Origin: Sulfurimonas sp.
Lineage (GTDB): Bacteria > Campylobacterota > Campylobacteria > Campylobacterales > Sulfurimonadaceae
DNA: 64,000 nt
Assembly: GCF_018698455.1 (NCBI RefSeq)
Contig: NZ_JABIOQ010000039.1
Span: 1-64,000, forward strand
Direction: 5' to 3'
Positions 1-64,000 of the stretch are shown in pieces. The translations under genes were made by a program, and so were the position numbers. Position 1 is the first letter of the stretch. The number at the start of each line of letters is the position of its first letter. The notes below the pieces were generated by a model. It was not told the DNA's origin. It ran no database searches and worked only from the letters and a program-made list of their open reading frames with translations.

Positions 1-215
1 AATTCTCCCACAAGTCCTAAATATTTTGACCAGTATACTAAAAAAAGAATAATATTCAAGTTTATATTAATAAAAAGCATTGATAAGTGCCTGACACCTT
101 ATTTTGGCATAATTCTCCCACAAGTCCTAAATATTTTGACCAGTATACTAAAAAAAGAATAATATTCAAGTTTATATTAATAAAAAGCATTGATAAGTGC
201 CTGACACCTTATTTT
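1..215. repeat. 110-bp-period direct duplication with palindromic core
   Basis: Bases 1-105 and 111-215 are identical, separated by a 5-base spacer, so the period is 110 bp. The first copy may begin before the window. Each copy ends with AAGTGCCTGACACCTT (87-102 and 197-212), an imperfect palindrome. Palindromes of the GTGCCTGACACC type often lie beside IS200-like/REP-associated tyrosine transposase genes, so this may be a REP-like or transposon-end remnant; that link is an inference. I see no coding potential in it. Confidence 0.75.
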
Positions 216-362
216 CCTTATTTGTTTTTATATATTTTAAAAATGTATTTACTTTCAGTACATATAAAGCTTAGAAATTAGATAATGTAATCTTATATAT
301 GTAAATTGCCGCTGAGTCCAATTTTTGGTGCAGTGATTTTACACTAAACCAAGGGGTCAGTT
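216..362 (+). promoter_or_regulatory. AT-rich leader upstream of the adhesin operon
   Basis: This is the rest of the gene-free stretch before the first gene. It is very AT-rich and holds no convincing ORF. The ribosome binding site is an AAGGGG at about 349-354, roughly 8 bases before the ATG at 363. The operon promoter presumably lies here, but no single -10/-35 pair stands out. Confidence 0.4.
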
Positions 363-3300
363 ATGAAATTATTTATAAAACACTTACTTTTACTTATTTT
401 ACTAAGTACACAGTCCTTCGGGTTTTCCAATAATCCACCTGTTGCAAATGCAGGTCCTGATATTACAACAACTACCAATACTTACATAGTTATTTCTGGT
501 AGTGCAACAGATGGAGACGGAGATAGTCTTACATACAAATGGGAGAATTCAAGTGGTCAAGTATTAGCCACTTCAAAATCCTTTGTTTATCCCACTAACA
601 ATACAGGAACTTATACACTAACATTTATTGCTACCGATCCAGAAGGTGATTATGACACTGATAAAATGTCAATTACCATAAATTTACCCTATGGAGGAAC
701 AGCCGACGGTGTATGTTATGACTCGCCCACTACTTCAGATAGAAAAACTACTACTCCTATAAATTCTATAGATAATACACTAGAAAACGTAATTGTCTAT
801 TTTGACACTTCCAGTCTAATTTCAATTTTTGGAGGAGGTCCCATAGATGACTGTTCAGTCGATAATGGTGCGAAAAGTGTTAATTGTGAAGAAGATAGCA
901 GTGGAAACAGTATCGGTCCCGTTAGTATGTTTAACAATGAGGGCTGGACATTTAGTTTAGGAGATGTTTCAGAAAATCAAGACCGTTCCATTAGTACATA
1001 TGACGATCGTTTTGGTTTTGGTTTTTTTGACTTCATTAACAGTTTTTTTAGTATAACTGGTGCGATTCAAGCCACTTACGAAAAAAATGGCTACCTCTAT
1101 AAAGGTGAAATAAAAGCATGTGCACCACCGCCTAGCAAAGAAGTTGAAGTGACTACTAATTTACGAGATTTTACAATTAGAAATCCTTTAGAGACACGTA
1201 ACATTAAAGGGAATATACAAGTAATAGGAAATACCGTCTTGTGTGTCAAAAAGAATGGTAGTTGCTATAACTATAAAGGGAATTCCAGTAATGCTAATCT
1301 TAACTTACAGTATATTGATACAGATGGAGATCAATATACATATAACTCCTCACAAGCAAAGTTAGAACTTCCAGCAGAGTCAACAATTGTATGGGCTGGT
1401 TTTTACTCTCAAGGTTATTTAAAAGGCTTAAACAAAAGTCAAAGTATTAGTAAGGCAAATGAACCTACACGACTAAGTCATCCAGTATTTGGAACACTTT
1501 CACTAACACCGGACAATCTTGACCTGTACCCTAATGACAACAATGGATATACTTATAGTACCTTTACTGATGTTCCAGCTCTTGTTGGACTAACGGAGAC
1601 AGACTTAAATGGCTGGATAACAGGGGCAAACATAAAGTCATATATTGGAACTGACCGCAGTGGTTTAGGTAACTTTGGAGCATGGACATTTGTTGTTATT
1701 TATGAAAATGAAAGTGAAACACTTAAAAATATTTCTATTTTTGATGGTTACCGCCGTGTTGCTAAAAATAGAGGTTTCAGTAGTGTAGAAATTCCTATCA
1801 CTGACTTCTTAACACCTAGTAATGGAGATGTAAAATCTACGATTTCAGTTTTTGCTGGAGAGGGAGATAAAAATATTGGAGGAGATAAATTTTATGTTGA
1901 TAACATTTCACTTAATGGAAATAATGCATTTAACTCAGCAACGAGTGGTTTCGATGCTAATCCTGACTACATAAACAACCAAGGTATAGATATACAAAAC
2001 TATAATATTGGTACTGATGGCGATCAAACGCATCCACAAATCATTCAAAATGATCAAACTTCAGCAGTTATTAAACTTACTTCTTCGCAAGATACATATT
2101 TTCCAAGTATGGTAGGCTTTACAACAGAGCTTTATATTCCTCGTGTTTGTTACTATATAGACACTATTGTTGGTGCTAGAGGAAATAAAATATTTGATGA
2201 TGGGGAATTTATAGAAGACATAGAATCTAACACAGAGTACACTTTTAACTTCTGGATTTCAAATATGAAGAAAGAAGAAACTGACACTGAATTAGAAGCA
2301 GCAAAATTTGTACAGATATACTTAAATATGCAAGACTTTGACTACACTTCAAACTCTTCAAGCATTTACAATCTTGGTACAAGTGGTTATCAAGATATGT
2401 CAGATAGTTACAACTTTGACAACAACTATTCAAAAGCAGCCAATGACTTAGGTGAATATATATCTAATAACTCTACCTGGAGGGTTGGTTACGGGGCAAA
2501 CACACAACAAGGTGGAATACTAAATGTTGCATCTGGGTTTAATGATACTCCAAATATAGTAAAAGTGAAAATAAATGGTCAAATAACAACTAGCATTGAT
2601 GCCCAAACACTTGACTTGCTTGACTATTTAGAAGTAAGTGCTTCATTTAAAACTGACACAATCACAATTGATCCCAATAATGCTCTGCGTATCGAACAAT
2701 GTCAAGACTTAAACACTAGTGCTACTCTAGGACAAAATGGCTTATACAATGCAGTTCAAACAAACTTTACATACAGTAAAGACCCTATAAATGATGGTAC
2801 AGTTGTTGATCCTAAGAACTACTTAAAAACTCAAGTTGTAAACAAACCTTTTACTCTCGCCATATTATCTCTTGATCGTAGCGATGAAGAAACATTAGTA
2901 TATTCCACTAAAGATGTAAATGTATCGATTATAGCTACTCCTTCATGGACAGGAGATACCAATACAGATGCACAATTATGCCATAATGCAGTGCCATTAG
3001 ACACAGAACAAGTTGTTCTTTTAAATGGTCTTCAACAGATAAATGCAACATTCAACTCTCAAGTTGCGACAAAAAATGCAAGTATAAAGATAAAGTATAG
3101 TGAATCATCTTCAGCCTGTTCACGTGATGTTTTTGCAATACGTCCTGATAGATTTATCCTCACTGCCCCAGCAGGACAAGATATAGAGTTATTGACATCT
3201 GCGAGAAATTATAATCTATCACTCGATGCTGTACAATTCAACACTACTACACCAGTAACTACTTATAATGTTCCCAATGTCAACAACACAGTATTTGATA

Positions 3301-4523
3301 TAAATCAATCTCTGCGCAAACCAGATGGATCTATTGATAATAGTATGAATGGAACAGTCTCATTTTTAGCAACCCAATTTAACATCATTAATGGTAGTGC
3401 TCTAAATGCAGTTGGTTTGAATTTTGATGATGTTGGAAATGTCATCATTCAACTTGTAGATAAGACATGGGCTCAAATAGATATAGCTAATAATGACACA
3501 ACTGCAGATTGTAGTCCTACGGGAGCTTATGTTTGTGGTGACATAAACGCTACTTTTATTCCAGCTAACTTTTTGTTAAACGCTGTTACTTTGCATAACA
3601 ATAATAACGGTAACTTTACCTATATCTCAAACGATTTAAGTATGTCAGCACATATTCAACTCACAGCAACAGCAGTAAATGATAATGGCAATCCCACAAG
3701 AAACTTTACACAAAACGATTGGGAAAATCCTGTTGATATCACAATGAATCTCGCTGCCGTTGCAGGAATGACTTCGCATCAAGATGATGTAAATCAGACA
3801 CGTAACCTAAATTTTCAAAATGGAGTATTAATGATTCCTTGGAATGAAGCACAAGGTTTTAAACAAATGATGTTCAATTTCCAAAGAGCTAATGATGCCG
3901 TTAGGAATCCTCTTATGGTACGTGGTACAGATGTAAATGTAACAGCTTCATCAGTTTACACATCTTCTACAGGTACACCACCAATAACAGTGACTGGTTC
4001 TAGTCTTGCAGACCAAAATACAACTTTTGTTTACGGAAGAACAAATGCTCCAAGACAGATGTTTCAGGCAAACATAGGTACTGTACCAATCTCCTATGAA
4101 AGTTATTGTTTTGGGGCAGGTTGCGATAAGACAATGCTTCCAGGTGGGGTAAACTCTACAACTACTAATGATCCAAGATGGTTTGTAAATAACGGACATG
4201 ATCCAATGATATCTGGAAACACTGGAGTAGTCAATCAAAGAAGTGGTGCTGGATTAGTCACAAATCCAGCAGGAGTAACAGATGCACTTGGATTGACGAC
4301 AGTCCCTTTAATTTACAACGGTGCAAGTTTTCCATATAAAACCACTATGCAAAACAATGCTTCTACTTGGCTAATATATAATCAATACAATGCGGGTGCG
4401 GGTGTAAATGAGTTTGAAGTAGAATTTACCAATGCTAATACAACTTGGGCTGGACAACATGAGACAAATTCAACGACCGCCACAACTGCAGCACAAAGAA
4501 CAAATAGGAGAGCAATGTGGTAA
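363..4523 (+). CDS. Large secreted modular adhesin, MshQ-like (putative pilus-tip protein)
   Basis: The product has 1386 residues. An N-terminal signal peptide (about residues 1-20) is followed by a PKD/cadherin-like domain with NPPVANAGPD and DGDGDSLTYKW at about 25-110. Around residues 437-463 lies a GAWTFVVIYE...ISIFDGY segment, typical of repeat domains in large Gram-positive surface proteins. From about 926 to the end, RPDRF and ATFIPANF motifs with paired cysteines recall the DUF6701 C-terminus of MshQ, a component of MSHA pilus operons. The stop overlaps the start of the next gene, the first of three prepilin-like genes, so it probably sits on or near a pilus tip. The domain calls are by eye. 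A generic extracellular adhesin or PilY1-like role is the alternative. Confidence 0.55.
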   Translation: MKLFIKHLLLLILLSTQSFGFSNNPPVANAGPDITTTTNTYIVISGSATDGDGDSLTYKWENSSGQVLATSKSFVYPTNNTGTYTLTFIATDPEGDYDTDKMSITINLPYGGTADGVCYDSPTTSDRKTTTPINSIDNTLENVIVYFDTSSLISIFGGGPIDDCSVDNGAKSVNCEEDSSGNSIGPVSMFNNEGWTFSLGDVSENQDRSISTYDDRFGFGFFDFINSFFSITGAIQATYEKNGYLYKGEIKACAPPPSKEVEVTTNLRDFTIRNPLETRNIKGNIQVIGNTVLCVKKNGSCYNYKGNSSNANLNLQYIDTDGDQYTYNSSQAKLELPAESTIVWAGFYSQGYLKGLNKSQSISKANEPTRLSHPVFGTLSLTPDNLDLYPNDNNGYTYSTFTDVPALVGLTETDLNGWITGANIKSYIGTDRSGLGNFGAWTFVVIYENESETLKNISIFDGYRRVAKNRGFSSVEIPITDFLTPSNGDVKSTISVFAGEGDKNIGGDKFYVDNISLNGNNAFNSATSGFDANPDYINNQGIDIQNYNIGTDGDQTHPQIIQNDQTSAVIKLTSSQDTYFPSMVGFTTELYIPRVCYYIDTIVGARGNKIFDDGEFIEDIESNTEYTFNFWISNMKKEETDTELEAAKFVQIYLNMQDFDYTSNSSSIYNLGTSGYQDMSDSYNFDNNYSKAANDLGEYISNNSTWRVGYGANTQQGGILNVASGFNDTPNIVKVKINGQITTSIDAQTLDLLDYLEVSASFKTDTITIDPNNALRIEQCQDLNTSATLGQNGLYNAVQTNFTYSKDPINDGTVVDPKNYLKTQVVNKPFTLAILSLDRSDEETLVYSTKDVNVSIIATPSWTGDTNTDAQLCHNAVPLDTEQVVLLNGLQQINATFNSQVATKNASIKIKYSESSSACSRDVFAIRPDRFILTAPAGQDIELLTSARNYNLSLDAVQFNTTTPVTTYNVPNVNNTVFDINQSLRKPDGSIDNSMNGTVSFLATQFNIINGSALNAVGLNFDDVGNVIIQLVDKTWAQIDIANNDTTADCSPTGAYVCGDINATFIPANFLLNAVTLHNNNNGNFTYISNDLSMSAHIQLTATAVNDNGNPTRNFTQNDWENPVDITMNLAAVAGMTSHQDDVNQTRNLNFQNGVLMIPWNEAQGFKQMMFNFQRANDAVRNPLMVRGTDVNVTASSVYTSSTGTPPITVTGSSLADQNTTFVYGRTNAPRQMFQANIGTVPISYESYCFGAGCDKTMLPGGVNSTTTNDPRWFVNNGHDPMISGNTGVVNQRSGAGLVTNPAGVTDALGLTTVPLIYNGASFPYKTTMQNNASTWLIYNQYNAGAGVNEFEVEFTNANTTWAGQHETNSTTATTAAQRTNRRAMW

Positions 4524-5152
4524 AAAGATCTGCTTTTACTTTAATAGAACTGATTTTTGCCATTGTTATTATAGCAATTAGTGTAGTTTCCTTACCAATG
4601 ATGAATCAAGCAATTTCAGAAGGTATTGATGAAAACATTAAGCAAGAGGCTATTTTTGCCGCTGCTACAAAGCTTAATGAAGCAGTAACTGCACAGTGGG
4701 ATGAACAATCCCTAGAGGCAAATCAAATTAATTCCCTTTCAAGAGTAATAGATATAAATGCTAACTGCAACAACAATCCTAATGCAATTACATTTGGACA
4801 GATGCCCGGTCATATAAATCAGCCTTTTCACAGAAGATGTCGTACCGCTGCAGCTGGTGCATTAAACCAACGCGGTAATGTAAATATAACCTCACTTGAT
4901 GACATGGCTGGTACAACGCCTCTTTTTATCGTAACAGGTGCTGGAACTGTTGCCAATCAATCAAGCTACAAAGAAAATTACAACTCAGTTGTTACAGTTA
5001 CACAAACTCCAAATTTTGACGGAGCTGCTCTTAATGATATGAAAAGAGTTGATGTTAATATAACAGATACAACAAGCGGTGCAACTGTTGTTTCATTAAC
5101 AACCTATAGTGCAAATATCGGCGCGCCAGATTTCTACAAGAGGCAATACTAA
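4517..5152 (+). CDS. Prepilin-like protein (minor pilin, PilV/MshD type)
   Basis: The protein has 211 residues with a short class III prepilin leader followed by FTLIELIFAIVIIAISVVS, the methylation and processing signature of type IV pilins and type II secretion pseudopilins. Residue -1 of the predicted cleavage site is alanine rather than the usual glycine, as in the other prepilins of this window. The start is GTG, supported by AGGAG at 4506-4510 six bases upstream, and it overlaps the adhesin stop by 7 bases, so translation is probably coupled. The body has a few cysteines and no recognised domain. It is likely a minor pilin at the initiating tip complex, inferred from its neighbours. Confidence 0.75.
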   Translation: MVKRSAFTLIELIFAIVIIAISVVSLPMMNQAISEGIDENIKQEAIFAAATKLNEAVTAQWDEQSLEANQINSLSRVIDINANCNNNPNAITFGQMPGHINQPFHRRCRTAAAGALNQRGNVNITSLDDMAGTTPLFIVTGAGTVANQSSYKENYNSVVTVTQTPNFDGAALNDMKRVDVNITDTTSGATVVSLTTYSANIGAPDFYKRQY

Positions 5153-6054
5153 TGAGAAATCGTACTGCATTTACTATGATTGAGCTCATTTTTGTAATCG
5201 TAGTCATGGGGATTATTGGAAAATTTGGAGTAGAATTTTTAGCACAAGCATATAAAAGTTTTATATTCTCCAGTATTAACAATACTTTACAATCAAATAG
5301 TGCAAGCGCCGTGGAGTTCATTGCTAAACGTCTTGAGAGTCGTATAAAAGATTCTGTTGTCGCACGAGTAGCACCTACAACAGGTCACATAGCTTTAGGA
5401 AGCGTAAATCCAAATGTTAACTACACTGTTTTAGAATGGATTGGCTCCGATATAGATGGATTTCGAGGAGATATAACTCCAAACTGGAGTGGAATCATAG
5501 ACTTAGATGTTGGAGCAGGAGCTAATTTACTTATGTCACCTGCCACAGATACAAATACAACGAATACATTAATAGCGACTCTATCTGCCGGTGGTTCTGC
5601 TGGTGCAGCTAGTGGCATAAATGATGCAGCCTTATACTTTGTAGGCTCAAACACAGATATTAACATGTATGGATACAATACTGCATCAGGAACATCAATT
5701 ACTGATCAAAACTCAGTTATGCACCCAATTAACAGGAATGCTATCATTACAAACTTCGTTCCAGCAATAGGAAATTTTGCAGGAATAGATGTATATGAAT
5801 ATTATAAATTGGCATGGACTGCATATGCTATTGTATTTACAACAACTGGAACTAATATTGGGAACTTGACTCTTTATTATGATTATCAACCATGGGATGG
5901 AGAAATTATGACAGATGGAGATTCTGCCATAATAATGGAAGATATTAGTACATTTCGGGCTATCTCCATAGGTTCTATTATAAAAATTCAAGTATGTGCT
6001 AAAAGCGATGTTGTGGAGGAGTACTCTTTATGCAAAGAAAAAACAATATTTTAA
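5152..6054 (+). CDS. Prepilin-like protein (minor pilin, PilW/MshO type)
   Basis: The protein has 300 residues and begins with leader MRNRTA and then FTMIELIFVIVVMGIIG, a prepilin N-methylation motif with alanine at -1 and the conserved Glu at +5. The long non-helical C-terminal part fits a large minor pilin such as PilW or MshO better than a major pilin. The ATG overlaps the previous stop as TAATG. The 3' end overlaps the next gene by 25 bases. The body is not recognised, and family assignment rests on size, order and the N-terminal helix. Confidence 0.75.
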   Translation: MRNRTAFTMIELIFVIVVMGIIGKFGVEFLAQAYKSFIFSSINNTLQSNSASAVEFIAKRLESRIKDSVVARVAPTTGHIALGSVNPNVNYTVLEWIGSDIDGFRGDITPNWSGIIDLDVGAGANLLMSPATDTNTTNTLIATLSAGGSAGAASGINDAALYFVGSNTDINMYGYNTASGTSITDQNSVMHPINRNAIITNFVPAIGNFAGIDVYEYYKLAWTAYAIVFTTTGTNIGNLTLYYDYQPWDGEIMTDGDSAIIMEDISTFRAISIGSIIKIQVCAKSDVVEEYSLCKEKTIF

Positions 6055-6497
6055 ATAGAAGTAGAAGTGGTATGGCTATGATAATGGCTATAGCCGTTAT
6101 AGTCATTATCGGTACTATTATGGCTCTTTCTTTAGCTATGACTGCACAGACTACTAAAAGAACTGCTGACTTATATCTCTACGAGCAGGCAATGTTACTT
6201 TCAAAAAGTGCTACCGAATATGCTCTTTTAAGAATAGCTCGAGACAATAATGCTACCAATCCTTGTAATTTTACAGGTGATAACTTTACTCAAAATGGAA
6301 TTTATGACATTAACATATCTGTCAGATACATATATAATACAGTAGGAACATGTGCTGGTGCTTTGCAATATGCTACTGTTGTAACCCCCGAACAAAATGG
6401 TTCAGTACTAATGGATGTTACAGTAAGTGTACCCCAAGCAGCGAATGTTGCTACAGAACCAATCACATACTTCAAAAGAACTATTCAAAAACTATAA
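6030..6497 (+). CDS. PilX-like minor pilin
   Basis: The product has 155 residues with a polar leader ending in RSRSG, then MAMIMAIAVIVIIGTIMALS, a hydrophobic N-terminal helix without the usual glutamate at position 5. That pattern, together with TAQTTKRTADLYLYEQA after the helix, resembles PilX/GspK-type minor pilins, which cap the pilus or pseudopilus. It starts 25 bases inside the previous gene and is the last gene of the adhesin/pilin operon; the next gene, hpf, has its own promoter. Two cysteines in the body could form a disulfide. Function as a tip minor pilin is inferred. Confidence 0.65.
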   Translation: MQRKNNILNRSRSGMAMIMAIAVIVIIGTIMALSLAMTAQTTKRTADLYLYEQAMLLSKSATEYALLRIARDNNATNPCNFTGDNFTQNGIYDINISVRYIYNTVGTCAGALQYATVVTPEQNGSVLMDVTVSVPQAANVATEPITYFKRTIQKL

Positions 6498-6527
6498 CAA
6501 AATTATTTTATATAAACTTTTGTGTGA

Positions 6528-6533
6528 TATAAT
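6528..6533 (+). promoter_or_regulatory. -10 element of the hpf promoter
   Basis: A perfect TATAAT, preceded by TG one base upstream (extended -10), lies 30 bases before the hpf ATG. AAAGGA at about 6550-6555 is the ribosome binding site. No strong -35 is seen, as is common in Campylobacterota. Confidence 0.6.
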
Positions 6534-6562
6534 TAATATATATACATACAAAAGGATTTTAA

Positions 6563-7096
6563 ATGAATATTTCACTTACCGGTAGACACCTAGAACTAAC
6601 AGATGCAATCAAAGCACATATGAATACATCAGTAGAAACACTTAATAAATTTCATCTTGATATAATCTCTGTAAATGTAGTAGCATCAGCACAAACAAAA
6701 AAAGGTAAAGAACACTCAGTTGTTGAGTTAGTTATAAACCTTGCACATAAAAACTCTGTTGTTATCAAACAAAACGATGATGATCTTTATGCAGCTATAG
6801 ACCTAGCAACATCTCGTGCACAAAAAGCTCTTCGTCGTATGCATGACAAAGATGTTGGCCATCATAAAGTTGGGCTAAACGCGGCTAAAGCAGAAAATAT
6901 AGATGTAAAAGTTGCTACTGAATCTATGGAAGATGAGATAGTTCCTGTTGAGCTAGAACTTTACAAACCTCGTGAAGTTGAAGATGTTTTAAACGACCTC
7001 AAAGAAGGTGGTAAAATGTTCGAGATTTTTATAGACCATGATGGTAAAACGCGTGTTTTATACAAACGCCATGATGAGAAGTTCGGACTATACTAG
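6563..7096 (+). CDS. hpf: Ribosome hibernation promoting factor, long form
   Basis: The 177-residue protein has the S30AE/YfiA ribosome-binding domain at the N-terminus (MNISLTGRHLELTDAIK) and the C-terminal dimerisation domain of long HPF (KPREVEDVLNDLKEGGKMFE ... RVLYKRHDEKFGLY). Long HPF joins 70S ribosomes into inactive 100S dimers in stationary phase or under stress. It stands alone behind an extended -10 promoter and meets recG tail to tail. Length and both domains are normal for the family. Confidence 0.95.
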   Translation: MNISLTGRHLELTDAIKAHMNTSVETLNKFHLDIISVNVVASAQTKKGKEHSVVELVINLAHKNSVVIKQNDDDLYAAIDLATSRAQKALRRMHDKDVGHHKVGLNAAKAENIDVKVATESMEDEIVPVELELYKPREVEDVLNDLKEGGKMFEIFIDHDGKTRVLYKRHDEKFGLY

Positions 7097-7105
7097 CCCC
7101 TAAAG

Positions 7106-7128
7106 TTAAAGAGATAAACTCTCTTTAA
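7106..7128. terminator. Hairpin between converging hpf and recG
   Basis: TTAAAGAG and CTCTTTAA form a perfect 8-bp stem with a 7-base loop, starting at the recG stop codon and 10 bases beyond the hpf stop. No long U-tract follows on either strand, so it is a weak candidate for a bidirectional terminator. Confidence 0.35.
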
Positions 7129-8899
7129 CACTCTTTACAATTTCTAAATCTTCCCCAAAATCAAACCAACGAAACTGATTTCCACTCTGAGAACTCCCCT
7201 TTAGTAAATCTCCACTTTTTCTATACTTTAAATCAAGGTTCGCTATATCGAATCCACTCGTAGTTTTAACAAAAGAGTCTAAACGCGATGATGCGTCTTG
7301 GTTAGTATAAAGAAAGCAATAACCTTTTAATCCCGTTCTGCTTACACGACCACGCAGTTGATGTAAGGTTGAGAGGCCTAATCTTTCAGCACCAACTATA
7401 ACCACTGTTGTAAGTTTTGGAAGTGAGATGCCCACTTCAACAACTGTTGTACTTATAAGTATATTTCCCTTTTCTCTAAAGTCTATGAGCACCTGCTCTT
7501 TTTCTTTATCTTTTCCATGAGTCACATATACATCTGAAAAGTTCTTTTCCCAAAATCCACGAGCTTCTTCTATACTCTGATAGTCTAAAACTTCACTCTG
7601 TTCTACGAGTGGATAGACTATTAAAACTTGATTGTTATGAGAGAGTTCTTCTTTTATGTGTTCTATGAGTTCTTTAAAATCACTCTTATGAATCACTTTT
7701 GAATCTATGTCTTTTTTAAATGGTGTAGAAGTTATAAGACTGACATCTATGTGTGCTGATTCTATCATCGCTAGGGTTCTAGGTATTGGGGTTGCTGAAA
7801 ACTGAAGGAAGTGCGGTTTTTTAGCCCCATCACTTACAAGTTTATCAAGCATACTTCTCTGAGCAGTACCAAAACGGTGCTGTTCATCCACCATAACTAA
7901 AGCTGCACTTGGTAGTTCTCTATAAAGAAGGGCATGAGTCCCTATGATAAAGTCATACTCAGAGAGGTCTACTTTTTTACTCTTACTCGTTACTAAAACT
8001 ATTTTGACATTTGGTAAAAATTTTGTAGCTTCTTCAAAAAGTTGGTTTGCGAGTATGGTTGTAGGAGCCATCAATATAGAACGATGAGGAAGCATCATAA
8101 GTGCTGCCGCCAAAATAACCATAGTTTTTCCACTTCCTACATCTCCAACTATCATTCTCTTTGACGCCTTGTTTAGTGAGAAATCTTTTTGAATATCTTT
8201 TATGGTACTTATTTGTTCATTTGTGAGTTTAAATGGAAGCTGTTGTGCCCATTCTTTATACTCACCTACTTGAGATACCAAAGGTTCAAACTCTCTGCGT
8301 TTAGAGGCAAGTAACTTCATGTAAGCATGCAGTTCCATAAACTTTAAAGCATTGAGCGTATGTTCTTCTAGCTCTTGGGCTTGAAGTATCTCAGGATTTA
8401 CAAAATGTAGACTTAGCACTGCGTTTATAATCTCTTGTGGTATTCCCTCTTTCAGTAAGTTTTCTTCTTTTAACTCTTTTTGAATAAAACGCCACATAAC
8501 GTCGCTTCTAAGCCCACATTTGTACTTAGGTATGATAGAACCCATGGTAGTGATTTTTTTTGGCATACTCATACTGCACTGCCCTGTCTTACATGTAATC
8601 ATTCCATAGTAGTAGTCACGACTACCTACACTTAACTGATGCATCATAAATTGTTTAGGACGAAATATTACAGCATTTATAGTATGTCCAAAATTATGTA
8701 CGTAAAAAGTTATCTGTATGGTGTTTTTAGCCCAAAAGACGGATTCTACCGTTGCATCTATTAGTTGGAAAGTATCTTCACAGAGTTTCTCATGAAGCCG
8801 TAAATCTTCATAAGAGTGGGGGATTAAAAGAGCAAGTTCGGTATATGAACTAATTTCGAGTTTATCAAACTTAGTTTTTACATCTTTGGTTAATTTCAT
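7106..8899 (-). CDS. recG: ATP-dependent DNA helicase RecG
   Basis: The 597-residue protein is a superfamily 2 helicase that remodels stalled replication forks and branched DNA. The Walker A motif GDVGSGKT is at 252-259, the DEQH box at 338-341, motif III is FSATPIPRT, and the C-terminal helicase half has the QLRGRVSRTG arginine-finger motif. The N-terminal wedge domain is shorter than in E. coli RecG (about 690 residues), which is common in Campylobacterota. It lies downstream of glyQ on the same strand, after an 82-bp gap holding a perfect inverted repeat and an AT-rich promoter-like region. Confidence 0.93.
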   Translation of the reverse strand: MKLTKDVKTKFDKLEISSYTELALLIPHSYEDLRLHEKLCEDTFQLIDATVESVFWAKNTIQITFYVHNFGHTINAVIFRPKQFMMHQLSVGSRDYYYGMITCKTGQCSMSMPKKITTMGSIIPKYKCGLRSDVMWRFIQKELKEENLLKEGIPQEIINAVLSLHFVNPEILQAQELEEHTLNALKFMELHAYMKLLASKRREFEPLVSQVGEYKEWAQQLPFKLTNEQISTIKDIQKDFSLNKASKRMIVGDVGSGKTMVILAAALMMLPHRSILMAPTTILANQLFEEATKFLPNVKIVLVTSKSKKVDLSEYDFIIGTHALLYRELPSAALVMVDEQHRFGTAQRSMLDKLVSDGAKKPHFLQFSATPIPRTLAMIESAHIDVSLITSTPFKKDIDSKVIHKSDFKELIEHIKEELSHNNQVLIVYPLVEQSEVLDYQSIEEARGFWEKNFSDVYVTHGKDKEKEQVLIDFREKGNILISTTVVEVGISLPKLTTVVIVGAERLGLSTLHQLRGRVSRTGLKGYCFLYTNQDASSRLDSFVKTTSGFDIANLDLKYRKSGDLLKGSSQSGNQFRWFDFGEDLEIVKSVKESLSL

Positions 8900-8958
8900 T
8901 ATATGCTCTTTATTTTATAGTTAATAAACTATACATAAAAAGAGTTGTGATTTCTTAT

Positions 8959-8979
8959 AATATGACGAATTGTCATATT
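8959..8979. repeat. Perfect 8-bp inverted repeat between glyQ and recG
   Basis: AATATGAC and GTCATATT are separated by GAATT, making a 21-bp near-perfect palindrome directly after the glyQ stop. It could be the glyQ terminator without a U-tract, or an operator for recG. The symmetry is seen directly; the role is unknown. Confidence 0.5.
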
Positions 8980-8981
8980 TA

Positions 8982-9866
8982 TTAAGAATTTACTCGTTTA
9001 TTTCTCTCTTCTTCTTGGGATTTATATAACGCGGCACACCCTTTAGTGAGTTCACGAATTTTGAGCATATAGTTCTGGCGTTCTGTTTGAGATATAGCTT
9101 TTCTCGCATCTAAAACATTAAACACGTTTGAGATCATCATGCATAAGTCATATGCAGGTAAAGGAAGCTCAGCATCGAGTACTTTTTGGCACTCTATACT
9201 TTTAGCTTCAAACTCTGCAAAAAGTATCTCTGTATCGGCTACTTCAAAGTTGTACTTTGAAAATTCTATTTCGCTTTCTTTATGTATATCTTTGTAGTAT
9301 GTTTTATTTCCGTGCTTATCTTCATTCCAAACTATGTCAAAAATATTGTCTACACCTTGAAGGTACATTGCTAAACGCTCAGTACCGTATGTAATCTCAA
9401 CGGCAACAGGATTACACTCTATCCCTCCAACTTGTTGAAAGTAAGTAAATTGTGTTACTTCCATTCCATTGAGCCATACTTCCCATCCTAGACCCCATGC
9501 GCCAAGTGTTGGTGATTCCCAGTTGTCCTCTATAAAACGAATGTCATGCTGTGACACATCCAAGCCTAAATACTCAAGCGACTTCAGATAAAGCTCTTGA
9601 ATATTGTCTGGTGATGGTTTTATAAGTGCTTGAAACTGGTAGTATGAACCTAAACGATTTGGATTTTCTCCATAACGACCATCTGTTGGACGACGAGATG
9701 GTGCTACATAAGCAGTAGCCCATGGCATTGAGTCAAGAGAACGTAAAAATGTAGCAGGGTGAAATGTTCCTGCACCTGATGGAATATCATAAGGTTGAAG
9801 AATATTACATCCCTCATTCATCCAAAATTCTTGTAGTTTTAGTAGCATTGAACTAAAAGTTATCAT
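8982..9866 (-). CDS. glyQ: Glycine--tRNA ligase alpha subunit
   Basis: The 294-residue protein is the alpha subunit of the bacterial alpha2beta2 glycyl-tRNA synthetase, carrying the class II catalytic core. It starts [20 protein letters not shown] and contains the family motifs [19 protein letters not shown] and [17 protein letters not shown]. glyS, the beta subunit, is not in the window; in related genomes the two genes are also apart. In Campylobacter jejuni glyQ follows a DUF3972-type gene and purE, but here about 3.5 kb of other genes separates them. Confidence 0.97.
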
Positions 9867-9914
9867 GTATATTCCTAAACATATTTAATATTCGTTATTC
9901 TATCTTTATACGGC

Positions 9915-9943
9915 TTGTGTATTAATAAATCTCGTAGTATACT
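9915..9943 (+). promoter_or_regulatory. Promoter of the M6 metalloprotease gene
   Basis: TTGTGT at 9915-9920 and TATACT at 9938-9943 are separated by 17 bases, a good sigma70-type spacing. The -10 ends 27 bases before the ATG at 9971, and the region is divergent from glyQ. GTAGGA at about 9959-9964 is the ribosome binding site. Confidence 0.55.
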
Positions 9944-9970
9944 TATGTAAAAATAAACGTAGGATTTTTA

Positions 9971-11341
9971 ATGATAAAAATTATTGTCTTAACAATTATA
10001 TCACTTATTTTTTTAGGTTGCGGAAGTAGCGATGGTTCTGCCACCACAATTACCCTGCCTCAGCAAGAGCCTGAAATCCTACCTCCGCAAGAGCCTGAAA
10101 TCCTACCTCCGCAAGAGCCTGAAATCCTACCTCCGCAAGAGCCTGTCCCTTTTCCGGTATCAGAATCCTCTATCCCTATGCTTTGCATTTTAGTAAACTA
10201 TGATGACCAAAAAATTATATCTTCTGATTCTGTCTGGAGTGATAAAATTTTTGGAAAAAACAATCACCAGCTCAACCACTATTATCAGGAAAATAGTAAT
10301 TTTCAATTTGAATTTGCAAAAGTTTCTGAGAACAGAGGAATACTCAACGATGGTATTGCCTCAGTAAGCCTCAATAAAAACCATCCAAATATTGATATTG
10401 ATAGTTCCAATTTTTCAAGTTCTTTTTATCCTGATTTAGGAGACGCATTGAGAGAGCTAGATAGCGATGTTGATTTTTCAAACTTTGACAATAATGCCGA
10501 TGGGTATATATCATCCAATGAATTAGTAATCACTTTCATTATTGCTGGTTATGAAGACGCTTATGAAGGCTTCCATGTCGCTAATGGTATATGGGCGCAC
10601 CAATCCTGTGTATCATCTACTGTTGATACAGTTACACTAGATTCAGTAACCTTGATGAGTTGCTCGGCCCAAGGTAAATTTTCTCTTTTTGGTGAGAGAC
10701 ATAATCTAAATAATTCTCATGATGCAACAATAGGTATAATCGCTCATGAGTTAGGACACTCTGCCTTTCACCTTCCAGACTTATACAATACCTCAAACTC
10801 AAACCGTGGAGGAATTGGAGCATTAGGGTTGATGGGGCTTGGAACATGGGGATATGAAAACAACTTAGACTATCCTGGAAACACACCTTCACATTTTTGC
10901 GCATGGAGCAAACAGTACAACAATTGGCTTACCCCATCTCTACAAACTGGCTATAGTAATTTAGATGAAAGTTCTTCTCTTGAGTATAACGTCGTAAAAA
11001 TACCTATAGATTCAACCAGCTACTACCTTGTAGAAAATAGAAATAACAGTGGCTACGATAAAGGCCTCAATGCACTTAGTGGTATCTTTAATGGGGGAGT
11101 TGCTCTGTGGAAGATAGATGAATCAAGACTCACCCAAACATACATAGACAACAACAATGTAAACGCGGACACACAGAACAAAGGTGTTGACTTGGTTGAG
11201 GCAATTATGGGTAGCATTGATTCAGCTGGAAGCTATGGAGATGAGAGTGCTCTTTATTATGATTCAAATGTTAACTCATTTGAGAATGTAATTTCAAACG
11301 TATCCTCACGGGGAACTCTAATGTCACTCAATATAAACTAA
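9971..11341 (+). CDS. Secreted lipoprotein metalloprotease, M6 (immune inhibitor A)-like
   Basis: The 456-residue protein has a lipoprotein signal ending LIFLGC, with Cys17 as the lipidation site. A low-complexity EPEILPPQ stalk (about residues 33-56) follows. The catalytic domain has HELGH at 259-263 followed by HLPD, giving the zinc motif HExxHxxxxxxD of M6 peptidases, and an LMGLGTW Met-turn near 288. An EF-hand-like loop (D173, N175, D177, G178, E184) matches the conserved calcium-type loop of M6 enzymes. The usual N-terminal propeptide is absent here. The gene 9 bases downstream encodes a secreted protein resembling that propeptide. It probably degrades extracellular protein from the outer surface. 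The substrate is unknown. Confidence 0.8.
   Translation: MIKIIVLTIISLIFLGCGSSDGSATTITLPQQEPEILPPQEPEILPPQEPEILPPQEPVPFPVSESSIPMLCILVNYDDQKIISSDSVWSDKIFGKNNHQLNHYYQENSNFQFEFAKVSENRGILNDGIASVSLNKNHPNIDIDSSNFSSSFYPDLGDALRELDSDVDFSNFDNNADGYISSNELVITFIIAGYEDAYEGFHVANGIWAHQSCVSSTVDTVTLDSVTLMSCSAQGKFSLFGERHNLNNSHDATIGIIAHELGHSAFHLPDLYNTSNSNRGGIGALGLMGLGTWGYENNLDYPGNTPSHFCAWSKQYNNWLTPSLQTGYSNLDESSSLEYNVVKIPIDSTSYYLVENRNNSGYDKGLNALSGIFNGGVALWKIDESRLTQTYIDNNNVNADTQNKGVDLVEAIMGSIDSAGSYGDESALYYDSNVNSFENVISNVSSRGTLMSLNIN
10064..10144 (+). repeat. 24-bp in-frame tandem repeat, 3.4 copies
   Basis: Three identical 24-base units starting CAAGAGCCTG (10064, 10088, 10112) plus a 9-base partial unit encode repeats of EPEILPPQ in the lipoprotein stalk. 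Identical in-frame units are prone to slippage, so stalk length may vary between strains. Confidence 0.9.
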
Positions 11342-11350
11342 GGATTTTTT

Positions 11351-11713
11351 ATGAAACACTTTACACTCTTACTTTTATCTTTCTCTTTTTTATTTTCCGC
11401 TCCAGCATTTAACAAACTGAGAGAATTCAAGAATGCAGATGGTTCAACTTTTATGGCACAAGCAAAAGGTAACCATCACCTACATTGGATTCAAACGCAA
11501 GATGCAGAGATACTAAGATACAATCCTAATAGTAGAAATTTTGAATATGCGGTTATAGAAGATGGTTCTATGAGAGCTTCTGGAAGTAAATATCAAAAAA
11601 ATAACTCCAATAGAGCCAGAGCAATAGCTCATATAAATAAATTGAATATTAATGATGTTCACAAATTATGGTCAAACAGACAAAATAAACATAAAACTCA
11701 TAAGAAAGAATAG
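11351..11713 (+). CDS. Secreted protein resembling the M6 protease propeptide, encoded separately
   Basis: The 120-residue product has a signal peptide ending about LFSAPA. It then has a compact segment with ADGSTFMAQAKGNHHLHWIQ and AEILRYNPNSRNFEYAVIED, followed by a basic His/Lys-rich tail. The pattern dG-(T)-f-x-a-x-x-x-G-(D/N)-x-x-x-H-x-x-x-T-x-D-x-x-(I/V)-x-r is the one I associate with the N-terminal prodomain of many M6 metalloproteases. Here it stands alone, 9 bases after the protease gene, with GGATTTTTT as the ribosome binding region. It may act in trans as a folding helper or inhibitor. This is an inference from motif resemblance and position; no such pair is known to me. Confidence 0.55.
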   Translation: MKHFTLLLLSFSFLFSAPAFNKLREFKNADGSTFMAQAKGNHHLHWIQTQDAEILRYNPNSRNFEYAVIEDGSMRASGSKYQKNNSNRARAIAHINKLNINDVHKLWSNRQNKHKTHKKE

Positions 11714-11717
11714 TTAT

Positions 11718-12545
11718 CTAGAACTTAAATACTACACCCAACTTCACATACGAGTTGTGAGCTGTACTAGCAGGCTCGTAAATAGTCTTCTCTACTCCAC
11801 CTAAAATATACGGTGCAGTGTCTGATTTTTCTATAGTTTGATATTCATATATATACTCAAAAAATAAATCTAAGCTTTTATCGAGTCTAATCTTAAAAGG
11901 AATAGAAAGTTGTATGATGTCAGCTGAACCTAAATTCACCGTAATATCTGAATTTTCCGAATTCGCAAGAATTGCCATTTCTGGATGAATACCATATTGA
12001 TACTCAAGATTTACTCCAAGGCTAAATATTGGGGAACTATAAGTTGTTCCAACTTGAGGACGGATTGACAACCATTTGTAAACTTCTACTTGTGATGGAC
12101 TCAATTCTCGTCGCCATGCACGATACCCAGTTCCTATACCAAAATTTAAAGAATAACCATGACTTAACACACTTATAAACTGATAATCAACCCCAGTATC
12201 AAAAAGAATGTTTTTTGTAACTCCAACATAACTTCCATATCCTTGACTTGAATCTAAAAGAGAACCAACATATTCTGTTTCACCACTCAGCAAGTTGAAA
12301 TATCCATTAATTTGCGTATAAATTCCATTCCCAAGAACTTCTGTATATGTAAGACCTAAATCCGCACCTCGCATTACTCCCGTCTTCGGTGTGGAGATTT
12401 CACTATCTAGAATTATATTATTATCATACTCACGGTAGTCCATACTCATACCAATAAAAGCAACTGAAAGAGAAAGTCCACTCTCTTTTGCAGATAAAAT
12501 ACTGCTCATAAAAACCATCGCTAAAATTATTAAATTTTTCTTCAT
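11718..12545 (-). CDS. Outer-membrane beta-barrel protein, unknown function
   Basis: The 275-residue protein has a signal peptide (MKKNLIILAMVFMSSILSA) and then alternating short amphipathic strands rich in Tyr, Gly, Ser and Leu, ending in SYVKLGVVFKF. A terminal aromatic residue is the classic barrel insertion signal. Size and strand pattern suggest an 8- to 12-strand barrel, but I do not recognise the family. Its ATG overlaps the stop of the DUF89 gene by 4 bases (ATGA), so the two are translationally coupled even though one product is cytoplasmic and the other exported. It converges with the protease partner gene 4 bases away. Confidence 0.65.
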   Translation of the reverse strand: MKKNLIILAMVFMSSILSAKESGLSLSVAFIGMSMDYREYDNNIILDSEISTPKTGVMRGADLGLTYTEVLGNGIYTQINGYFNLLSGETEYVGSLLDSSQGYGSYVGVTKNILFDTGVDYQFISVLSHGYSLNFGIGTGYRAWRRELSPSQVEVYKWLSIRPQVGTTYSSPIFSLGVNLEYQYGIHPEMAILANSENSDITVNLGSADIIQLSIPFKIRLDKSLDLFFEYIYEYQTIEKSDTAPYILGGVEKTIYEPASTAHNSYVKLGVVFKF

Positions 12546-13408
12546 TTTCCAACCTTCATCTTACAAATAATATCACCAACTTCTTTACCTAAAGAATTAG
12601 CAACTACATTACATTTCACCTTGAGTAAAAAGCAGATGTTATCTCTTGGGGCATCATTAAGACACTCATAGTTTCCCATGCCTTTACTTATAACTAAGTC
12701 TGCACTGTCAAAGAGTTCTTGTGAGTATTTATTAGCTCTCTTGTATGCAAACCCAGGTGTATTTACTCCGCTATCAACAAGTTCGCAGAGCTCATGGAAC
12801 TTGGCTTCTCTTGCCTCTTTCATAGTTACATCATTTATAATGGGATTTCCACGCACCATATACGAATACTTCACATCAGGATAAAGTTCTTGGAGTGTTT
12901 GGATATAAACATAATCAAAAATATGCTCGCCTACATTATCTCCAATAACTAAAACAGTTTTTGCTTTTTGAAGTTCTTTTTCTAATTTTTTAAAATCATT
13001 ATATGCAAAATCTGTATAAAAGACTCTATTCAACTCTTCATCTAAATCATACATTATTTTTGCGGCAAGGTCGATGACATTTCCAGCTACTGCAATTTTT
13101 GTAGCTGTTAAAAGTTTGTCTTTTGAGACATTAAGTTCTTTTTTTAAACGCGGGACTAATGCTTTAGCTTTTTTGTTTGATTCTTCTTTCTTCTCATCAT
13201 AAAGGTCATATTTATTAGCGATACTTGCCATTTTCTCATAAACATCGGAAGCTATTTCAGGGGGATTGTTGTTAAAAGAAAAGTCTTTACTCATAGTTTC
13301 TATACTAGAGACTAACTCTGTTTTTAGTTCATGACTAGTAGTTATTGCATCTGCTACTCTTACACTTTGGTTAATTATGCAAGAGACACAAGCCTCATCA
13401 ATTTTCAT
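12542..13408 (-). CDS. DUF89 / ARMT1-like metal-dependent phosphatase family protein
   Basis: The 288-residue protein begins with a conserved CVSC motif (C7, C10) and has GNVIDL at 109-114, IGDNVGEH at about 155-162 and SKGMGNYECL near the C-terminus. These are the metal- and substrate-site motifs of DUF89 proteins, known as damage-control phosphatases acting on reactive sugar phosphates or related metabolites. The substrate cannot be read from sequence. Both ends overlap neighbours by 4 bases (DUF3972-like gene upstream, barrel gene downstream), indicating one transcript with coupled translation. Confidence 0.8.
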   Translation of the reverse strand: MKIDEACVSCIINQSVRVADAITTSHELKTELVSSIETMSKDFSFNNNPPEIASDVYEKMASIANKYDLYDEKKEESNKKAKALVPRLKKELNVSKDKLLTATKIAVAGNVIDLAAKIMYDLDEELNRVFYTDFAYNDFKKLEKELQKAKTVLVIGDNVGEHIFDYVYIQTLQELYPDVKYSYMVRGNPIINDVTMKEAREAKFHELCELVDSGVNTPGFAYKRANKYSQELFDSADLVISKGMGNYECLNDAPRDNICFLLKVKCNVVANSLGKEVGDIICKMKVGK

Positions 13409-13881
13409 TGGTTAGTATTATCTTCTATTGCTTTGTTCCACATAAGTTTATATTTGCGTCGCATAAACTCCACTTCTTGTTGAGAAAGTTTTAGTTGCTC
13501 TGTCAAAGTCGCTATTGTTTTTCTATCTTCATCATAAAGTTCTTGAAGAGACTCTAGCGCTTCACGTAAAAAAGTATTTTCAACTTTAACCGCCTCAATA
13601 GTCTCATCTTTTGCATCGAGAACTTTCTCATGAAGGTTAATAATAGTTCCTATAGTTTTTTCAATAAATTCAGGTTGCACCATCATTTCATGAGTGTTGC
13701 GTTTAGATAATTCTGCTAGCTTTATAGGAACTACAGATTCCTTAGCTCCTCTAGATGGATCTATATAACGAATACCATCTTCTTGCTTTACATTTAGTTT
13801 TCCAGCACCTATCATATCTTCAACAGAAGAAAGTTCCAAGCCCGTCAGTTCACAGTATTCATCATCACTCATCCACGTCAT
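13405..13881 (-). CDS. DUF3972-like coiled-coil protein of Campylobacterota
   Basis: The 158-residue protein has a short N-terminal part resembling a helix-turn-helix or MerR-like entry (MSDDEYCELTGL ... GKLNVKQEDGIRYIDPS) followed by a long coiled coil from about residue 80 to 150 (heptads around TFLREALESLQELYDEDRK). In C. jejuni a similar gene (Cj0703, from memory) lies between purE and glyQ, and here it also sits next to purE. AAGGGG lies upstream of the ATG. Function is not known; a structural or adaptor role is possible from the coiled coil. Confidence 0.6.
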   Translation of the reverse strand: MTWMSDDEYCELTGLELSSVEDMIGAGKLNVKQEDGIRYIDPSRGAKESVVPIKLAELSKRNTHEMMVQPEFIEKTIGTIINLHEKVLDAKDETIEAVKVENTFLREALESLQELYDEDRKTIATLTEQLKLSQQEVEFMRRKYKLMWNKAIEDNTNQ

Positions 13882-13907
13882 TTGTGCCCCTTATAATTAT
13901 CAAAGTC

Positions 13908-14405
13908 TTACTTGATGATAGTCTCTATTTCTAAAGAATCCATTTCAACTTTTTTAGCCTTTGCAATTCTATCTTCTTGAAGTTTGATAGACAACTCGCT
14001 GTTGTCAAGTGCTAAAATTTGCATAGCCAAATAAGCAGAGTTTATTGCCCCTGCTTTTCCTATAGCTACTGTAGCAACTGGCATTCCAGCTGGCATTTGT
14101 ACAGTTGAGAGAAGTGCATCTATTCCTGCTAGTGCTGATGCTGACATAGGAACACCAATGATTGGTTTGACAGTTTTTGAAGATAAAACACCAGCTAAGT
14201 GAGCCGCCATTCCGGCAGCAGCAATATATACTTGTGCACCTTTTTTTTCAGATTCGTGCATATACTCAGTAGTTCTCTCTGGTGCACGGTGAGCAGAAGA
14301 GACGATTAACTCATAGTTGACACCAAAAGCTTCAAAGGTATCCGAACATGACTTCATTACTTCATAATCACTTTTAGAGCCCAATACTATTGACACAAAT
14401 TTCAT
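13908..14405 (-). CDS. purE: N5-carboxyaminoimidazole ribonucleotide mutase
   Basis: The 165-residue class I PurE converts N5-CAIR to CAIR in de novo purine synthesis. The start (VSIVLGSKSDYEVMK), SSAHRAPERT with the catalytic histidine, AAAGMAAHLAGV and the PIIGVPMSASALAGIDALLS segment are all conserved. purK, its usual partner, is not in the window. It lies between the DUF3972-like gene and a U32 protein, on the same strand, with gaps of about 26 and 30 bases. Confidence 0.96.
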   Translation of the reverse strand: MKFVSIVLGSKSDYEVMKSCSDTFEAFGVNYELIVSSAHRAPERTTEYMHESEKKGAQVYIAAAGMAAHLAGVLSSKTVKPIIGVPMSASALAGIDALLSTVQMPAGMPVATVAIGKAGAINSAYLAMQILALDNSELSIKLQEDRIAKAKKVEMDSLEIETIIK

Positions 14406-14435
14406 ACTTTTTCCTTGGTTTATATCGTTTTATCT

Positions 14436-15728
14436 TTATGATTTAGGATTTGTACCCATTGCTAAAGTTGAAGGAATCCTAAAAAATGTAAATGCTGGAA
14501 AAGAAGTTGGTAACTCTATTGCGTTTGTATTTCCACTATGAATCTCTTCGTATATTTTGTTGTTTTGTGCTTTTAATCGTTTAAGCTTCAAGTAAAATCT
14601 ACCGTCTTTTTCATATGTAGTACCGATCTCATTATCGACTAATGCAACATCACTACCAAGTGGAAACACTACTTCCATCTCATCGCCTGGCATAGTTTTA
14701 AACTTACATAAAAAGTGAGTACCTTCTGGGTTTACAACGCCACTTACTTGATGTGTTCCTAACTGCATAGAAAAATCAAGACTCTGTGTATCGTTACGTT
14801 CAAAAGGACGAGAAATCAGATAAGCATCTGTATACCCACGATTTTGTAGAGATTGAAGTTCATACTGATATTTTTCATGGTTAAACTGGCCATCGTAGTA
14901 ATCGTTCAGTGCCATTCTATATGCTTTTGCAGTTGTCGCTGCATAATAAGCCGTCTTGGTTCTACCCTCAACTTTTACACTATCTACAACACCACTATCT
15001 AGTATTTCTTTCATGTGTGAAGCAAGGTTCAAATCTTTTGCATTCATGATGTAAGTTCCAACACCCTCTTCTTCTTCAAGTCTAAAAAGTGTTCCAGTAT
15101 CAGGATTTGCAGCATACATTTCGTATTCAAAACGACAATCATTTGCACAGCTTCCACGGTTAGGTACACGACCACTCTGTAAAGTAGAGATCAAACATCG
15201 TCCGCTATATGCGAAACACATACTTCCGTGTACAAAAACTTCTAGTTCAAGATTAGGTAAGTCTTTTTTTATTGCAATTAAATCTTTGAGACTAATTTCA
15301 CGTGCTGTAATAATACGAGTAGCACCCATTTCATGATAAATCTGAGCATCTAAAACATTCATCACATTTGCTTGGGTTGAGAGGTGAAGAGGCATATCTG
15401 GAACTAGGTCATGACATAGTTTTAAAACACCAGGAGTTGCTACAATAAATGCATCGGGTTTTAACTCACCCATAGCAATAATATGTTTTCTAAGAAGTGA
15501 AAGTTGTGAGTTAAATGGGAAACCGTTTATAGTTGCATAAACTTTTTTGCCTCTTTGGTGAGCATAGTCTATACCCTCTTTAAAGTCTTCCATACTAAAT
15601 TCTTTTCCAGAACGTATACGAAGAGAGAAATGTGAAACGCCACCATAAACAGCGTCTGCTCCAAAATCAAGAGCGATTTTTAATTTTTCTAATGTTCCCG
15701 CGGGGGAGAGGAGTTCTACTTTTTTCAT
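14436..15728 (-). CDS. U32 family protein (TrhP/YegQ-like)
   Basis: The 430-residue protein has the collagenase/U32 fold: it starts VELLSPAGTLEKLKIALDFG, has VHGSMCFAYSGRCLIS and the GRVPNRGSCANDCR cysteine cluster typical of iron-sulfur-containing U32 proteins, then SVKVEGRTK and a C-terminal beta domain. Several U32 members (TrhP, UbiU/V) act in tRNA or ubiquinone hydroxylation rather than proteolysis, and size and motifs fit the tRNA U34 hydroxylation group best. The start overlaps the cheZ stop by one base. Calling it a protease would be misleading. Confidence 0.85.
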   Translation of the reverse strand: MKKVELLSPAGTLEKLKIALDFGADAVYGGVSHFSLRIRSGKEFSMEDFKEGIDYAHQRGKKVYATINGFPFNSQLSLLRKHIIAMGELKPDAFIVATPGVLKLCHDLVPDMPLHLSTQANVMNVLDAQIYHEMGATRIITAREISLKDLIAIKKDLPNLELEVFVHGSMCFAYSGRCLISTLQSGRVPNRGSCANDCRFEYEMYAANPDTGTLFRLEEEEGVGTYIMNAKDLNLASHMKEILDSGVVDSVKVEGRTKTAYYAATTAKAYRMALNDYYDGQFNHEKYQYELQSLQNRGYTDAYLISRPFERNDTQSLDFSMQLGTHQVSGVVNPEGTHFLCKFKTMPGDEMEVVFPLGSDVALVDNEIGTTYEKDGRFYLKLKRLKAQNNKIYEEIHSGNTNAIELPTSFPAFTFFRIPSTLAMGTNPKS

Positions 15729-16417
15729 TACTTTCCAAACTGAGCTAAAAGTGATTCAATATCTTCTGTAGAGACGACATCATTATGGGTATCACCTGCT
15801 ATATGTTGTGCTGATGCAACACGCTTATCATCACCTATACGACCTTCAAAAAGTTTGTTCATATAGTTTGCAAGTGCTCTCATTACATTTATTACACGTT
15901 CTATTTTTTGACGGTGAATATCTTGGTATTGCATAATATCCATCGCATTCATAATAGAATCTCCGCTGTTCTGAAGTATTTCTAAAGTTGTTTTAATGCC
16001 TTTTAATGCATCAGTATTTGTTTGTAAACTATTTTTAAAAGCTTCTACATCTGGAAATTTTTGTGAAAGAGTCGTAAATAGTTCTATATTTGCGCCTAAA
16101 ACTTTTATATTTACTTCAATATTTGTCTCTTCTTCCATTAAGTCATTACTTATAATTTCAAGAATGTCAAAAATTTGACTTGCTTTTTCTTCACTTTCTT
16201 TTGTTACTTCATCAAGTTGATTTACCATTTGATTTTCGTTTGTTGCAGGAAGTGGCCAGTGATGAGCATTTTCTTCAGAATAACCATAAGGCTCTTTAGG
16301 TTTTTTATCAGCAACTTCTGTACTTACTTCTACAGGAACATCATCTTCAAGGTCTTCAATATCTTCAATATCATCCATAGCACTACCCATTAAAGCATCT
16401 AGTTCATCTTGATTCAT
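15728..16417 (-). CDS. cheZ: CheZ-type CheY-P phosphatase
   Basis: The 229-residue protein is almost all helical. The catalytic motif YQDIHRQKIERV places D166 and Q170 four residues apart, as in CheZ (D143/Q147 in E. coli). It begins MNQDELDALM, the CheY-P-binding motif seen at the N-terminus of FliM and FliN, and ends with STEDIESLLAQFGK, a similar short helix preceded by a flexible linker, so each end may bind CheY. This matches the divergent CheZ of Helicobacter and Campylobacter. Its place next to a U32 gene and purE is the same order I recall in C. jejuni. Confidence 0.85.
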   Translation of the reverse strand: MNQDELDALMGSAMDDIEDIEDLEDDVPVEVSTEVADKKPKEPYGYSEENAHHWPLPATNENQMVNQLDEVTKESEEKASQIFDILEIISNDLMEEETNIEVNIKVLGANIELFTTLSQKFPDVEAFKNSLQTNTDALKGIKTTLEILQNSGDSIMNAMDIMQYQDIHRQKIERVINVMRALANYMNKLFEGRIGDDKRVASAQHIAGDTHNDVVSTEDIESLLAQFGK

Positions 16418-16503
16418 TTAAGTTTCTCCATATCTAATTAGTAAAATTAATTTATTAACACTATAATAACATAAAACATATAAAAATTAAATACGAGAAA
16501 TAA

Positions 16504-17283
16504 ATGATTGTTGACTTACATAACCATACACCACTTTGTAACCATGCGGAGGGAAGTATTCCTGAGTATATAGACTTTGCAATAAAATCAGGTACTCAAT
16601 ACTTTGGATTTTCTGACCATGCTCCTATGGATTTCGATCCAAAATACCGAATGAAATTCAATGATATGAAGCAGTATGAAAAAGATGTTTTAGATGCCAA
16701 AGAACAATATAAAAATAAAATAAATATTCTCTTAGGTTATGAGGTTGATTATCTTAAGGGTCATATGGACGAGAGAGTCTTAAATGCGGATGTTGACTAC
16801 CTTATAGGTTCTGTTCACTTTTTAGAGGGCTGGGGATTTGATAACCCTGAATTTATAGGTCGTTGGGAAGAACAAGACATAGATGAAATCTGGCAAAAAT
16901 ACTTTGATACTATAGAAGAAATGGCAGAATCAAAACTTTTTGATATTGTAGGGCATTTAGACCTTATAAAAGTTTTCAAATTTATGCCAAATAAGAGCAT
17001 AAACGAGATGGCAGAAAATGCACTAAACGCCATCAAAAAAGCAGATATGGTTTTAGAATTAAACATCTCCGGATATAGAAAAAAAGTACAAGAACCTTAC
17101 CCTTCTAAATCACTTTTAAAACAGGCATATGCCTTAGGAATTCCTATTACATTTTCCTCTGACGCACATAATCCCCAACAGATTTCCATGTATGATGAGA
17201 GTATAGTCAAAATGGCTAAAGAAGTTGGTTATTTGGAGTGTGCTTATTTTATTAAAAAAATAAGAAAGTTTATAAACTTTTAG
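16504..17283 (+). CDS. hisK: PHP-family histidinol-phosphatase
   Basis: The 259-residue protein has the PHP metal motifs DLHNHTPLCNHAEGS at the N-terminus, FSDHAPM, GHLDLIK and SSDAHNP, and matches the HisK/HisJ type that dephosphorylates L-histidinol phosphate in histidine synthesis. Length is right for that group. It stands alone, divergent from cheZ, with an 86-bp AT-rich gap. Other PHP phosphoesterases are possible, but the spacing of motifs fits histidinol-phosphatase. Confidence 0.8.
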   Translation: MIVDLHNHTPLCNHAEGSIPEYIDFAIKSGTQYFGFSDHAPMDFDPKYRMKFNDMKQYEKDVLDAKEQYKNKINILLGYEVDYLKGHMDERVLNADVDYLIGSVHFLEGWGFDNPEFIGRWEEQDIDEIWQKYFDTIEEMAESKLFDIVGHLDLIKVFKFMPNKSINEMAENALNAIKKADMVLELNISGYRKKVQEPYPSKSLLKQAYALGIPITFSSDAHNPQQISMYDESIVKMAKEVGYLECAYFIKKIRKFINF

Positions 17284-17340
17284 TATTTATAATAAAACTG
17301 GAATTTTCTTTAATAAAGATGTAATTAATGAAACAACTAG

Positions 17341-17346
17341 TACAAT
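17341..17346 (+). promoter_or_regulatory. Likely -10 of the trxA operon
   Basis: TACAAT lies 37 bases before the trxA ATG in an AT-rich region. AAAGGA at about 17370-17375 is the ribosome binding site. No convincing -35 is seen. Confidence 0.4.
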
Positions 17347-17382
17347 GCACGCATAAAAATAATAATAATAAAGGATTTACTA

Positions 17383-17703
17383 ATGGGTAAATATATAGAA
17401 TTAACTAGTTCAGATTTTGAAGTAACACTTTCAGAGGGTGTATCTCTTGTAGACTTTTGGGCTCCATGGTGTGGACCTTGTCGTATGATCGCTCCAGTTA
17501 TTGAAGAATTAGCGGAAGATTTCGATGGTAAAGCAAAAATTTGTAAAGTAAATACAGATGAAGAACAAGATATTGCTGTTAAATTTGGTATTCGTTCTAT
17601 CCCTACTATCATGTTCTTTAAAGATGGCGAGATGGTAGATCAAGTTGTTGGAGCACAATCAAAACAAGCTCTAGCAGATAAAATCAACGGTCTTTTAGGC
17701 TAA
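17383..17703 (+). CDS. trxA: Thioredoxin
   Basis: The 106-residue protein has the redox site WCGPC (C30, C33), the conserved FWAPWCGPCRM context and the cis-proline loop IRSIPTIMFF. It reduces cytoplasmic disulfides using electrons from TrxB, encoded two genes downstream. No signal peptide is present. It is the first gene of a redox-oriented run of same-strand genes extending to about 22516. Confidence 0.97.
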   Translation: MGKYIELTSSDFEVTLSEGVSLVDFWAPWCGPCRMIAPVIEELAEDFDGKAKICKVNTDEEQDIAVKFGIRSIPTIMFFKDGEMVDQVVGAQSKQALADKINGLLG

Positions 17704-17712
17704 GGTTACACT

Positions 17713-18204
17713 TTGTCAAAACGAAAGAGTGGGAAAAGTCTTCTCTCTCTTTCCACATTTCTAGCTTCTTTTTTCGGTGCAGCGATGATAGCACTCTCTT
17801 TTGCATACTTCAATTACAAATTTTCTGAGTATAAATTTATAAACTTTAATGAATGGATTTTTTACGAAAAAAGTGATATTTTTACACCCAAAAAAGAAAA
17901 ATATGTTGTTATATTTTATTCTTCCAGAGAAAAAGGCACTATGAATAAACTTGCTAGTCTAGAGTTAAATATTCCAATTTTAGCTATTGACTATTACAAT
18001 AAAGTACGAGAAAATTCAGAGTATACTACCTATTTAAGAAGTGGCACAAAGAATTCACTAGCCTTTATTCAGCGTTTTAATATTTATGAATCTCCTTCTA
18101 TCTTTTTTATAAAGAAACACAAAGACTCTCTTTATAAACAAGATAGCATGATACGCAAGCTCGATAATTTAGATGAATTATCTCAAGAAATAAATAAACT
18201 ATAA
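17713..18204 (+). CDS. Membrane-anchored thioredoxin-fold protein without catalytic cysteines
   Basis: The 163-residue protein starts at TTG, preceded by AAGG at 17702-17705 overlapping the trxA stop. One membrane segment lies at about residues 15-33. The soluble part has a thioredoxin-like strand order ([10 protein letters not shown] ... [10 protein letters not shown] ... [11 protein letters not shown], with the expected cis-Pro region), but where CxxC should be it reads SSREKG, and there are no cysteines at all. It sits between trxA and trxB, so a regulatory or scaffold role in thiol chemistry is possible. The family is not recognised, and the fold call is by eye. Confidence 0.6.
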
Positions 18205-18223
18205 AATACAAAAGGAAATAACT

Positions 18224-19168
18224 ATGTCTATTTTAGATTGTGCAATAATTGGGGGAGGACCAGCTGGTCTTACAGCCGGACTTTACACTACTCGTGGTGG
18301 TTTAGAAAATGTAACAATGTTTGAAAAAGGAATGCCCGGTGGACAGATCACCAACTCTTCAGAGATAGAAAACTATCCTGGTGCTACGGGTGAAATAACA
18401 GGTATGGAGTTAATGAATCCATGGCCTGAACAATGTCAAAGATTTGGCCTTATACATAAAATGTCAAATGTAACTCGGGTTAGTAAGAGTGGTGATGTTT
18501 TCACTATTTACAACGAAGATGGATCAACAGACCAAGCATATAGTGTTATCATAGGGACTGGTTCATCACCTCGTCGAGTTGGGTTTAAAGGTGAAGATGA
18601 ACTTTTTGGAAAAGGTGTGAGTACTTGTGCAACTTGTGATGGCTTTTTCTACAAAGGAAAAGAAGTCGCAGTGATTGGTGGTGGTGACACAGCATTAGAA
18701 GAAGCTCTATACCTTGCTAAAATCTGTTCTAAAGTCTATATAATACACCGTCGTGACACTTTCCGTTCAGCTCCAAATACTATAAAACGTATAGAAAATA
18801 CAGACAATATCGAACTTGTTTTAGACTCGACTCCCGATGAAGTTTATGGTGACAAGATGGGTGTAACAGGCATTCGTGTTAAAAATAAAAATGGTGAAAT
18901 GAGAGATATTATAGTTCCCGGTGTTTTTACATTTGTTGGAAACGATGTTAATAACGAAACACTTAAGCAAGACGATGGAAGCTTTCTTTGTGAAATGAAT
19001 GATCAAGGTCAGGTTATAGTAGACATCACGATGAAGACTTCAGTTCCTGGTCTCTTCGCAACAGGAGATATGCGTATATCTGCACCAAAACAAGTTATCA
19101 GTGCCGCAGGAGATGGTGCAGTTGCTGCACTACAAGCTATATCTTATATGGATGAACTTTTAAATTAA
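18224..19168 (+). CDS. trxB: Thioredoxin reductase
   Basis: The 314-residue flavoprotein has the N-terminal FAD motif [12 protein letters not shown], the redox motif CATCDG (C135, C138), the NADPH motif [10 protein letters not shown] with HRRDTFR, and the C-terminal ATGDMR FAD signature. It transfers electrons from NADPH to thioredoxin. It lies 19 bases after the thioredoxin-fold gene, with AAAGGA upstream of the ATG, so it is co-transcribed with trxA. Length is normal. Confidence 0.96.
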
Positions 19169-19199
19169 TAATATATTTTAACAAAACTAAGGAAACCTA

Positions 19200-20066
19200 A
19201 TGAAAACACTCTTTGTACTTTTATTTTTAACACTTACTCTCTTCTCATCAACTGCCTTTATAAACTCTAATGAGTTAAAAGCACAATTAAATGATGCTAA
19301 TATTATTATCTTAGATACAACCAATAAAGAAACTTTTGACAAAGGCCATATACCAAATGCAAAGATGGTAAATGTTGCAAAGTTTAGACATCAAGTTGGA
19401 AAGTACCAACTCATGAACTCTCCAGAAGAAATAGAAAAAGAGTTACATTCACTTGGCATAAACAATAATTCAAAAGTTGTCATTTATGGACATAACATAG
19501 GCAAAGAGTTACTTAAAGCAAGTTACACTGCCTTAGTTCTGCTTACAAACGGTCTCAAAGATGTAAGTATCTTAAATGGTGGATTTCCTGAGTGGGTAAG
19601 CGAGTATGAGTTTGATGACTTAGTTTCAAAAACAACCAGCAGTTCAAAAGTAGGAAACTTTACAGCTAAACGCAGAGAGAACATACTAGTCGACCTTGAG
19701 TATGTTAAATCAAGGATAGGTATTATTTCAATGGTAGAAGCTCGTCCATTTAAGTTCTTTAATGGTTCACAAAAATCACCTGGTGTTTCGCGTTTAGGTC
19801 ATATTAAAGGGGCAAAGAGTAGTTATTGGAGAGAAAAATTTAACGATGAATATAAACTAAAATCAGATAAAGCACTCAATTCTCTATACTTAACACAGAA
19901 TGGACTAAATACAGACAAAGAAGTTATAACTTACTGTACAGGAGGATTAGAAGCTTCAATGAACTGGTACATTTTAACACAGTATCTACACTTTAAAGAT
20001 GTAAAAATATATGATGCATCTATGAGACAATGGGGTAACCTAGAAAATACTCCAATGGAAAAATAA
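19200..20066 (+). CDS. Periplasmic two-domain rhodanese (thiosulfate sulfurtransferase)
   Basis: The 288-residue protein has a signal peptide (about residues 1-19) and two rhodanese domains. The C-terminal domain carries the active loop YCTGGLEAS with Cys246. The N-terminal domain has VIYGHNIGK in the same place and lacks the cysteine, as usual for two-domain sulfurtransferases. Active-site residues GGLEAS differ from thiosulfate (CRKGVT) and mercaptopyruvate (CGSGVT) consensus loops, so the donor is uncertain. It lies 14 bases before a membrane ferredoxin/cyclic-nucleotide-domain gene and after trxB, suggesting handling of sulfane sulfur at the membrane. Confidence 0.8.
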   Translation: MKTLFVLLFLTLTLFSSTAFINSNELKAQLNDANIIILDTTNKETFDKGHIPNAKMVNVAKFRHQVGKYQLMNSPEEIEKELHSLGINNNSKVVIYGHNIGKELLKASYTALVLLTNGLKDVSILNGGFPEWVSEYEFDDLVSKTTSSSKVGNFTAKRRENILVDLEYVKSRIGIISMVEARPFKFFNGSQKSPGVSRLGHIKGAKSSYWREKFNDEYKLKSDKALNSLYLTQNGLNTDKEVITYCTGGLEASMNWYILTQYLHFKDVKIYDASMRQWGNLENTPMEK

Positions 20067-20080
20067 ACTAAAGATTTAAA

Positions 20081-22516
20081 ATGAAAAACTTATTCTATAG
20101 CTCGTTAAAAGTAGTTACGTTCATCGTATTTGTATCATTAATTCCTTTGCTATTCTTATTTGAGAATGCCACTTCTATAGTATGGACAATGGTAATTCCA
20201 ATTTTACCCCTTTTTATAATAATAATCGGCTTTTCAAATTGGAGAAACATCTGTCCTCTCGCTTTTTTTTCCAAAATATCGCAAAGACTCTATTGGATTA
20301 AAAAAAGAAAAGTTCCTGTCTGGTTTGAAAATAATTTCTATCTTTTTCAATACTCTATATTATTTGTAGCATTTTCATTGAGACTAGTTACTCTAAATTA
20401 CAACAACTCTTACCTTGGAGTATTTTTTATTCTTGCAATTATTTCAGCATTTGCTATAAATATTGTGTATACAGGAAAGAGCTGGTGTAACTTCTTTTGT
20501 CCTGTTGGAGTAGTCGAGAAGATATACTGTATATCAAATTCGCAAAACTACAGTACTAATTCAGCTTGTTCTCCATGTACTGCATGTAAGAAAAACTGTC
20601 CGGATATAGATATGGAAAACAACTACTGGAAAGAGAGTGTAGACAAACAAAAAAGTTTTGTATTTTACTCTTTCCCAGGTCTAGTTTTAGGTTTTTATTT
20701 ATACTTTTATCTACAATCAGGAAGCTACCAATACTATTTTAACGGAAATTGGACGAAAACTGATATTTCCATCTTTAGTAATGGATTTTTCTTCGCTCCA
20801 TTCATTCCAACAATAATTGCGGCACCTATCACTCTAGCCCTTTTTTCTTTCTCTAGTCTTTTTGCTTTTAATACCTTAGAGAAATATTTAGGGAATAAAA
20901 GAAAGTTTAAAAATGCAACATACGAAACCATGTTACATAAAGTAAAGGTTATAGCATCGTATATCGCTTTTAACACTTTTTATGCATTTGCCGGAGCTCC
21001 AACTTACTTAAAATATCCAGATTCTTATGGCCTTTTTTACTTTGTTGTTGTTGCTATTTCTTCAGTATATATGTACAGGGAATTTTATAGAGAGCAGAGT
21101 TTTTTCGTTCAAGAGAGATTCGCTCTTAAAATTCTTAAAAAGTGGGATAAAAGCAAGCCGATTCCAACAAACCTCAAAGAAATATACTATACCTACATCA
21201 ATGAAACTAAAAATCAAAAAGATAGGTTAAATACATATGAAACTACAATCAGAGATTTACTCCAAGAGGGTATTTTACATGAAAATAGCTCAATGTTACT
21301 CACTAAATTAAGAGAGCAAATTGGGGTTACTGAAAACGACCATTTGAAAATAATGAAAAAGTTAAAACATGAGGATGAAGATCTTTTTGATCATTCAATT
21401 TCACAATCTACGGAAATGAATCGGCAAAAAGAGACCTATAAAAAGCTACTTGAGGATGGTCTCTCTCATAACTTTGAATTAGACAATGAATTAATTAAAT
21501 CAATGAAATTTCAACTTGGAATAAGTGACAAAGTTCACGATATAATTATGGAAAGCATTGTAAACCCTCATGGTAAAGTGCATTCACAAATTTTAGTTTC
21601 GTTACAAGATTTATATACACTTTTAAAAATAAAAAAATCGCTCTACAGTGATGGTTCAAGGCAAATATCATTTTTAAAATACACCATTAAAAATGAGTTT
21701 CACGACACATTAGACCACCTTTTCTACAATCTTGAAAGAATATATTCCGACCACAAAAAGACTCTAAACACTTTAAAAGCAATAGCAAAAGAAGATGACA
21801 TAGATGCAGGTTTTGAGCTTAACCATGAAGCTTTAGCTTTCATGGATAATGAGATTGCTCGTAAAATACTTTTACTAAAAGAAGATTTTGATATGAGTGG
21901 GCAAGCTACAAGCGAAAACAATAATAAAGAGATAATCATTGGTTTACTCTCCAGTGAACATGACGAAATCGCCAAAGCAGCATTAACCGCACTCAAATTT
22001 ATTGATAAATCAATTCTTGTCGCCATTAGCGATAATCAATTTGAATCTAATCTTAGTAACGAAGTCTATTCATTAGCTAACAAAATTGTAAATAACTTGA
22101 ATGAAATAACAACCTATGAAAGCATGATGTATATCAACAGTGTTCCAATTTTTGACAATATATACTTTCGTGATTTAGAAAAATTTTCTGAGTCCGCAAA
22201 ACTAAAAGAGTTTTCTCCAAATGAATACATCATTCGAGAGGGAGAACTTGGTGACACACTCTATATAATCATCAAAGGAAAAGCAATAGTGGAAGTTGCT
22301 TCGAATCAAGTTACAACTATGGGTGATAACGATTACTTTGGAGAGATTGCTATTCTAGGTGATAGCAAAAGAACTGCTTCAGTAAAAGCTATCGAACCAA
22401 TGAGTACTTTAACTATATCCAAAGAAAAGGTTAAGGAATTTATATCTGATCAACCAGTAGTTAGTGCAAAGATAATGAAAGAGATTATAAAGAAACTTAT
22501 ACAAAACGGCAGTTAA
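20081..22516 (+). CDS. Membrane 4Fe-4S ferredoxin fused to a cyclic-nucleotide-binding domain
   Basis: The protein has 811 residues. The N-terminal 350 residues hold about seven membrane segments and NapH/NosR/CcoG-like cysteine motifs: C136, C140 (CNFFCP), C150 and a CxxCxxCxxxCP ferredoxin motif at C163, C166, C169, C173. Then come two similar helical repeats of the type LLQEGI..ENSSML..LREQIGV, at roughly 383-420 and 455-495, and a longer helical, HEAT-like part. The last 130 residues are a CAP-type nucleotide-binding domain (EGELGDTLYIIIKGKA, FGEIAILGDSKRTASV). It follows the rhodanese gene by 14 bases. A membrane electron-transfer protein gated by a nucleotide or by another ligand of this domain is inferred. 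Confidence 0.75.
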   Translation: MKNLFYSSLKVVTFIVFVSLIPLLFLFENATSIVWTMVIPILPLFIIIIGFSNWRNICPLAFFSKISQRLYWIKKRKVPVWFENNFYLFQYSILFVAFSLRLVTLNYNNSYLGVFFILAIISAFAINIVYTGKSWCNFFCPVGVVEKIYCISNSQNYSTNSACSPCTACKKNCPDIDMENNYWKESVDKQKSFVFYSFPGLVLGFYLYFYLQSGSYQYYFNGNWTKTDISIFSNGFFFAPFIPTIIAAPITLALFSFSSLFAFNTLEKYLGNKRKFKNATYETMLHKVKVIASYIAFNTFYAFAGAPTYLKYPDSYGLFYFVVVAISSVYMYREFYREQSFFVQERFALKILKKWDKSKPIPTNLKEIYYTYINETKNQKDRLNTYETTIRDLLQEGILHENSSMLLTKLREQIGVTENDHLKIMKKLKHEDEDLFDHSISQSTEMNRQKETYKKLLEDGLSHNFELDNELIKSMKFQLGISDKVHDIIMESIVNPHGKVHSQILVSLQDLYTLLKIKKSLYSDGSRQISFLKYTIKNEFHDTLDHLFYNLERIYSDHKKTLNTLKAIAKEDDIDAGFELNHEALAFMDNEIARKILLLKEDFDMSGQATSENNNKEIIIGLLSSEHDEIAKAALTALKFIDKSILVAISDNQFESNLSNEVYSLANKIVNNLNEITTYESMMYINSVPIFDNIYFRDLEKFSESAKLKEFSPNEYIIREGELGDTLYIIIKGKAIVEVASNQVTTMGDNDYFGEIAILGDSKRTASVKAIEPMSTLTISKEKVKEFISDQPVVSAKIMKEIIKKLIQNGS

Positions 22517-22573
22517 TCAAAAAGATATTAAATCTTTGGTATGATTTTAAAAATAATTTCTAAAGGTAATATT

Positions 22574-23344
22574 ATGATTAAAGTTGGTGTATTTGGTGCT
22601 AGTGGACGTGTTGGTAAACTGCTTATTGAAGACTTAAAAGATACAGAAGATATTAGTGTAAGTACTGTTTTTATTCGTCATAACCTAGACTTTTCAGTCG
22701 ATCCCTCTATCTTAATAACAACAGATTTAAAGTCATTTCTAAATGCTTGTGATCTCGTTATAGATTTCTCTCTACCTGATGCTTGTGAATCACTTCTTGA
22801 AGCATCTATTAAAACACCAAAACCTTTAGTTATCGGTACAACCGGTTTAAATACTCATCAACTTAATCTTCTCAAAGATGCTAGTGAAATAATGCCTATC
22901 CTCTATGCTACAAATATGTCACTTGGTGTTGCACTTTTAAATAAACTAGTTGAACAAGCTTCAGCTGCTCTAGAAGGTTTTGATATAGAAATAGTTGAAA
23001 TGCACCATAAACATAAAAAAGATGCTCCTAGTGGTACAGCACTTACTCTTAGTCAGTCTGCTGCACGTGGTCGTGACTTAGATATAGATAAAGTGAGAAT
23101 AAGTGGTAGAGATGGAAATATTGGGGAACGCACAAAAGATGAAATAGCAGTTATGGCTCTTCGTGGTGGGGATATTGTTGGCCGACATACTGTAGGGTTT
23201 TATAATGATGGAGAATTTCTTGAACTAAACCATACAGCAACATCAAGAAATACTTTTAGCAAGGGTGCTATTCGTGCTGGTTCTTGGTTAGTAAATAAAC
23301 AAGCAGGTCTTTACTCTATAAGTGATTGTTTAGAACTAAATTAG
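22574..23344 (+). CDS. dapB: 4-hydroxy-tetrahydrodipicolinate reductase
   Basis: The 256-residue enzyme catalyses the NAD(P)H-dependent reduction in lysine and diaminopimelate synthesis. It shows [12 protein letters not shown] at the N-terminus, [20 protein letters not shown] with the catalytic histidine pair, and GRHTVGF. The ATG at 22574 is chosen over one at 22541 because AAAGG (22562-22566) lies 7 bases upstream and the product then begins directly at the Rossmann strand. It follows the ferredoxin fusion gene by 57 bases and may be read with it. Confidence 0.95.
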
Positions 23345-23374
23345 TAAGATTTAAGAAAAAAAGTTAATGAGAGA

Positions 23375-23402
23375 AGGAGTAAGCCAAATCTGACTTACTC
23401 CT
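23375..23402. terminator. Bidirectional hairpin terminator
   Basis: AGGAGTAAG and CTTACTCCT form a perfect 9-bp stem with a 10-base loop between the converging dapB and FAD oxidoreductase genes. It is flanked by A-runs upstream (GAAAAAAAG at 23355-23363) and ATAAAATAATTATTTT downstream, so it can end transcription in both directions. Confidence 0.75.
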
Positions 23403-23411
23403 ATAAAATAA

Positions 23412-24428
23412 TTATTTTAATTTAGAAGCGATACTTTTTACTGCATCACTTGCATGGTTAAATGCTAGTGCAATACTACCTTGATCAGTTACAACATCAC
23501 CAATTGTATAAAGACCTGCTACATTAGTTTCAAATGTATTTGCATCATATACAGGAACATCCCACTCACCAGTTTTAACACCAGAATTTACAAGTAAATC
23601 TTTAGGTGTAGTTCCACCCAGGGCATATACTGCTCTATCATACTCAGCAGTTGTTCCATCTGTAAAGTTTACTTTGATTGCACCATCTTCAGATTGCTCA
23701 AGACTCTCAACATCAACACCCATTTTATTAATAAGCTTACCATTATCAAGGTACTTATTACACATCTCAGTGTTAATAGGGTTCATACGAGTAATATCAG
23801 CTTTTCTATAGTTAAGTGTAACTACACAATCTTCCATGCCTTCTAGTTCTACAAGGCCATAAGCATACTCACCAGCAGTATCGCCACCACCAACTATCAT
23901 AACTCTTTCGCCATTTTGTACCTTAGAAAGGTTAAAGTTTAGCATTGGTTTAATTTCTTTTGGAAATTTATACTTAGGTCTATTTGGTTTACCCATACGA
24001 CCAACTGAAAGAATAACATTTCTAGCTTTTACACTTTCAATACCTTCAGCTACATTATCATGACCAAAAATCATCTCGAAAAGACCGTCTTCACCTTTGA
24101 GTACTCTAATGATGTCATGGTTATACTCAAATGTGTCAAGAACACCTGCTTTACTTAGTTTATCTTCCATCTGATCGATGTATTCTTCTTTAGAACACTC
24201 TTCAAATGAAACATTACCTGTAAATTCAAACTTGATTCCCATCCAGTCTTTATCTACACGCTTACCTTTTTTGTAAAACTTATGAATCATGTCATTATGA
24301 TGTGGTGCTTTGTCTATAACTAAGATATTATCAATTCCTGCAAGTTTTGCTTCAATAGCACATGCCATTCCACCAGGTCCTGCACCAATAACTGCGATAT
24401 CTACTATTTTTCCATTTTCGTGAATCAT
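23412..24428 (-). CDS. FAD/NAD(P)-dependent oxidoreductase, YpdA-like
   Basis: The 338-residue flavoprotein has two dinucleotide-binding motifs, VIGAGPGGMACAIEA near the N-terminus and VGGGDTAGEYA in the middle, and a C-terminal GDV FAD motif. There is no CxxC between them, so it is not a thioredoxin reductase despite the same fold. The FYKKGKRVDK region resembles YpdA-type low-molecular-weight disulfide reductases, which are conserved in Campylobacterota though bacillithiol is not. The substrate is unknown. AAGGAAAAAAAATG is the start region. It is flanked by a terminator and by a gap with two hairpins. Confidence 0.75.
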   Translation of the reverse strand: MIHENGKIVDIAVIGAGPGGMACAIEAKLAGIDNILVIDKAPHHNDMIHKFYKKGKRVDKDWMGIKFEFTGNVSFEECSKEEYIDQMEDKLSKAGVLDTFEYNHDIIRVLKGEDGLFEMIFGHDNVAEGIESVKARNVILSVGRMGKPNRPKYKFPKEIKPMLNFNLSKVQNGERVMIVGGGDTAGEYAYGLVELEGMEDCVVTLNYRKADITRMNPINTEMCNKYLDNGKLINKMGVDVESLEQSEDGAIKVNFTDGTTAEYDRAVYALGGTTPKDLLVNSGVKTGEWDVPVYDANTFETNVAGLYTIGDVVTDQGSIALAFNHASDAVKSIASKLK

Positions 24429-24478
24429 TTTTTTTCCTTGTTAGTAAGAGTTTAATTATGTATTTCATAGAAGTTTTC

Positions 24479-24499
24479 GAGAAGAATTTATCTCTTCTC
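24479..24499. repeat. Perfect 7-bp hairpin in the oxidoreductase leader
   Basis: GAGAAGA and TCTTCTC with a 7-base loop lie about 50 bases upstream of the oxidoreductase ATG (minus strand). There is no U-tract, so it may be a leader hairpin or an operator rather than a terminator. Confidence 0.35.
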
Positions 24500-24556
24500 T
24501 ATACACCCAGATAATTTTCAAAGTCGTAACACACCAATTATGATTATTAAGACTTT

Positions 24557-24588
24557 AAAAAATATTATACGGAATTATAGTATTTTTT
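24557..24588. terminator. AT-rich hairpin after the nuo-pflA operon
   Basis: AAAAAATATTA and TAGTATTTTTT pair over 11 positions with one G-U or mismatch around a 10-base loop, about 77 bases beyond the pflA stop. Each strand ends in a run of six Ts within the stem. It is a candidate terminator for the minus-strand operon. Confidence 0.4.
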
Positions 24589-24664
24589 AAAAAATATATC
24601 TTCACATATATTGCTATATTTACTATCTATTATTGTTCATAATACTTTCTAATAAATTACTTTT

Positions 24665-27019
24665 TTAGATTCCCATTGCACTTTGTGCTAACTCTGCCCA
24701 AGCAGAACTGCTATCAGCTTGTATTGATTCTTCATATGCAAGTTTAGCCTCATCATCTCGCCACATTTTTGTGTATATGTTTCCTAAAAGATACTTCTGT
24801 CTAGCACGAGCTGTTTTAGTAAGAACTACAGAGTCTAAAGATTGGATTACATCTAAAGCTTTTAAGTAGTCTTTTATATCTATATATGCCTGGTAAAGTG
24901 TAAACTCAACATAAGGACTCTGTGCACTTGAGTTTGATGATTTTTGTATATCCATTACTTTTGTAGCATAGTTTATTATTATATTGTTATCTTTTCTTTT
25001 ACTTCCTATTGACATTACAGAAACATACCTCTCAATATCAAGATAATCAAGTCCATAAAAAGTCTCTATCTTGGCTATAGCCTTAATCATACTTTCATTT
25101 TTTTCTAATCTCTCATATGTATCAAACATGTATCTATATACATCACGATATGGAGACTTAATATCATCTTCTATTAATGCAATTAAATCTTGTGATGCTT
25201 CTAACACATCGCTATAGTTACCTATAGAAAAATCAATTTTCACATATCTATAAAGCCATTTTTTTCTTAATTCTAAATCACTAGAAGTGATATTTTTCAA
25301 AGCCATTGCTTTTGAAAGTTGATAGTCACCACCCTTCATGGCACATTCGTATATAGCATCATCCCATTCGTTTGAAATAGTAATATTATACTCATTTGCG
25401 ATAACAAGTGCATCCTTACACTCTTTAGATGTAAGAGACTCTTTCATAACACCTACTGCTGCACTTGTGATAATTTTATCCACATCTTCGTAGAGTGTAC
25501 TATCTAAATCTTTTAAACTTTCTTCCATAGATAAAGCACTAGTAAATAGTTGTTCTTTTAATAAAAGTTTTGCTTTTTTATAAGTAGCCTTATTTCCAAT
25601 AGAATCCTCTTCATATTCTTTAATCAATTTATCATATTCAAGAAGTTTTACAGTTGCATTATCTTCATTAGTTTCAAAAAATATCGCATCCTTACTCATT
25701 TCTACTTCACGTATATAATCACCATCAGGAAACTGCTTTATATATTTGTTAAGTGCTAGGAGTGCTTTTTCTTCTTCCTTCGTTTTAGTAAGCCAAAGAG
25801 CATTATCTTTTAGAAGTATCTCATAGTCGTCATTTGTTGCATTCATGGTATCTAATAAGGCTGTTGCTATCTTAGCTGCTACAAGATAATTCTCCCTTGC
25901 TTCATACGTTAGCACCATCATCTTAGATTTTTCGTATTCTTCTTTAAAATAACTAGGTTTAGCATTTACAATTTTATCTATAAACTCTGCAGAGTCTTTT
26001 TGACCTAAACCTAGTTTTATATATGCTAAGTTAAATGCTGCCTTGGCTGCAATATCAATATTAGTAGTTGAGTAAAGAGCTTTTTTATAAAACCTTATCG
26101 CTCCCTTACTCCCGCCTTCTTCTTCTAGCATCTGACCTTTATATATATATCCCAACTTTAGAAATTTACTATCTTGGTTTTCCCTAAAAAGTCTATCAAA
26201 AAAATAATCAGCATCAGTTTTTAGTCCTGTTTCTGAATATGCCTTTGCTGTATAAGTGATAATTTCTGGTATATTCTCATCACTAGAGTAATCTTTAAAA
26301 AAATGTTTCGAGTCTTTAATTACTGCATCATTATCTAAAAGCTTTGAATTAGCCTTTATACGATAGTATAGGAGTTCAGCTTTGAACAGTGTATTGGGGT
26401 AATCAATAAGAATTTCATCCACAAGTTCCTTACATCTCTGATAATATCTTTTTTTATAAAGCTTTTTTACTTTTAAATAGTCTGTAACATCTTCTACTTT
26501 TTCTATATGTACCACATTGCCTTTAAGATCTAAACTACCAACATATGGAAATTTATCCTTTGACATAAAAAATGGAAAGTTTATACTCTTATCATTTCTT
26601 TCTCTATTATTAATCAGAGGAAGCTTATCTTTAAAGCCAATTATCAACCAACTTTTTGCTAAACTCACAGGAACACTATATATACTATTTTCTTCATGCA
26701 GTGTAAAAATCTCTGGAATTATTGTAATCTTTTGGTATGGTTTAATACTTATAAAGAATGTATCTTTTTCTATAAATGTATCGATTCTAAAAAAATTATT
26801 TTGTAGTATTTGAACAGATCGTAAAGGCTTTTTTGAAAATGCACATATTATTTCAGTAGTTACACGAAAGTCATCTTTCATTTCTTGACATAAAAAATCT
26901 GTTTTATCGGATATGTGGAGTGTGGAGTATTTTGAATAATTGTCTTTTGCACTATCCATAGAAATTTCAAGTGCTAAAGCTTCGAAGCAGAGTAAAAAGA
27001 AGAGTATTAGTTTGAACAA
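24665..27019 (-). CDS. pflA: Flagellar motor scaffold protein PflA (TPR-rich)
   Basis: The 784-residue exported protein has a signal peptide (residues 1 to about 16, ending EALA) and then an N-terminal beta-rich part and many helical TPR/SEL1-like repeats from about residue 190 onward, for example LYKKRYYQRCKELVDEIL and AAFNLAYIKLGLGQKDSAE. PflA ('paralysed flagella') forms radial struts of the Campylobacter/Helicobacter motor disk with PflB. The call rests on size, repeat architecture and its position directly after nuoN, the same order as in C. jejuni and H. pylori. It lies 25 bases after nuoN, with GGAGAAGAG in the gap, so it is likely co-transcribed with complex I. Confidence 0.75.
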   Translation of the reverse strand: MFKLILFFLLCFEALALEISMDSAKDNYSKYSTLHISDKTDFLCQEMKDDFRVTTEIICAFSKKPLRSVQILQNNFFRIDTFIEKDTFFISIKPYQKITIIPEIFTLHEENSIYSVPVSLAKSWLIIGFKDKLPLINNRERNDKSINFPFFMSKDKFPYVGSLDLKGNVVHIEKVEDVTDYLKVKKLYKKRYYQRCKELVDEILIDYPNTLFKAELLYYRIKANSKLLDNDAVIKDSKHFFKDYSSDENIPEIITYTAKAYSETGLKTDADYFFDRLFRENQDSKFLKLGYIYKGQMLEEEGGSKGAIRFYKKALYSTTNIDIAAKAAFNLAYIKLGLGQKDSAEFIDKIVNAKPSYFKEEYEKSKMMVLTYEARENYLVAAKIATALLDTMNATNDDYEILLKDNALWLTKTKEEEKALLALNKYIKQFPDGDYIREVEMSKDAIFFETNEDNATVKLLEYDKLIKEYEEDSIGNKATYKKAKLLLKEQLFTSALSMEESLKDLDSTLYEDVDKIITSAAVGVMKESLTSKECKDALVIANEYNITISNEWDDAIYECAMKGGDYQLSKAMALKNITSSDLELRKKWLYRYVKIDFSIGNYSDVLEASQDLIALIEDDIKSPYRDVYRYMFDTYERLEKNESMIKAIAKIETFYGLDYLDIERYVSVMSIGSKRKDNNIIINYATKVMDIQKSSNSSAQSPYVEFTLYQAYIDIKDYLKALDVIQSLDSVVLTKTARARQKYLLGNIYTKMWRDDEAKLAYEESIQADSSSAWAELAQSAMGI

Positions 27020-27044
27020 ATTCTCTTCTCCTTTTTATATATTA

Positions 27045-28553
27045 CTAGTATCCGCTGTTATAAACATATGTTGTAACAAACTCTAGTATAGGGTTTAGTG
27101 CTACAAAAGCAAATATAGTTCCTATAAGAGAAAAACCAACAATAGCTTTAGTAGCAGTTGTTGCATTCCCAACATATACTTCACCATTGCTATCAACAAC
27201 TGGTTCTTTCATAAACATAAATACTATTAGTTTAATATAGTAATATCCAGCGATTGCAGAGTTTAATGCCATTATAAGAGCAAGCACAGTGTATCCTCCA
27301 GTAACAGCAGAACTAATCATATAAATCTTACCCCAAAAAAGTGCAAATGGTGGTAAACCAGCGAGACTTAACATAAAAATAGCCATCACAACTGCTGCAA
27401 TTGGAGATGTTTTTATCATGCCTGAGAACTTCTCAAAACTATGGTCACTTTTTTGATACCCTGGTAACTCTTTTTGACGAGACATCCATAACATTGTAAA
27501 TGAACCTAAGTTAGTGAAACTAAAAAGAATCCAGTAAAGGAAAAGTGCTGAGTTTGATTGTGTAGTTCCTATTAGGATAGCAGCCATTACAAAACCAGCA
27601 TGAGATATTGAACTATATGCAAGCATACGCTTTACATCTGATTGAACTAAAGCCCAAATATTTGCAGCTGTCATAGTAATCACAACCATCGCATAAAGAA
27701 CAACTTCTAGCCAAACAACATTACTATGAATCAAGAACTCAAAAAGTCTCATTGCCACTACAAATGCAGCGATTTTAGGAACGATTGACATGTAACCAGC
27801 CATTGCAGCTGAAGAGCCCTCGTAAACGTCAGGAGTCCAAGTATGAAATGGTACTAAAGAGAGTTTAAATCCAAATGAAGCAAGCATGAAAACTACAGCT
27901 ACTAAAACATAGCCTATATCTGCATATTCGTTTGCTGCTAGCACTGTTGCTATTTGATTAATCTCTATGGAACCAGTAAGTGCATAAAATACCATTGAAC
28001 CAAAACTATAGAGACCAGCAGCTAATGCACCCATTGTAAAGTACTTGACAGCTGCTTCAAATGATTTATCACGGTTATGAAGTGCTATAAGTGTATAAAG
28101 AGCTAAAGATGCTGTTTCTAATCCAACAAAGATAAGAATTAGATTATCACTAGCAACCATAAACTGAAAGCCACTAATCATAAATAAGAAAAGTGCAAAG
28201 AATTCAGGATATGAATATTCATGAAATATCTTCTTACTAAGAGCAAGTGCAATGAAGAAAATAGAAGCACCAACAATAATATACTGAGAAAGTATAGCAA
28301 GACCATCAATAAGCATGACATCAAATACACCAAGCATAATACCGTCTTTAGCGAAAACACCACCTGCGTTTAACAAAGCAATAAAATCTAAAAGTAAGAA
28401 AAGTATACTTATCATTACATAAAGAGTCTTATCCAGACCACCTTTGAAGATGTCTATAATTAAAATTAAAAGTGCACCTACTATTGGAATAATCATTGGT
28501 GCTAGAGTCATTAAGTTCAAAGACTCTAGAGAAACATTTACAGGACTTAACAT
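27045..28553 (-). CDS. nuoN: NADH-quinone oxidoreductase subunit N
   Basis: The 502-residue integral membrane subunit has about 14 membrane segments and belongs to the Mrp-antiporter-like proton channels of complex I. The motif PFHTWTPDVYEGSSAAMAGY and the lysine-bearing helix after it are conserved. The start overlaps the nuoM stop by one base. It is the last nuo gene, followed by pflA. Confidence 0.95.
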   Translation of the reverse strand: MLSPVNVSLESLNLMTLAPMIIPIVGALLILIIDIFKGGLDKTLYVMISILFLLLDFIALLNAGGVFAKDGIMLGVFDVMLIDGLAILSQYIIVGASIFFIALALSKKIFHEYSYPEFFALFLFMISGFQFMVASDNLILIFVGLETASLALYTLIALHNRDKSFEAAVKYFTMGALAAGLYSFGSMVFYALTGSIEINQIATVLAANEYADIGYVLVAVVFMLASFGFKLSLVPFHTWTPDVYEGSSAAMAGYMSIVPKIAAFVVAMRLFEFLIHSNVVWLEVVLYAMVVITMTAANIWALVQSDVKRMLAYSSISHAGFVMAAILIGTTQSNSALFLYWILFSFTNLGSFTMLWMSRQKELPGYQKSDHSFEKFSGMIKTSPIAAVVMAIFMLSLAGLPPFALFWGKIYMISSAVTGGYTVLALIMALNSAIAGYYYIKLIVFMFMKEPVVDSNGEVYVGNATTATKAIVGFSLIGTIFAFVALNPILEFVTTYVYNSGY

Positions 28554-30103
28554 TAGTGCCCCTCCTTCATTGAAGTTTTACTAATAACAACACCAGATAC
28601 ATTAGGTATTCTTAGTTTTGCCTCTTCACTTGTAGCTTTGTTGTGCATAAGTTGTACAACTGCTTCAGCTGAGTTATTAATAGGTCCTAAAACAGGCTTA
28701 GGATAAATACCTAACCATATAGTAATCATGGCTAATGGGATAAGAGCTAAAAGCTCACGTTTATTTACATCTGGAAGATTTCTATTTTCTTCTATTGTAA
28801 CTTCACCAAAAAACATCTTTTTATATGCGGCTAGCATATAAATAGCACCAACAATAATTGCAATACCTGCAAGTAGAGTTAATATATGAGATTGCTGATA
28901 AAAACCAAGAAGGCTTAAAAATTCCCCAACAAAGTTAATTGTAAGAGGCATACCAACAGAAGCCATCATCATAAGACCAAAAATAGTTGCGTATCTAGGC
29001 ATAACCTTGGCTAAACCACCAAACTGATCCATCATCTTAGTATGACGTCTTTCATAGATAACACCAACAAGTAAGAATAGAGCACCTGAAACAACACCGT
29101 GAGCCAGCATTAAAAATACTGAACCAGAGATACCCTCAACGTTTAAAGCGAAAGTTCCAAGAACGATAACACCCATATGTGAAACTGATGAGTAAGCAAC
29201 AACTTGTTTAACGTCTTTTTGTGCATATGCAACCATCGCAGTGTAAATAATCATGATAATAGCTATTATTGCTATTGGATACATAAAATAAACAGAAGCA
29301 TCAGGAAACAGTGGTAAAGAAAAACGGATAAACGCATATGTTCCCATCTTAAGTAAGATGGCCGCTAGTATTACCGAACCAATAGTTGGCGCTTGACCGT
29401 GAGCATATGGTAACCATGTATGAAATGGAAACATAGGAACTTTGATGGCAAAACCAACAAAGAAAGCTGCAAATAACCAAAGTTGAAAACTCTCAGGAAG
29501 TATAAGTCTATACCAATCAAGAATCGCAAAACTCCAAGTACCTGTTGCTTGATAAAAGAAGTAAGCCATAAAAAGCATACCAACAAGCATAACAAGAGAA
29601 CCTGTAAAAGTGTACAAAAAGAATTTAATAGAAGCATAGATTCTTCTTGGTCCACCCCAAGCACCAATTATATATAACATCGGTACAAGTGATAACTCCC
29701 AAAATACATAAAATACAATCGCATCTAATGCTGCAAATACACCTATCATAGTCATTTGTAAAAATAGAAGTGTAATTATCATGTTCTTTACATCTTTAGT
29801 ATCAGGTAATGAAGCGATACCAATCATTGTAAAAAATGCTGCTAAGATTATAATGAAAAGAGAAATTCCATCAACACCTAAGATATAATTAATTCCAAAA
29901 GCAGGAACTAAAGGAAGGTGTTCCATAAACTGCATACCAGATACATTGTTATCAAACGCGAACCATAACCATAGTGATAATGAAAATTCTATAACACCTA
30001 CAGCTACACCATATGCTCGCATACTATCTTTATGAACCATAAATCCAAAGATACCCGCAACCATTGGGAAGAAAATTAAAATACTTAAAATATGATCTAA
30101 CAT
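28553..30103 (-). CDS. nuoM: NADH-quinone oxidoreductase subunit M
   Basis: The 516-residue antiporter-like membrane subunit of complex I has the channel glutamate region (FWELSLVPMLYIIG) and FPFHTWLPYAHGQAPT. It moves protons at the distal part of the membrane arm. The C-terminus carries a short soluble tail. The gene is separated from nuoL by only 3 bases and overlaps nuoN by one base, so the three large channel subunits are translated from one message. Confidence 0.96.
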   Translation of the reverse strand: MLDHILSILIFFPMVAGIFGFMVHKDSMRAYGVAVGVIEFSLSLWLWFAFDNNVSGMQFMEHLPLVPAFGINYILGVDGISLFIIILAAFFTMIGIASLPDTKDVKNMIITLLFLQMTMIGVFAALDAIVFYVFWELSLVPMLYIIGAWGGPRRIYASIKFFLYTFTGSLVMLVGMLFMAYFFYQATGTWSFAILDWYRLILPESFQLWLFAAFFVGFAIKVPMFPFHTWLPYAHGQAPTIGSVILAAILLKMGTYAFIRFSLPLFPDASVYFMYPIAIIAIIMIIYTAMVAYAQKDVKQVVAYSSVSHMGVIVLGTFALNVEGISGSVFLMLAHGVVSGALFLLVGVIYERRHTKMMDQFGGLAKVMPRYATIFGLMMMASVGMPLTINFVGEFLSLLGFYQQSHILTLLAGIAIIVGAIYMLAAYKKMFFGEVTIEENRNLPDVNKRELLALIPLAMITIWLGIYPKPVLGPINNSAEAVVQLMHNKATSEEAKLRIPNVSGVVISKTSMKEGH

Positions 30104-30106
30104 ATA

Positions 30107-32032
30107 CTAAACTCCTAAACCTGATAAGATTGTAGTAATCTCACCAGAATATCTAACTGATAGTCCAAAAACTACAGCTAATGACAGAAGTACGATTGTA
30201 CCTGCTACCATCCATTTTAACATTGTAGATAAGTTTCCACTCTGCATATCTCTTGTATTTTCACCCGTTGCATGAATTAGACCAGCTATTCCATCAACTG
30301 TAGCATCAACAATTTTTTGATCAACTTTTTCCCAAAGAATAGTTGAAAGTTCTCTATAAGGTTTAACTAAATACTCTTCGTAAAAGTAAGGAATGTAGTA
30401 TTGGTTAATTAATAATTTATATGCAAAACTATTTTCCATTTTACTAGTTCCATCTGGAACTTTAATACTTGGACTCATGTACTTTTTGTAAGCAAAGAAA
30501 ATAGAAGCAATAACAAAAAGTTGAGTTCCAATAGTCATAATCCAGTAAGCAACTTGTGAATGTACATGGTACTCTGTAGCTGGTAAAAGCTGAGTAACCA
30601 TTTCAAAGTATGGCATTTTAAATGTAAATCCTGCAATGATTGCTAAGATTAAAAGAGGACTCATAGCAACAAGCATAAACTTATATGCTTCATGAGGATG
30701 AAAACCTAATGCAGTATGTCTATCTTCACCATGGAAAATAAGTGCAATGATTCTAAATGAATAAAATGCAGTTAAACCGGCAGTTAAAAGAAGTACTGTA
30801 TAGATAATAAAATGATGATCAACAAATGCAACTTCTAAAATTAAATCTTTTGAGAAGAAACCAGCAAGTGGGAATATACCAGCAAGTGCAACTGAAGCTA
30901 ATGTCATCATTATCATCGTTCCCTTCATAGTCTTTCCTAAACCACCCATTTTAAATGGATCCAATTCATTACTCAAAGCATGCATAACATTACCACCACC
31001 AAGGAAAAGTAGTGCTTTAAAAAATGCGTGAGCCATTAGGTGAAATAGTGCAACCCAATATGCTCCAAGACCAGCAGCAGCAAACATATAACCAAGCTGT
31101 GAAAGTGTAGAGTAAGCGATAACTCTTTTAATATCACGGTTTACAAGTGCCATAGTTGCCGCAAATATTGCTACAAAAGCACCAAGACTTGCGATAAACA
31201 GTCCAACATTTGGAATCAGTGCATATAACTCATTTGAACGAACAACTAAATAAACACCAGCCGTTACCATCGTTGCAGCATGAATAAGTGCTGAAACTGG
31301 AGTAGGACCTTCCATCGCATCTGCAAGCCAAGTATGAAGTGGAAACTGAGCTGATTTACCCATTGCACCTATGAAAAGGAAAATTCCTATCCATGTAAGT
31401 GTCTCAGTATCTAGGTTTGCCATTGCAGCAAAAGCACCATCGTACTGAAGTGTTCCAGTATTCCAAAATACTAAGAAGATACCAATAAGCATACCAAGGT
31501 CAGCAACACGGTTCATAATAAATGCTTCGTTAGCAGCCCAAGTTGCGCTCTCCTTGTGATACCAAAAACCAATTAGTAGCCAAGAACAAAGACCAACACC
31601 TTCCCAACCTATGAAAAGACCAGCAAAGTTATCACTCATAACAAGAATCATCATTGAAAATACGAAAGCTGAAAGATAAGAGAAAAATCTATTAAAACCA
31701 GTGTCGTGATCCATATATCCTATTGAATAGATATGTACAATTGTAGAAACAAGAGTAACAACCATCATCATAGTAATAGAGATTTCATCAACAACAAAAC
31801 CAAAAGGAATGTAAAGGTTTCCAGTTTCCATCCAAGTCATTAACTCAACATGAACAATTTCTCCGCCACCTAAAACATGCGTTAAAAGAATAGTACTTGC
31901 AACGAATGCTGAGAATATTAATAAACTTGCAACAATTCCAACGAATTGCTTCTTTGGAGTAGCTGTAAAAAGTGCTGCAAAAAGAGAACTTACCAGAGGT
32001 GCAAAAAGTGCTATATATAAATATTTTTCCAT
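30107..32032 (-). CDS. nuoL: NADH-quinone oxidoreductase subunit L
   Basis: The 641-residue subunit is the most distal antiporter-like channel of complex I. It has FIGWEGVGLCSWLLIGFWY, HTWLADAMEGPTPVSALIHA and a long C-terminal extension that includes the lateral helix and last membrane segment. Length is close to E. coli NuoL (613). It lies 7 bases after nuoK. Nothing unusual is seen. Confidence 0.96.
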   Translation of the reverse strand: MEKYLYIALFAPLVSSLFAALFTATPKKQFVGIVASLLIFSAFVASTILLTHVLGGGEIVHVELMTWMETGNLYIPFGFVVDEISITMMMVVTLVSTIVHIYSIGYMDHDTGFNRFFSYLSAFVFSMMILVMSDNFAGLFIGWEGVGLCSWLLIGFWYHKESATWAANEAFIMNRVADLGMLIGIFLVFWNTGTLQYDGAFAAMANLDTETLTWIGIFLFIGAMGKSAQFPLHTWLADAMEGPTPVSALIHAATMVTAGVYLVVRSNELYALIPNVGLFIASLGAFVAIFAATMALVNRDIKRVIAYSTLSQLGYMFAAAGLGAYWVALFHLMAHAFFKALLFLGGGNVMHALSNELDPFKMGGLGKTMKGTMIMMTLASVALAGIFPLAGFFSKDLILEVAFVDHHFIIYTVLLLTAGLTAFYSFRIIALIFHGEDRHTALGFHPHEAYKFMLVAMSPLLILAIIAGFTFKMPYFEMVTQLLPATEYHVHSQVAYWIMTIGTQLFVIASIFFAYKKYMSPSIKVPDGTSKMENSFAYKLLINQYYIPYFYEEYLVKPYRELSTILWEKVDQKIVDATVDGIAGLIHATGENTRDMQSGNLSTMLKWMVAGTIVLLSLAVVFGLSVRYSGEITTILSGLGV

Positions 32033-32039
32033 TTTCTAA

Positions 32040-32348
32040 TTATCCTCTCATGCTTGTCATAGTATCTAAGTCTATTGAACCGTGGCGTTTGTGCCATAAA
32101 ATTAAAAGACCAAGTCCTACAGCTAGTTCAGAGGCAGCGATTGCAATTACAAAGAATGCAAACATCTGACCTGTTAAGTCGCCATAGTAGTGTGAAATCG
32201 CAGCAAATGCAACATTAACCGCATTGAGTAATATTTCAGTTGCGAAAAATAATAATAGAAGATTCTTCCTACGCATTACACCTACTAAACCAATAGTAAA
32301 GAGTATTGTCGATAGAACAAGATAGTGATTTAAACCTATTTCCATCAT
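32040..32348 (-). CDS. nuoK: NADH-quinone oxidoreductase subunit K
   Basis: The 102-residue protein has three membrane helices with conserved glutamates in LLLFFATEILLNAVNVAF and SELAVGLGLLI, which form part of the proton path in the complex I membrane arm. The start overlaps the nuoJ stop by 4 bases (ATGA). Length matches the family (about 100). Confidence 0.95.
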   Translation of the reverse strand: MMEIGLNHYLVLSTILFTIGLVGVMRRKNLLLLFFATEILLNAVNVAFAAISHYYGDLTGQMFAFFVIAIAASELAVGLGLLILWHKRHGSIDLDTMTSMRG

Positions 32349-32920
32349 GAAAGTACCTTTGTGTTAGCTGATGCATCTAAAAGTTCAATTTCTTCTGCAT
32401 TCATAAGAGTAAGAGATTTATCCATTTTCTTTCCTGCAAGTACAATTCCTGCAACCATTGCTACTAGAAGCATAACCGCTGCTACTTCAAAAGGAATAAG
32501 ATACTTCGTAAAAAGAACCATACCTACCTGTTGAGTATTACCAGCATCTTCTACCATTGGATAAAAAGCTGTCATATTTGTTGATACTAAAGGAGCTGCA
32601 AAAATAGCAACAATTAAAACTGCTGCAAATGTAGCAAATCCAACAACTATAAATTCATTTCCCTGTTTTTCTTTTACATCTCTTGTTGTATCAAAGAACA
32701 TCATACCAAAAGCATAAAGAGCCATTACTGCACCAGTGTAAACTATTATCTGAGCTGCACCTAAGAAATCAGCACCTAATATAAAGAAAAATGCTGAGAT
32801 AAAAATCATCCCTGCCGCTAATGCACTTAGTGCATATAGTGCTTGTGATGTTGTCACAGTTATATAAAACATTGCAATTGTTAAAAATGCAAATAAGTAA
32901 AATGCTATCGCTTCAAACAT
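32345..32920 (-). CDS. nuoJ: NADH-quinone oxidoreductase subunit J
   Basis: The 191-residue membrane subunit has five hydrophobic helices, with the conserved third-helix region GAAQIIVYTGAVMALYAFGM, where NuoJ undergoes the pi-bulge change in complex I turnover. The C-terminal tail of about 20 residues is polar. It lies 12 bases after nuoI and overlaps nuoK. Confidence 0.94.
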   Translation of the reverse strand: MFEAIAFYLFAFLTIAMFYITVTTSQALYALSALAAGMIFISAFFFILGADFLGAAQIIVYTGAVMALYAFGMMFFDTTRDVKEKQGNEFIVVGFATFAAVLIVAIFAAPLVSTNMTAFYPMVEDAGNTQQVGMVLFTKYLIPFEVAAVMLLVAMVAGIVLAGKKMDKSLTLMNAEEIELLDASANTKVLS

Positions 32921-32932
32921 AATCCAAACTCC

Positions 32933-33556
32933 TTAATATGATAGAGGTGATTTCTTAACACCTGCATCTTCATTTGGTGTAATCGCACCAAAACCTTCAA
33001 ACTCTTTTTGAGCATTTGCTTTCATCGTATCAATAGGAGTCAACATATGATCATAATCTATAAAACTCGCTCTTTGATCTGCTGCTATCTCATACTCACC
33101 ACCGTGTGTAATTGCAAGTTCAGGACAAACTTCAGCACAGTAACCACAGAAAATACAACGGCCAAGATTAATAGTGTAAGACGAAACCTCTTTACGAGAG
33201 TTTTCATCTATTTTTGTGTCCATACGAATACAATCTGAAATACAGATTTTTTCACATAATCCACAACCAATACATCTCTCAGCGTCAGATTCCCATAGTC
33301 TTTTCATTTCGTGTACTCCACGGTAACGAGGACCTATTGGCATCTTTTCAGCTGGATACGAAATTGTATGAATGTCAAATTTTATCATCTCTCTTAAAAC
33401 TACCCATAGACCAACAAAAAGCTCGCCTCTGAATGTTCTTTTAACTACACGTTGAAATTTACCCCAACCATCAGTTGGATAATCCTCTATATCTAGAAGG
33501 AAATAACCGTTTTCACTTACATTTCTATTATTAAATTGTTCATTATTCATTCTCAT
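32933..33556 (-). CDS. nuoI: NADH-quinone oxidoreductase subunit I
   Basis: The 207-residue peripheral subunit carries clusters N6a and N6b in two ferredoxin motifs, CIGCGLCEKIC and CIFCGYCAEVCP, which pass electrons to NuoB. An N-terminal amphipathic region (residues 1-60) contacts the membrane arm and is a little longer than in E. coli (180 residues in all). The start is read from AAGGGATT upstream of MRMNNEQF; a second ATG two codons on is also possible. Confidence 0.95.
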   Translation of the reverse strand: MRMNNEQFNNRNVSENGYFLLDIEDYPTDGWGKFQRVVKRTFRGELFVGLWVVLREMIKFDIHTISYPAEKMPIGPRYRGVHEMKRLWESDAERCIGCGLCEKICISDCIRMDTKIDENSRKEVSSYTINLGRCIFCGYCAEVCPELAITHGGEYEIAADQRASFIDYDHMLTPIDTMKANAQKEFEGFGAITPNEDAGVKKSPLSY

Positions 33557-33562
33557 AATCCC

Positions 33563-34552
33563 TTAAAACATCATCACTAGACCTGTGATTACAACATTAA
33601 TCACAGCTATAGGCATAAGTACTTTCCAACACAACCACATAAGTTGGTCAGGTCTAACATCTGGCCATGCAGCTCTTGTCCATAAAAAGAAGAAGAAGAA
33701 AAATGACATTTTACCTAGAAGTGCAAAAGCACCTAAAACTGAACCATCTCCAAAACCACCAAGGAAAAGAATAGGAATAACAAAAGAGATAAAGAACATG
33801 TTTGCATATTCACCAATGAAGAAAAGACCCCATCTCATACCAGAGTACTCAGTACCAAAACCATCAATAATTTCATGATCATTAGCTATAAGGTGAAACG
33901 GTGTACGTCCGGTCTCAGCAAAAGCAGCTATCCAAAATAGGATAAACGCAACAGGCTGTGACCATACTATCCATGAACCAATTCCATCAGCTTGATAATT
34001 ATTAAAATCAACGAGCGAAAGAGAACCAACCATCATAATAGGAGCAAGTGCAGATAAACCTGACACAACCTCATAAGAGATAAAAACAGCTCCAGCACGT
34101 GCAGCTGAAAGAAGTGAAAACTTATTTGCTGATGCCATACCACCAAGTAAAGGACCATAAAGACCTACAGCCATTACACCAAGAACATATAAAATTCCAA
34201 TATCAATATCTGCAATAATTGGATGCACTGTGTATCCAAAAAGTGTAAATTGTGGTAAAAATGGAATAGCCGCTGCTGCCATAAACGCAGTTGCAGCTGT
34301 TATAACAGGTGCAATTTTAAAGATTGGTGCAACAACATTTGCAGGAATAATATCTTCTTTTGTAAAGAGTTTAATACCATCTGCTGCTACTTGAAGAAGT
34401 CCATACGGTCCAACATTCATTGGCCCAAGGCGACGTTGCATAAATGCAAGTATCTTGCGTTCAAAGTATGTACCTATCCCTGCTAGTGCGGAAAACACTA
34501 GTAAAAGAATAACTACCTTTATAACTGTTTCTATTAAATATGCTGTATCCAT
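33563..34552 (-). CDS. nuoH: NADH-quinone oxidoreductase subunit H
   Basis: The 329-residue, eight-helix subunit forms the quinone site with NuoB and NuoD. The conserved loops RLGPMNVGPYGLLQVAADG and FAETGRTPFHLIANDHE are present. In the second loop, the usual RPPFDL(A/P)E is RTPFHLIAND, a variation I associate with this phylum. It lies 3 bases after nuoG and 6 before nuoI. Confidence 0.95.
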   Translation of the reverse strand: MDTAYLIETVIKVVILLLVFSALAGIGTYFERKILAFMQRRLGPMNVGPYGLLQVAADGIKLFTKEDIIPANVVAPIFKIAPVITAATAFMAAAAIPFLPQFTLFGYTVHPIIADIDIGILYVLGVMAVGLYGPLLGGMASANKFSLLSAARAGAVFISYEVVSGLSALAPIMMVGSLSLVDFNNYQADGIGSWIVWSQPVAFILFWIAAFAETGRTPFHLIANDHEIIDGFGTEYSGMRWGLFFIGEYANMFFISFVIPILFLGGFGDGSVLGAFALLGKMSFFFFFFLWTRAAWPDVRPDQLMWLCWKVLMPIAVINVVITGLVMMF

Positions 34553-34555
34553 AGA

Positions 34556-37054
34556 TTACACCTTCTCTATCGAAGCTGTGTTAAATCGGTAACCACCGAA
34601 GAGAGCTTCTGAATTTAATTTAGAATCAAAAGTAGGTAATAATGCTATATTACCTGCAATTTTGTTATCACTTACAATCATAGTAGTCACTTCACCCTGA
34701 GCCGTTTTAACCTTAACACTATCACCAGCATTAAAGTCAGAACCCTCAAGACTCTCTGCACTCATATAAAGACCAGCAACTTCATCTACACCAGTTGCCT
34801 TATTTGTAAACTCACTAAATTGTCTTACTGGGTTGGCTAAATAAACCAGACCCTCTTCTAAGTTAAGTGTCTCATCTATCTTCGTAACACTTTCATCATT
34901 AGAAACCCCAACAGAGTTTGAAACTAGTTCATAACCACGAATCTCTTCACCAGCATTTGTATAGTAGTTAGGTAAAGAGTCAAACTCTAGATTTGAAAAA
35001 CCTTTTGCTACTGGTAATTGAACTGTATAGTCAATAGTGTTTGTTGCGTTTAAGCCTAATGCGTTTGCTATGTCACTTAAAGTGTATCCGCCATAAGGTA
35101 AAGCAGCATTTGTAGGATTCACACGTTTATTAATAGACGTTAAAGTTCCCTCTTGCTGGTTAATTGCAGGCATGTCTAGGTCGCATGCGCTCGCCCCACC
35201 AAGTCCAGAGATAGTAAAGTCTGCTTGTGTGTTATAACCTATTGAGTAGCTTCCAGCTTCATCACAAAGTTCATTAATAAGTGCAACACCCAAAGAGTTT
35301 GTTAATGTTGGAATCATAACAAGTTCAAATTCAGAATATTTTTCAATTAATGCAACTAAACGAGCACAATTTCTAGAATTTGGATGATTATATAAATCTG
35401 CTCCAACGATAAGAGAAAAAGAATCTTTTTTCTTAAGAAGTTTTTCTAAAGTTTCATCAAAATCATCACCCATACCTAAGATAGATACGAGTCTATTATC
35501 ATCAATTTCAACTTCTTTACTTACTTTCTTAGGAACCATCTTAGATTTTTCTACTTCAACTTCTTCTTCTTCGCCAGTTTCTTCATTTACTTTCATTTCT
35601 TTAACGATTTCAATTACTTTTTCTTTAACAGTTTCAGTAACGGTTATAGTTTTTGCAGAATGAAAAGATGCTAGATACTCAACTATGTCAGTTGGTAGTT
35701 TTTCTTTGTCTGCAAAAAGGTCAAGGATTAAATAAAGTGCCGTTTCTTCTTGTAAAGGCTTATGGTTAATACTTACAATATTTTTACTCATATCAGAAAC
35801 AACAGTGTCAGCTACTGGGTGGAAATAAAGTGCCGCACCTTTGTTTACAGTTAACGAGTTGTTAAGCGAGTATCTTGCATTTGGGTTATCACTTTTAATA
35901 GCTGTACCAACACTTACTATAAAGTTAGTGTTTGCTACAGTTTTCAAGTCACTTCCATAAAGAGTTGTTCCACTGATTTCTGAGTAATCATTTAAGAAAG
36001 TTTGAAATGATTTTGCTTCATCATTAACAAGCTTATATCCGTGTTTGTCTTTAAGTGTTTCTAGTATAAATGCTTCTTCATTTGTAATTGTAGAAGTAAA
36101 CTTAATCGTATCTGCTTTTTTAAATGCTTCAATTGCCTTATTAAATGCTGTCTCATCTTTAGTAACATTTTCATTTTCATAATCAAAGCCATAACGACCT
36201 GCACCACAGAGTGAAACATAGTTCCATTCATTCATTACACGGTAAATTTTATCTTCAGAATTATCTACACTTGTATGTTTAACATCATAAGTTATTTGAC
36301 ATCCCGCAGAACAGTGAGAACATGTAGCTGGAACTTTATTTAATTCCCAAGCATTACTCTCATACATAAAGTCAGTATCTACAAGTGCTCCAACTGGACA
36401 AACAGCCGCACATTCTCCACAAGAAGTACAATCAAGAACATCTGTTCCATTAGTAAGACCAATAACAGACTTATTGAGTTTATTCCACATTGCATAAGCA
36501 TCTTTAGGCATTGTTTCTTTAAATCCACCATCGAGTGCATCAGCACCACGAGCAATAGTTTTTAAAGAGTTATCACCAATCATATCTTTACATACAGTTA
36601 CACAGCGTTCACAAACGATACAAAGACCCGGATCATAATGTAAGTGTCCCCAGTCATGAGAACTTCTATCAACATCTTTTACTGTATAGCTTTGTGAATC
36701 TACACCCATTTCTAAAGTATAGTTTTGTAGTTCACATTCACCAGACTGATCACAAACACCACATTGAAGAGGATGATTTACATCATAAACTTCCATAATT
36801 GCACGGCGTTCAGCCTCGATAGTTTCAGTTGTAGTTGTGATATTCATTCCGTCTTTAGACTTAGCATTACAAGCATACACTTGTTTACCATCAGCCTCAA
36901 CTAAACAAATACGACAAGCTAAAGTAGGACTACAGCGTGTCAAGTAACAAATGGCAGGTATATAGATATCATTTGCTCTGGCTGCATTTAATACAAATTC
37001 GCCTTCTTCAGTTTCAATCTCTTTACCATCAATATTTATAATTATTTTACTCAT
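34556..37054 (-). CDS. nuoG: NADH-quinone oxidoreductase subunit G
   Basis: The 832-residue subunit carries the N-terminal 2Fe-2S site (C36, C47, C50, C62), the His-ligated cluster (H94, C98, C101, C107), a 4Fe-4S site (C145, C148, C151, C155), a second one (C209, C212, C215, C219) and part of a further cysteine set (C245, C248, C252), followed by a degenerate molybdopterin-oxidoreductase body. A highly charged Glu/Lys/Val-rich insert lies at about residues 470-520. It follows the small NuoE-like gene by 14 bases. With no NuoF present, NuoG is probably the entry point for electrons from a soluble carrier. Confidence 0.94.
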   Translation of the reverse strand: MSKIIINIDGKEIETEEGEFVLNAARANDIYIPAICYLTRCSPTLACRICLVEADGKQVYACNAKSKDGMNITTTTETIEAERRAIMEVYDVNHPLQCGVCDQSGECELQNYTLEMGVDSQSYTVKDVDRSSHDWGHLHYDPGLCIVCERCVTVCKDMIGDNSLKTIARGADALDGGFKETMPKDAYAMWNKLNKSVIGLTNGTDVLDCTSCGECAAVCPVGALVDTDFMYESNAWELNKVPATCSHCSAGCQITYDVKHTSVDNSEDKIYRVMNEWNYVSLCGAGRYGFDYENENVTKDETAFNKAIEAFKKADTIKFTSTITNEEAFILETLKDKHGYKLVNDEAKSFQTFLNDYSEISGTTLYGSDLKTVANTNFIVSVGTAIKSDNPNARYSLNNSLTVNKGAALYFHPVADTVVSDMSKNIVSINHKPLQEETALYLILDLFADKEKLPTDIVEYLASFHSAKTITVTETVKEKVIEIVKEMKVNEETGEEEEVEVEKSKMVPKKVSKEVEIDDNRLVSILGMGDDFDETLEKLLKKKDSFSLIVGADLYNHPNSRNCARLVALIEKYSEFELVMIPTLTNSLGVALINELCDEAGSYSIGYNTQADFTISGLGGASACDLDMPAINQQEGTLTSINKRVNPTNAALPYGGYTLSDIANALGLNATNTIDYTVQLPVAKGFSNLEFDSLPNYYTNAGEEIRGYELVSNSVGVSNDESVTKIDETLNLEEGLVYLANPVRQFSEFTNKATGVDEVAGLYMSAESLEGSDFNAGDSVKVKTAQGEVTTMIVSDNKIAGNIALLPTFDSKLNSEALFGGYRFNTASIEKV

Positions 37055-37068
37055 TATATTATTCTCTC

Positions 37069-37293
37069 TTAATCTTTTTTAACTACGATAGTCCAGTCGA
37101 CTTCGTTAAACTTTAAAGAGTTCATAAGTTCAAAACCTGACTCTTTTACAATGTCTGCTGACTTTTGAACTGATGTGAAATCACCAATTTCAAAAAGAAA
37201 AATACCTACTTCGCCAGCTTTATGAGTAGCTAAAAGCTCTTTTAATCGTGGTTTAAAACCATCTTTTAGGTGTCTTAAATCATATCTTTTCAT
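37069..37293 (-). CDS. Small NuoE-like protein of Campylobacterota complex I
   Basis: The 74-residue protein begins MKRYDLRHLKDGFKPRLKEL and ends FNEVDWTIVVKKD, resembling the H. pylori HP1264 and C. jejuni Cj1575c proteins that occupy the nuoE position. It has no cysteines, so it cannot bind the 2Fe-2S cluster of classical NuoE. It lies between the nuoD/34-codon ORF and nuoG. It is probably a structural part of an alternative electron-input module. The comparison with HP1264 is from memory. Confidence 0.8.
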   Translation of the reverse strand: MKRYDLRHLKDGFKPRLKELLATHKAGEVGIFLFEIGDFTSVQKSADIVKESGFELMNSLKFNEVDWTIVVKKD

Positions 37294-37294
37294 A

Positions 37295-37399
37295 TTAGTT
37301 TACATCCTTACTATCAACTTGGTTTCGCAGTCCAAATTCTAAGCCGAAAGTTACTTCGCTTAAAAAAGCAAAGTCATTTACTTTTCTTAAACTAATCAT
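37295..37399 (-). CDS. 34-residue coupled ORF between nuoD and the NuoE-like gene
   Basis: An ATG overlapping the nuoD stop as ATGA opens a 34-codon frame beginning [20 protein letters not shown] and ending in TAA one base before the next gene's ATG. It thus fills the gap exactly, with start and stop both coupled to its neighbours. It has no membrane segment or cysteine. It is the position where a NuoF-related gene could have been lost, so it may be a functional microprotein or a shrunken remnant. Translation is likely on layout alone. Confidence 0.6.
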
Positions 37400-38637
37400 C
37401 TGTCAACCTCACCGAATACAATGTTTGTCGTACCAATAATAGAAACAACATCTGGAATATAGTGACCTGGTAATAGGTCCGTTAAAATACCTGTGTGCCA
37501 AAAAGATGGTGCACGAAGTTTGAGTCTATATGGATATGGTCCACCCTGAGAGTTTATATAAAAACCTAATTCACCCTTTGGTGATTCTGTTGGAATATAA
37601 ACTTCACCTACTGGTGGTCTCATACCTTGTGTTACAAGTACGAAGTGCTGCATTAAAGAATAATTTTGTGTCATGATATCAATCTTTGGAGCTGAAATAT
37701 ACTTAGGTGAATGAGCCATTAAAGCAGTTTCCCCGTTCTCAACACACTTCTCATACATATCCATTGTTTGATAAAGAATCTTAGCAGTCTCTCTCATCTC
37801 TTCCATATAAATACGATAACGAGCAAAGTTGTCACCTTTATCAGAGTAAGGAACATTAAACTCTATTTCATCATAAAGCTCATAAGGTTCTTCCTTACGA
37901 ATATCCCAAGCAACACCAGATGCTCTGAGCATTGGTCCACTACAACCCCATGAAAGAGCCATCTCTTTAGAAATTGTTCCAACTTCTTCCATTCTCATTA
38001 ACCAGATACGGTTAGTATCAAGTAAATCTTCATAATCTTTAATGTTAGCTGGTAACTTATCTAAAAATGTTTTTAACTGAGAAAGAAAAGTATCTTGGAT
38101 ATCTAGAGGCACTCCACCAATACGAATAGCAGCATGAGTAAGACGAGCACCACAATAACCCTCAATAATATCCATAAGATATTCACGTTCACGGAATGCA
38201 AAAAGAAATACTGTCATGGCACCAATGTCTAGAGCTGTCGTTGCTAACCAAAAAAGGTGAGACATTAAACGGTTAATCTCTAAAAGCATCATACGAATAA
38301 CTTTTGCACGACGAGGTACATCTACATCTATGAGTTTTTCAACTGCAAGTGCAAAACCATAGTTATTTGAAGATGAAGCAATATAGTCCATACGGTCCGT
38401 TGTCGGCATAAATTCGTTATAAATCATGTTTTCAGCCATCTTCTCCATACCGCGGTGAAGGTATCCAATATCTGGATGAGCTTTTACAATTTGTTCTTGC
38501 TGTAGGTGAAGCATTAAACGTAACTGCCCGTGAGCAGAAGGGTGTTGAGGACCAAAGTTTAGTACTAGTTCGTTGTCATCTCTATCAAAAGTGATATTAT
38601 CGAAAAACGGTGTTAATCTATTTTTTACCTGTGCCAT
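37396..38637 (-). CDS. nuoD: NADH-quinone oxidoreductase subunit D
   Basis: The 413-residue subunit forms the quinone-binding chamber of complex I with NuoB and NuoH. The motif [17 protein letters not shown] holds the conserved histidine of the site, and the C-terminus ends in [18 protein letters not shown], the usual family ending. It is encoded separately from nuoC, 12 bases downstream of it. The stop overlaps the start of the 34-codon ORF. Confidence 0.97.
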
Positions 38638-38649
38638 ATTTATACCACC

Positions 38650-39456
38650 TTATCTTTGCGGATCATCAACAATAACTGATGACTTTTTATCAAATTTCTT
38701 TACAAGGAAAACGCCACCTTCTTCTTGGTACGTTTGCTCTACTCTAGGTTCATTACCTGTAATCTTTGTTCCTTTTGGAACTTCATGACCAAGACGTGCA
38801 AAACGCTCAGAATCATATCTATCTACTTTAGCAGGATCGCGATTTTCTGGACCGATTACATCACGAGCTTCTTTTCCATATATCTTGTCTACTTCATACC
38901 AAGCAGCAAACTCATCACCTTGTAATGGGTAAGTCTTAAGAAGTGGATTTCCTTGCCAATCATAAGGCATAAGGATACGTTTCATAAATGGATGATTGTT
39001 TGCTTCTATACCAAACATGTCAAACATTTCACGCTCACTCCAGTCAGCTGAACGAAATAATTTTTCAACACTATCTACAGCTTCACCTTTTTTAATGAAG
39101 AATTTGATACGGATACGCTTACGTTTATTCATTGAAAGCATTTGATAAAAAATCTCAAAAGTATTATCTTTTGCCAACCAGTCAATAGCAGACATTTCAG
39201 AAAGTTGTGTATATTCTAATTCATCTCTCATTAATTCTAAAACACCATATATATCATTTGCATTGATATAAACTACCATTTGCTTCACTTGAATATATGC
39301 TTCTTTTACATCGAATTTTCCTTTTATAGCTGCTAAGTCTGCAGTAAAAACTTCATCAGTCTCAACTTCTTGCTTAGGCACTTGTGGCGCTACATAATAT
39401 CTATCTGTATAGTAAGCTTTTGCTTGTACATCGTCTTTAGGAGTATAGGCTCTCAT
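38650..39456 (-). CDS. nuoC: NADH-quinone oxidoreductase subunit C
   Basis: The 268-residue protein contains the 30-kDa subunit core at about residues 70-210, with ERHE-like DWSEREMFDMFGIEANNHP and MPYDWQGNPLLKTYP. Extensions of about 65 residues at the N-terminus and 55 at the C-terminus (with VPKGTKITGNEPRVEQTYQE) make it longer than most free-standing NuoC. These flanks look linker-like. It is 1 base from nuoB and 12 from nuoD. Confidence 0.93.
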   Translation of the reverse strand: MRAYTPKDDVQAKAYYTDRYYVAPQVPKQEVETDEVFTADLAAIKGKFDVKEAYIQVKQMVVYINANDIYGVLELMRDELEYTQLSEMSAIDWLAKDNTFEIFYQMLSMNKRKRIRIKFFIKKGEAVDSVEKLFRSADWSEREMFDMFGIEANNHPFMKRILMPYDWQGNPLLKTYPLQGDEFAAWYEVDKIYGKEARDVIGPENRDPAKVDRYDSERFARLGHEVPKGTKITGNEPRVEQTYQEEGGVFLVKKFDKKSSVIVDDPQR

Positions 39457-39457
39457 A

Positions 39458-39967
39458 TTACATTAACCTTTTTGGTTTTTGTGCATTACTTGCTTTGTTC
39501 GCACGAATCTTCTTTTGTAAAAGCATAACACCATACTGAAGTGTCTCAGGACGCGGAGCACATCCTGGTAGGTATAAGTCCACGGGTATAACGCGATCTA
39601 CACCTTGAACTGTTGCATATGTATTAAACATTCCACCAGTATTTGCACATGAACCCATAGATATAACCCATCTAGGCTCTGTCATTTGATCATATAAACG
39701 CTTGATAAATTCAGCATGCTTTTTAGTCAAAGTACCCGCAACTATCATAACATCAGATTGACGTGGAGAAGCACGAAATATCGTACCAAAACGGTCAAAG
39801 TCATATCTTGATGCACCTGCAGCCATCATTTCTATACCACAACAAGCAAGACCATAAGTCATTGCCCATAGTGAGTTTGAACGTCCCCAGTTAGCTACCT
39901 TATCTATAGTTGTAAGTGCTACTGGTAAACCACCATCTTGTGTATAATTTACTTTATGTTGTGCCAT
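39458..39967 (-). CDS. nuoB: NADH-quinone oxidoreductase subunit B
   Basis: The 169-residue subunit carries terminal cluster N2: [15 protein letters not shown] and GCAPRPE supply the cysteines. The start MAQHKVNYT at 39967 is chosen over an upstream ATG at 39988 because AAGGAG lies 6-7 bases before it. It overlaps the 3' end of nuoA by 19 bases, so translation is coupled. Confidence 0.95.
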
Positions 39968-40338
39968 TCTAGGGCTCCTTTTTTCCATGCGTATACAAAA
40001 CCAATCGCTAATAAAAGTATGAACATTAACATCTCAGCAAAACCGAACCAACCAAGAAGTTTAAAATCAACTGCCCATGGGAACATAAATACTATTTCAA
40101 CATCAAATAGCAAAAACAATAGTGCAAATAAATAGAATTGTGGAGAAAGTCTATTTGGTTGTTTTGTTACTTCTGGTCCACATTCGTATGCAGAAAGTTT
40201 AATTTTTTCGTTGTCTTTCGCCGCTAGAGCACGACTTGCCAAGCGTGCGACTATTGTTGTCATAGTAAATGCACCAAATGTCATAACAAAAAGTACAAAT
40301 ACTCCAAAATATGGATTTGCAGTCACTATATGTTCCAT
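39949..40338 (-). CDS. nuoA: NADH-quinone oxidoreductase subunit A
   Basis: The 129-residue protein has three membrane helices with the family loop [25 protein letters not shown] split across helix 1 and 2, and [13 protein letters not shown]. It is the first nuo gene. The ATG at 40338 (MEHIV) has AGGTAGGG directly upstream; a TTG at 40359 that would extend the frame is not needed. It is read from a promoter in the gap to the AAA ATPase gene. Confidence 0.95.
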
Positions 40339-40414
40339 ATACCCTACCTTTAAAATCAAGATTTTTATTTTTTTGTTTTCCTATCAAAACTCTCAGGAAA
40401 AAACAGTTAATTGC

Positions 40415-40420
40415 ACTATA
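40415..40420 (-). promoter_or_regulatory. Likely -10 of the nuo operon promoter
   Basis: On the minus strand TATAGT is preceded by TTTTTGC and lies about 77 bases before the nuoA start, in the only large gap upstream of the 14-gene operon. A clear -35 is not visible. Confidence 0.4.
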
Positions 40421-40520
40421 GCAAAAAGTATATTAAATTTAATTGTATTTTTAATGAAGTAATTGAAGTAATTAAAGATGTCACTTATTGCAACACTGGA
40501 AATATTATTGCACTTATCTT

Positions 40521-40540
40521 ATTATTTAGTTATAAATAAT
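40521..40540. repeat. AT-only 8-bp hairpin
   Basis: ATTATTTA and TAAATAAT form a perfect 8-bp stem with a GTTA loop in the gap between nuoA and the AAA ATPase gene. It may be an operator or a weak terminator; its role is unknown. Confidence 0.35.
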
Positions 40541-40555
40541 GAATAATTCAGAAAA

Positions 40556-40577
40556 CTCTATTGAATACAAAATAGAG
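40556..40577 (-). terminator. Terminator of the AAA ATPase gene
   Basis: On the minus strand CTCTATT and AATAGAG pair perfectly around an 8-base loop and are followed by TTTTC. The hairpin begins 36 bases beyond the ATPase stop, which suits a Rho-independent terminator. Confidence 0.55.
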
Positions 40578-40613
40578 CGAAAAAGAAACATAATTCCAGT
40601 GTGGCATAAAAGG

Positions 40614-42350
40614 CTATTTGTTTAAAAAACCCATAGACTTTACTCCATCAAAATTTGCATCTTTTTCTCTGTTAATCTCGTCTATAAAAACCTTTAATGA
40701 GAAAACTGGTTCTTCCATAACCGCAACTTTATAAGCAGTATTTTTCACTATAAGATTTATCTGCCCACCAGTGAGTGAATGCTCAGCAAGTTTCTTAGAA
40801 TCAAATCCTTTCTCATAAGGTGCACCTTCTGGCAGCATTAGTTTCCATAGTCTCTCTCTCTGTTCTTTATCTGGTTTTTTAAACTCTATTTTATAATTAA
40901 AGCGGCGAGAAAAGGCTTTGTCTATATTTTCAAGTAAGTTAGTTGTTGCTATAAGCATACCTCTAAAGCTCTCTATCTGCTCTAAAAATATATTTTGCAT
41001 CTGGTTATGCATTTGATCAGAACCTGTAAGGTTTCCACTGCTTCTTGAACCTAAAAACTGGTCAGCTTCGTTAAGCAGAAGTATTGGCTCTGTTTTTGTT
41101 TTTTCACTCAACTCGTAGAATGTATCAAATATTTTACGAACATTTTTTTCACTTTCCCCTACATACATAGAAAGAATTTTAGAACAGTCAAACACAAGAA
41201 CCTGGCGTTTAAGAGATTTAGCAAGAGAGTATGCTGTCATAGTTTTTCCAGTTCCAGCAGCTCCATAAAAAATTATTCTCGCATCAATACCACTTTTTTT
41301 ATCTTTTATTCCCCATTCAACCAAACGAGATACTACCTTTTTATCTACCTGTTGCATAAGGTTATCTAGAGTCTCTTCTGTGTTTGTATGAAGGACCACA
41401 TCTTCTAGGGAAGTCTCACTATCTACAAGTTCAAAGATATCTTGTTCTTCTATGAGAGCATTGAGTTTTAAACGAGTTACTTTTTTAGTTTTTTGAGGAT
41501 GGATAATACCCTGTAAAACTTCATCTATGATATAAAAAGACCGAGATATTCCTCCAAAAGGGTTTAACATCTCCTCATAATCAATAATGTCATTGTTTAA
41601 CAAGTTAGAACCCTCCTCTAAAAGTGAACGATTTTTAATACGCTCATAATCATCCAATGAAATCAAATCTATAAGAGTATTCATCTCTCGAAGTGGAGTT
41701 TCCGTAGCACTATATTCTTCACGGAGAAGTGCTATGAAGATGACCTGCTCTAAGCTTGACATTTTTTTCTGTTTAAAAAATTTGTCTAGTACAAGATTTT
41801 CTGATGTTTGAGCTATTCGTTCATCGATTCTTGCCTCAAGAAGTATAAGTTTAGTTTGAATTCTATCTATACCAAGGGAGTGTTCATGTACATTTTGACG
41901 AATAAGACTCATTTTTTGATAAAGCTCAATACGAAAAAATTGATCTTGCAAATATTCAAGATGATCGCCATAAGGCTTTATATCTGGTAAATCTAGGTCC
42001 AGTGAGCCATCTTGAAGTAACTTTAAAAATGCAGGGGTAAGTCCAACTGCTGTATTTAAAAGTTCCAAGGGAGTTACATCTGATATTTTAAGAGGTGTAA
42101 AACTTTGTTGATGAATCCATCCTAATTCTAAAAGGTTTTTTATATCTTTTAAATACTCAAGATGTGCATAAGTATCACTTTTATAAAGTTCACCTAAAAG
42201 CGCTAACACAAGAACATCCTCTTCGCCTTGCATATATTGTCTCGCTAAATATTGGAGAATATTTCCCTCAATGACACTACATTTGAGATGGATAAATATG
42301 TCAGATTTTGCTATCTTGTCTGCATTTAAAAAGTTTACTAAAGTATTCAA
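40614..42350 (-). CDS. AAA-family ATPase, membrane- or substrate-unknown
   Basis: The 578-residue protein has an all-helical N-terminal region of about 340 residues and a C-terminal AAA module: Walker A GAAGTGKT at 363-370, Walker B region LLLNEAD at 424-430, sensor 1 IATTN and arginine finger FSRRFN. In the Walker B the usual catalytic DE pair reads NE, an Asn instead of Asp before the glutamate. It resembles ATP-binding proteins of the 'YifB/ClpX-neighbouring' AAA group without a protease domain. The N-terminal domain is not recognised. It lies 24 bases upstream of nothing on its own strand except nfo, with which it may share a transcript. Confidence 0.7.
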   Translation of the reverse strand: MNTLVNFLNADKIAKSDIFIHLKCSVIEGNILQYLARQYMQGEEDVLVLALLGELYKSDTYAHLEYLKDIKNLLELGWIHQQSFTPLKISDVTPLELLNTAVGLTPAFLKLLQDGSLDLDLPDIKPYGDHLEYLQDQFFRIELYQKMSLIRQNVHEHSLGIDRIQTKLILLEARIDERIAQTSENLVLDKFFKQKKMSSLEQVIFIALLREEYSATETPLREMNTLIDLISLDDYERIKNRSLLEEGSNLLNNDIIDYEEMLNPFGGISRSFYIIDEVLQGIIHPQKTKKVTRLKLNALIEEQDIFELVDSETSLEDVVLHTNTEETLDNLMQQVDKKVVSRLVEWGIKDKKSGIDARIIFYGAAGTGKTMTAYSLAKSLKRQVLVFDCSKILSMYVGESEKNVRKIFDTFYELSEKTKTEPILLLNEADQFLGSRSSGNLTGSDQMHNQMQNIFLEQIESFRGMLIATTNLLENIDKAFSRRFNYKIEFKKPDKEQRERLWKLMLPEGAPYEKGFDSKKLAEHSLTGGQINLIVKNTAYKVAVMEEPVFSLKVFIDEINREKDANFDGVKSMGFLNK

Positions 42351-42374
42351 ATATTTTCCTCTTTTATAATTAAA

Positions 42375-43262
42375 TTATTTTTCAAAAGAGTATAAAAGTT
42401 CTATCTCTTCTTTCCATATAGTGTCATCTATAGTTTCAAGCACAAGTGGTATATCATTCATTCTCTCATCGTTCATGAGAAATCTAAAAGAATCAAGTCC
42501 TATTTCACCCTCACCCAAGGAATGGTGTCTATCTACATGACTTCCTAATGGTGGCTTAGAATCATTTATATGCATTCCCATAAGGTATTTGAAACCTACC
42601 ACTTTTTCAAACTCATTCCAGGTTGCATCATAAGTTTCACGTGTTCTGATGTCATACCCTGCAGTAAACATATGACAAGTGTCTATACAAACACCAATAC
42701 GGCTTTTATCTTCTACCTTGTCTATAATGTGAGCTAAATGCTCAAAACGCCATCCAAGGTTACTACCCTGTCCAGCTGTATTCTCCAGTACTGCACTTAC
42801 ACCAGTTGTCTTATCCAGTGCCATGTTTATAGACTCTGCTATTACATCTAAACAAACATCTTCAATAGGTTTCATTATTTCTAAGTTTTCTTTATCTGAT
42901 TTTTTAATCTTTGCAAGGTGGCTTCCAGGATGAAAATTCAAACGATCGAGTCCTAGTTGCTCACAACGTTGCAACTCATCTATAAATGCCACTCTAGATT
43001 TTTCTAACTTTTCAACTTCTGGATGACCTAGGTTTATAAGATACGAATCATGAGGAAGTATATGCTTTGGAAGTATTCCACTTGCATCTAACATACTTTT
43101 GAACTTATCTATAGTCTCAGCATCTAAATCTTTTGCTACCCATTGGCGTTGGTTCTTAGTAAAGAGTGCGAAAGCTTTTGCACCTATAGCCTCTGCGTTT
43201 GTTATCGCGTTATAAACACCACCACTCGCCGAACAGTGTGCTCCTACAAATTTCTTACTCAT
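42375..43262 (-). CDS. nfo: Deoxyribonuclease IV (endonuclease IV)
   Basis: The 295-residue AP endonuclease has the three-zinc active-site motifs: [11 protein letters not shown] at the start, [30 protein letters not shown] and [22 protein letters not shown], in two short stretches. It repairs abasic sites and 3' blocks in base excision repair. The start overlaps the lipoprotein gene stop by 4 bases, so the two are coupled. Length is normal. Confidence 0.96.
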
Positions 43263-43729
43263 TTATTTATATCCTTGATTTTAAATATTATACTGTTTTT
43301 TCTATCTTTAAAAAATATTTCTTTTGCACTAACTTTATATTTTATACTTACATAATCATTTTCTATATTTTGCTCAAAACCATCACTATTCTTGTAAATA
43401 TTTTCTTCATTATATATAGTTTTTCCCAAAAGGATGTTTTGCAACAGCTTATCTGGATAACTCGCGCTTAGATACTCCGCGTTAAAAGTACTACGACTCA
43501 TACAACCCTCATCTACACAAACTAAATAATTAATAGTAATTGTTTTTATAGATTTTCCTGCCATAAAAAGTTCTAAAGAAAGAGCATCCTCACTATATTG
43601 TAAATAACCTACATCTGCAAATTTTATTTTTGGTGTTTTAATGATAATAATCTTTGGTTTATTCTGCTCGTACTTTTGTATACTACAAGCACTAAAGAAC
43701 AATACAAATGTAATTAAAAGGTATTTCAT
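43259..43729 (-). CDS. Lipoprotein, unknown function
   Basis: The 156-residue protein has a lipobox FFSAC with Cys15 after a short signal peptide. The mature part is basic at its start, with a Cys pair in [11 protein letters not shown] and a run ending [20 protein letters not shown]. No known domain was recognised. Similar lipoproteins sit beside nfo-like genes in related genomes, but I cannot name one. The stop overlaps the nfo start (ATGA). Confidence 0.7.
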
Positions 43730-43817
43730 AAGGTTCCAAATTTTTTTAAAATTATAATCACTTTATGGTTAAAGCCAAGTTATAAAAATATCTTCTATAA
43801 ACTAACTAAATTTTAGA

Positions 43818-43823
43818 TAAAAT
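43818..43823 (+). promoter_or_regulatory. Likely -10 of the rsmG operon
   Basis: TAAAAT, preceded by GA, lies 22 bases upstream of the rsmG TTG start in a very AT-rich divergent gap. AAAAGGAT at about 43831-43838 is the ribosome binding site. Confidence 0.45.
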
Positions 43824-43845
43824 ATCTTTTAAAAAGGATATTTCA

Positions 43846-44427
43846 TTGGATTTAAAAGCTATGTTAACCGAGGAAAAGATACCACTTCCTGATGATTTTT
43901 TCAAGAACATTCAAAAGTATAAAGAGCATCTACAAAAATGGAACAAGGTACACAACCTTACTGGTGCAAAAGATGTCACAACAATAGATGAATTTATTTA
44001 TGATGCTGTCTATCCTGTAAGTTTTATTCCTAAAGTAAAAACACTTATGGACATAGGAACTGGTGCTGGATTTCCAGGGATGATACTTGCTTTTGCCCTT
44101 CCAGACACAGAGGTAACACTCGTAGAACCTCTAGTGAAACGTGCTAGTTTTTTACAGTTTATAAAAGCTGATTTAGGCTTACAAAATGTTACTGTTGTTA
44201 AAAAAAGAGTTGAGGACATGACTCCAAAAATATTTGACATGATAACTTCTCGTGCTGTAACAGACACAAAAATGCTTCTAAAACTAAGTGAAAATTTTCG
44301 TGATGAGTCATCTAAACTTCTTTTTTACAAGGGTGAGAAAGTTTTTCAAGAAGTAGAAGATATAAAAAATCATAAAATTATAGAAACAAAAAATAGACAC
44401 TATTTACTTCTAGGAGAAAATATATGA
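43846..44427 (+). CDS. rsmG: 16S rRNA (guanine-N7)-methyltransferase RsmG
   Basis: The 193-residue SAM-dependent enzyme methylates G527 of 16S rRNA. The motifs [27 protein letters not shown] (SAM-binding) and VVKKRVEDM with TSRAV are conserved. The start is TTG, placed 7 bases after AAGGAT; an ATG at 43861 would remove five residues and has no ribosome site. It overlaps the next gene by 4 bases and begins a three-gene transcript. Confidence 0.93.
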
Positions 44428-44648
44428 TATTAAAAGTCCTGCTCGTCATTGGTGTTATTACTATTGTATATTTTATGTTTTTTAAGAAAAAAAATATTTC
44501 TACAAGCTCTAAGAAAAATAAAAAAACAGATAAAACAAATGATATGGTGGAATGTGCCAATTGCTCTGTTTACTGCGATATAGATGAGGCCATACTTAGT
44601 AATGCAAACTACTACTGCTCAAAAGAGTGTATAGCGGAGGCTTCATAA
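44424..44648 (+). CDS. Small membrane protein with a zinc-ribbon-like tail, PP0621-like
   Basis: The 74-residue protein has one N-terminal membrane segment (residues 2-20), a Lys/Ser-rich linker and a cysteine-rich tail, [16 protein letters not shown]...NYYCSKEC, with five or six cysteines in CxxC and CxxxC arrangement likely to bind zinc. It resembles PP0621-family proteins, whose function is unknown. It overlaps rsmG by 4 bases and is 1 base before the next gene. Confidence 0.65.
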
Positions 44649-44649
44649 A

Positions 44650-45042
44650 ATGTTATTTTTTGGACACAGATTTCTTGAAAATGAAAGTTTTTATCATATT
44701 TGCGATATTGACACTATTCTAAAAACACCACCCTCGTCTACTCTTTTTGTAGATTTTAATGAGAGCAACTTAGACATCATAAAACACCTTAATGAAAATG
44801 GTATTTCATTCGTTTTAAGTGTGACAAACATCACAGAACTAGTCTATGCTTCAACTCTTGATGCAAAATATATTTGTATTGCAACAGAATTAGCAAAAAC
44901 AGCTCAAAGCATAGCTGAAGATTATATGTTTGATGCAAAAATTTTAGTAAAGATTGAAGATGAAAAAGAGATTGAAGAACTTGTTTTACTTGGTGTAGAT
45001 GGTGTTCTTTTCTCAAACGCCATCATAAAGATAAATTCTTAG
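44650..45042 (+). CDS. Conserved small protein, half-barrel-like, unknown function
   Basis: The 130-residue protein alternates predicted strands and helices (TLFVDFN, SFVLSVTN, AKYICIAT, AKILVKIE, VDGVLFSNAI), ending with a strand pattern like the second half of a TIM barrel. No catalytic motif is evident. GGAGG at 44636-44640 inside the previous gene serves as ribosome site. The stop overlaps the alr stop by 4 bases on the opposite strand. I do not recognise the family. Confidence 0.6.
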   Translation: MLFFGHRFLENESFYHICDIDTILKTPPSSTLFVDFNESNLDIIKHLNENGISFVLSVTNITELVYASTLDAKYICIATELAKTAQSIAEDYMFDAKILVKIEDEKEIEELVLLGVDGVLFSNAIIKINS

Positions 45043-46031
45043 ACTACCTCGCGTTTGATGTAAGACTTCAAAGATGTTAAGATTTCATAGCTTATGGTCT
45101 TCGCACACTTTGCAACTTCTCTTGCATCCTTGAAAATAAGTAGCTCTTCTTTATTGCAGAGGAATGAGCTGTTATCCATTGAAATTCTTCCAGCAATTTT
45201 AATCTTGTCTGGAGTTTCATAACTGTTTGATAAAACTCTTAAAAAACCATCACTATAACCGATGTCATAATTACTCACACTCTCTTCATTCTTTGATCTA
45301 TAAGAAGCACTATACCCAACACTTTCACCTTTTTTAAGGGTTCGTGTTGAAATTTTAGTACTGTAGAGTGATAAAACAGGTTTAAAGATTACATCACTTA
45401 ACTCGTGAGAAAGTTCTAAACAGCCATAAGCCGCTATACCAACTCTTGCCATATCCTCATCAAAGTCATCTTCACGAAAAAGAGCTGCTGAGTTACAAGA
45501 GTGAAATTTTAAGCCTTTTGGAGCTTTTTGTTTAAGCTGTAAAAAACTCTTTTTTTGTTCTTCATAAATGCCATCTAGTTCATCAGCACAGGCATGATGT
45601 GTAAAAATAGCTTTAAGTTTTAGACCTTGTTTTTCTATACTTTCATAGGCAATATCTAGCTCACTCAAAGAGATGCCATTTCTACCCATTCCCGTATCTA
45701 CTTTAAGCTCTACGAGAGAACCTATTGGAAATTTATGTATATTATTTATATCATTGATTGTGTAGTGTATTTTTTTACTTACAATTGTAGGTATATCAGA
45801 CAAGACTAATATGTAATCAAAATACTCCTCAACCTCAGAAGCTTCTTTGTCTGAACGAACTACTGCTTTTTTTACACCATATTCATTTGCCAGTTTAGCT
45901 ATTTCTATTAGTCCATGCCCATAAGCATTGTCTTTTAAAACAAGAGCAATTTTATTTATGCTTTTTGTCTGTTTCTTTATCTCATCTAGGTTATAAAAGA
46001 AGTTTTTCTTTGAGAGTTCTATACGAGGCAT
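45039..46031 (-). CDS. alr: Alanine racemase
   Basis: The 330-residue PLP enzyme makes D-alanine for peptidoglycan. The PLP lysine lies in ALVLKDNAYGHG, the first catalytic tyrosine region is RVGIAAYG, and the second tyrosine is in SVGYSASYRS. It is about 30 residues shorter than most bacterial alanine racemases, mostly in the C-terminal domain, as is common in this phylum. The start overlaps the stop of a 49-codon upstream ORF as TAATG. Confidence 0.92.
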   Translation of the reverse strand: MPRIELSKKNFFYNLDEIKKQTKSINKIALVLKDNAYGHGLIEIAKLANEYGVKKAVVRSDKEASEVEEYFDYILVLSDIPTIVSKKIHYTINDINNIHKFPIGSLVELKVDTGMGRNGISLSELDIAYESIEKQGLKLKAIFTHHACADELDGIYEEQKKSFLQLKQKAPKGLKFHSCNSAALFREDDFDEDMARVGIAAYGCLELSHELSDVIFKPVLSLYSTKISTRTLKKGESVGYSASYRSKNEESVSNYDIGYSDGFLRVLSNSYETPDKIKIAGRISMDNSSFLCNKEELLIFKDAREVAKCAKTISYEILTSLKSYIKREVV

Positions 46032-46180
46032 TATTTCCCTTGTATAGTGCTATTTTGATCTAGAGTAGTTGCATTATAATCTTGTGAGAGCATTGCACTT
46101 CCGCTCATTATCAAGTAAGTTGCAAGTCCAAAGCCTAGTGCTATTAATAGTATTCTTTTTATCTTATCAAATATATTCAT
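46031..46180 (-). CDS. 49-residue single-pass membrane protein coupled to alr
   Basis: A frame of 49 codons begins MNIFDKIKRILLIALGFGL, has one hydrophobic helix (about residues 9-26) with positive residues before it, and ends in TAATG overlapping the alr start. The remainder is short, polar and negatively charged (SQDYNATTLDQ). No strong Shine-Dalgarno sequence was found. Inside-positive topology suggests a periplasmic tail. It may simply couple alr translation; its function is unknown. Confidence 0.55.
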   Translation of the reverse strand: MNIFDKIKRILLIALGFGLATYLIMSGSAMLSQDYNATTLDQNSTIQGK

Positions 46181-46271
46181 ACTGAAATTTTATCTAAAAA
46201 AGCTAATGACTTAACACTAATGTAACACTTTTTTACTATTCTATGAAAATATAAATTTAAAAGGTCAACTT

Positions 46272-48293
46272 ATGAATAAAATTATTCCCTTATCTCTTGT
46301 AGTATTAGCATCACTCTATGCTACAGAAGTAGAACTTGCACCCATAGGTGTTGAGTCTACCCTAATCACAGATGTGGCACAAAATGCTCAAACCTCAGCA
46401 GATGTGGCAGCAGCACTTAGTGTTAATGTTCCCAGTATTGACATGTCTAGACGTAGTGGCATCGCTAATGATATTCTCATTCGTGGTCAAAAACGTGACA
46501 ATATCAATGTAGAAGTAGATGGAACAAAAGCATATGGAGCTTGTCCAAACAGAATGGACCCTCCAGTTTCCCATATTTTAGCAAATCAAATAGACTCTAT
46601 AGAAGTTACAGAAGGTCCTTATGACGTAACTAGCTTTGGTGTTATGAGTGGTGGAGTTAAGATAAAGACTAAAAAACCCACTAAAGAAGTAAAAGGTGAA
46701 ATAAATATCGGTGCCGGTTCTTTCAACTATAGAAAGTTTGGAGTAAGTGGAAGTGGTGGAAATGATTTTATCAGAGTTTCCATAGCAGTTTCAACAGAAT
46801 CAAGTGATCAGTATATAGATGGTAATGGCGATACAATTTCAGATCAAATTGACAACTATGGTGTTACTTCTGCACAACTTCAACCGGAATATAAGGATAT
46901 GCCAGCTTACACTAAAAAAAGTGTTATGGCTAAAGCTTATATCACAACTGCTGAGGACCAAGAGCTGCGTTTAAGCATAACTGCTAACAGAAGTGACGAT
47001 ATTCTCTATGGTAATTCTAAAATGGATGCACTCTATGATGATTCAAATATTTATAGTGTTGAGTATAATATAAATAATATTAGCGATTCATACAAAAATA
47101 TCAATCTTCAGTATTTTCACTCAGATGTTGATCATCCAATGGCGACTGACTATAGAATGGCTTCAGCTACAATGCCAACGATGAAGAGTTGGCTAACAAC
47201 AGATATGGACGGTCTCAAACTTAAAAATAGTTTTGAAGTAGCTAGCTATAAACTTGGTCTTGGACTTGATACAAGTAAAAGAACTTGGGATGGTCAGTAC
47301 TATATGAATGATGTAATGATTGTTGGTAATGATATAAATACATCTACAAATAGTATGGATAATGCTGTTACAGACAATACTGCAATCTTTGCAACAATTG
47401 AAAAAGCCTATGGTAATTTCAATATAAAAGCAGGTGGTAGATATGACTCTACACACATTCAAAGTGATGATATTACTCAGCAAGGCAATGACTACTCTGC
47501 CTTAAATGCAAATATATTTACAACATATAACCTTAACAAAGAAAATAAAATCTTTTTTGGTCTTGGTCAAGCTTCACGTGTTCCAGATGCTAGAGAGTTA
47601 TACTTCAAACAAAATGCAAAAACTCCTAGTGGAACAAAGTTTGTAAAAGTAACTGGTACAGATGATTTAAAACAATCTACAAATCAAGAAATTGATTTAG
47701 GATACGAGGTAAACAATGACACTTTAGACTTTAAGATTAAAGCTTTTTACTCAATGGTTCAGGACTATATCTACTACAATAAAAGTTTAGCTAAAAATAA
47801 TTTTGAAAATATTAATGTTACTGTTTATGGTGCTGAATTAAGTAGCTCTATATATGTAACTGACGATATTTCAATTGACATGGGGGCTTCGTATAAAGTA
47901 GGTCAAAAAGATGAGCCACTTACTACTCAGACAGGTACAAATATGGCTGACATAGCACCACTTCGTGCTAATATTGCAGCTAATTATGAGTACATGACTA
48001 ATTCTATTGCAACTGTTGAAGTGCAAGCTAGCGACAAATGGTCTGAGTTTGACGAGGAAAATGGTGAACAAGAGTTGGCTGCATGGACTATTTTAAATCT
48101 AAAAGCGAAACATGCTATTAACAAAAAATTTGACTTTACTCTTGGGGTAAATAATCTTTTGGACACTACATATGCTCATAGCAATACTTATGCAGACCTT
48201 ATTCTTATAACAAGTAGTGGAGCTGGTGATGATATCATGCTTATGAATGATCCTGGTCGTTATGTTTATGCAAATCTAGATTTCAAATTCTAA
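46272..48293 (+). CDS. TonB-dependent copper receptor, OprC/NosA-like
   Basis: The 673-residue outer-membrane receptor has a signal peptide (about 1-17), a plug domain and a 22-strand-type barrel ending ANLDFKF. In the plug, CPNRM (C91 to M95) followed by DPPVSH is the CxxxM motif of OprC, and HPM (H288, M290) in an extracellular loop is the second part, HxM, of its copper site. So import of copper rather than ferric siderophore is likely. Copper supply is needed by enzymes such as nitrous oxide reductase and cytochrome oxidases; neither is in this window. AAAAGGTC precedes the ATG. Confidence 0.75.
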   Translation: MNKIIPLSLVVLASLYATEVELAPIGVESTLITDVAQNAQTSADVAAALSVNVPSIDMSRRSGIANDILIRGQKRDNINVEVDGTKAYGACPNRMDPPVSHILANQIDSIEVTEGPYDVTSFGVMSGGVKIKTKKPTKEVKGEINIGAGSFNYRKFGVSGSGGNDFIRVSIAVSTESSDQYIDGNGDTISDQIDNYGVTSAQLQPEYKDMPAYTKKSVMAKAYITTAEDQELRLSITANRSDDILYGNSKMDALYDDSNIYSVEYNINNISDSYKNINLQYFHSDVDHPMATDYRMASATMPTMKSWLTTDMDGLKLKNSFEVASYKLGLGLDTSKRTWDGQYYMNDVMIVGNDINTSTNSMDNAVTDNTAIFATIEKAYGNFNIKAGGRYDSTHIQSDDITQQGNDYSALNANIFTTYNLNKENKIFFGLGQASRVPDARELYFKQNAKTPSGTKFVKVTGTDDLKQSTNQEIDLGYEVNNDTLDFKIKAFYSMVQDYIYYNKSLAKNNFENINVTVYGAELSSSIYVTDDISIDMGASYKVGQKDEPLTTQTGTNMADIAPLRANIAANYEYMTNSIATVEVQASDKWSEFDEENGEQELAAWTILNLKAKHAINKKFDFTLGVNNLLDTTYAHSNTYADLILITSSGAGDDIMLMNDPGRYVYANLDFKF

Positions 48294-48491
48294 AACTTCT
48301 CTTTATATAATTCTCTTATATTAAAAGGAGCTAATTCATATCAAGATGCTTTGGAAGTTGGGTATATGGTTGTTGCTCTCTAGGTATTAAAGAACAGCAA
48401 AGGGACTCATCAATAAAAAGCTGAAAATTAGCTCTAAAATAATTTTAATTTTTAAAGGGCTTTTTTATCCCAAAGAGGCTAAAATCTATTT

Positions 48492-49553
48492 ATGATAAAA
48501 AGAGTCCCAACTAAAAAAATATATGTAGGTGATGTTGCTATTGGTGGTGATGCACCAATAAGCACACAGTCTATGACTTACTCAAACACTCACGATGTTG
48601 CAGCAACTGTAGAACAGATAAACCGTTTACACTTTGCAGGTTGCGACATTGTTCGCGTTGCCGTTCCAGATATGCAAGATGCTCTTGCACTCAAATCTAT
48701 TAAAGAACAAATTTCCCTTCCTCTTGTTGCCGATATTCACTACAACTATAAACTCGCACTTATCGCTGCTGAGTCTGTAGACTGTATACGATTTAATCCT
48801 GGAAACATTGGTGACAAGAGTAGAATAAAAGAGATAGTAAAAGCATGTAATGAACGCTCTATTCCTATTCGTATTGGTGTAAATGCAGGCTCACTTGAAA
48901 AAGAGTTTGAAAATAAGTACGGACAAACAGCAGAAGGTATGGTTGCCTCTGCCGAGTACAATATAAAATACTTAGAAGATTTAGGCTTTGATGACATTAA
49001 AATAAGTCTTAAAGCCTCTGATGTACAAAGAACTGTTGAGGCTTATAGAATGCTTCGCCCTAAAAATCACTACCCTTTCCACTTGGGTGTAACAGAAGCT
49101 GGAACGCTTTTTCATGCTACTGTGAAAAGTTCCATTGGTCTTGGAACACTTCTTCTTGAGGGTATTGGCGATACTATGCGTGTAAGTATTACAGGTGAGT
49201 TAGAAGAAGAGATAAATGTTGCTCGTGCCATTTTAAAAGATAGTGGAGCTATGCCTGATGGTCTTAACATTATATCTTGCCCAACATGTGGACGCATAGA
49301 AGCTGACTTAGTAACAGCAGTTGCAGAAATAGAAAGACGCACAGCTCACATAAAAACTCCACTCAATGTTTCTGTTATGGGATGTGTTGTAAATGCCATC
49401 GGTGAAGCAGCGCATGCTGATGTTGCAATTGCTTATGGTAAGGGTAAAGGTCTTGTGATGGTAAATGGTGAAGTTGTCGCCAATCTTGATGAGAGTGAGC
49501 TTGTTGATAGGTTTGTTGATGAGGTTGAGAAGATGGCTGGGGAAAGTAAGTAA
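48492..49553 (+). CDS. ispG: 4-hydroxy-3-methylbut-2-enyl diphosphate synthase
   Basis: The 353-residue MEP-pathway enzyme reduces MEcPP to HMBPP using a 4Fe-4S cluster. The cluster cysteines are in ISCPTCGR and [13 protein letters not shown]. The N-terminal TIM barrel begins [20 protein letters not shown]. It stands alone on the plus strand, converging with the SNF2 gene 18 bases later. Confidence 0.97.
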
Positions 49554-49571
49554 AAATTATTACACTTCCTC

Positions 49572-52500
49572 TTACTTCAACAAATCCAACAACTCAATGC
49601 CACTAAATTTGATGTCATCTTGTTGCTTATCACTATCATAAATGGCATCCTGAAGAGCCTGTTTCTTTTTTTGCATCTCTAAAATTTTCTGTTCTATAGT
49701 GTTTTCTACTATAAGCTTGTAGACAAAAACTGCTTTTTTCTGCCCGATTCTATGTGCTCTGTCAGTTGCTTGATTCTCTACAGCTGGATTCCACCATGGA
49801 TCATAATGAATTACAGTATCTGCTTCTACAAGATTAAGTCCAACACCACCTGCTTTTAACGAAATCAAAAATATATCTGCTTCACCTCTTGTAAACTTCT
49901 CTATCTCCTCTTCTCTTTTTCTCGTTGAACCAGTAAGTAATGTATAGCTAATTTTTTTCGAGACTAATTTTTCTTCTATTATGGCTAGCATTGAAGTGAA
50001 TTGAGAAAAGACTAAAATCTTTCTATTCTCCTGTAGCAGCTCATCTATCAAATCTAAAAATAGTTCTAGTTTTGCAGACTCTTGAACCTTTTGAGCCTCT
50101 TGTATCTTCAAAAGACTTGGGTCACAACAGACTTGTCGTAGTTTTAAAAGTGCATCAAGTATTGTAATATGAGAAGAGCCCAAACCTTTAGTGCTAACTG
50201 CATCTTGTACTTTTTTCTCCATTGTTATTCGTATGGATTCATACAATTTTGACTGCTTGTCATTAAACTGTGTATATTTTATTATCTCTGATTTTGCTGG
50301 TAGTTCATCGGCTACTATCTCTTTTGTGCGTCGTATCATAAATGGTTTTATTCGTTTATTTAGCAGATTTTGTCTCTGCATGTTATGCTCTTTTTCTATT
50401 GGTGTTTGATAATAGTTTTTGAAAAAACTTATCGTATCTAAAAAACCAGGCATTAAAAAACTAAAAATACTCCAGAGTTCACCAAGATGATTTTCTATGG
50501 GTGTTCCGCTGAGTGCTAATCTATACTCACTCTTATAAGTTTTAAGAGCAACCGACATTTTTGTCTGATGGTTTTTTATTTTTTGTGCTTCATCTAAGAT
50601 AATATACATAAAATCAAACTCATCGAACCTTTTTTTATCTCTTACTATTAGAGGGTATGTTGTGAGTAAAATATCATGCTCTTCTATCTTATCGAATTCT
50701 TGGAATCTATCACTTCCGTGCAAAGAAAGGACTTTTAAGTTTGGTGTGAATTTTTTTGCCTCATTTTTCCAGTTGGCTATAAGTGATGTTGGCATGACTA
50801 TAAGTGATGGTTTTACTAGTAGATTCTTCTCTTTTAAACGTGATAAATGTGCTAATGTTTGTATGGTTTTACCAAGTCCCATATCATCAGCTAAAATACC
50901 CCCAAATTTAAACTCATATAAAAAGTTAAGCCAGTTAAGCCCATCTTGCTGGTACTCTCTAAGAGTTGCATTTAAACATTTTGGAGGTTCTACTTTCTTA
51001 ATCCCCTTAAAATCTTTAAGTTTTTGCGATAATGCTAAAATTTCTTGGCTTCCCTTCCAAAGAATATCATCATCCATAAAGTCTAAAAGATGTGCATCAA
51101 AGGAAGAGATTTTAAGATTTTCATCCTTATCTTTTTTATCCACGAGTTCTATAATCGTATTTAATATAGGTTTAATCTGCCTAGATTGAACTTCTACAAA
51201 ATGATTAGGCTCTACCTCTACATGTAATAGTTCAGGCATATTTTCAAAATTATCAAATTCCGTTATTATGCCACTCACTAAGGGGGCTATTGGTTGAGAA
51301 ACCCCATTAAACTCAAGATTAAAAGAGAGACTAAACCAGTCATTTTTATCTTCGCTCTCTACTACAATTTCACTTGATGGCTCAAACTTCATGTTAAAAG
51401 TTTCATCCTCTTCTATAAGCCAGCCTTCAGATTTTAGTTTATCAACTTCACTGTTTAGAAATTCTTTCCAGACTTGTAGCTCTTTTTGGCGATTTGTACC
51501 TTTGAACTTTGCAACTAAATTACTATTTATCTCTTCAAGAAAGAACCCAAGAGAGTCGATTTTCTCTTTTGCTAAGAGTTCAAACTCTAAATCTCTCTGT
51601 ATCTCTACCTTCTCATAATTTACTATTTTATTATCAATATCTTTACGAGGATAAAATTTTACTAAAAAATCTTCATATAAAAAATCGATTAAAAATGAGT
51701 TACTACTTAGGTAAATTCTAGCTCGTGGGGTCACCTTTATCTTTTGAACTTTAATGACTTTTGGTGTAATAACGTTTATATCTGGAAGAGTGTCTATTAC
51801 TCTTGTGTAGACTTTCGCAATATCATCTTTGAAGAACTTAGGTGCCTCACTCATCTGCTTATATGTTTGTATCTCTATATCTAACTCTTGCATTGTATTT
51901 TTATCGGTATTGAGCAAAAAGAGGGGTGATGTCTCTATGATTTTGTACTCTTTATTTCTAAGATTAGATTTTAAAGTGTACTCGCCCTTGTAGAGTTTAA
52001 ACTCAAACTTAACATTAAAAGTTTCATCAACAAGAGTAAGTGGTTCAGGATTGTGGTCGAAGTAGCACCTCTGGGTTGCTAAAACTTCTTTTACTAGAAG
52101 ATACCCCAACGATCCACTAAGTGCCTCCATAGTTGAGTTATAGTAATTATTTGGAACAAATACATTTGCCATTTTTATAATATTTTCATCATCTTTATTT
52201 TTAAGTTCACTATAGGAATAAGTATTAGATATTCTTTCTATATTCAATGCCGCACCACGGCTTATTTTTCCATTTTTTAAAAATTTTGATTTGTAAAACT
52301 GAAGTTTTCCTGCCAGTGAAGATTTTACCCCATCGAGTCTATAGGTTAAAAAATTGTCACTCTTTAATTTAGTACTCTCGCTCTTTTGCAGTTGAGTGTT
52401 ATGCATATCTTGCAACCATTTATCTACTGATGAGACTGAAGCTGCTTTGCCAAGTAAACCCTTATCTGTATCAGCTTTATGTGCAATACAAACTGCAGCC

Positions 52501-52775
52501 ACATGCTTACAGTTGTAAGACACAGGACAACTGCAGGTTCCCTCAACAATATTCTGAAGTTGATACTCATAGTCGAAATATATTTCTATATTTTGAGAAT
52601 AGATTCTTCCACTTCCACGAACACTAGAGTGTATGTTAAGAATTTCCACATTTTCTTCATCAAGGAAGAGCTCTTTAGTCATGGAAAGAACTCGTTTTTG
52701 AGAATTATACTCAACTCCACGTTTATAATATGCACTACCTAAACTATCTTTAATCTCTTGCAAGCTGATAAACAT
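49572..52775 (-). CDS. SWIM zinc-finger / SNF2-family helicase
   Basis: The 1067-residue protein has an N-terminal SWIM zinc finger (CSC at 81-83, C89, H91), a long middle region and a C-terminal SNF2 ATPase: Walker A DDMGLGKTIQTL, DEAQ box ILDEAQKIKN, LSGTPIENHLGE, and the helicase C-part with DPWWNPAVENQATDRAHRIG. Such proteins remodel protein-DNA complexes, with the SWIM domain binding DNA or protein. It is like the large SNF2 proteins of the HepA/RapA relatives but is not RapA itself. The target is unknown. No partner gene is adjacent. Confidence 0.88.
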   Translation of the reverse strand: MFISLQEIKDSLGSAYYKRGVEYNSQKRVLSMTKELFLDEENVEILNIHSSVRGSGRIYSQNIEIYFDYEYQLQNIVEGTCSCPVSYNCKHVAAVCIAHKADTDKGLLGKAASVSSVDKWLQDMHNTQLQKSESTKLKSDNFLTYRLDGVKSSLAGKLQFYKSKFLKNGKISRGAALNIERISNTYSYSELKNKDDENIIKMANVFVPNNYYNSTMEALSGSLGYLLVKEVLATQRCYFDHNPEPLTLVDETFNVKFEFKLYKGEYTLKSNLRNKEYKIIETSPLFLLNTDKNTMQELDIEIQTYKQMSEAPKFFKDDIAKVYTRVIDTLPDINVITPKVIKVQKIKVTPRARIYLSSNSFLIDFLYEDFLVKFYPRKDIDNKIVNYEKVEIQRDLEFELLAKEKIDSLGFFLEEINSNLVAKFKGTNRQKELQVWKEFLNSEVDKLKSEGWLIEEDETFNMKFEPSSEIVVESEDKNDWFSLSFNLEFNGVSQPIAPLVSGIITEFDNFENMPELLHVEVEPNHFVEVQSRQIKPILNTIIELVDKKDKDENLKISSFDAHLLDFMDDDILWKGSQEILALSQKLKDFKGIKKVEPPKCLNATLREYQQDGLNWLNFLYEFKFGGILADDMGLGKTIQTLAHLSRLKEKNLLVKPSLIVMPTSLIANWKNEAKKFTPNLKVLSLHGSDRFQEFDKIEEHDILLTTYPLIVRDKKRFDEFDFMYIILDEAQKIKNHQTKMSVALKTYKSEYRLALSGTPIENHLGELWSIFSFLMPGFLDTISFFKNYYQTPIEKEHNMQRQNLLNKRIKPFMIRRTKEIVADELPAKSEIIKYTQFNDKQSKLYESIRITMEKKVQDAVSTKGLGSSHITILDALLKLRQVCCDPSLLKIQEAQKVQESAKLELFLDLIDELLQENRKILVFSQFTSMLAIIEEKLVSKKISYTLLTGSTRKREEEIEKFTRGEADIFLISLKAGGVGLNLVEADTVIHYDPWWNPAVENQATDRAHRIGQKKAVFVYKLIVENTIEQKILEMQKKKQALQDAIYDSDKQQDDIKFSGIELLDLLK

Positions 52776-52822
52776 TAAAATTCACTTTTAAAAATATTTA
52801 TTTTTTTATTTTAACATAAAAG

Positions 52823-52915
52823 CTACTCTTTTTCACCTATTTTAACTAACTCGCACAAACTCTCATAATTTTCTTTAGCTGGCTCAACTACCTCTTTTCT
52901 AGTCCACCTTAAAAT
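52823..52915 (-). pseudogene. Possible coding vestige upstream of the SNF2 gene
   Basis: On the minus strand a frame reading RWTRKEVVEPAKEN and then YESLCELVKIGEKE ends at a TAG (52823-52825), 48 bases before the SNF2 start. It has no start codon with a ribosome site and no recognisable domain. Its composition is protein-like, so it may be the tail of a lost gene. Low confidence. Confidence 0.25.
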
Positions 52916-52923
52916 AATTATGC

Positions 52924-52929
52924 TAAAAT
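52924..52929 (+). promoter_or_regulatory. Extended -10 element of the dnaB promoter
   Basis: TAAAAT preceded by TGC (positions 52921-52923) makes an extended -10 element, about 100 bases before dnaB and 30 before the 21-codon ORF. No clear -35 is present. Confidence 0.45.
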
Positions 52930-52958
52930 AAACACTATAAATAAAAGAGGGGCTTCTT

Positions 52959-53024
52959 GTGACAAAAAAGTATAAAGAAGAGTTCAAAAAGAAGTATCAA
53001 GTAAATTACATAGTGAAAGATTAA
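52959..53024 (+). pseudogene. 21-codon ORF resembling an IS3 OrfA N-terminus
   Basis: A GTG start preceded by AGAGGGG opens a 21-codon frame, MTKKYKEEFKKKYQVNYIVK followed by D, ending 3 bases before the dnaB ATG. The first 12 residues look like the start of IS3-type OrfA transposases (M-x-K-K-Y-x-E-E-F-K). The rest of an IS element is absent, so it is a truncated remnant or a leader peptide before dnaB. Confidence 0.35.
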
Positions 53025-53027
53025 ATA

Positions 53028-54473
53028 ATGCAAGACAACCTATACAACCTAGCGTTTGAACGCTCCGTTTTAAGCTCTATAATTTTTGAGCCAGAGCAGT
53101 TTGATGAACTAAGTGTCGCTCTTAAGCGAGATGACTTTTACCTTCCTTCTCATCAAGATATTTATTCGGTAATGACACTACTTTTACAAAAGCAACAGCC
53201 TATAGACGAAGAGTTCATCAAAAAAGAACTTCTCAAAATAAAAAAGTTCGATGAGCAAGTACTCTTAGAAATTTTATCTGCTAACCCTATATCTAATACA
53301 AAATCTTATGTGGATGAGATAAAAGACAAATCTCTTAAACGCCACCTACTTACACTAACAACAGAAATAAAACGTGTGACAGTTGAAGAAGAACTTCCTT
53401 CTGCTGAGGTTATAGATATAGTAGAAAAAAAATTATATGAAATAACGCAAGACAATCAAACAAGTGACTTTAAAGACTCTCCTAAAATGACCCATGATAC
53501 TATGAAGTACATAGAAGAGATGAAGGCAAGAGGAAACTCTGTCCTTGTTGGTGTAGATACCGGATTTGGTGAACTGAACCGTATGACAACAGGTTTTGGT
53601 AAGGGAGATTTAGTTATCATCGCCGCTCGACCTGCTATGGGTAAAACATCATTTGTACTCAACACTGTAAATTCACTTATACTCGATGGTAAAGGTGTTG
53701 CTTTCTTTTCTCTAGAAATGCCAGCTGAACAGCTGATGCTGCGTTTACTCTCCATACAAACTTCTATACCTCTTACACAACTTCGCCTTGGAGATATGAA
53801 TGATGGACAATGGGCTTCCCTTAATGGGGCTATTGACAGAATGAATAGTGCTAAACTTTTTGTGGACGACCAAGGTAGTATAAATATAAACCAACTCCGT
53901 TCCAAACTAAGAAAACTCAAAAATCAGCATCCTGAAATTGAGATAGCCGTAATTGATTACCTCCAAATTATGCAGGGCGTTGGGACACAGGATAGACATC
54001 TTCAAGTTTCAGAAATCTCTCGTGGACTTAAGATGCTTGCTCGTGAACTAGAAATGCCAATTGTTGCTCTTTCTCAGTTAAACCGTGGTCTAGAGGCTCG
54101 TAATGATAAACGTCCAATGCTAAGTGATATTCGTGAATCAGGTTCTATTGAGCAAGATGCCGACATTATCCTTTTTGTGTATCGTGATGATGTTTACCTC
54201 TACAAAGAGGAAAAAGAACGTGAAAAAGCTGCTAAATCTGAAGGTAAAGAGTTTGTAAGTGAGTATGTAGAAAAAGAAGAAGAAGATGCAGAAATCATCA
54301 TAGGAAAACAACGTAATGGTCCAACTGGTCACGTTAAACTTGTGTTCCAAAAGAAACTCACACGCTTTGTCGATGCACCTACATTTTCACATGCGGTTGA
54401 GACTGTTTATGAAAACATAGACACAAGTTCAGCAACTATAGACATACCAAACATAGATATGCCAGCCCTCTAA
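53028..54473 (+). CDS. dnaB: Replicative DNA helicase
   Basis: The 481-residue protein has the N-terminal DnaB collar domain (residues 1-100), and a RecA-like C-terminal domain with Walker A RPAMGKTSF, IDYLQIMQG (Walker B) and DIRESGSIEQDADI. It unwinds DNA at replication forks as a hexamer. An insert of charged residues (KEEKEREKAAKSEGKEF) lies near 393-410. It is followed 12 bases later by comEC, the same order as in H. pylori (from memory). Confidence 0.96.
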   Translation: MQDNLYNLAFERSVLSSIIFEPEQFDELSVALKRDDFYLPSHQDIYSVMTLLLQKQQPIDEEFIKKELLKIKKFDEQVLLEILSANPISNTKSYVDEIKDKSLKRHLLTLTTEIKRVTVEEELPSAEVIDIVEKKLYEITQDNQTSDFKDSPKMTHDTMKYIEEMKARGNSVLVGVDTGFGELNRMTTGFGKGDLVIIAARPAMGKTSFVLNTVNSLILDGKGVAFFSLEMPAEQLMLRLLSIQTSIPLTQLRLGDMNDGQWASLNGAIDRMNSAKLFVDDQGSININQLRSKLRKLKNQHPEIEIAVIDYLQIMQGVGTQDRHLQVSEISRGLKMLARELEMPIVALSQLNRGLEARNDKRPMLSDIRESGSIEQDADIILFVYRDDVYLYKEEKEREKAAKSEGKEFVSEYVEKEEEDAEIIIGKQRNGPTGHVKLVFQKKLTRFVDAPTFSHAVETVYENIDTSSATIDIPNIDMPAL

Positions 54474-54485
54474 AGAGATATAAAT

Positions 54486-55763
54486 ATGCTAGAAAAAGTC
54501 TCTCTTTTTAACACAAAAAAAGACTTACTTCTCTTTAGCTCTCTTCTTGCGTTGCTTTCTTTTATAACTCTTTCCTTTGAATACTATAACTATAATAAGT
54601 TCATAAAGTTTGACTCTGCTCTTGTAAACGCGACAGTAATTAAACAATACACAAAAACAAAACTTACAAAAACTGGGAAAACAAGAAGTTATCAGGTTTT
54701 AAAACTTAAAAGCGAAGATGGCTTTTCATTCTATACGACTGCATCAAAAAAAACTCAAAATATACAAGGGAAAAAACTACAACTAGAACTTTATGCGGGT
54801 GATATAAACTTTTATGAGTACCTCAGTGGCTTTTATGGTTTTAGTAAAATACTTCATGTACAGAAGTTGCCAAGTCTAAAAGATAAACTCAACAATTTTA
54901 TAAGCAAGCAACATACAAATCCACAAAATGCCTCTATTTATCAAGCACTTTTTACTGCTTCCTCTATGGATTACACAATGCAGACTCTGTTTTCTAATCT
55001 TGGAATATCACATCTTATTGCTATAAGTGGTTTTCATTTAGGAGTTTTGAGTTCTCTTCTTTATCTTCTTATTCGCTTCCCATACAAGTTCTTACAAAAT
55101 AGATATTTTCCATATAGCAGTTATAAACGCGACTCATTTATATTTATAAGTCTAACTCTCTTTTCTTATCTTCATTTTTTAGACTACCCACCATCCCTAA
55201 TTCGTGCATTTTGTATGTTAGTTATTGGATTTTTTCTTTACTCAAGGGGTATTAAAATAGTTTCCATGCAAACTCTCTTCGTCAGTATACTTTTTCTCTT
55301 AGCCCTACTTCCTAGACTCTCATTTAGTATAGGTTTTTGGTTGAGTGTTAGTGGTGTATTTTATATATTTTTATTTATGATTCATTTTAAACATCTTAGT
55401 AAACTCATGCAGTTTGTCTTACTGCCAGTATGGGTCTATTTAGCTATGCTACCCTTCTCCCTTAGTATCTTTGGAAACTTCAGCCTCTATCATCCACTCT
55501 CAATTATATGGACATCACTATTTACTCTTTTTTATCCGATATCCATGTTTTTACATCTCACAAATGCAGGAAGTATGCTTGATTTTTTACTCGATTTTCT
55601 GTTAAACCTTGAGACAGATTCTCTAAAAATCTCTCTCTCTGAGACATGGCTTATACTTGAAATGATTCTCTCTATACTGGCTATTTATAAAAAGGAGTCT
55701 TTATATATCTTGATTCTTTATAGTATCTCTATTTTTATATATGCGATTGATTATATAATATAA
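54486..55763 (+). CDS. comEC: ComEC/Rec2-family DNA uptake channel, short form
   Basis: The 425-residue protein has two N-terminal membrane segments, an OB-like periplasmic region (VINATVIK...LKSEDG), then the competence core with ISHLIAISGFHLGVLSSLLY. The C-terminal beta-lactamase-like domain of many ComEC proteins is missing, as in the 437-residue H. pylori ComEC. It moves single-stranded DNA across the inner membrane during transformation. It fits the pilin genes elsewhere in the window, though no link is shown. Confidence 0.9.
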   Translation: MLEKVSLFNTKKDLLLFSSLLALLSFITLSFEYYNYNKFIKFDSALVNATVIKQYTKTKLTKTGKTRSYQVLKLKSEDGFSFYTTASKKTQNIQGKKLQLELYAGDINFYEYLSGFYGFSKILHVQKLPSLKDKLNNFISKQHTNPQNASIYQALFTASSMDYTMQTLFSNLGISHLIAISGFHLGVLSSLLYLLIRFPYKFLQNRYFPYSSYKRDSFIFISLTLFSYLHFLDYPPSLIRAFCMLVIGFFLYSRGIKIVSMQTLFVSILFLLALLPRLSFSIGFWLSVSGVFYIFLFMIHFKHLSKLMQFVLLPVWVYLAMLPFSLSIFGNFSLYHPLSIIWTSLFTLFYPISMFLHLTNAGSMLDFLLDFLLNLETDSLKISLSETWLILEMILSILAIYKKESLYILILYSISIFIYAIDYII

Positions 55764-55764
55764 T

Positions 55765-57150
55765 TTATTTAAGTCCCATTTTTGCAGGATTCAAAATATT
55801 ATTTGGATCAAATGCCATCTTAATAGACTTAAAAAGGTTCATCTCTTCTTCGCTAAACGCCATACTCATATAAGGAGCTTTAGCAAGGCCAATTCCATGT
55901 TCACCTGAGAGTGTTCCACCTAAATCAATAGTCGCTTGAAAAACTTCTTCTATTGCTAAATAAGCAATTTTAACTTGTTCGGGGTCTTTTCCATCTACCA
56001 TTACGTTTGTATGTACATTTCCATCACCAGTGTGACCAAAACATGGAATATTAATGTCATACTTCTCTGCAATTGCGTTAAACTTTTCAAGAAGTTCAGG
56101 AAGAGCTGCTCGAGGTACAGTTACATCTTCATTAAGCTTCTTACTTCCGTACACAGTGATAGCTTGTGAAGCGTTACGTCTTGCAAACCAAATATCAGCG
56201 GCTTGCTTTTCATCTTTTGCAATTTTAAATTCAGTACAACCATTCTCTTTAAAAACTCTCTGGATTTCTGAGAGCTGGTAGTTTAAGTCATCTTCTAAGT
56301 TTCCATCAACATCTGTTACAAGTAAAGCACCAGCATCAACAGGAAGACCTTTGTTATGTATCTGCTCAACTGCACGAATAGTCAGGTTGTCTAAAAACTC
56401 CATTGCAACGGGAGTAATTCCACTTGCCATCGTTTTATAAACCGCTTCCATAGCCACTTTAACAGTAGGGAAAATTCCCATCGCCGTTTTAGTCATTTTA
56501 GGTTTTGGAATAAGCTTAAGTGTAATTTCTGTTAGAACTGCTAATGTTCCCTCACTTGCTATTAAAATACCAGAAATATTATATCCTGCAACATCTTTAA
56601 TAGTTCTCTTACCAGCTTTAATGATGTCACCATTTGGTAAAACAGCACGAGTAGCCATCACATAGTCTTTTGTAATGCCATACTTTGCCGCGCGCATACC
56701 ACCTGCATTTTCACTTACGTTTCCACCTAAAGTCGAGTACTCCTGACTAGCTGGATCTGGCGGATAAAAAAGACCTACTTCTTCTACTGCGCGTTGTAAG
56801 TCCATGTTAATAACGCCTGGTTGTACTATTGCTACCATATTTTTCATATCTATCTCTAGGATTTTTGCCATATGCTTCTCAAAGCCTAGAACTATGCCAC
56901 CAGCACTTGGAAGAGCACCACCAGTAAATCCAGAACCAGCTCCACGCGGTACAATAACTATTTTATGCTCATTACAGTATTTAAGTATTTCACTTACATC
57001 TTCTTCATTACGAGGAAATATAACAGCATCCGGCTCAAAATGCTCACGAGTTGCATCGTATGAGTAAGCGATTAAGTGTGCCTTATCACTGTAGATATTT
57101 TCACTACCAACAATCGATGTAAAATGTTTTGAATGTTTTGCGTCTATCAT
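55765..57150 (-). CDS. glcD: FAD-linked oxidase, GlcD / D-lactate dehydrogenase type
   Basis: The 461-residue flavoprotein has a PCMH-type FAD-binding domain (PRGAGSGFTGGALPSAGGIV) and a C-terminal FAD-linked oxidase domain with GHTGDGNVHTNV and SGEHGIGLAK. Such enzymes oxidise glycolate or D-lactate and pass electrons to the quinone pool, often with GlcE/GlcF, which are not seen here. The substrate cannot be fixed. The start overlaps the pgb-domain gene stop by 4 bases. Confidence 0.88.
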   Translation of the reverse strand: MIDAKHSKHFTSIVGSENIYSDKAHLIAYSYDATREHFEPDAVIFPRNEEDVSEILKYCNEHKIVIVPRGAGSGFTGGALPSAGGIVLGFEKHMAKILEIDMKNMVAIVQPGVINMDLQRAVEEVGLFYPPDPASQEYSTLGGNVSENAGGMRAAKYGITKDYVMATRAVLPNGDIIKAGKRTIKDVAGYNISGILIASEGTLAVLTEITLKLIPKPKMTKTAMGIFPTVKVAMEAVYKTMASGITPVAMEFLDNLTIRAVEQIHNKGLPVDAGALLVTDVDGNLEDDLNYQLSEIQRVFKENGCTEFKIAKDEKQAADIWFARRNASQAITVYGSKKLNEDVTVPRAALPELLEKFNAIAEKYDINIPCFGHTGDGNVHTNVMVDGKDPEQVKIAYLAIEEVFQATIDLGGTLSGEHGIGLAKAPYMSMAFSEEEMNLFKSIKMAFDPNNILNPAKMGLK

Positions 57151-57881
57151 TTGAGGTCTCCATTTTTTGGGTTTGATTTTTTAAGTAATTCATAATAGTA
57201 TGGTTCATAAGTCTCTAGCTCGTTACTTCCCGCACCAAACCAGTTTGCACTTATTTTCTCAAGACGAGAGTAAAAAGGAAGCTTGACACTCTTTTGAGAA
57301 AGTTCCGCCTCACTTACATTTAAAATTTTAAAACTGTTGATATCCACTGTAAAAAGTTTCTTATCTAAATAGATAAAAACCAAGCCAACACCAAGAGTAT
57401 CTCCAAATTCATTAAAATCTTCTTTTAAAGGTGTTGGATGTCCATTTCCTGAAAGTTGTGTAGCAAATATATCAGGATGCACCCATTGTACTTTTACACT
57501 TTTAGTAATTCTATGGTATATCTCTTCACTCGGAGCTATCAGGAGTGCTCTTGTGTAAGCATATGCAAGATCAATACTATCCCCTACACCTACTTCCCAT
57601 GTCCCCGTAGGAAGTGCACTGTTTTGTAAAACAGTAAAATCACTCATGATTAAAGTTGCAGTTCTAGTCTCTTTGTTATATGCAGTAACTTCTGCTTTTT
57701 TCAAGATAACTGTGTGTTCATCATCAATAGTTTTCACTACAAATCCACTGACTCCAACATCAACTTTATCCATCTCTGTTGTTATTTTGTTTGCTCTCAA
57801 ATCGACTGACAGTACGGAAGATTTAGTCATAACTGCAAAAAGTTCTAATCCTAATAGGGTGAATAAAATTATATATTTCAT
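57147..57881 (-). CDS. Plasminogen-binding (PgbA/PgbB) N-terminal-domain protein
   Basis: The 244-residue exported protein has a signal peptide (about residues 1-16). It then has the beta-rich domain found at the N-terminus of Helicobacter PgbA/PgbB (VDLRANKITTEMDKVDVGVSG, FVVKTIDDEHTVILKKAEV), without the long C-terminal repeats said to bind plasminogen. So host plasminogen binding is not implied. In H. pylori the order pgbA (HP0508)-glcD (HP0509) is the same. Function is unknown; it may concern the cell envelope. Confidence 0.7.
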   Translation of the reverse strand: MKYIILFTLLGLELFAVMTKSSVLSVDLRANKITTEMDKVDVGVSGFVVKTIDDEHTVILKKAEVTAYNKETRTATLIMSDFTVLQNSALPTGTWEVGVGDSIDLAYAYTRALLIAPSEEIYHRITKSVKVQWVHPDIFATQLSGNGHPTPLKEDFNEFGDTLGVGLVFIYLDKKLFTVDINSFKILNVSEAELSQKSVKLPFYSRLEKISANWFGAGSNELETYEPYYYELLKKSNPKNGDLK

Positions 57882-58027
57882 CGCTCTTCTTTATGGTAAA
57901 ATTGTACAGTATGCTACACTATTCATACTTTATGTAAGCGATTATATCAAACAAACCTCAGACTAAGCAAAAACTTGTTAATGTTTTAGAATTTTTAAAC
58001 TAAAACTATAAAATTAGGCCTATATTT

Positions 58028-59218
58028 TTGATACGATTATTTTTATTTTTTCTTCTCAGCACAACTATTTTTGCTTCCAATGTTCAAAGACTTCGATGGG
58101 AAAATGGTGAAACATTTCTAGTTTTTCTAGAAAAAAACTCCCTTCCAGTAAATGATCTTTACTATAGCCTTGATAAAGATGAGCAGAGACTCACAGAAGA
58201 GATGCGTTCAGGAGTTCATTACCAAATTTTAAGAGATGAGTCTCTAAACATAGAACAAGTTTTACTTCCTCTAAACGATGAACTTCAACTTCACCTTTAT
58301 AAAAAAAATGGTGAGTATAAGTTTGAAGCTATTCCCATCATTAGTACTAGTAAAACAGAAGCATTTTCTACTAAAATAATTAGTTCACCAAACTACACCA
58401 TTATGAAAGAGACAGGAAGTAAAAAACTTGCACAAATTTTTACTGCAAACTTTAGAAATTCGCTAAACTTTAAAAATGATATTCGTAAAGATGACAAACT
58501 GGTAATGATTTATGAGCAAAAGTATAGATTGGGAGAGGTTTTTTCTATGCCAACTCTTAAAGTGGCTATGATAGAAATGAGAAAAAAGTTCCACTATATA
58601 TATCTCAATGATGATGAAAGATATTATGATGAAAAAGCCCATGAAGTCGAAGGTTTCTTACTCGCTAGACCAGTAAGAGGTGCTCGAATTTCTTCATACT
58701 TTACAAAACGCAGATACCATCCAGTTTTACACAAATGGAAGGCACACTTAGGTGTTGACTATTCGGCACGTCGTGGGACTCCTATAGTAGCTGCTGGTCG
58801 TGGTCGTATTATCTATTCAGCTCGTATGGGAAGTTATGGAAATCTTATAAAAATCCGTCATGCAGATGGATACGAAACAAGATATGCTCATTTAAAATCT
58901 TTTAGACGCGGTATACGACGTGGTAAACATGTTAAAAAAGGACAGACTATAGGTTATGTTGGCTCAACTGGCCGTTCAACTGGTTCACATCTACACTTTG
59001 AACTTCGTAAACATGGTCGTGCTGTAAACCCTCTGAGAGTTGTGCAGGTAACAACAAAAAAACTCAAGGGCAAAGAGAAGAAAGCCTTTTTAAGACTCAA
59101 GAAAAATTATGATGAGAGTATAGGCCTTCATCTTAGTAATAATACCTCGTACAAAAAACCGTTGAAATTTCGTAATAAATGTTATATCCATTCACTAGAG
59201 TGTGTCAGTAATGGATAA
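58028..59218 (+). CDS. csd3: M23-family peptidoglycan hydrolase, Csd3-like
   Basis: The 396-residue periplasmic zinc peptidase has a signal peptide, two N-terminal domains and a C-terminal LytM domain with HLGVDYS, YAHLKSF and HLHFELRKHG, which supply the zinc ligands. Csd3 (HdpA) in H. pylori trims cross-links and acts on pentapeptides to shape the cell. The start is TTG with a weak AGG upstream; no ATG gives the signal peptide. In H. pylori csd3 (HP0506) lies near pgbA/glcD, as here. It overlaps the next gene by 8 bases. Confidence 0.8.
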   Translation: MIRLFLFFLLSTTIFASNVQRLRWENGETFLVFLEKNSLPVNDLYYSLDKDEQRLTEEMRSGVHYQILRDESLNIEQVLLPLNDELQLHLYKKNGEYKFEAIPIISTSKTEAFSTKIISSPNYTIMKETGSKKLAQIFTANFRNSLNFKNDIRKDDKLVMIYEQKYRLGEVFSMPTLKVAMIEMRKKFHYIYLNDDERYYDEKAHEVEGFLLARPVRGARISSYFTKRRYHPVLHKWKAHLGVDYSARRGTPIVAAGRGRIIYSARMGSYGNLIKIRHADGYETRYAHLKSFRRGIRRGKHVKKGQTIGYVGSTGRSTGSHLHFELRKHGRAVNPLRVVQVTTKKLKGKEKKAFLRLKKNYDESIGLHLSNNTSYKKPLKFRNKCYIHSLECVSNG

Positions 59219-59777
59219 GATTATAAAAATATCTAAACTCCAAAATCCAAACTTTGTAAAACCTATGCTACTAGATTACACACATAAGGGAAAGCAAAAA
59301 AAATGGGAAGCAGTTATAAGCCATGATAGTGTTTCCATACTTCTATGGCATAAAGAAAAAGACTCGTTTGTTATAGTAAAACAACTTCGACCAGCTGTCT
59401 TAAATGTACATCCAAGTGATGGCTATATGCATGAACTCTGCGCAGGCATAATAGATAAAAATACATCAAATATACAAATAGCTAAAGAGGAAGTTTTTGA
59501 GGAGTGTGGATATGATGTTCCATTGGAGAAACTCCAACACATCACTTCCTTTTACACAAATGTTGGTATATCAGGTTCACACCAAGAACTCTACTATGCA
59601 GAGCTTTGTGAATATATGAAAGTAACTGATGGTGGCGGTTTACTCGAAGAAGATATAGAAGTTATCTATATAAAGTGCGAAGATGCAAAAAAATTTATGT
59701 TTGATACCTCTTTGCAAAAAACACCGGGAATGATGATGGCGTTTTACTGGTTTTTTGACAATATAAAAGCACAGTAA
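59211..59777 (+). CDS. Nudix hydrolase
   Basis: The 188-residue protein has a Nudix box, GIIDKNTSNIQIAKEEVFEE followed by CGYDV, with the catalytic glutamates. Nudix enzymes cleave nucleoside diphosphates linked to another moiety; the shape is like ADP-ribose or sugar-nucleotide pyrophosphatases, but the substrate is not clear. The ATG at 59211 is preferred over a GTG three codons upstream because the protein then begins MDKIIKISKLQ. The two overlap the csd3 stop. Confidence 0.82.
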   Translation: MDKIIKISKLQNPNFVKPMLLDYTHKGKQKKWEAVISHDSVSILLWHKEKDSFVIVKQLRPAVLNVHPSDGYMHELCAGIIDKNTSNIQIAKEEVFEECGYDVPLEKLQHITSFYTNVGISGSHQELYYAELCEYMKVTDGGGLLEEDIEVIYIKCEDAKKFMFDTSLQKTPGMMMAFYWFFDNIKAQ

Positions 59778-59878
59778 AACTAGAAGTATTTATATAAATT
59801 CTAGGCACAAATGAGGAAGCATACTCTAGTATGTGACGAATGCAGAAACGACGAAGGTATATGAATACTTTTAGTTTT
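59776..59878. other. Long inverted repeat with structured apical loop, between convergent genes
   Basis: Bases 59776-59795 and 59859-59878 pair over all 20 positions, with two G-U pairs on the plus-strand RNA. The 63-base apical part has its own hairpin (CATAC with GTATG around TCTA at 59820-59833) and GA-rich flanks (GACGAA, CGACGAAGG). The arms overlap the stop codons of the Nudix gene and priA. It could be a bidirectional terminator, a structured RNA or a repeat family member. Confidence 0.7.
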
Positions 59879-61754
59879 AACCAAACTCTATTGGGTCCAT
59901 ATCTACTTCTACTAAAGGAACTTTACAAGCGAGTATGGCTTTTATAAGGTCTGTACTTTTTTCACTTCTAAGTAATATCTCAAAGCGATATTTATCTGCC
60001 ACTCGCTCAATTGCACATTTTCCAAAACCTACTATCTCTACATTTGAGAATCTTTGTAAATTGTCCTGCATTTTTCTCATTTCTTCTTGTGCTTTCATTC
60101 CGTTTTTATGTGAAAAAAGCAATCGACAGAGTTTTTTGTAGGGAGGGTAAAGACCCTCTCTGTATATCATCTCGATTTCTAAAAAGTCTTCATACCTACC
60201 CATATACTTACTAAAAAACTCTTCATTAAAACTCTGCACGATGACCTTTGCATCTTTGGCTCGACCACTTCTTCCTGAAACCTGTAAAAGTGCTGAGAGT
60301 GCTTTTTCTTTGGCTCTATAATCACTCATGTTGAGCAGGTTATCCATGCCCATAACTACGGCTAAAGTCACACCATGATAATCATGTCCCTTTGAGAGCA
60401 TTTGAGTTCCAACAAGTATGTCTGTCTCTTTGTCATTAAATCGTTGAAGTGCACGTTTAAGTTTAGTCGCCGTAGTTATAACATCTCTATCAAACTGTTC
60501 TACTACTGTACTTGGTAGTTTTTCTCTTATGTTTTCTACAGCTTCTGCTGTTCCTAAACGCGAGCTACTCAAGTTAGGGCTTTGACACTCAGAACAGACT
60601 TGGGGAATAGCTTGAGAAAAATTACAGTAATGACATTTAAGTGAATTAGACTTTTTATGAAGACTTAAACCAACACTACAAAACGTACACTCGTAGTTAT
60701 GCCCACAAGATTGACAAGAAAGATACTTAAAATTTGCACGAGTTGGAAGAAAAACTATGGCTTGGTCTTGTGCTTTTTTCGTCTCTTCTAATGCATCATA
60801 TATAAGTGGGCTTAGTGATTCAACACTTTTTTCATAAATAAACTCTCTGTTGGAACTAAAGTGTCCACCCTTTAAACGAATATGAGGAAATTTCGCATAA
60901 GAAGTAAGAGATGGTGTTGCACTTCCTAGTACTACGTTAGCACCATAAAGCTTTCCCATGTAAATTGCCATATCTCTAGCATTGTAACGTGGTCTCGAAG
61001 AGGACTTATAACTATCGTCATGTTCTTCATCTACTACTATCAAGCCCAAGTCTTTTATGGGTAAAAAAAGACATGAACGCGGTCCTGCTACTATCTTTGC
61101 TTCTCCACTGTAAATCTTCTCTTGTGCTATTTTTTTCTGCTTAGGAGTGAGTTTAGAGTGCCAAGTAACTACACTGCCTCCAAAGTGCTCTTCGAGACGT
61201 TTACTCATCTGAGGAGTGAGTGAAATCTCGGGCATTAGAAATATACTGCGTTTAGAACTTTTCATCATTTGCTCAAAGTACTTCATATATATCTCTGTTT
61301 TACCACTTCCGGTGTCTCCAAAAAGCAAAGATACTTTATGTTCTTGTAAAAATTCTAATGCTTGTTCTTGTTTCTCCGAAAGATCAATAGAACTAGGATG
61401 TGTGGCTTTAGCCTCACTAGAGAGTACTAGTAAAGTTTCTGGTGAGTCTAAAGCCTCACATCCTAAGTGCTTAAACGCAGTCATCAAAGCTAAGGCATCA
61501 CCTATAGAACAAATGTAATAAGAAGAAATAAATTTAGCGAGTGTTAACTGTTTATCAGAGTAAAAGAAACCACTTACTTCTAAAATTTCGCTTGTTTTAA
61601 AGTCTGGTTTTTCACAAGAGCAAAGCACAACTCCAGTTTTCTCTCTGTTTCTAAATACTACGGTAACTTTTGTTCCGGCAATTATTTTTTGTGAAGAATG
61701 ATAAGTAAACTCGCCAAGAGCCGAGCCTATAATTGAGAGTGTATAATAATTCAA
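59877..61754 (-). CDS. priA: Primosomal protein N' (replication restart helicase)
   Basis: The 625-residue protein has a short N-terminal 3'BD domain, a superfamily 2 helicase core with GDTGSGKTE and DEEH, a zinc-binding insert (CQSCG...CTFC...CHYC...CSEC, eight cysteines) and a C-terminal helicase half with VSGRSGRA. It reloads DnaB at stalled forks. It is shorter than E. coli PriA (732), mainly at the N-terminus. It lies 18 bases after the second micro-ORF and is probably read with the pilin genes upstream. Confidence 0.95.
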   Translation of the reverse strand: MNYYTLSIIGSALGEFTYHSSQKIIAGTKVTVVFRNREKTGVVLCSCEKPDFKTSEILEVSGFFYSDKQLTLAKFISSYYICSIGDALALMTAFKHLGCEALDSPETLLVLSSEAKATHPSSIDLSEKQEQALEFLQEHKVSLLFGDTGSGKTEIYMKYFEQMMKSSKRSIFLMPEISLTPQMSKRLEEHFGGSVVTWHSKLTPKQKKIAQEKIYSGEAKIVAGPRSCLFLPIKDLGLIVVDEEHDDSYKSSSRPRYNARDMAIYMGKLYGANVVLGSATPSLTSYAKFPHIRLKGGHFSSNREFIYEKSVESLSPLIYDALEETKKAQDQAIVFLPTRANFKYLSCQSCGHNYECTFCSVGLSLHKKSNSLKCHYCNFSQAIPQVCSECQSPNLSSSRLGTAEAVENIREKLPSTVVEQFDRDVITTATKLKRALQRFNDKETDILVGTQMLSKGHDYHGVTLAVVMGMDNLLNMSDYRAKEKALSALLQVSGRSGRAKDAKVIVQSFNEEFFSKYMGRYEDFLEIEMIYREGLYPPYKKLCRLLFSHKNGMKAQEEMRKMQDNLQRFSNVEIVGFGKCAIERVADKYRFEILLRSEKSTDLIKAILACKVPLVEVDMDPIEFG

Positions 61755-61772
61755 TTTGAGAACATATAGAAC

Positions 61773-61844
61773 TTAACTATCAATTTCTAGTATCTGTTCT
61801 GTTCTATAAATAATTGTTCCTGCAAAAATTATTGCTAATATCAT
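61773..61844 (-). CDS. 23-residue hydrophobic micropeptide
   Basis: The frame starts MILAIIFAGTIIYRT and ends in a polar tail, 23 residues in all. It has one short hydrophobic stretch. AAGGA lies about 9 bases before the ATG, in the 17-base gap after the first micropeptide. It ends 18 bases before priA. Too short for homology; evidence is the ribosome site and tight packing. Confidence 0.5.
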   Translation of the reverse strand: MILAIIFAGTIIYRTEQILEIDS

Positions 61845-61861
61845 TTTGCAAGTCCTTCAAT

Positions 61862-61942
61862 TTAGTGAGAATAAACAATATCTTTTACGATATACACTAA
61901 AGTTGCTACAAAAAGAACTGTAACTATAATTAAAAATTCCAT
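61862..61942 (-). CDS. 26-residue single-pass membrane micropeptide
   Basis: The frame MEFLIIVTVLFVATLVYIVK followed by DIVYSH has 26 residues and is almost entirely one membrane helix. A very strong ribosome site, GGAGGAG at 61951-61957, lies 8 bases before the ATG, better than those of most genes here. It follows the pilin gene by 52 bases. The function is unknown; small subunits of membrane complexes or regulators look like this. Confidence 0.6.
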   Translation of the reverse strand: MEFLIIVTVLFVATLVYIVKDIVYSH

Positions 61943-61994
61943 ATTTATAACTCCTCCAAAGATAAAACTAGCAATACTTTTAAATAATTAATGT

Positions 61995-62468
61995 TTAATT
62001 TGTCAATTCATCACAAAATGCAGCAGTGGGTGATGTACACACAAATGTTCCCGCCCTATTCACAACACCATCAACAGTCGTTTCATTTTGATAATATGTA
62101 AAACCTACAGTTGTTCCAGCAACATTGTAATTATAAGTAGCTGTTCCAACTGCATCATTTCCCGTACTAGTCCAATGGCCTGCTGTCGCACTATCACTTA
62201 GCGCATAAGTAAGCACCCCACCAAACAACCCTGTACCTGCATTTAATACTATTCCAGATATAAAAGCATTGTTACCGGTAATCAATCTCGATTGTCTCTC
62301 TGTCATAATCCCTGAACGAATAGAAGAGATATCTGCACGGCCTTTAGATATCTGAGCATCTGTTCTCGTAGCTGATAGTCTTGGTATAGCAACTGCGGCT
62401 AATATTCCTAAAACAACTATAACGAAGACTAACTCTATCATTGTAAATGCATTTTTCTTGTGTATCAT
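61995..62468 (-). CDS. Type IV prepilin-like protein B
   Basis: The 157-residue protein has leader MIHKKNA and FTMIELVFVIVVLGILAAVA, then IPRLSATRTDAQ, the classical prepilin helix with Glu5. The C-terminal part contains CTSPTAAFCDELTN, a cysteine pair fit for the pilin D-loop. Its first 35 residues nearly match those of the prepilin at 63432. It lies 9 bases after the GGDEF-like gene. It could be a pilin for adhesion or uptake or a pseudopilin. Confidence 0.85.
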   Translation of the reverse strand: MIHKKNAFTMIELVFVIVVLGILAAVAIPRLSATRTDAQISKGRADISSIRSGIMTERQSRLITGNNAFISGIVLNAGTGLFGGVLTYALSDSATAGHWTSTGNDAVGTATYNYNVAGTTVGFTYYQNETTVDGVVNRAGTFVCTSPTAAFCDELTN

Positions 62469-62477
62469 CTTATTCCC

Positions 62478-63407
62478 TTATTTGAGTTTTTCAATAAAAC
62501 TTTCGTATGTGTCGTTCTCTCTATATTCTATAACATTAAAAGTATGCTCTAAGTCAGCTAAGTTTTTTTCAAGGCGCAGTATTAGCATTTGAAGCTGTTG
62601 CTCTGGAGTATTTGGTAGTATGAGAACAAATTTACTCTCACTGTATCTACTAGCTATATCACTATCTCTAAGTGTTTTAAGTAACGAGTCCCCAAACTTC
62701 TGTAAAATTTTATCTTGCTCTTTTTGTGTAAGTTTATGCTCACTATCTAAATCTTTAACATCAATTTGTAAAACGCTGAGAGCCGCTCCTGTTCTTTTCA
62801 TCTGAGCACTAGTGTTTTTTAAAGTAGAGAGCATATAGTCTTTTGAATATAGTTTAGACTTGAAATCATATATGGCTTTTTTTCTTAAATTGCTAAATGC
62901 ATAGACTCTTATGAAAAATATCAGTACTAAAAGAAACGCCATATCTAGTGCAAGGTTTATATAAAAAATATTGTAAATTCTACTCTGCTGTAAAATCAGC
63001 ATGTTGTTCAAACTAAAGAGTATCTGCTTAGACTGTTTATAACAAGTAAATGATATTTCTTTGTCAAAGAGAGTATTTTCACTCCAACACTTCTGTAGTA
63101 AAGTATATTTCTGTTCTAATGGCTCGGCTGCAACATAAAACTTCTTTGTACTATGTGCAAGTATCCAAGGCCTTAAAACTTCAAACTCTACTGCTATCTC
63201 CTCTTTTATATCTCTCTTTTTTTTAAGACTATTCTCGTTTTGGAGTGTTAATATTTTAGTACTATTTCGTGCAAAACTGCTAATAACTTTTGTATCTTCA
63301 AGAAGTTCGCCAAAAGAGTTATAGGAGAAGTAAAAACTAAGTGGAAAAAGTAAAATTCCTAAGTATAAGAGAAGTGTAATTCTATATGATGACCAGTCTA
63401 TACTCAT
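62478..63407 (-). CDS. Membrane sensor with degenerate GGDEF domain
   Basis: The 309-residue protein has membrane segments at about 11-29 and 148-168 enclosing a periplasmic, helical sensor-like region of about 115 residues. The cytoplasmic domain from about 185 shows GGDEF-fold landmarks (LYSKDYMLS, QIDVKDLD, FGDSLLKTLRDSDIASRY, FVLILPNT). The signature reads SESKF at 256-260 instead of GG(D/E)EF, so cyclase activity is improbable. It lies between two prepilin genes on the same transcript (24- and 9-base gaps), which suggests a c-di-GMP-independent or scaffold role in pilus control. Confidence 0.75.
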   Translation of the reverse strand: MSIDWSSYRITLLLYLGILLFPLSFYFSYNSFGELLEDTKVISSFARNSTKILTLQNENSLKKKRDIKEEIAVEFEVLRPWILAHSTKKFYVAAEPLEQKYTLLQKCWSENTLFDKEISFTCYKQSKQILFSLNNMLILQQSRIYNIFYINLALDMAFLLVLIFFIRVYAFSNLRKKAIYDFKSKLYSKDYMLSTLKNTSAQMKRTGAALSVLQIDVKDLDSEHKLTQKEQDKILQKFGDSLLKTLRDSDIASRYSESKFVLILPNTPEQQLQMLILRLEKNLADLEHTFNVIEYRENDTYESFIEKLK

Positions 63408-63431
63408 GCTATGTTCCTTTGTAAATCTATT

Positions 63432-63893
63432 TTAGTAAACAACTGATGATCCTCTGAGTTTCATCGGGTACTCATCTGCATCTATAAGTGACTGTATGAT
63501 ACTACACTCTACATCTGAGTCTGCACTTCCGAATTCAATTATTACAGTATCGTCCGTCGCATTTGAGTCTATCTTCAATGTCACACAGTCTACAATCACT
63601 CCTGCCTTGATAATAGCACTCTTGTTTGGAAGACTTAAAGTAGCAAAACTCGTACTTACTAAAGCTGCGATGGAGTTTGACATAATAGATAAGTCAGAAA
63701 CAGTTTCTCCTTTTGCTATAGCATATGAGACTATCTCTGTTGCCCCTGTCATGATAGAGCTTGCTGTTGAAGAGGCTTGTGCATCAGTTCTTGTGGCAGA
63801 CAGCTTTGGTATAGCAACCGCAGCTAAAACTCCTAAAATCACTATAACAAACACTAGTTCTATCATAGTAAAGGCTTTTTTTGTTGTTTTCAT
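63432..63893 (-). CDS. Type IV prepilin-like protein A
   Basis: The 153-residue protein has leader MKTTKKA and FTMIELVFVIVILGVLAAVA, then IPKLSATRTDAQ. A cysteine pair (VDCVTL and SDVECSII) lies in the C-terminal half. It is the first gene of the minus-strand group pilin A, GGDEF-like, pilin B, two micropeptides, priA. AAGGATTTTTT precedes the ATG. It is near the end of the window; an overlapping plus-strand ORF is a shadow. Confidence 0.85.
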   Translation of the reverse strand: MKTTKKAFTMIELVFVIVILGVLAAVAIPKLSATRTDAQASSTASSIMTGATEIVSYAIAKGETVSDLSIMSNSIAALVSTSFATLSLPNKSAIIKAGVIVDCVTLKIDSNATDDTVIIEFGSADSDVECSIIQSLIDADEYPMKLRGSSVVY

Positions 63894-63933
63894 AAAAAAT
63901 CCTTATATTTGAAGTCACTTATTAAAGTCCACT

Positions 63934-63939
63934 ATTGTA
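63934..63939 (-). promoter_or_regulatory. Extended -10 of the prepilin A promoter
   Basis: On the minus strand TACAAT is preceded by TATGA (an extended -10 context), about 40 bases before the prepilin A ATG at 63893. No evident -35. Confidence 0.45.
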
Positions 63940-64000
63940 TCATAAGTTTGATTATTTGAATTTTAAAGTTAGCTTAGAAGTCTGTTTTATAGGTAGATTC

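Follow-up and report, generated by a model that had tools for sequence, protein, structure and literature searches.

Introduction

Prodomains are usually seen as parts of a protease chain that act in cis and are cut off once. In M6 proteases an N-terminal prodomain in the same chain is usual, and it is not part of the TIGR03296 family model. Fused M6/TIGR03296 proteases of this kind occur in Bacillota, Elusimicrobiota and other groups as one polypeptide, with the prodomain first and the catalytic domain behind it. Small proteins that act on a protease from a separate gene have been described in other protease classes. In Pseudomonas savastanoi, the small product encoded downstream of the protease RhpP, RhpC, binds the enzyme in trans and restrains it, and has been described as a "functional mimic of prepropeptides" (PMC6490944). 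Protealysin, an intracellular enzyme of the M4 family, shares an operon with its protein inhibitor emfourin (PMC9505478). In Plasmodium, SUB1-ProM is a stand-alone propeptide-like protein that is encoded beside protease genes and inhibits in trans (PMC6993865).

Here we describe a protease gene and a small partner gene in a 64,000-nucleotide stretch of a Sulfurimonas sp. genome (the window). Both domains are homologous to those of the fused M6 proteases, but the window pair consists of two genes with the prodomain second, its protease is a lipoprotein, and the partner has an extra helical tail. The pair resembles RhpP-RhpC in that a small gene lies directly downstream of a metalloprotease gene; RhpP, however, is an M4 protease, and RhpC is cytoplasmic and is not described as a propeptide homologue (PMC6490944). 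It differs from protealysin-emfourin in that the enzyme is an M6 protease and not an intracellular M4 protease, and the partner had no match to any Pfam inhibitor family. As with SUB1-ProM, a homologue of the family's own propeptide is separately encoded; in contrast, SUB1 belongs to the subtilisin class and retains its own propeptide, which the stand-alone copy supplements instead of replacing (PMC6993865). None of these three systems is an M6 system, and none has a partner that, as a homologue, takes the place of a prodomain found in cis in relatives. In the open-access literature we found no report of a separately encoded prodomain for M6 proteases, although an earlier description elsewhere is possible, and no account of what the prodomain does in fused proteins of the TIGR03296 type. 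The preliminary description of this DNA had suggested that a split propeptide acting in trans would be a new arrangement. For M6 proteases that literature held no earlier report; similar cases are known from other classes of protease.

Results

An M6 protease without a prodomain

The features of the locus are listed in Table 1. The protease matched the NCBIfam profile TIGR03296 at 128.6 bits (cut-off 110.8) over residues 73-366 and Pfam Peptidase_M6 at 34.3 bits (cut-off 22), and it was assigned to M6 only, as M4 peptidase was not matched in Pfam or NCBIfam. A VEG domain scored 22.5 bits, below the Pfam cut-off of 27.6, and was not assigned. The catalytic site is intact (HELGH...D). The protein starts with MIKIIVLTIISLIFLGC, and the lipoprotein signal and the Pro/Glu-rich linker fill its first 72 residues and lead directly into the catalytic domain at residue 73. 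No N-terminal prodomain was found in the chain.

Table 1 Features of the protease-partner locus in the window.
Feature	Positions	Strand	Basis
M6-family (TIGR03296) metalloprotease, predicted lipoprotein, without prodomain	9971..11341	+	456 aa; family profiles; homologues in 60/200 family genomes
Lipoprotein signal peptide, LGC at end, Cys17	9971..10021	+	Read from sequence; lipoprotein-like starts common among homologues
Pro/Glu-rich linker, in the prodomain's place	10022..10186	+	Sequence; low pLDDT over much of the linker
M6 catalytic domain, TIGR03296 model 2-277	10187..11068	+	Profile match
Zinc-binding motif HELGHSAFHLPD, HEXXH plus Asp at +11	10745..10780	+	H, E, H and D columns invariant in homologue alignments
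Stop codon TAA and 9-bp gap, TAAGGATTTTTT; stop within the partner's Shine-Dalgarno	11339..11350	+	Sequence; layout shared by many pairs
Separately encoded M6 prodomain (partner), 120 aa, predicted Sec-exported	11351..11713	+	Sequence, homologues, profile match
Partner signal peptide, to FSA|PAF	11351..11401	+	Cleavage point judged by eye
Six-strand prodomain core, homologous to the fused M6 N-terminal domain	11417..11590	+	Profile match; predicted strands parallel fused protein L182
C-terminal two-helix extension, conserved L..LW..KR; disordered linker there in the fused model	11609..11707	+	Alignment, predicted structures

Two further features of the protease were recorded. The linker includes a 24-bp tandem repeat at window positions 10054-10145 (3.8 copies, 97% matches), which encodes repeated LPPQEPEI and whose length may differ from strain to strain. 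In nearly all split-type proteases the Asp that follows HEXXH sits at +11, and in most fused and Listeria forms at +10; since +11 also occurs in some fused forms, this spacing was not taken as evidence.

A small exported partner encoded immediately downstream

The second open reading frame follows on the same strand. Its product belongs to no family in Pfam or NCBIfam, and no consistent family was found among 18 of its homologues. Across the pairs the stop codon of the protease commonly lies inside the ribosome site of the partner (TAAGGA or TAGGAG), and from this overlap translation of the partner is likely coupled to the protease gene. Homologues of the small protein were found in 58 of 200 genomes of the family and the protease in 60 of the 200, and the two sets of genomes were nearly the same. 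Of 72 distinct proteases, 58 were followed directly by the partner in the same orientation, mostly with a gap of 9, 8 or -4 bp. The partner is thus a real, conserved gene, as its homologues and its adjacency to the protease both indicate.

Adjacency alone would also be expected if a fused gene had been broken by a frameshift or a stop codon. That a split artefact of this type accounts for the pair has a negligible probability: the gene order is reversed relative to the fused proteins, which refutes it, both genes come with a signal peptide and a ribosome site of their own, and this layout is found repeatedly in Campylobacterota and in SAR324.

Homology of the partner to fused M6 prodomains

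A wider set of M6 loci was gathered with an alignment query, a single-sequence protease query having matched nothing. A profile built from 59 stand-alone partners of Campylobacterota matched the N-termini of fused M6 proteases in this set at up to 67 bits, and the matched proteins came from Bacillota, Elusimicrobiota, Nitrospinota, Chloroflexota, Aquificota, Thermodesulfobacteriota and Gammaproteobacteria. Likeness between signal peptides was ruled out as the source of these matches. When the profile was rebuilt without signal peptides, it scored 24-49 bits on twelve fused N-termini. Among 3902 decoys, made by reversing or shuffling ORFs, the highest score was 12.7 bits, and ORFs other than M6 and partner genes stayed below 7 bits. 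The divergent Oceanospirillaceae-like proteins L202, L204 and L205 reached only 7-10 bits and were left out of the homology claim.

Whole-genome searches of 15 genomes, 13 of which had a match, returned M6 prodomains or partner genes only, and an M6 domain lay in the same frame in every fused match that was checked (Gammaproteobacteria, Bacilli and Elusimicrobiota). Conserved positions common to the partner and the fused prodomains were Q-x-DG-x-x-F, GD(E), W, G, Y-x-A and L. Because the signal-free profile matched fused N-termini far above the decoys, and because the same six strands were predicted (see below), these results support the identification of the partner as an M6 prodomain that is separately encoded and in reversed gene order. 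The preliminary description had placed a prodomain-like secreted protein 9 bases downstream of an M6 catalytic domain without a prodomain, and had proposed that the small protein is a split M6 prodomain; the exact coordinates and the family profiles agree with the first statement, and the margin over decoys and unrelated ORFs supports the second.

Predicted fold of the partner

AlphaFold2 was applied to a natural fused protein, L182 (538 residues, mean pLDDT 87). In its N-terminal region strands were predicted at residues 34-37, 43-50, 55-59, 63-67, 73-79 and 82-89, followed by a short helix (102-106), a disordered stretch (113-132) and then the catalytic domain. The window pair was folded as one chain, read through the TAA for folding only, with paired rows from in-frame relatives. 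Strands of the partner were predicted at residues 23-27, 33-41, 44-49, 54-58, 63-70 and 73-80, with a pLDDT of about 94-97 over the core, and helices followed at 87-93 and 100-119. By the order of the six predicted strands, the modelled fold of the partner is that of the fused prodomain. The helical tail of the partner had no clear counterpart in the L182 model, which has a linker there instead.

The catalytic part of a fused relative aligned to the zymogen structures of the InhA-type M6 peptidase (PDB 4yu5/4yu6) with Z about 30, from the catalytic domain on. Searches of solved-structure (PDB) sequences with the partner profile returned no meaningful match, the InhA prodomain included, and the PDB structure search was dominated by the catalytic domain. 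A viral fold search gave no match.

Lineage distribution of split and fused forms

All 58 genomes of the Campylobacterota family that had a match carried stand-alone frames only, as did the SAR324 group (all 14), where an M6 frame adjoins in every locus but one, which lies at a contig end. Bacilli (all 6) and Elusimicrobiota (all 22) carried fused frames only, and Gammaproteobacteria had eight fused forms and one split. Split pairs were also present in a Bathymodiolus symbiont and in a second uncultured gammaproteobacterium. The split or fused state therefore follows lineage, and the split form is the rule in two bacterial lineages and is not peculiar to this genome. Both split and fused genomes exist, as the preliminary description had anticipated; fused relatives were present in other phyla, but none was found among the 200 sampled genomes of the organism's own family.

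On a tree of the catalytic domain that included all rows, split versus fused required two changes. Without ten rows, mostly long-branched, it required one change, a single branch with a support of 98.9 parting split from fused; the tree carries no inferred root and does not order split-first and fused-first. In the two-change tree, long branches had placed a divergent split subfamily among the fused rows. Two fused M6 proteases per genome were also seen (L256 in G1103:C28, L252 in G1090:C21, and L248/L250 in G907:C21), and in G1103 and G907 the two lie within a few kilobases of each other.

Co-evolution and genomic neighbourhood

Mirror-tree comparison of partner and protease distances gave a correlation of r 0.79, compared to a permuted maximum of 0.25. 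The housekeeping gene glyQ served as a control for species history at 31 loci. In this set r was 0.82 between protease and partner, 0.39 between protease and glyQ, and 0.44 between partner and glyQ, and the partial r between protease and partner given glyQ was 0.78. Since this correlation remained after the control, shared species history was rejected as the sole cause. One branch of the partner tree, with a support of 99, parts the two diverged protease subfamilies, and genome G150 has one pair from each subfamily. These results indicated that partner and protease co-evolve.

The commonest neighbours of the pair were housekeeping genes, such as glyQ at 25 of 60 loci, which fits a long-resident chromosomal locus. 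A protease next to a small inhibitor-like gene also resembles the protealysin-emfourin operon, which has been read as a possible effector-immunity system (PMC9505478), and the window protease might by analogy target other cells or surfaces while the partner protects the producer. We consider this unlikely, as the protease is a predicted lipoprotein, the neighbours are of the housekeeping type, and the partner is homologous to the protease's own prodomain.

Of the 72 proteases, 14 had no adjacent partner; two of these lie at a contig end and 12, from Campylobacterota, are not so explained, and all but one of the genomes of these 12 have a partner elsewhere. In G034 and G048, orthologous proteases and orthologous partners were found at separate loci, and in G048 each was the only one found, which suggests that the two proteins can work unlinked. 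The coordinates of the unlinked pairs in these two Campylobacterota genomes are L072 2722-4098, L079 2880-4232, L074 about 3264-3750 and L080 3153-3647; no ATG, GTG or TTG ORF was listed across the signal peptide of the L074 partner.

The few partners unlinked from any protease, together with the conserved C-terminal helical extension that the fused model lacks, could mean that the partner has been freed for another job, such as periplasmic or matrix binding, and stays with the protease only through operon inheritance. This too is unlikely, since genomes with unlinked partners also have unlinked proteases, and partner and protease diverge in step to a degree that the glyQ control does not account for.

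Other arrangements were observed. Tandem protease-protease-partner loci, with two M6 genes and then one partner gene, occur at L068 (2757-7032) and also at L128. In L084, L087, L094 and L069, long lone M6 lipoproteins, repeat-like N-terminal extensions replace the prodomain, and the genomes of these proteins also have a normal pair. In L241 and L244 (G783, SAR324) the partner frame is apparently broken and the protease frame perhaps too, possibly in a decaying copy or through assembly errors. M6 proteases of Listeria (L188, L191-L193, L196, L198, L199 and L201) have no N-terminal prodomain and no adjacent partner; some M6 domains can therefore do without a prodomain.

Discussion

The reading that we consider probable is that the pair forms a two-gene zymogen, in which the prodomain is a separate exported protein that likely binds the protease in trans and confers latency, with probable help in folding. 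We propose the following route. The protease would be exported as a lipid-anchored protein on a flexible tether, its prodomain already absent from the chain, and the coupled downstream gene would supply the prodomain as a protein exported on its own. The most likely meeting place of partner and protease is the periplasm or the outer membrane; there the partner may bind the catalytic domain in trans and hold the protease latent; it probably also aids the folding of that domain. Because there is no covalent link, activation would proceed by dissociation or degradation of the partner instead of cleavage of a linker. The partner could act in trans as an inhibitor, as a folding helper, or as both.

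The balance between these two functions may differ from this. If the partner were mainly a foldase, the protease would need it to reach an active fold, the partner would then leave or be destroyed, and inhibition would be incidental. Prodomains of many secreted proteases aid the folding of the catalytic domain, as stated for subtilases (PMC6993865), and the tight gene coupling and the co-evolution fit a one-to-one folding partner. The lone Campylobacterota proteases and the prodomain-less Listeria M6 proteases nevertheless keep intact catalytic motifs, and folding alone seems possible, at least in these relatives. A role mainly as a foldase is therefore possible but is not the reading we favour.

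For the history of the pair, we lean somewhat towards the two-gene zymogen being ancient and fixed by lineage. Roughly once, the prodomain would have been detached and relocated downstream of the protease gene, or else the split state would have given rise to the fusion, and the partner would be a dedicated trans regulator, unlinked in a few genomes, for which covalent attachment is dispensable.

The split state is fixed across whole lineages with fused relatives alongside, and the requirements of a prodomain in cis and in trans can thus be compared. A protein family that is absent from Pfam and NCBIfam gains a likely role, and the partner may be a natural, specific protein regulator of M6 proteases.
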